A stretch of 18,713 nucleotides of DNA from Candidatus Eiseniibacteriota bacterium (lineage in GTDB: Bacteria; Arandabacterota; Arandabacteria; JAGLYR01). Below the pieces are notes generated by a model that did not search any database, was not told the origin of the DNA, and was given only the letters and a program-made list of their open reading frames with translations. Both the position numbers and the translations under genes were made by a program. The DNA lies in assembly GCA_023132135.1 (NCBI GenBank), contig JAGLYR010000183.1:1-18713 (forward strand), in the 5' to 3' direction. This document shows positions 1-18,713 of the stretch, piece by piece (the first letter of the stretch is position 1; each line of letters begins with the position of its first letter).

Positions 1-638
1 TTGCCGCGGCTGTGCCGGGACCTGAGAGACTTGGCGAGCTCTTCGATGTCGCAAGCCACCTCGGGGATGAGGATGGCGTCGGCGCCTCCGGCAATGCCTG
101 AGTAGACGGCAATCCAGCCTGTGTGGCGGCCCATGACCTCGATGACCATGATTCGGTGGTGGGATTCTGCCGTTGTATGGAGCCGGTCAATTGCATCGGT
201 GGCAATTGAGACGGCGGTGTCGAACCCGAAGGTGAAGTCGGTGCCGGCGATGTCGTTGTCAATAGTCTTGGGGATCCCGATGGCCTTGATTCCGGATTTG
301 TGCATCCTGTGGGCTACGCTCAGAGTGTCCTCGCCCCCGATAGCCACGATGAGGTCCAGATCCCACTTCTTCATGTTATCTTTGATCTTGAGTTGGGAAT
401 CCGGGTCCTTGAACGGATTGGTCCGGGAAGTGCCAAGGATGGTTCCACCGCGGGGGAGGATACCACTCACGGCGTAGAGCCCGAGGGGTTCGACCCAGCC
501 TTCGACGAGACCCTTCCAGCCCTTCTTGATGCCCATAGTCTCCGATCCATACTTGTCGATGGACCGCCGAACGACCCCCCGGATGGCCGCGTTCAGCCCG
601 GGACAGTCACCTCCACCGGTCAGGATACCAATTCTCAT
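1..638 (-). CDS. pfp: Pyrophosphate-dependent 6-phosphofructokinase, N-terminal part (runs off window)
   Basis: Phosphorylates fructose 6-phosphate to the 1,6-bisphosphate in glycolysis. The first 212 residues are in the window and the 3' end lies beyond base 1. Seen: the N-terminal nucleotide/PPi loop ILTGGGDCPGLNAAIRG (5-21), GGEDT (101-105), PKTIDNDI (123-130) with the expected catalytic base Asp127, and MGRHTGW (169-175). Numbering matches E. coli PfkA almost exactly. Residue 104 is Asp and residue 124 is Lys; ATP-using enzymes have Gly at both, and Asp104/Lys124 is the known signature of PPi-dependent enzymes (Amycolatopsis type). The ATG at 636-638 follows GGAGCGGAG, and the reading is continuous. 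It is divergently transcribed from the glycosyltransferase gene. The cofactor call rests on these two residues; an ATP enzyme is unlikely but not excluded. Confidence 0.93.
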   Translation of the reverse strand, partial: MRIGILTGGGDCPGLNAAIRGVVRRSIDKYGSETMGIKKGWKGLVEGWVEPLGLYAVSGILPRGGTILGTSRTNPFKDPDSQLKIKDNMKKWDLDLIVAIGGEDTLSVAHRMHKSGIKAIGIPKTIDNDIAGTDFTFGFDTAVSIATDAIDRLHTTAESHHRIMVIEVMGRHTGWIAVYSGIAGGADAILIPEVACDIEELAKSLRSRHSRG

Positions 639-699
639 AACCTTATCTCCGCTCCTTTGCAGAGGCCGACACAACGAATGCACGAAACCCAAGGTACTC

Positions 700-726
700 A
701 ATATATCAGCCGGGTGCTGAAAGCAA
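700..726 (-). promoter_or_regulatory. Possible extended -10 promoter for the phosphofructokinase gene
   Basis: On the minus strand, TATATT (700-705) is preceded by TGA (706-708), which makes an extended -10. A weak TTGCTT lies at 721-726 with only 15 bp between. It sits about 60 bases upstream of the start codon at 638. The spacing is short, so the -35 is doubtful and the extended -10 is the better part of the evidence. Confidence 0.4.
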
Positions 727-757
727 GCTATTCTTCGATTCCGGCCTTTGGAGGTTG

Positions 758-787
758 TTGACAACACGAACCGCCCGAACCTATAGT
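758..787 (+). promoter_or_regulatory. Sigma70-type promoter overlapping the 5' end of the glycosyltransferase gene
   Basis: TTGACA (758-763), an 18-bp spacer, then TATAGT (782-787). A start 6-7 bases after the -10 falls at 793-794, which is the ATG of the glycosyltransferase gene, so the transcript would have little or no leader. Confidence 0.65.
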
Positions 788-793
788 CCCGAC

Positions 794-1843
794 ATGGCAA
801 CCGTCGAGAACCGTAGCGGGGGAGCCGGGGTCCATAATCCGGATAGCGACGAATCCCAGCCGGCGTCCCGGATCCCGGAGCGGATCCTGGTGCTAGTTCC
901 CAACAAGCCTTTCCTGGGCGCGCAGCTGGTTCAGCTCCCGTTCCTCTCGGAGCTGCGGTCCCGGTATCCCCAGAGCCGAATCACCCTGGCCTTGCCGTTT
1001 TCCGGCGGATCCATCTTCGAGGAATTCCGGTTCCAGAATGAACTGGTGGGTGGATACATGGAAACGACGCGCCGGACACTGCAATTCCTGGTGCGGTGTG
1101 CCGCCCATAGACACGACTGCGTCTACTCCCTTCGCGCGCGTTCGGCCCGGACCGGGTTGGCAGCCCTCGTGACCGGGGCCAGGCGGCGCATTGGATTCGG
1201 AGTTCCGGGCAACAGGTTTTTCTTCAACGAGATCGTGGGTCCCAGGGAAGACGCCTACCTTGCCCTGAAGTACATGGATCTCCTGGAGGGCGGACGACAG
1301 CGCGTGACCCTGCCGCGAGTGGACCTGTGGACAACCGAGATCGCGCTGAGTGTGACCGCACTCTTTGTGGAAAGGGGAATTCACTCCCCTTGTGTGGGGA
1401 TTGTTGCAGGAGCAGGGGGGCGGAAGAAGAGGTGGCCCATCCCCAGATTTCTGGCCCTCGAGAAAGAAATCCGGGACAGGTTCCCGGAAGTCACTGTGCT
1501 GTATTTCCTGTCGCGGGGCGAGGCCGAGGGTGAGATCGGAGAATCTCTCGCGCAGGTCGACCCGCGCCACAAGTTCTGTCTTGAGGATCTACGGTCTCTT
1601 GCCTGCGCTCTGTCGAGATGCACAGTCCTCGTCTCATCGGACTGCGGGCCGGCGCATTTCGGACATCTTCTTGGTATGCCGCAAGTTACGCTCTTCGATG
1701 GAGATGGCCGGCCGGGCGAATGGTTCCTGGCCAGGGACGGCGCGGTCCGCGTGGTAGCTGAGGGTGGACAGCCGATTTCCAGCATCGAAGTGGAAGAGGT
1801 TGTCGAGGTGGTCTGCCGGACTGTGGGGTTCGGTCTCCGGTAG
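794..1843 (+). CDS. Glycosyltransferase family 9 (heptosyltransferase-like)
   Basis: Likely transfers a sugar from a nucleotide donor during lipopolysaccharide core or other envelope glycan synthesis on the inner face of the membrane. The 349-residue protein has the two-lobed family layout. An N-terminal Rossmann strand (ILVLVPN, 31-37) leads into a P-x-L-x-E-L-R-x-R-Y-P helix. The C-terminal lobe has AGAGGRKKRWP (205-215) and SDCGPAHFGHLLGMPQVTLF (282-301), which is the GT9 donor-site pattern. The frame is open from 755 (TTG), but GGAGG abuts that TTG and a good promoter overlaps the region, so I chose ATG 794; GTG 890 after a GGAG is a weaker alternative that would cut into the first strand. 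The first 29 residues are polar and not part of the fold. Acceptor and donor cannot be named from sequence. Confidence 0.85.
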   Translation: MATVENRSGGAGVHNPDSDESQPASRIPERILVLVPNKPFLGAQLVQLPFLSELRSRYPQSRITLALPFSGGSIFEEFRFQNELVGGYMETTRRTLQFLVRCAAHRHDCVYSLRARSARTGLAALVTGARRRIGFGVPGNRFFFNEIVGPREDAYLALKYMDLLEGGRQRVTLPRVDLWTTEIALSVTALFVERGIHSPCVGIVAGAGGRKKRWPIPRFLALEKEIRDRFPEVTVLYFLSRGEAEGEIGESLAQVDPRHKFCLEDLRSLACALSRCTVLVSSDCGPAHFGHLLGMPQVTLFDGDGRPGEWFLARDGAVRVVAEGGQPISSIEVEEVVEVVCRTVGFGLR

Positions 1844-1912
1844 GTGCGGGAGGGGATTGGATCCGGATCTTATCAATTCTGGCAGAGAGGAGAAGAACCT
1901 TCGGGAAATTTG

Positions 1913-1940
1913 TTGACAAATGGGGTGGCGTTCTTGTAGT
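1913..1940 (+). promoter_or_regulatory. Promoter of the histone gene
   Basis: TTGACA (1913-1918), 16 bp, TGTAGT (1935-1940). The -35 is perfect and the -10 has four of six consensus bases. Predicted start near 1947 gives a leader of about 60 bases before the ATG at 2006. The same TTGTTGACAA context surrounds the -35 of the glycosyltransferase promoter. Confidence 0.6.
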
Positions 1941-2005
1941 GGTCATAGTGCCAGTGTGTCGCAGGAATTCTATACGGATGGGGAATCTAGCACAAGGAGG
2001 ATGGA

Positions 2006-2176
2006 ATGGCTGATCTGATCATCTCCAAGACCAAGACTAAGGAAGCGGTCAGGAAGTGCAACGTCGCCGGTGAGTTCTACGGCGCGCTGGACAAGAGAGT
2101 GAAGGAAATTATCGCGGCGGCGGAGAAGAGGGCCATGGCCAATGGCCGGAAGACGGTGAAGGCCCAGGACCTGTAG
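2006..2176 (+). CDS. Bacterial single-domain histone-fold protein (Bd0055-like)
   Basis: Small DNA-binding chromatin protein, 56 residues. The sequence fits one helix-strap-helix histone fold: helix 1 about 9-17 (rich in Lys), a loop NVAGEF at 19-24, a long central helix about 23-45 (FYGALDKRVKEIIAAAEKR), then the loop and start of helix 3, NGRKTVKAQDL (46-56). The RKTVKA(Q/E)D ending is the loop-2/helix-3 signature of archaeal histones such as HMfB (RKTIKAED), but this protein stops right after it, as in the short bacterial histones typified by Bdellovibrio Bd0055. Eleven Lys/Arg give a basic protein. AAGGAGG (1994-2000) sits five bases before the ATG, close to an ideal ribosome site; the ATG at 2001 reads into a stop after five codons. 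It has its own promoter and a perfect terminator and stands alone. DNA binding, abundance and oligomer form are inferred from the family. Confidence 0.85.
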   Translation: MADLIISKTKTKEAVRKCNVAGEFYGALDKRVKEIIAAAEKRAMANGRKTVKAQDL

Positions 2177-2193
2177 GCTGCGCGGGCAAGCTT

Positions 2194-2234
2194 CGAAAGG
2201 CATGGCATCCCCACCGGGGATGCCATGCCTTTCG
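2194..2234. terminator. Perfect 19-bp inverted repeat, bidirectional terminator
   Basis: Arms CGAAAGGCATGGCATCCCC (2194-2212) and its exact complement (2216-2234) enclose a 3-base loop, ACC. Each strand reads the stem followed by TTTCG. It lies 18 bases past the histone stop codon and 15 bases past the end of the convergent aminopeptidase gene, so it can end both transcripts. Confidence 0.88.
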
Positions 2235-2248
2235 TTTGCGGTGTTCTC

Positions 2249-3205
2249 CTACACGACGATCTCGCCGTCTCGCATCACGGCGTTGCCGTCTATGAGGAGG
2301 GTGGGCTTGAGGAGAATGCCGTCAAGGTGGGACTCCACCGATACGGTCCCGCCCATGGACTTGTTGTCTCCAATGGCCACATGGACCGTCCCGATGACCT
2401 TCTCGTCCTCCAGGATATTTCCTGTGAGGATTGCTTTCTCATTGGCCCCGATGCCGAGCTCCGCAATATTGCGGGCCGGTTTGCCGAGAGGTTTGATGAG
2501 TTCTTCCAGTTTGCGGGCGGCCTCGCCCCCCGCGAGTTCCACGGCGTAGCCTTCCTTGACCGTCACACGGATTGGCTCAGAGCGGATCACTCCCACCCCT
2601 GCCATGGCGCCGTCAATCACCAGGGTTCCTTCAGTTTCTCCCTCGAGCGGTGCCAGGTAGGCTTCCCCGGCGGGGAGGTTTGTCGACTCGCCCCGCTTGT
2701 GGACGATTCCCGTGTCCGCATATCCCTCCCGCCCCCTGATCAGAAAGCGGAGGTCCGTGCCGCCCGGAGTTGTGAGATGGGCTTCGGAACCGGCAGTGAG
2801 AATGCCGGCCATCTTCTCACTGCGTCGCCGGATGCCGTCGTAGTCGGCATTCAGGGTTCGCTCCATCATGTCCACTGTTACCCCGGGGAGCGTTGCGATC
2901 CTCGCGCCCGAGTTGCACGCGTTCTTCCTCGCCTGGGTGTGGGTCAGGGACATGGACGTCGGGCACAGGATGACGTCGAAGGTTCTCATGAACTCCGCGA
3001 CCCCGGGGGGAGGTTCCTGGCCGTTTCGGTCCCGGGGGATGATCTCGAGAAGCGTGGCTTCCGAGCGGAGCCATCGCGCTGCCTCCCAGAGGGCATACCC
3101 GACCTCCCGGCAGGGTTCATCCGTGATGACCAGGCACGTCTCTCCCGACTTGAGCCCCATGCACTTTTCGACAGCAATCCCGGCTGCGTCCTCCAGCGAC
3201 GGCAT
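2249..3205 (-). CDS. M29-like (aminopeptidase T) metallo-aminopeptidase family protein
   Basis: Predicted cytoplasmic metal-dependent aminopeptidase of the COG2309 group, 318 residues. Conserved parts seen: NLPAGEAYLAP (176-186), AELGIGANEKA (248-258), EDEKVIGTVHVAIGDN (266-281) and HLDGI (293-297). These supply the Glu, Glu, His and His-x-Asp residues that bind the two metals in the M29 family. It is shorter than Thermus AmpT (about 408), as is usual for the shorter branch of this family. The frame stays open to 3361, but ATG 3205 lies after AGGAG and only two bases after the stop of the PqqD-like gene, so the two are co-transcribed and probably coupled. Substrate is unknown; related proteins include non-peptidase ring-cleaving dioxygenases, so enzymatic activity is less certain than family. 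Confidence 0.8.
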   Translation of the reverse strand: MPSLEDAAGIAVEKCMGLKSGETCLVITDEPCREVGYALWEAARWLRSEATLLEIIPRDRNGQEPPPGVAEFMRTFDVILCPTSMSLTHTQARKNACNSGARIATLPGVTVDMMERTLNADYDGIRRRSEKMAGILTAGSEAHLTTPGGTDLRFLIRGREGYADTGIVHKRGESTNLPAGEAYLAPLEGETEGTLVIDGAMAGVGVIRSEPIRVTVKEGYAVELAGGEAARKLEELIKPLGKPARNIAELGIGANEKAILTGNILEDEKVIGTVHVAIGDNKSMGGTVSVESHLDGILLKPTLLIDGNAVMRDGEIVV

Positions 3206-3207
3206 GT

Positions 3208-3549
3208 CTAGTCCCTTCTCCTGTTGGGGAGACGAATGCATCGTCCGCGGTCCAGCCGCTGGGCAAACCCGGCAACCCTCTGCTCGGCGGGCTCGATTTC
3301 GTCGCCGAACTTGTCCCGCAGTATACGAGCGATCTCCCGGATGGTCCTGGACCCATCGCACAGATTCCAGACTTCAGTACCAAACGAGTCCAGGCGGACT
3401 TTGTAGCAGGGGTTGGTCAGTCGTTTTGTAATCCAGTTGCCGAGGGGGCCGTCGAACCGGGGTACGAGGACTATGACCTTCTCGTCTTCCACCAGGAAAT
3501 CCCGATTCCGAAACGGGATCCGGTCAAGAATGTTGATTTTCTCACCCAC
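3208..3549 (-). CDS. Stand-alone PqqD-like protein
   Basis: PqqD-type domains are small winged-helix carriers that bind the leader part of peptides about to be modified; the 113-residue protein here is a lone domain. The recognisable core is YKVRLDSFGTEVWNLCDGSRT (49-69), followed by IREIARILRDKFG (70-82) and a C-terminal helix ending at about 107. The N-terminal part (VPRFDGPLGNWITKRL, 29-44) is also common in stand-alone PqqD proteins. It starts with GTG at 3549, five bases after GGGAGG. Its TAG ends two bases before the aminopeptidase start. No radical SAM/SPASM enzyme or precursor peptide is adjacent, so a role in peptide modification cannot be claimed; it may be an adaptor for the peptidase downstream. 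Confidence 0.75.
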   Translation of the reverse strand: MGEKINILDRIPFRNRDFLVEDEKVIVLVPRFDGPLGNWITKRLTNPCYKVRLDSFGTEVWNLCDGSRTIREIARILRDKFGDEIEPAEQRVAGFAQRLDRGRCIRLPNRRRD

Positions 3550-3637
3550 GATGCCTCCCGCTTTTGTGGTCAGAGAAACTGCGGAGAGTACTCTACCACA
3601 ATGCGAACGAAAGCATCTACAGATTCCGCATCCGGCC

Positions 3638-3667
3638 TTGACATCCCCCTCCCGCCGACTCTATCAT
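3638..3667 (+). promoter_or_regulatory. Promoter of the arginine decarboxylase-agmatinase operon
   Basis: TTGACA (3638-3643), an 18-bp spacer and TATCAT (3662-3667). The expected start near 3674 leaves about 29 bases before the GTG at 3703, with AAGGAGGG at 3689-3695. Confidence 0.7.
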
Positions 3668-3702
3668 TCCTGACCCGCGTTTTTCGCCAAGGAGGGAAAT
3701 CA

Positions 3703-4293
3703 GTGTCGGCTGTTGCAAAGGGCAGTGGAGCCGGGAACGTCGGGACGTATGTCCCGTCACAGGCGTTTCTGACTCGAGGTGCAGGCAAACACAAGGAGAA
3801 GCTGGCCAGTTTCGAGGTTGCTCTGCGCAATGCGGGCATCGCCAGCGTGAACCTGGTCCGGGTGTCCAGCATTTTCCCTCCCCACTGCAAGCTGATCTCA
3901 AGAGAGAGAGGCCTTGCCCAGCTCAAGCCCGGCCAGATCGTACACGCGGTGATCAGCGAGAACGCCGCCAACGAACCCCACCGGCTCATGGCCGCGGCCA
4001 TCGGGGTCGCGATCCCCCGTGATCGTTCCAGGTACGGATATCTCTCAGAACACCACAGTTTTGGAGAAGCAGACGATAGAGCGGGGGAGTACGCGGAGGA
4101 TCTGGCCGCCCATATGCTGGCCACGATCCTGGGGATCACGAAGTTCGATCTCGACAAGAGCTATGTTGAGGAGAAGGACATCTGGCGTCTATCGGGCCAG
4201 ATTGTGAAAACCCGGAACGCGGTGCAGTCGGCCGTGTCGGACAAGAATGGGCTCTGGACAACAGTGCTGGCCGCAGTAATCCTTCTCCCATAG
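3703..4293 (+). CDS. pdaD: Pyruvoyl-dependent arginine decarboxylase
   Basis: Converts arginine to agmatine and CO2 with a self-made pyruvoyl group. The 196-residue proenzyme carries NLVRVSSIFPPHCK (50-63); family members cleave between the two serines (here Ser55-Ser56) to leave a pyruvoyl group on the second chain. YLSEHHSFGE (113-122) supplies the conserved Glu and the strand near the active site. Although the frame is open from 3601, GTG 3703 is preceded at the right distance by AAGGAGGG and fits the family's usual length; the upstream part carries the promoter. It is followed 28 bases later by agmatinase, making a two-step route to putrescine. This enzyme class was first described in archaea and is also found in several bacterial groups. 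Confidence 0.92.
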   Translation: MSAVAKGSGAGNVGTYVPSQAFLTRGAGKHKEKLASFEVALRNAGIASVNLVRVSSIFPPHCKLISRERGLAQLKPGQIVHAVISENAANEPHRLMAAAIGVAIPRDRSRYGYLSEHHSFGEADDRAGEYAEDLAAHMLATILGITKFDLDKSYVEEKDIWRLSGQIVKTRNAVQSAVSDKNGLWTTVLAAVILLP

Positions 4294-4311
4294 CCGGCAT
4301 TTCTCACCAGG
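4292..4311 (+). repeat. Copy 1 of a 20-base post-stop intergenic repeat
   Basis: AGCCGGCATTTCTCACCAGG begins inside the TAG stop of the decarboxylase gene. A second copy at 16443-16462 differs at one base. Here its last bases form part of the agmatinase ribosome site. Confidence 0.7.
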
Positions 4312-4321
4312 AGGTTCGAGA

Positions 4322-5206
4322 TTGAGCCCCCCCCTTTTTTCACCACCCTATGGATTCCTGGGACTGGAGCCCGAGCGGTCTCGGCTTGAGACTTCCCGTT
4401 TCGTTGTACTCCCGGTTCCCTATGAACAGACGACGACCTTTGGGGGAGGAACCCGGTCCGGCCCCGAGGCTATCCTGCGGGCTTCCCGGGAGGTGGAACT
4501 CTGGGACGATGAACTGGGGGCTGAGCCGGCGGAGATGGGCATCCATACCCGGCCGGCCCTGGAGCCCAGCGCCTCCGGCCCGGTCGAGATGGTGGACCGG
4601 ATCCGGCGAGCGGTCTGCGACCTGGACCACAATGGCAGAATCCCCGTTCTCCTGGGGGGGGAGCACACCGTTTCCGTCGGGGCCGTCCAGGCTATCGTCG
4701 ATAGGCGACCGGATCTGGTGGCTGTGGTTCTCGACGCCCACGCGGATCTCCGGAATGAGTACCAGGGTTCCCCTTTGAGCCACGCGTGCGCAGCCCGGCG
4801 GATTTCTGAGCAGTGCCCCATTGTTCAGATCGGAATCCGGAGCATGTCGAAGGAGGAATCGGGATTCGCGGGGGACGAAAGCGGGGGTTTCTTCTCGATG
4901 GGGAGAATCCGGTCGGATTCTGATTGGATGGGGGAGATGATTTCCCGGGTCAGCGGCAAACGCGTCTACCTCTCCATTGACCTCGATGTATTGGATCCCG
5001 GGATCATGCCTTCGGTGGGAACTCCCGAGCCCGGTGGACTCGGGTGGTACGAGATCACATTGATCACAGCCGAGATTGCGAAGAGCGCGGAGGTTGTGGC
5101 CTTTGACGTGGTTGAGCTGGCCCCGATTCCGGGACTCATCGCTCCGGATTTCCTCGCCGCCAGGCTCGTGTACAAAGTGATGGGCCAGATCGCAGGCGAG
5201 TTGTAG
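4322..5206 (+). CDS. speB: Agmatinase (ureohydrolase family)
   Basis: Hydrolyses agmatine to putrescine and urea using two manganese ions. The 294 residues contain all ligand motifs: GGEHTVS with His115, DAHADLR with Asp138, His140 and Asp142, and SIDLDVLDP with Asp220 and Asp222. The PSVGTPEPGG stretch (230-239) is typical of agmatinase and arginase. The start is TTG, seven bases after CCAGGAGG (4307-4314), with no in-frame ATG or GTG near the expected N terminus. Agmatinase rather than arginase or formimidoylglutamase is favoured because an arginine decarboxylase lies directly upstream. The ribosome site overlaps the end of a 20-base sequence that recurs 12 kb downstream. Confidence 0.9.
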   Translation: MSPPLFSPPYGFLGLEPERSRLETSRFVVLPVPYEQTTTFGGGTRSGPEAILRASREVELWDDELGAEPAEMGIHTRPALEPSASGPVEMVDRIRRAVCDLDHNGRIPVLLGGEHTVSVGAVQAIVDRRPDLVAVVLDAHADLRNEYQGSPLSHACAARRISEQCPIVQIGIRSMSKEESGFAGDESGGFFSMGRIRSDSDWMGEMISRVSGKRVYLSIDLDVLDPGIMPSVGTPEPGGLGWYEITLITAEIAKSAEVVAFDVVELAPIPGLIAPDFLAARLVYKVMGQIAGEL

Positions 5207-5215
5207 AAAAGAGCA

Positions 5216-5231
5216 CCACGGAGCCACGGAG
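5216..5231 (+). repeat. Two tandem copies of CCACGGAG
   Basis: Direct 8-base repeat (5216-5223, 5224-5231) ten bases after the agmatinase stop codon, in the gap before a GC-rich hairpin. Confidence 0.6.
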
Positions 5232-5240
5232 AAATGAGAG

Positions 5241-5264
5241 AGGGGCGGCGCGTGCGCCGCCCCT
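5241..5264. terminator. GC-rich hairpin between convergent genes
   Basis: AGGGGCGGCG (5241-5250) pairs perfectly with CGCCGCCCCT (5255-5264) around a CGTG loop. It lies between the ends of agmatinase (plus) and the barrel protein gene (minus). Neither strand has a real U-run after the stem, so its strength as a terminator is uncertain. Confidence 0.6.
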
Positions 5265-5305
5265 GCCTTGGTACTTCTTTCCGAATCAGATGTGTTGCTT
5301 TTCCA

Positions 5306-6454
5306 CTACCAGCCAACCTTCACTTGGCCGATGTAGACTCTCTGCTCGTCCTCTGTCAGAATAGCACTTTCCTCCGCCGGTAAGAAAGTGGCCACATCGA
5401 TCTTGAAGAAAAGCAGGTTCAGCCCTGCACCGTAGGTGACAGCGCCGCGGAAAATACCGGTGCGGAATTTCAGCAGCACCATGTCCAGTTCGGCGCCGAC
5501 GTGGATCTGGTCGCCGAACTCGAGATTGTCCACCTGGTTGAGGAAATCCTCAATATCGGCCGTAAGTAACAATCTTGGCATCGGCTGCCAGGAAGCACCA
5601 ACGACGAGATTGCGGTAGAAGTTATCGGATTCCTTGTTTTCCTCCGGGTGTTCAGCATCCGGCCCCGGGGTCTGTATCTTGCCGAGGATGTTGCGGAAGC
5701 TGGCTCCCAGGGCGATGTTCCAGAACCCCGTTGGGTAGTAGGCGGCGAGGTCCACGGCCCACCCGTGGTAGGACTCAGGTTCTTCGGACATGGTGCTCAC
5801 GACCTCATCCAAGTCGGCGGGGTCGATCCGTAAGGATTTGGCCCGGCGGTTGATGTAGCGGAGTGTGATTCCAATGGCGAGAGGGTCGAAAGCCATACCT
5901 GCTGTCCCGATCTGGGCGACAACATCGGTGTGGAAACGCCCGTAGACCGGAGGGGCGAAGTCCGGGGTCTTGGGTGCGAATTCAAGGGCCGGACGCCGCA
6001 TGATCACCGTGGCCCGCGTGTCGGCGTAGAGGGCGGCGCCGAAGTTGCGCGTTGCGAAGCCGACAAGGGGCGCGGTCCGGAACCCAAGGCGTTTTCCGTA
6101 GAATTCCTCTGCGTCCTCGAGAAGAGCGTCGCGTTTCGTGTCATCCTGGTCCCAGCTCGTGTCCTCCCACTTCTCGAACGTCTCCTGGTGATCCTCGAGG
6201 AAATCGAAGAACTCGAGCGTTTTCCCGTTTGCCCCGAGATCAACATTCGGAACACTGAGGTCGAACGAGAAAGTACTCAGGAGGGCCGGGTTGTAGCTCC
6301 AGAGGCACCCTCGGCCCGGGACTGCAACCCCCGTGTTTCCCATTCCCAGCGCGCTCACATCCGCCCGGAAGGGTCCAGGCTGGTCCGCCGCCACAATACT
6401 CGGAATCAGAATGGCTACTGCCATCAGACTGAGGAACAAGCGAAACCTGCTCAT
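5306..6454 (-). CDS. Outer-membrane beta-barrel protein (TraF/PorV-like)
   Basis: Predicted outer-membrane protein of 382 residues. A signal peptide covers about residues 1-23 (basic MSRFR, then a hydrophobic stretch ending IVAA). The mature N terminus has SALGMGNTGVAV and SYNPALLS (34-60), the small-residue pattern seen in the FadL/PorV and TraF-like barrel families. The rest alternates short amphipathic strands with acidic loops (an Asp/Glu-rich loop at about 70-120) and ends in a strand closing with Trp, as outer-membrane proteins usually do for insertion by the BAM complex. ATG 6454 follows AGGAGG by seven bases; the open frame reaches 6577 but that part is leader. In FCB bacteria such barrels sometimes work in type IX secretion (PorV), which would fit the sorting domains nearby, but this is inference. 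Confidence 0.7.
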   Translation of the reverse strand: MSRFRLFLSLMAVAILIPSIVAADQPGPFRADVSALGMGNTGVAVPGRGCLWSYNPALLSTFSFDLSVPNVDLGANGKTLEFFDFLEDHQETFEKWEDTSWDQDDTKRDALLEDAEEFYGKRLGFRTAPLVGFATRNFGAALYADTRATVIMRRPALEFAPKTPDFAPPVYGRFHTDVVAQIGTAGMAFDPLAIGITLRYINRRAKSLRIDPADLDEVVSTMSEEPESYHGWAVDLAAYYPTGFWNIALGASFRNILGKIQTPGPDAEHPEENKESDNFYRNLVVGASWQPMPRLLLTADIEDFLNQVDNLEFGDQIHVGAELDMVLLKFRTGIFRGAVTYGAGLNLLFFKIDVATFLPAEESAILTEDEQRVYIGQVKVGW

Positions 6455-6471
6455 CTCCAACCTCCTGTCTC

Positions 6472-6554
6472 GGGGCATACGCCCCTCAACGAAGAACCCG
6501 ACGCGCTGAACGCCAGGCTCGTACCGCCTGGAGGACTTGGCTTCCAGGATGGAA
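6472..6554 (-). promoter_or_regulatory. Structured 5' leader of the barrel-protein gene
   Basis: Three small perfect hairpins lie between promoter and ribosome site (plus-strand positions): 6472-6485 (GGGGC/GCCCC, 4-base loop), 6513-6531 (CCAGGC/GCCTGG, 7-base loop) and 6542-6554 (TTCCA/TGGAA, 3-base loop). The first sits five bases from the AGGAGG ribosome site. I do not recognise it as a known riboswitch. Confidence 0.4.
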
Positions 6555-6585
6555 ACCTTTGTGTCCATTCCAAGCACGTGGTAGC

Positions 6586-6614
6586 ATCCTAAAAAAGCCG
6601 CGGATAGCTGTCAA
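6586..6614 (-). promoter_or_regulatory. Promoter of the barrel-protein gene
   Basis: On the minus strand TTGACA (6609-6614), a 17-bp spacer and TAGGAT (6586-6591). Transcription would begin near 6580, giving a leader of about 125 bases. Confidence 0.65.
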
Positions 6615-6663
6615 TGCAATTCCTCGGCTTCCGTTGTGTTCGATTCCTCCACAGGCAGGGCCG

Positions 6664-7599
6664 ATGTCAGCACACGGACTTCACTATCGGGCTCAGGCTT
6701 TACGGTCTTTAGCAGAATCTTGCGCTCTTTGCCCCAGGCATTGCGGCGTGGACCGTACTCGTGGGGAAACGGGGTTCTGCGGCGTGGGTCCGGATCTTCG
6801 AGTGGCGAGCGTTCTGATCCACCGGGGGGAAGAACCGCCGCTGGTGGGATCGGGCGGATCGGGGACTGTGTTCTTCTCGGGATGCACTCTGAGATGCAAG
6901 TACTGCCAGAACCACCAGATCTCTCAGGGTGGCCTGGGAGAATCCACATCTGCGGAAGCTCTGGCCGCCCGACTGCTGAAGCTGGAGGCGGAGGGGTGCG
7001 AAAACGTGAATCTGGTAACCCCCACGGCGCAGCTGCCGGGGATCCTGGAGGCGCTTGGGATTGCCCGTGGACAAGGTCTCAGCGTTCCGGTGGTGTACAA
7101 CACGGGGGGCTACGAGTCTGTCGAGGTTCTCCGGCATCTCGAGGGAATCGTGGATGTGTATCTTCCCGACTTCAAGTATGGGACGGATGAGGCGGCGGAG
7201 CGCTACTCGTCCGCGCCGGACTACGTGGATTATACCCGGGCCGCTATCCGGGAGATGAGTCGGCAAGTGGGGCCGCTGGAGATCCGGGACGGAGTAGCGG
7301 CGCGCGGGCTGATTGTGCGACATCTGGTTCTGCCCGGCAACCTGGCCCGGACGGATCTCGTGCTCGGGTTCCTGGCGGAGGATGTTCCCGCCGAAGTTTC
7401 CCTGAGTCTGATGGCCCAGTACCGGCCTTGCTTCCGGGCTGCCGAGTTCCCGGAACTCAACCGGAGACTCAGGGCGGCTGAATACGAGCAAGCGGTAAAC
7501 CTGGCCGAATCCCTGGGTTTCACACGTGGGTGGTTTCAGAGCGTAGAGGAGATCGACGGGGGTTTCCTGCCGGATTTCGACGACGACGATCCCTTCTAG
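6664..7599 (+). CDS. PflX-like radical SAM protein (COG1313)
   Basis: Radical SAM enzyme related to pyruvate formate-lyase activating proteins; substrate unknown. The 311 residues have two cysteine sets. The first is CALCPRHCGVDRTRGETGFC (Cys20, 23, 27, 39), an N-terminal extra cluster or zinc site typical of this family. The second is the radical SAM CX3CX2C motif CTLRCKYC (Cys74, 78, 81), which binds a 4Fe-4S cluster and S-adenosylmethionine. NLVTPTAQ and YNTGGYES follow in the barrel, with the PDFKY segment further on. ATG 6664 is chosen because the family starts shortly before the first Cys set; the ribosome site (AGGCAGGG) is weak. No formate-lyase or glycyl-radical enzyme is nearby, so an activase role is not supported. 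The acidic C terminus (DFDDDDPF) is unremarkable. Confidence 0.85.
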   Translation: MSAHGLHYRAQALRSLAESCALCPRHCGVDRTRGETGFCGVGPDLRVASVLIHRGEEPPLVGSGGSGTVFFSGCTLRCKYCQNHQISQGGLGESTSAEALAARLLKLEAEGCENVNLVTPTAQLPGILEALGIARGQGLSVPVVYNTGGYESVEVLRHLEGIVDVYLPDFKYGTDEAAERYSSAPDYVDYTRAAIREMSRQVGPLEIRDGVAARGLIVRHLVLPGNLARTDLVLGFLAEDVPAEVSLSLMAQYRPCFRAAEFPELNRRLRAAEYEQAVNLAESLGFTRGWFQSVEEIDGGFLPDFDDDDPF

Positions 7600-7613
7600 G
7601 GCTGAGAAAAAGC

Positions 7614-7646
7614 AGTCCGTAGTCCCTAGTGCGTAGTCCCTAGTCC
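7614..7646 (+). repeat. Heptamer-period tandem repeat (about 4.7 copies)
   Basis: Units AGTCCGT, AGTCCCT, AGTGCGT, AGTCCCT, AGTCC follow each other without gaps, 15 bases after the radical SAM gene. The rest of the 242-base gap (7600-7841) holds the subtilase promoter and a GC-rich hairpin. Confidence 0.7.
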
Positions 7647-7700
7647 AAGGAAAAGGGCAAGGGCATTGGAATCGGTGCTTCGTGCCCCGTGCGATGTTGC

Positions 7701-7729
7701 TTGACGTGCGCGCCGGGATATGGTATCAT
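7701..7729 (+). promoter_or_regulatory. Promoter of the subtilase gene
   Basis: TTGACG (7701-7706), 17 bp, TATCAT (7724-7729), with TG at 7721-7722 making an extended -10. Expected start near 7736, about 106 bases before the ATG. Confidence 0.72.
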
Positions 7730-7778
7730 CCTTGTGTCGAAGTGATGTTGCGCGGCATCACTCATGATTGCCTTGCTG

Positions 7779-7808
7779 CGGGGCGGGCCAACTTCGAGGC
7801 CCGCCCCG
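7779..7808 (+). promoter_or_regulatory. Strong hairpin in the subtilase leader
   Basis: CGGGGCGGGCC (7779-7789) and GGCCCGCCCCG (7798-7808) form a perfect 11-bp stem with an 8-base loop. It lies after the promoter and 33 bases before the start codon, so it is in the untranslated leader. The following CTTTGT is too poor in T to call a clear terminator; attenuation or mRNA stabilisation are both possible. Confidence 0.5.
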
Positions 7809-7841
7809 CTTTGTATCCTGGGGGGTGGGCGGAGTGCGCCG

Positions 7842-10247
7842 ATGGATTTCCCGGGAAACAGGCATAGAATGGTGGGCAGCGTCCTGGCCGGGCTGCTTCT
7901 TGGCCTTGCTGCGACTCCGGCCGCGGCCGGCCCTTCCCCCCTCGCGCCGTCCCTGAGCTATCTGGCCCAGGAGAAATCCCCTGCAATTCTCAAGTCCCCC
8001 GCGTTTCAGGCAGATGGGCTCTTCCTCTCTCTCCGTTTCCGTTCAACCCTGGCTGACGAGCGGATTGTGGAGCTGGAACAACAGGGGTTCCGTTTTGATC
8101 GGGACGGCGGGGAAGTACGGCATCTGGACTCCATCTACCCGGTCCGGGTCGCGCCGGGCAACATGGCCAAGGTGGGGAATCTTCCAGACCTGGAATGGGC
8201 GGAGTGCGGCTGGCGGCCCGGAATTGTCCCGTGCCTTAATGTCAGCCGTGACGAGGTCCGTGCTTCGGCGGCGTGGGATCTCGGCAGCGACGGGACCGGG
8301 TTGCTCGCGGGCCAGGGTGTTCTAATTGCGGATTTCGACACCGGGGTCGATGTCTATCATCCGGCCTTCTGGTTTGCAGACGGCGACACGCTGGAGTGGG
8401 TGGATGTCAACGGGACGCGGCGGTTCGAAGACGGTGTCGATGGAGTCGACTTCAACGGGGACGGACTGATTGGGCCGGATGAGACCTTGGGGTTCTGGGA
8501 CGGGAAGGTGGAGGATCCGCACAACATGATCCCGAATGATCTCGGGCAGTTCGAGGCGGATCGGGACTGGCTGTACCTGGACAGAAACCGAAACGGCGTG
8601 CGGGACGTCGGGATCGACAATGGCTTCTCCGAATTCGATCCGGCCTTCGGTGAACCCATATTCCTCGTGATTGATTCCAACGGGGACAACACTCTGGACG
8701 TGGGGGAGCGCCTGGCGTCGCTGGGAACGTGCAAGGTGCGCGCCATCCTTGAGCCCGGCGCCAAGGAGCGGCGGCGGGGTCGGGATCTGATTTGGGCAGG
8801 CCGCGATGAGCGGGGTCACGGGACCTCGGTGGCGGGAGTTCTGGTTGGCGAGGCCCCGGGACGCTTGCTTGCGGGAATTGCGCCGGGAGCCGAGCTTCTC
8901 GTGGCAGACGCGTTCGCCGGGATGGATCTCGGCCAGCTGATCCTCTGGGGACTCGACCAGGGCGCCGATGTGATGCTCCACGAGCTGGGAACCTGGGTCT
9001 GGGACTACATGGACGGGTCCTCCAACGCCGAGCGCATGATCGACCTGGCCGCAGCCAAAGGCGTGGTGCAGATCGTGGCAGCCGGGAACCTGGCCGGGAG
9101 CGGGAAGCACTGCCGGAGCACGGTCGAGGGAGAATCCCCATCCCGGATTCGGATGCGCTGCCCGGCCTCGGAGGGCATCCACACGATCTGGGGTTCGTTC
9201 CTCTGGCGCACCCCGGCGAAAGATCTGCGGATCCGGATCCGCAGTCCGCGGAACAGCTGGGTCACCCTCTCGGGTTCGGGGACCCAGAGTGCCGGCGGGG
9301 TGCAGTACTGGTCGTACCGGGGGACCTCACCCCGGGGAACGGCCGGGATGTTCTTTTCCATCGAGGGCGAGGCGGATCTGGGGGGCGACTGGCTGGTGGA
9401 GATCCAGGGTTCCTCAGAACCGGTGACGGTGGACGGCTACGTGAGCGACGATGAGAGCGGGTGGATCGGGGGCACGCTGTTCCTCGATGGAGTCTGTGAC
9501 GAGGGAACGGTTGGCTGGCCGGCCAATGCCGACAGCGCCATTACCGTGACCTCCTACGCCACGAGAGACTTGGCGGTGGACACCGGCAGCCTGAGCCGTT
9601 TCTCGAGTCGAGGTCCCCGGATCGATGGGCAGGCCGTGATCGATCTGGCCGCGCCCGGAAATCATGATATCCGCGCGTGCCGGAGCAGCGGACAGTCCGG
9701 TGTACCCATCGGCACCTACACCTCCTTCGGAGGCACCTCGGCAGCAGCAGCTCACGTCGCTGGAATTGCGGCGCTGGTGCTCCAGGCGAACCGGGATCTG
9801 CGGCATTCGGGGACCCGGTATGTGTTGGTCGAAACGGCCGCGGCAGATGAATACACCCGGGATGTCCCTAATCTCAGCTGGGGCTACGGCAAGGTGGATG
9901 CTCTGGCTGCCGTGGCGATGGCGTTGGATATCGAGGTTCCACCTTTTGTTGATCCCTTCCTGCCGATGAGCCGCATTTCCCTGGAACAGAATTACCCCAA
10001 CCCCTTCAATCCCATGACCACCATCCGCTTCACGTCCGTGACATCGGGCGAGATGTCCGTCAGGATCTACGACGTCCAGGGACGCATGGTGCGGGTCCTC
10101 ATGGATCAATTCGTTGCCCGGGGTGAGTGGGAGACCCATTGGGACGGCACCGATGACTGGGGAAGGCGGGTGGCAAGTGGTTTCTATTACTGCCGGCTGC
10201 GGTTCCGGGACGAATCTCATTCAAGAAAGATGCTCCTGCTGGAATAG
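7842..10247 (+). CDS. Secreted subtilisin-like serine protease (S8) with FlgD-like sorting domain
   Basis: Exported protease of 801 residues. Signal peptide about 1-29 (basic RHR, hydrophobic VGSVLAGLLLGLA, AAAG cut site). A prodomain-like segment (60-120) precedes the catalytic domain. The triad is visible: Asp166 in DFDTG, His326 in GHGTSVAG, Ser633 in GTSAAAAHVAG, with oxyanion Asn416 in AAGN. The Asp-His gap of 160 residues is much longer than in subtilisin and holds three calcium-loop-like segments: DFNGDGLIGPDE (203-214), DRNRNGVRD (247-255) and DSNGDNTLDVGE (278-289). A second insert (about 425-545), rich in beta strands, lies between Asn and Ser. The C terminus (712-801) is the YPNPFNPMTTI sorting domain. 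ATG 7842 follows GGAG by seven bases and gives the signal peptide; the frame is open from 7764. Own promoter; a small hairpin overlaps the stop. Confidence 0.93.
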   Translation: MDFPGNRHRMVGSVLAGLLLGLAATPAAAGPSPLAPSLSYLAQEKSPAILKSPAFQADGLFLSLRFRSTLADERIVELEQQGFRFDRDGGEVRHLDSIYPVRVAPGNMAKVGNLPDLEWAECGWRPGIVPCLNVSRDEVRASAAWDLGSDGTGLLAGQGVLIADFDTGVDVYHPAFWFADGDTLEWVDVNGTRRFEDGVDGVDFNGDGLIGPDETLGFWDGKVEDPHNMIPNDLGQFEADRDWLYLDRNRNGVRDVGIDNGFSEFDPAFGEPIFLVIDSNGDNTLDVGERLASLGTCKVRAILEPGAKERRRGRDLIWAGRDERGHGTSVAGVLVGEAPGRLLAGIAPGAELLVADAFAGMDLGQLILWGLDQGADVMLHELGTWVWDYMDGSSNAERMIDLAAAKGVVQIVAAGNLAGSGKHCRSTVEGESPSRIRMRCPASEGIHTIWGSFLWRTPAKDLRIRIRSPRNSWVTLSGSGTQSAGGVQYWSYRGTSPRGTAGMFFSIEGEADLGGDWLVEIQGSSEPVTVDGYVSDDESGWIGGTLFLDGVCDEGTVGWPANADSAITVTSYATRDLAVDTGSLSRFSSRGPRIDGQAVIDLAAPGNHDIRACRSSGQSGVPIGTYTSFGGTSAAAAHVAGIAALVLQANRDLRHSGTRYVLVETAAADEYTRDVPNLSWGYGKVDALAAVAMALDIEVPPFVDPFLPMSRISLEQNYPNPFNPMTTIRFTSVTSGEMSVRIYDVQGRMVRVLMDQFVARGEWETHWDGTDDWGRRVASGFYYCRLRFRDESHSRKMLLLE

Positions 10248-10266
10248 CCTGGATAACCCAGGCTAT
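10244..10266 (+). terminator. Hairpin overlapping the subtilase stop codon
   Basis: ATAGCCTGG (10244-10252) pairs with CCAGGCTAT (10258-10266) around ATAAC. The stem begins at the last codon. No U-run follows, so termination would be weak or factor-dependent. Confidence 0.4.
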
Positions 10267-10367
10267 AACCCCTGCGTGACTGACACAGAACCACAGCATT
10301 CCGCAGGCTACAACTGGAGTCGTCTGTGCAACCTGTGCACGGCTCTTCAGTGTTTTCTGCTTTCGCC

Positions 10368-10396
10368 TTGCGACGTGTGTTTGAGGGTGGCATAGT
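10368..10396 (+). promoter_or_regulatory. Possible promoter of the M16-thyX operon
   Basis: TTGCGA (10368-10373), 17 bp, CATAGT (10391-10396), with TG at 10388-10389 as an extended -10. Start near 10403, about 50 bases before the first M16 gene. Weaker match than the other promoters here. The remainder of the 204-base gap shows nothing else clear. Confidence 0.45.
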
Positions 10397-10451
10397 GAGA
10401 ACCGGGATGCGTGTCGCCGGGAACACGACAATTGGGAGGGTGCAGGCTACA

Positions 10452-11960
10452 ATGATGCGAGGGAATCATGTCATCGGAATGGCGGCTCTCGCCGCCGCGG
10501 TGCTCATGGCCGTTCCCTGTGCGCAGGCACAGAATCTGGAAGGCCGCGTGGTGGAGCACACCCTTGACAACGGGATGAAGCTGATCCTGATGAGGCGCTC
10601 GGCGGCTCCCGTAGTCAGTGCCGTGATCCGGTACAACGTCGGTTCTGTTGACGAGACCAAAGGGAAGACGGGGCTGGCGCATCTCTACGAGCATCTGGCA
10701 TTCCGCGGCACCCGGATCATAGGAACCCGCGACTATGATCTGGAACGGCAGATTCGTTCCCGCATCGACTCCCTCCGGACAGCGCGCCGGGATCTCATCC
10801 ATTTGCAGGAGGAAGGGGCCGGGACGAAGACCGGTACCGTCGATGAGATGCTCAGCAGGCTGGAGGCCGATCTAGAAGCGGTGGTGATACGCGAAGAGCT
10901 GGACCAGATCTACAACATCAATGGGGCTGTAGGGCTGAACGCCAGCACGACGGCAGACCTCACTACCTTCGTGGTGGGTCTGCCCGCCAACCGCCTTCCA
11001 CTCTGGGCGGTGTTGGAATCGGATCGCATGGCTCACAGCGTTCCCCGGGACTTCGAAGTCGAGAGAGACGTTGTGGCCAGGGAGAAACAATCCCGGATTG
11101 AGGATGATCCCGAGGCACGACTCTACCGAACGTACATCGAGACCGCCTTCAGCGTCCACCCCTACCGCAGACCCGTGCCCGGGTACGAGGGGGACTTGAA
11201 ATCCATCCGTCCGAAGGAGGCAAAGGCTTTCTACCACACGTACTATTCACCCGGCAACGCGGTGGCCGCCATCGTCGGGGACATCGACATCCAGGGGGTC
11301 ATTGCCTTGGCGGAGACTACGTTCGGCCGGGTGCCTCCCCGGAGTCTGCCGGAGCGGTCCATTCCCGCGGAACCTCCGCAGGGAGAGAAAAGAACGGTGG
11401 TCCTGGAACACGACTCGGAACCTGCGCTGTTCCTGGGATTTCACAAGGGCAGCATTTGCGGCGCGGACGACCCGGTGTTCGAAGTGCTGATCGAGATTCT
11501 GACCGGGGGCAACAACGCGCGCTTTCACCGGTCTCTCTTCCTGGACAAACGGATGGCGATGGATTTCTCCTCATGGATCGGTCCCGGCGATCGCTATCCA
11601 AACCTCTTCACCATTGCGGCTCGGCCCATCTGGCCTCACACGGGCGAGGAAGTGGAGGAAGCTATCTGGGCCGAGCTGGAGTGTCTGACCCGGGAACCGG
11701 TGACGGATAAGGAACTGACCCGGGCCAAGAACCGCCTGGCTGCGGATTTCCTGCGTCAGCTCCGCGACAACCGCGGCATGGCGAAGGCACTGACATACTA
11801 CCAGTGTGTGACAGGGGACTGGAGGTATCTGGAGAGCAGGCTGGCTCTCATAGAAGCAATCGGGCTGGCGGAGGTTCAGCACTGCGCGGCGCGGCACTTC
11901 GTGAGGCAAAACTGCACCGTGGCGATTCTCAGAAGCACGCGGGAGAAGGAACATGAATAG
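10452..11960 (+). CDS. M16 family zinc peptidase, catalytic subunit type
   Basis: Periplasmic or surface metallopeptidase of 502 residues. Signal peptide about 1-27 ending in AQAQ. The inverted zinc motif is HLYEH (His77, Glu80, His81) in GLAHLYEHLAFRGT; the third ligand is probably Glu211 in ERDVVAREKQSR. A helical insert (95-150, many Arg, Glu and Leu) between these is common in FCB-type M16 proteins. The second lobe follows from about 290. Two ATGs (10452, 10455) are possible; both are preceded by AGG at 10444-10446, and I took the first. The frame is open from 10326, but the upstream part has no signal-like sequence. The stop overlaps the next gene by eight bases, suggesting the two products form a heterodimer like known M16B pairs. 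Confidence 0.9.
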   Translation: MMRGNHVIGMAALAAAVLMAVPCAQAQNLEGRVVEHTLDNGMKLILMRRSAAPVVSAVIRYNVGSVDETKGKTGLAHLYEHLAFRGTRIIGTRDYDLERQIRSRIDSLRTARRDLIHLQEEGAGTKTGTVDEMLSRLEADLEAVVIREELDQIYNINGAVGLNASTTADLTTFVVGLPANRLPLWAVLESDRMAHSVPRDFEVERDVVAREKQSRIEDDPEARLYRTYIETAFSVHPYRRPVPGYEGDLKSIRPKEAKAFYHTYYSPGNAVAAIVGDIDIQGVIALAETTFGRVPPRSLPERSIPAEPPQGEKRTVVLEHDSEPALFLGFHKGSICGADDPVFEVLIEILTGGNNARFHRSLFLDKRMAMDFSSWIGPGDRYPNLFTIAARPIWPHTGEEVEEAIWAELECLTREPVTDKELTRAKNRLAADFLRQLRDNRGMAKALTYYQCVTGDWRYLESRLALIEAIGLAEVQHCAARHFVRQNCTVAILRSTREKEHE

Positions 11961-13401
11961 GCCGGCGGCTGTGCGGTTACTGTTCCTTGCTCTCCTTGTG
12001 ACGGTGTTCCTGCCGTCCGGTACCGGGTGGAGCATCCATCCCCGGGAGATGGAATTCGGGCCCCTGGATTGGGATCCGCCTGAGCCGGGGCGCGTGGTCA
12101 TGGACAACGGACTCGTGGTCTATTTCCTTGAGGATGACGAGGTTCCGCTGGTTGAGGTCACCCTCTATTTTCGCACGGGCTCGGTGTATGATCCCGCAGA
12201 GAAATCGGGCCTTGCCCGCCTTGCGGGGAGGCTGGTTCACCACGGGGGGACCGCCCGGCGTTCTCCGGAGCAGATTGACTATGCGCTCGATATGATGGCA
12301 GCGGATCTTGAGGTCTACGTCCGGGGCACATACATTGCCGTGGCGTTCTCTGTCCTGAAGAAGGATGTGGACGAAGGGCTCGATCTGCTGGCCGATCTGC
12401 TGAGGCGTCCGGCTTTCGACCCGGAGCGGGTTGATCTGTACCGGCAGGAGCGGTTGGAGGAAATCCGCCGGCGATACGACCGCCCGGGCAGAATCGCGGC
12501 GGGTGAGTTTCGAAAAATGGTCTATAGCTCCGGCAGCCCCTGGTCGCGGATGGCGACCGCCGGGAGCATTTCCAGTATCAAGAGGGGCGACCTCATCCGG
12601 TTCCACCAGCGGTATTTCCGGCCGAACAACTGCATCGTGAGTATCTGCGGGGACCTCACCGGGCATGAGATGATCAGGAAGATCGGTGCCGTGCTCGGGG
12701 ACTGGGAGTCGGGAAACCCGACGCTGCCTTTGCTCCCGAAGCTGGAGTGGAACTTCGTTGCGCAGACGGGCTACGTGGAGCGGGCGATCTCGCAGTCCTA
12801 CATTCGCGTGGGGCATCTCGGCTACCGGTACCACGACCCCGAGGAATTCGGGATTGAGATGATGAACTACATCCTGGGCGGAGGAGGGTTTCTCTCGAGG
12901 CTCAGCAGGGAAATCCGTTCGCGCCGGGGACTGGCCTACTCCATCCTGAGCCGGCTCGACCCTGGCGAGGATCTGGGGCTTTTCGAGATTCGTTGCCAGA
13001 CCGATGCGGCGACGACCCATGAGACGCTGACCCTGATCCTCCAGATAATCCATGAGATAGTGGAGAATCCGCCGGGGGCGGAAGAGTTGGAAAGGGCCAA
13101 GGAAGCCCGCATCAACGAGTTCGTGTTCGCGTTCGACTCCAGGGCGCGGATCGTCCGCCAGGCGGCATGGCTGGAGTATCGTGGATACCCCGAAGGCTAT
13201 CTGGATCACTGGGTGGACCGCGTGCGTGCGGTGACGGCGGAGGATGTCCACCGCGCCGCCCGGAGGCTTCTCCACCCCGATGGACTCACGATTCTTGTGG
13301 TGGGGAACGAGTCCCGTTTCGATCGGCCGCTGTGTGAATTCGGGGAGGTCAATCGAATCGATCTATCTATTCCATGCCCTTTTCCGGGAGAGAAACCGTG
13401 A
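11953..13401 (+). CDS. M16 family peptidase-like protein lacking the zinc motif (partner subunit)
   Basis: 482 residues with a signal peptide (1-25) and the M16 fold. In the aligned motif region, GLARLAGRLVHHGGT (86-100), the His, Glu and His positions are Arg89, Gly92 and Arg93, so no zinc can be bound. The C-terminal lobe keeps SRRGLAYSI, the region that supplies the Arg/Tyr pair in non-catalytic M16B partners. Start ATG 11953 lies eight bases inside the upstream gene. By analogy with bacterial M16B pairs and mitochondrial processing peptidase, it would complete the active site of the HLYEH subunit. The export signal on both suggests the complex acts outside the cytoplasm. Function in the pair is inferred from family. 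Confidence 0.88.
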   Translation: MNRPAAVRLLFLALLVTVFLPSGTGWSIHPREMEFGPLDWDPPEPGRVVMDNGLVVYFLEDDEVPLVEVTLYFRTGSVYDPAEKSGLARLAGRLVHHGGTARRSPEQIDYALDMMAADLEVYVRGTYIAVAFSVLKKDVDEGLDLLADLLRRPAFDPERVDLYRQERLEEIRRRYDRPGRIAAGEFRKMVYSSGSPWSRMATAGSISSIKRGDLIRFHQRYFRPNNCIVSICGDLTGHEMIRKIGAVLGDWESGNPTLPLLPKLEWNFVAQTGYVERAISQSYIRVGHLGYRYHDPEEFGIEMMNYILGGGGFLSRLSREIRSRRGLAYSILSRLDPGEDLGLFEIRCQTDAATTHETLTLILQIIHEIVENPPGAEELERAKEARINEFVFAFDSRARIVRQAAWLEYRGYPEGYLDHWVDRVRAVTAEDVHRAARRLLHPDGLTILVVGNESRFDRPLCEFGEVNRIDLSIPCPFPGEKP

Positions 13402-14036
13402 AGGAGAAACGCGTACTCAACCACGGGCGGATCCGGCTCGTGGAACAGATGGGCGGCGACGGGGCCGTAGTCCGGGCCGCGCGGCGCTGCTGGCGGTCGG
13501 TGAGCAAGGGCGATGCGTCAGACCACCGTCTGCTGGTCCATCTTCTCAAGCACAATCACGGGACACCTTTCGAGCATGCGGTTTTCACTTTCGACATCAA
13601 GTGTCCTCTGTTTGTAGCAAGACAGTGGTTCCGGCACCGGGTCGCGTCCTACAACGAGGTCTCCCTGCGGTACTGCGTCGCGGAGAAGGAGTACTATGTC
13701 CCTGACGATCTGGAACCCGAAGGGCGGATAACCTACGATAGGACGATCCGGCAGGCCTTCGAGGTATACGATCGGTTTCTGGCCGAAGGGGTGCGGAAGG
13801 AGATCGCTCGGGCTGTCCTTCCCCTTGCCCTCTACACGGAATTCTACTGGACCATCAACGTCCGCTCTCTCATGAACTTCCTGCATCTTCGTCTCGCTCC
13901 CGGCGCCCAGCATGAGATCCGTGTCTACGCGCAGGCTCTGCTGGAGATACTGGAGGAAACCATGCCGGTCACAGCCAAGTGCTTCCAGGAAAACGCGCTG
14001 AACCCGCAAGTACCGTCACGCGAGGACGGCCCTTGA
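13398..14036 (+). CDS. thyX: Flavin-dependent thymidylate synthase ThyX
   Basis: Makes dTMP from dUMP with methylene-tetrahydrofolate and reduced FAD in the cytoplasm. The 212 residues contain the ThyX motif RHRx7S, read as RHRVASYNEVS (Arg79-Ser89), inside LFVARQWFRHRVASYNEVSL. HNHGTPFEHAVFTF (52-65) and SLMNFLHLRLAPGAQHEIR (about 158-176) match other conserved blocks. The GTG at 13398 overlaps the preceding TGA as GTGA and follows GGGAGAG, so translation is coupled to the M16 gene; an ATG at 13374 would overlap by 28 bases and lacks a ribosome site. A flavin-type enzyme often means the classical ThyA is absent, but that cannot be seen here. No clear terminator follows in the 162-base gap. 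Confidence 0.96.
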   Translation: MKEKRVLNHGRIRLVEQMGGDGAVVRAARRCWRSVSKGDASDHRLLVHLLKHNHGTPFEHAVFTFDIKCPLFVARQWFRHRVASYNEVSLRYCVAEKEYYVPDDLEPEGRITYDRTIRQAFEVYDRFLAEGVRKEIARAVLPLALYTEFYWTINVRSLMNFLHLRLAPGAQHEIRVYAQALLEILEETMPVTAKCFQENALNPQVPSREDGP

Positions 14037-14103
14037 ATCTGCTTCTTCGGCTGCTGAAGGGGTTGTCCGTGGATTCAGGGCCCCGCGGCATGGGCACCGG
14101 AAC

Positions 14104-14132
14104 TTGACTTCTCCCCTGAAACCTGATAAACT
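14104..14132 (+). promoter_or_regulatory. Promoter of the PHP-domain gene
   Basis: TTGACT (14104-14109), 17 bp, TAAACT (14127-14132), with TG at 14124-14125 as an extended -10. Start near 14139, about 60 bases before the GTG. Confidence 0.68.
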
Positions 14133-14198
14133 ATTATGTGTAAAAATGTTAGATGATGTTCTGGGTTTGGCGATCCGTCCCGGTCCGAGGTGTGTCCT

Positions 14199-16439
14199 GT
14201 GCGCGATTTCCGCCAGCCGTTTCGCAATTCTGTCGCCAGAGCAGCGTTGTTGTTCCTGGCGGCTGCCTGCGTAATTCCCTGTGCCGCCTCCGCTCAGGGC
14301 TTCTGTGACGTTCACTGTGTGCTCGAGGATGTGGTTGGGGAACCGGTGAGCGCCAGGGTGTCCATCCGCGGGAGCGACGACGGATCCTACCGCCCGCTGC
14401 CGGATTCAGTTGGTATCTATCACAGCTGTCTCGGGGGATATTTCTACGCCTCCGGGTCCTTCGATGTGATCGTACCGACGGGGACGACGCGGTTCTACAT
14501 CTCCAAAGGCTTCGAGTACACGCCTCTCCTGGAAGTTGTGAACGTCGCGTCCGACACGACCCTGGTTTTCGTGCTTGATCGGTGGATTGATCTTACGCAG
14601 GACGGATGGTACCCGGGGGACACCCATGCTCACCTGGCCCACCAGGTCGGAGAGGGTGGGGAGGAGGGGTACTTCCTGACCCAGCAGGATGGATACCGGA
14701 TGGGTTCCGCCGAGGGGTTGAGTGTTGTCCACTACCTGGACAACGACCGGTTCTTCACGGGGGCTCCCGATCCCGTCAGCACCCCCGATTGCATCGTTTA
14801 CTTCTCGGAGGAATACCGGAGTTTCATCTTCGGGCATCTGGGTCTCCTGGGTCTGGAGCATCTGATCCTTCCATGCACTTCGGGGCCGGTTCCTTCCTGG
14901 CCCATGAACCGGAGCATCCTGGATTCCATCGTGGTCCAATCCGGCGCGGCGGTGAGCTACGCGCATCCGCTGAGCGCCGCTTGGCTTCTGGATCCGAGGA
15001 TGTGGCCGGGTGGCGGTGTGGCCCGGGAGTTGCCCATCAATGCCTGGGAGGGCAACGTGCTGGCCATGGATGTCCTGGCCTACAGCAACGGCCGCAAGGT
15101 CCTGTATCCCTGGTACAAGATGCTGAATTCCGGCATGCGAGTATGGGGATCGGCCGGAACGGATGCCGTGACTAACCGGGTTCTGGACCCACCGGTGGGA
15201 GGATTCCGGATCTATGTCAACCTGGGGGATTCGGCCCTGACGTATGATCGCTGGGTCCGGGCCTTCCGGGAGGGAGCCAGTTTTTTCTCGAGCGGGCCCC
15301 TGTTCCGGGGGTTTGAGCTGGGAGGAGCGGGTATCGGCGACAGCCTGGTGTTCGAGAGCCAGGTGCCAACGTGGATTGATGGGGAGATCTCTTTCGCCAG
15401 CTACTACCCTGTCGAATCCATTGAGCTCATCCGCAATGGACGCGTCGTCCGCACGTTTGCCCTCGCTGCGGAGACGCCCCAGGTGGTGGATACCACCTTC
15501 AGCGTTCTGATCGACGAAACCGGCTGGTTCGCTGCCCGGGCCCGCTGCAAGAATGTCTTTCCCGAGTTTGTGATCGGCGACAGCCTCATTGCCCACACCA
15601 ATCCGATCTTCGTCCGCTTCGGTGACGACCTGCTCTATGCGGAGTCGGACTACTGGGTTGGCTGGTTGGACACCGTGGAAATCTACCTGGACCGGCACGG
15701 CGAGTGGGACAGCCCGGCTGATTCGGCGCACGTATATGACAGGGTCTACCAGGCAAGGGACTACTACCGCTCGGTCACCAACTGGCCGCCCAGCCGTCCC
15801 GAACTGATGGATCCCGGGGATGGAGACGAGGTCTGCACGCTTACCCCGCGTCTGTCCTGGCATCCCTCCAGCGATCCGGACAACACGGTTTACTACCGGA
15901 TTTGGTACGGCACGGACAGCACATTCACGAACAGGACCGTGGCCGACAGCCTGACCCTGACCTGGTTCGATGTCGAGAGTCCCCTGGCGGATTCGACGAC
16001 CTACTTCTGGCGTGTCGCGGCGTGGGACAGCGTGGGGCACGAGGTCTGGAGCGACGATCCGGAGTGCCCGGGGTACCCCAACCAGCCCTGCGGGTGGCGC
16101 TTCGCCACGGCCTATGATCCCGATTGCCAAGTCCAGTCTGTGAATCGTGAACCGTTACTCGGGAGCCCTCCCTATCTGACCGCCTACCCCAATCCCTTCA
16201 ACCCGGGAACCACCATTGTTTTCAACCTCCCCTCCCCATCCCATGTTTCCGTGAGGATCTACGATGTGGAAGGTCGTCTCCGCTCCGTACTTCTGGAGGA
16301 AACGCGGGAGGCGGGCTTGTACCGCACGTTGTGGACAGGCCGGGACGATCGCGGCTGTTCGTGTGGGCCCGGGGTGTACTTCTGCCGGATCGAAGCGGGG
16401 GGCGAGAGCGCAACCCGGAAGATCATTCTCCTGCAATAA
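14199..16439 (+). CDS. Secreted PHP-superfamily (CehA/McbA-like) hydrolase with Fn3-like and sorting domains
   Basis: Predicted exported metal-dependent hydrolase of 746 residues; substrate unknown. Signal peptide 1-33 (basic RDFRQPFRN, hydrophobic core, ASAQ). A beta-rich segment (37-128) precedes the PHP-type domain: WYPGDTHAHLAH with His143 and His145, then FSEEYRS (203-209), FGHLGLLGLEH (211-221), SYAHP with His256, and WGSAGTDA (316-323). These are the ligand positions of CehA/McbA-like members. An Fn3-like region (about 525-640, 'PELMDPGDGDEV' to 'YFWRVAAWDS') follows. The C-terminal 85 residues are the sorting domain (AYPNPFNPGTTI), as in the subtilase. GTG 14199 is preferred over GTG 14190 because GAGG lies eight bases before it. 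Own promoter upstream. The sorting domain suggests surface display or release. Confidence 0.83.
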   Translation: MRDFRQPFRNSVARAALLFLAAACVIPCAASAQGFCDVHCVLEDVVGEPVSARVSIRGSDDGSYRPLPDSVGIYHSCLGGYFYASGSFDVIVPTGTTRFYISKGFEYTPLLEVVNVASDTTLVFVLDRWIDLTQDGWYPGDTHAHLAHQVGEGGEEGYFLTQQDGYRMGSAEGLSVVHYLDNDRFFTGAPDPVSTPDCIVYFSEEYRSFIFGHLGLLGLEHLILPCTSGPVPSWPMNRSILDSIVVQSGAAVSYAHPLSAAWLLDPRMWPGGGVARELPINAWEGNVLAMDVLAYSNGRKVLYPWYKMLNSGMRVWGSAGTDAVTNRVLDPPVGGFRIYVNLGDSALTYDRWVRAFREGASFFSSGPLFRGFELGGAGIGDSLVFESQVPTWIDGEISFASYYPVESIELIRNGRVVRTFALAAETPQVVDTTFSVLIDETGWFAARARCKNVFPEFVIGDSLIAHTNPIFVRFGDDLLYAESDYWVGWLDTVEIYLDRHGEWDSPADSAHVYDRVYQARDYYRSVTNWPPSRPELMDPGDGDEVCTLTPRLSWHPSSDPDNTVYYRIWYGTDSTFTNRTVADSLTLTWFDVESPLADSTTYFWRVAAWDSVGHEVWSDDPECPGYPNQPCGWRFATAYDPDCQVQSVNREPLLGSPPYLTAYPNPFNPGTTIVFNLPSPSHVSVRIYDVEGRLRSVLLEETREAGLYRTLWTGRDDRGCSCGPGVYFCRIEAGGESATRKIILLQ

Positions 16440-16442
16440 CCC

Positions 16443-16462
16443 AGCCTGCATTTCTCACCAGG
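16443..16462 (+). repeat. Copy 2 of the 20-base post-stop repeat
   Basis: AGCCTGCATTTCTCACCAGG, four bases after the TAA of the PHP-domain gene. It matches the copy at 4292-4311 at 19 of 20 bases. Confidence 0.7.
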
Positions 16463-16490
16463 TTTCTGCCGTGAAGGGCATTGTGAGGAA

Positions 16491-16580
16491 ATTAGACATT
16501 AGAGATTAGACTGCAATAGAGAGTCTGCTGCTTTTCTATGATGCTCTTTTCCGAGCTCTAATTTCTAATGTCTAATGTCT
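16491..16580. repeat. Heptamer-period repeats in inverted arrangement
   Basis: Left array ATTAGAC, ATTAGAG, ATTAGAC (16491-16511); right array CTCTAAT, TTCTAAT, GTCTAAT, GTCT (16556-16580). The arrays are near-complementary and enclose 44 bases, so the whole can fold as a stem of about 20 pairs. Confidence 0.7.
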
Positions 16581-16587
16581 GGTTTTC

Positions 16588-16643
16588 GGCTACGCTCACA
16601 GGAGCGTAGCCCCTTGAGCACGCTGTCGGTTGCTGATAGCGTG
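16588..16643 (+). terminator. Two hairpins upstream of the sulfatase-like gene
   Basis: GGCTACGCTC (16588-16597) pairs perfectly with GAGCGTAGCC (16602-16611) around ACAG. A second stem joins CACGCTGTC (16619-16627) and GATAGCGTG (16635-16643) with one G-U pair. They could end the upstream transcript or shape the leader of the next gene. Neither is followed by a U-run. I see no promoter in the 235-base gap 16440-16674 beyond these repeats. Confidence 0.45.
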
Positions 16644-16674
16644 TCGGCGCGTTCGAGCGGTGGGGAAGGGGTGT

Positions 16675-18642
16675 ATGAACTTGTCTCGCGAGACGGCAGA
16701 ACATCGGCGGCGGCCGGGCTGGACGAGTCCTCTGGCAATTGGCGCCCTGATCGGATTGATCACGGGCGTAGTGGAAGTCGTCATTCTGTGGACTGTGCGC
16801 GGCGCCGTGATTTCCCACGAGTACTTCATTGTAGCGGTATTCCTCTACACAATCGCCGGATTCCTGGCTGGGTGCTTCCTGCTCATTCTCGCGATGCCGA
16901 TCCGCCGGACTCCACCGCCGAGGTCTGTGTCGGCATCCGGGGCCGTTGCTTTCTTCGCTTTCATCCAGACGGTCGGCTACCTGAACGCGCTGTGCCTTCC
17001 TTCGTCGACGGCCTGTATCTCCCTCATTGTGACCGGGCTGGGCCTGGTGGGGTTCGTCGGAGCGGGGCTGGTTCTCAATCGCGCGTTCAGTTCCCTGGGG
17101 AGGACACGCTGGGCCGCGAGAGTCCCGTTGGTTTCCCTCGGGTGGGCTCTGGCGGCCTGCCTGTTCGCCTTCGCCGCTCTTGTGTCGTTCATCCCGGCGC
17201 GGGGGGAGAAGTGGAGGGGGGATGATGAACCGTCGTCGGAAATCAATGTGCTGTTCATGGTGGTGGACGCGGCTCGCGCCGATCATCTCTCGTGTTACGG
17301 CTACGCGCGCAAGACCAGTCCTTGCATCGATGAGTGGGCATCCTCGGGGGTGCTGTTCCAGAACGCGCTGGCCCAGGCGCCGTGGACCAAGCCATCCACA
17401 GCCACGTTGCTGACGGGCCTCTATCCCTCCGCGCATGGCGTCACTCTGCCGGCCAACGCGGTGCCCGGGCACCTGCATCCTCTGCCCGAAATCCTGAAAG
17501 AGGCGGGCTATCGAACGGCGATCTTCACGGACAACTACTTCATCACACCACTGTTTGGTTTCGAGAGGGGCGTGGATCACTTCATGGCCATAGACAGATT
17601 CTGGTTCCGCGATCTAATGCTGGGCCATCTTCTCGGGGTAGCGTCGCGGCGCGTGCATTTCCTGGAGGAGTTGCTGTGGCGGATGGCTGTGGCCGAGCGC
17701 CAACTCCTGGGGGCTGAAACGTGCTCCGGGGAGCTTGGGGCCAGGGAACTCACCGAAGTGTTCCTGGAGTGGCTGGACGAGAGGCCCACGGCCCGCTTTT
17801 TCTCATACATCCATTTCATGGAGCCCCATGCTCCCTACGATCCGCCGCCGTCGTACGACGCCCGATTCCTCCGGGCGGATCTGCGCAAGCGTCCCCGGGT
17901 CACGCATTTCCCCGACTACTCCGGGTTCCTGCCCTTCGAGCCCGGGTGCCGGATGTCGGCCGACAGCCTCGAGACCATGGTGGCTCTGTATGACGGCGAG
18001 ATTCTGTTTGTGGACGAATGGATTGGTTGGCTGATCGGTGAACTGAAGCGCCGGGGGCTCTATGACAACACCCTGATTCTGCTCACCGCGGATCACGGGG
18101 ACGAGTTCTATGAACACGAGGGGTGGGGACACGCGCACTCACTGTTTCAGGAGCTTCTGCACGTGCCCCTCATTCTGAGTTGCCCGCGGGGCGTGGTGGG
18201 CGGACGGCGCATCCCGCATGCGGTGCGCCACATCGACCTGCTTCCCACCATACTCGAGATCTGCAATATCCCTGCCCCGGATGGAATCGACGGCGCCAGC
18301 CTGGCGCCGATTCTCTCCGGCATCGAACCTGCTGATCCGCCGCGGGTTGTCATGAGCGAGATCTATCGTGAGGGCCACTTCGCCCGGAGTCTCGTCGTCG
18401 GGAACGAAAAGATCATTTTCTCGCAACAGGGTCTGGAGAAACATCTGGCACTGTTCGATCTGGAGACCGATCCCGGCGAGACGACGAACCTTGCGGAGAC
18501 GCACAACAGCCGCGCCCAGGAGCTGCTGGCCCGGCTGAATGAGCTCTACGCCATCTCGTCCGACAAGGCGGTTTCGGGAACGACCGTCACCATCGACGAC
18601 GGAACCCGGGAGCGCCTGGAGGCCTTGGGATATATCCAGTAG
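16675..18642 (+). CDS. Membrane-anchored sulfatase/alkaline-phosphatase-superfamily protein with altered active site
   Basis: 655 residues. Residues 18-172 hold about five membrane helices (roughly 18-40, 48-73, 88-107, 113-135, 149-172). The catalytic domain starts near 190 with LFMVVDAARADHLSCYGY (metal ligand Asp198) and includes MEPHAPY (His385), TADHGDEF (Asp473, His474) and the following His-rich WGHAHS. The sulfatase motif CxPxR reads TKPSTATLLTG here: Thr238 replaces Cys/Ser and Thr242 replaces Arg. No formylglycine can form, so a classical sulfatase is unlikely; a Thr nucleophile, as in EptA-type phosphoethanolamine transferases, is possible. ATG 16675 follows GGGGAAGGGG; the frame is open from 16630. 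With the membrane anchor the domain would face the periplasm, so envelope glycan or lipid modification is the best guess. C-terminal family tail ('LEALGYIQ') is intact. Confidence 0.82.
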   Translation: MNLSRETAEHRRRPGWTSPLAIGALIGLITGVVEVVILWTVRGAVISHEYFIVAVFLYTIAGFLAGCFLLILAMPIRRTPPPRSVSASGAVAFFAFIQTVGYLNALCLPSSTACISLIVTGLGLVGFVGAGLVLNRAFSSLGRTRWAARVPLVSLGWALAACLFAFAALVSFIPARGEKWRGDDEPSSEINVLFMVVDAARADHLSCYGYARKTSPCIDEWASSGVLFQNALAQAPWTKPSTATLLTGLYPSAHGVTLPANAVPGHLHPLPEILKEAGYRTAIFTDNYFITPLFGFERGVDHFMAIDRFWFRDLMLGHLLGVASRRVHFLEELLWRMAVAERQLLGAETCSGELGARELTEVFLEWLDERPTARFFSYIHFMEPHAPYDPPPSYDARFLRADLRKRPRVTHFPDYSGFLPFEPGCRMSADSLETMVALYDGEILFVDEWIGWLIGELKRRGLYDNTLILLTADHGDEFYEHEGWGHAHSLFQELLHVPLILSCPRGVVGGRRIPHAVRHIDLLPTILEICNIPAPDGIDGASLAPILSGIEPADPPRVVMSEIYREGHFARSLVVGNEKIIFSQQGLEKHLALFDLETDPGETTNLAETHNSRAQELLARLNELYAISSDKAVSGTTVTIDDGTRERLEALGYIQ

Positions 18643-18713
18643 AATAGCTGGCGATGTGGCGAGTGCGAGAGTGGGGGGGGTGTCGCTCTTTCCCCCCGGG
18701 TTCCGCTTCGCTT

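Follow-up and report, generated by a model that had tools for sequence, protein, structure and literature searches.

The window analyzed here, i.e. the whole stretch of DNA of 18,713 nucleotides, contains on its forward strand a 56-codon open reading frame (ATG at 2006, TAG at 2176), whose product, MADLIISKTKTKEAVRKCNVAGEFYGALDKRVKEIIAAAEKRAMANGRKTVKAQDL, ends in NGRKTVKAQDL and has a pI of 9.8 and a net charge of +5.5. Homologues with 55-76% identity are present in several bacterial phyla and in many other uncultured bacteria, and they share the position of the C-terminal residue with the window protein. Codon differences between the window gene and its relative at locus L030 are concentrated at third positions (10, 10 and 25 at codon positions 1, 2 and 3, respectively). 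A chance open reading frame is ruled out by this conservation, and the gene at 2006-2176 is a genuine histone gene, the only one of this kind in its own genome. The original prediction, made from the sequence alone, had described a free-standing histone with a single fold that is easily missed, and both points are borne out by a chain of 56 amino acids that adopts a histone fold in the AlphaFold2 model and scores below the Pfam cut-offs.

Strong expression signals had also been proposed for this gene. The Shine-Dalgarno sequence AAGGAGG (1994-2000, forward strand) is indeed strong and lies 5 nt upstream of the ATG, and homologues without an N-terminal tail have a GGGAGG-type ribosome-binding site at the matching position. 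With regard to the promoter, a perfect but putative -35 hexamer, TTGACA, is present at 1913-1918 on the same strand, where it was not scored as a promoter; a good -10 element is absent, the best candidate being a weak TGTAGT (1935-1940, forward strand, 4/6 matches, 16 nt spacing), and a sigma70 promoter scan scored no promoter for the histone gene. Because TTGACA occurs eight times in the two strands of the window, the -35 hexamer alone is weak evidence. Downstream, a perfect 19-bp inverted repeat with a 3-nt loop was found at 2194-2234 (arms 2194-2212 and 2216-2234), and the surrounding 74-nt region folds at -46.7 kcal/mol (z -6.2). The repeat had been regarded as a perfect terminator belonging to the histone gene; its perfection holds, but since no T-run follows the stem and the repeat is located between convergent genes (the partner encodes an M29-type peptidase), it is not clearly the histone's own and is probably the transcription end for both flanking genes.

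The window protein lies below the cut-offs of Pfam DUF1931 (PF09123; 17.5 bits, cut-off 21.8), Pfam CBFD_NFYB_HMF (14.9 bits, cut-off 21.4) and the NCBIfam archaeal histone model. DUF1931 matches with E-values up to 0.1 were obtained for 37 of 52 diverse members of the subfamily, the best being 9.5e-5. Searches against solved structures were more informative as to subtype. In a single-sequence phmmer search, the first match was HTkC, an archaeal "face-to-face" (FtF) histone from Thermococcus kodakarensis (PDB 9F2C), with an E-value of 9.6e-7, and HBb (Bd0055) of Bdellovibrio bacteriovorus followed at about 0.006. A profile of 20 sequences (A1) gave 3.4e-13 for HTkC, 5.7e-6 for HLp, an FtF histone from Leptospira perolatii (PDB 9QT0-9QT2), and about 7e-4 for HBb, so that this search, which the original prediction had proposed as a check, placed the FtF histones ahead of the Bdellovibrio protein.

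Structure prediction of the monomer, proposed at the same time, yielded a histone fold with a mean pLDDT of 86 (AlphaFold2, 52-row alignment), in which alpha1 spans residues 8-14, alpha2, which is shortened, residues 22-45, and alpha3, which is limited to one turn, residues 53-55. Foldseek ranked HTkC first (TM 0.89, rmsd 1.0), closely followed by HLp (0.89, rmsd 1.0) and HBb (0.86, rmsd 1.7-1.9), and VIA-align left all three tied at Z 7.6-8.2, with other histones at 5.6 or less. In view of this tie, the predicted fold shows an alpha3 histone only, and it is the sequence that reveals the subtype. Two other histone types differ from the window protein: archaeal nucleosomal histones have an alpha3 of about 10 residues, whereas the window chain stops after an alpha3 of three residues, and DUF1931 pseudodimers contain two folds per chain and score above the cut-off that this protein of 56 residues falls short of.

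FtF histones have been defined by a ring tetramer, a conserved Arg and Asn where the two dimers meet and an RxTxxxxD motif (PMC11390915). The interface residues (R48/N52 of the published HMM) correspond to R42 and N46 of the window protein, the motif corresponds to R48, T50 and D55, and none of these five residues varies among the 77 homologues. The alpha1 lysines are also kept (K8 and K12 in 74 of 77 homologues, K or R at position 10 in 73), and a shortened alpha2 with a one-turn alpha3 was seen in the model and in its HTkC and HLp matches. In HLp, R49, N53 and R55 contribute to the tetramer, an R55-D62 pair clamps loop 2, and K15, K17, K21, T27, G29, T56 and T57 touch DNA (PMC12701072). The equivalents in the window protein are R42, N46 and R48 for the tetramer, D55 for the clamp, and K10, K12, R16, V20, G22, K49 and T50 for DNA contact, with substitutions at two mapped positions (HLp T27 to V20 and HLp S52 to A45); the mapping in alpha1 depends on placing the 2-residue gap against HLp between alpha1 and loop 1, a placement that agrees with both the MAFFT alignment and the VIA-align ranges. 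In addition, homologue chains stop exactly at D-L or D-I, which fits the contact that an Arg makes with the carboxylate at the chain end in FtF histones (PMC11390915).

Each of the three solved relatives resembles the window protein in a different way. Of the solved structures, HTkC comes closest in sequence (about 40% identity) and has the same fold, the dimer-dimer interface Arg, the RKT loop and no tail, but it is archaeal and less basic, has a Glu at the position of N46 and is 4 residues longer in helix1-loop1. HLp is bacterial and shares the fold, the Arg/Asn/Arg triad, the R-D clamp and most DNA-contact positions; however, it is only 27-28% identical, possesses an N-terminal tail and has 2 more residues in helix1-loop1, which makes this region 2-4 residues shorter in the window histone than in the two FtF proteins. 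HBb has in common the histone fold, short alpha2 and alpha3 helices and an RKTxxxxD loop. The shared fold and short helices, together with the fold tie and the phmmer match, could suit a dimer that bends or coats DNA and forms no tetramer, in line with the Bd0055 comparison of the original prediction. However, HBb (27-30% identity, weaker profile score) is found only as a dimer, and bacterial dimer histones lack the Arg and Asn of the FtF interface (PMC11390915), both of which are present here without exception among the homologues; moreover, the FtF histones lead the profile search with E-values several orders of magnitude lower. On these residues and this ranking, a dimer of the Bdellovibrio type is unlikely, and the proposed likeness to Bd0055 needs correcting. 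The window protein would instead be an FtF-type alpha3 histone of the four-subunit, DNA-wrapping type.

The best-supported mechanism, which we consider quite probable, proceeds from homodimer to ring tetramer to DNA wrapping. Two chains would pair head to tail via helix 2, and two dimers may then meet face to face at both ends to form a ring-shaped homotetramer, as suggested by HTkC and HLp, with dimer-dimer contacts made by R42, N46 and R48, probably together with the carboxylate that ends the chain at L56. A basic rim formed by K10, K12, R16, loop 1 at G22, and K49 and T50 in loop 2 is predicted to hold the DNA backbone regardless of sequence, and by analogy with HLp the tetramer might wrap about 50-60 bp of DNA.

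At the level of gene content, the histone would act beside HU/IHF and not in their place. The genome carries four HU/IHF-family genes, which rules out that the histone replaces HU and is different from the situation in the HLp host, which lacks HU (PMC12701072). The presence or absence of HU in relatives had been suggested for examination, and HU/IHF was detected in all 38 Krumholzibacteriota-side genomes around G032, a genome taken to belong with the Krumholzibacteriota loci (2-5 matches each). The histone therefore comes on top of HU/IHF, and its proposed role as a main chromatin protein is unsupported. The constant company of HU/IHF, the weak promoter and the failure of the neighbourhood comparison to reveal any conserved operon partner of the window copy would also be compatible with a minor protein whose histone fold has been recruited for a job other than packing, such as a protein-protein adaptor or a single-site regulator. 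Nevertheless, the protein is strongly basic and has conserved DNA-contact lysines along with a conserved K49 and T50, and the literature describes binding to genomic DNA for its relatives HLp and HBb; such a non-packing role therefore appears improbable.

The closest relatives of the window histone form a subfamily marked by IISKxxTK, with 55-76% identity, the same invariant residues and members in Krumholzibacteriota, Methylomirabilota, Myxococcota, Planctomycetota and other phyla. We fetched 80 named loci, most of them from Krumholzibacteriota and others from Methylomirabilota, Myxococcota, Planctomycetota, Gemmatimonadota, 'Latescibacterota', Eiseniibacteriota and further groups; these phylum names are the submitters' MAG titles, some of which are doubtful. 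In a tree based on 56 columns, the window protein falls into a tailless, mostly Krumholzibacteriota clade (93/85, not starred). A homologue is encoded by 27 of the 38 G032-related genomes and by 19 of the 23 genomes of its family (three of the four genomes without a match are 75-87% complete); the same histone was found in G032 contig C142 and in record CAIOLW010000142 (L035). Many Krumholzibacteriota copies share a neighbourhood with genes for an M20 peptidase and a ComM-like Mg-chelatase, from which that of the window copy differs. This histone subfamily is missing from seven genomes of the class to which the window belongs. Two of these classmates, G002 (L109:1495-1677, reverse strand) and G007 (L130), have a different, HBb-type histone with KADGRKT and without the FtF Arg and Asn, so that two kinds of histone occur within one bacterial class.

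Such a distribution raises the question of whether the contig came from another organism in the MAG, as the nearest histones are those of Krumholzibacteriota (75%) and the seven classmates have none of this type. However, the phosphofructokinase encoded by this contig shares 63-65% identity with those of six classmates and no more than 57% with those of Krumholzibacteriota-side genomes, the agmatinase is nearest to that of a classmate (50% vs 46%), and both GC content and the tetranucleotide profile agree with other contigs of the bin. A binning artefact is therefore very improbable, and judging from phosphofructokinase identity and composition the contig belongs to this genome. A viral origin was rejected, as a single-protein query revealed no relative of the histone in viral contigs and its only match in PHROGs was at 0.09. 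The near-universal presence of the histone in one Krumholzibacteriota family and its absence from seven classmates suggest loss or transfer.

FtF histones, including bacterial ones, are already known, and HLp has been described as the first bacterial FtF histone to be characterised experimentally (PMC12701072). According to the published papers, the main bacterial holders are Spirochaetota, Planctomycetota, Bdellovibrionota and Myxococcota (PMC11390915, PMC12701072), and names beginning with Krumholz-, Latescib- or Methylomirabil- are absent from the main text of either survey. A literature search for histones and Krumholzibacteria found none, although an earlier listing of these sequences in the supplementary tables of the surveys is possible. 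What is new is thus modest and lies at the subfamily level: a shortened alpha1/loop 1, a tailless branch and persistence beside HU. The subfamily reaches phyla unnamed in those main texts, and the window protein scores under the Pfam cut-offs that one survey used. With an FtF-type histone in 19 of the 23 genomes of a family that bears HU/IHF, the role of a wrapping histone beside HU becomes testable. It is possible, if rather doubtful, that the IISKxxTK subfamily forms an FtF class of its own, tailless and shortened in alpha1/loop 1 in Krumholzibacteriota and their kin, which would be a major, vertically kept chromatin protein working with HU/IHF, and that, within its class, only the lineage of the window gained or retained the gene.

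Several additional observations were made in the course of these comparisons. Many subfamily members outside the tailless branch (L056, L058-L060, L074-L104) carry lysine-rich N-terminal tails of varied sequence before the same core, and the MAG KW1-S15_115 has two slightly different histone copies on separate contigs (L060, L071). In L084, L088 and L091-L104, mostly from Planctomycetota, the histone gene adjoins one for a conserved protein of about 1200 amino acids, for which no Pfam match was found in the one member scanned; a phosphoglucomutase-type gene is located nearby, and a DAC-domain gene (cyclic di-AMP synthase type) is present in eight loci. The PF00808 matches in the classmate G001 (L008 and L009, contig G001:C69) read as adjoining eukaryotic H2B-like and H2A-like genes, and they were set aside as probable eukaryotic contamination of that MAG. 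In the window itself, a gene read as encoding a pyruvoyl-dependent arginine decarboxylase-like protein is followed by an agmatinase-like gene (3601-5206, forward strand); together they probably form a polyamine pathway, which lies about 1.5 kb away from the histone gene.
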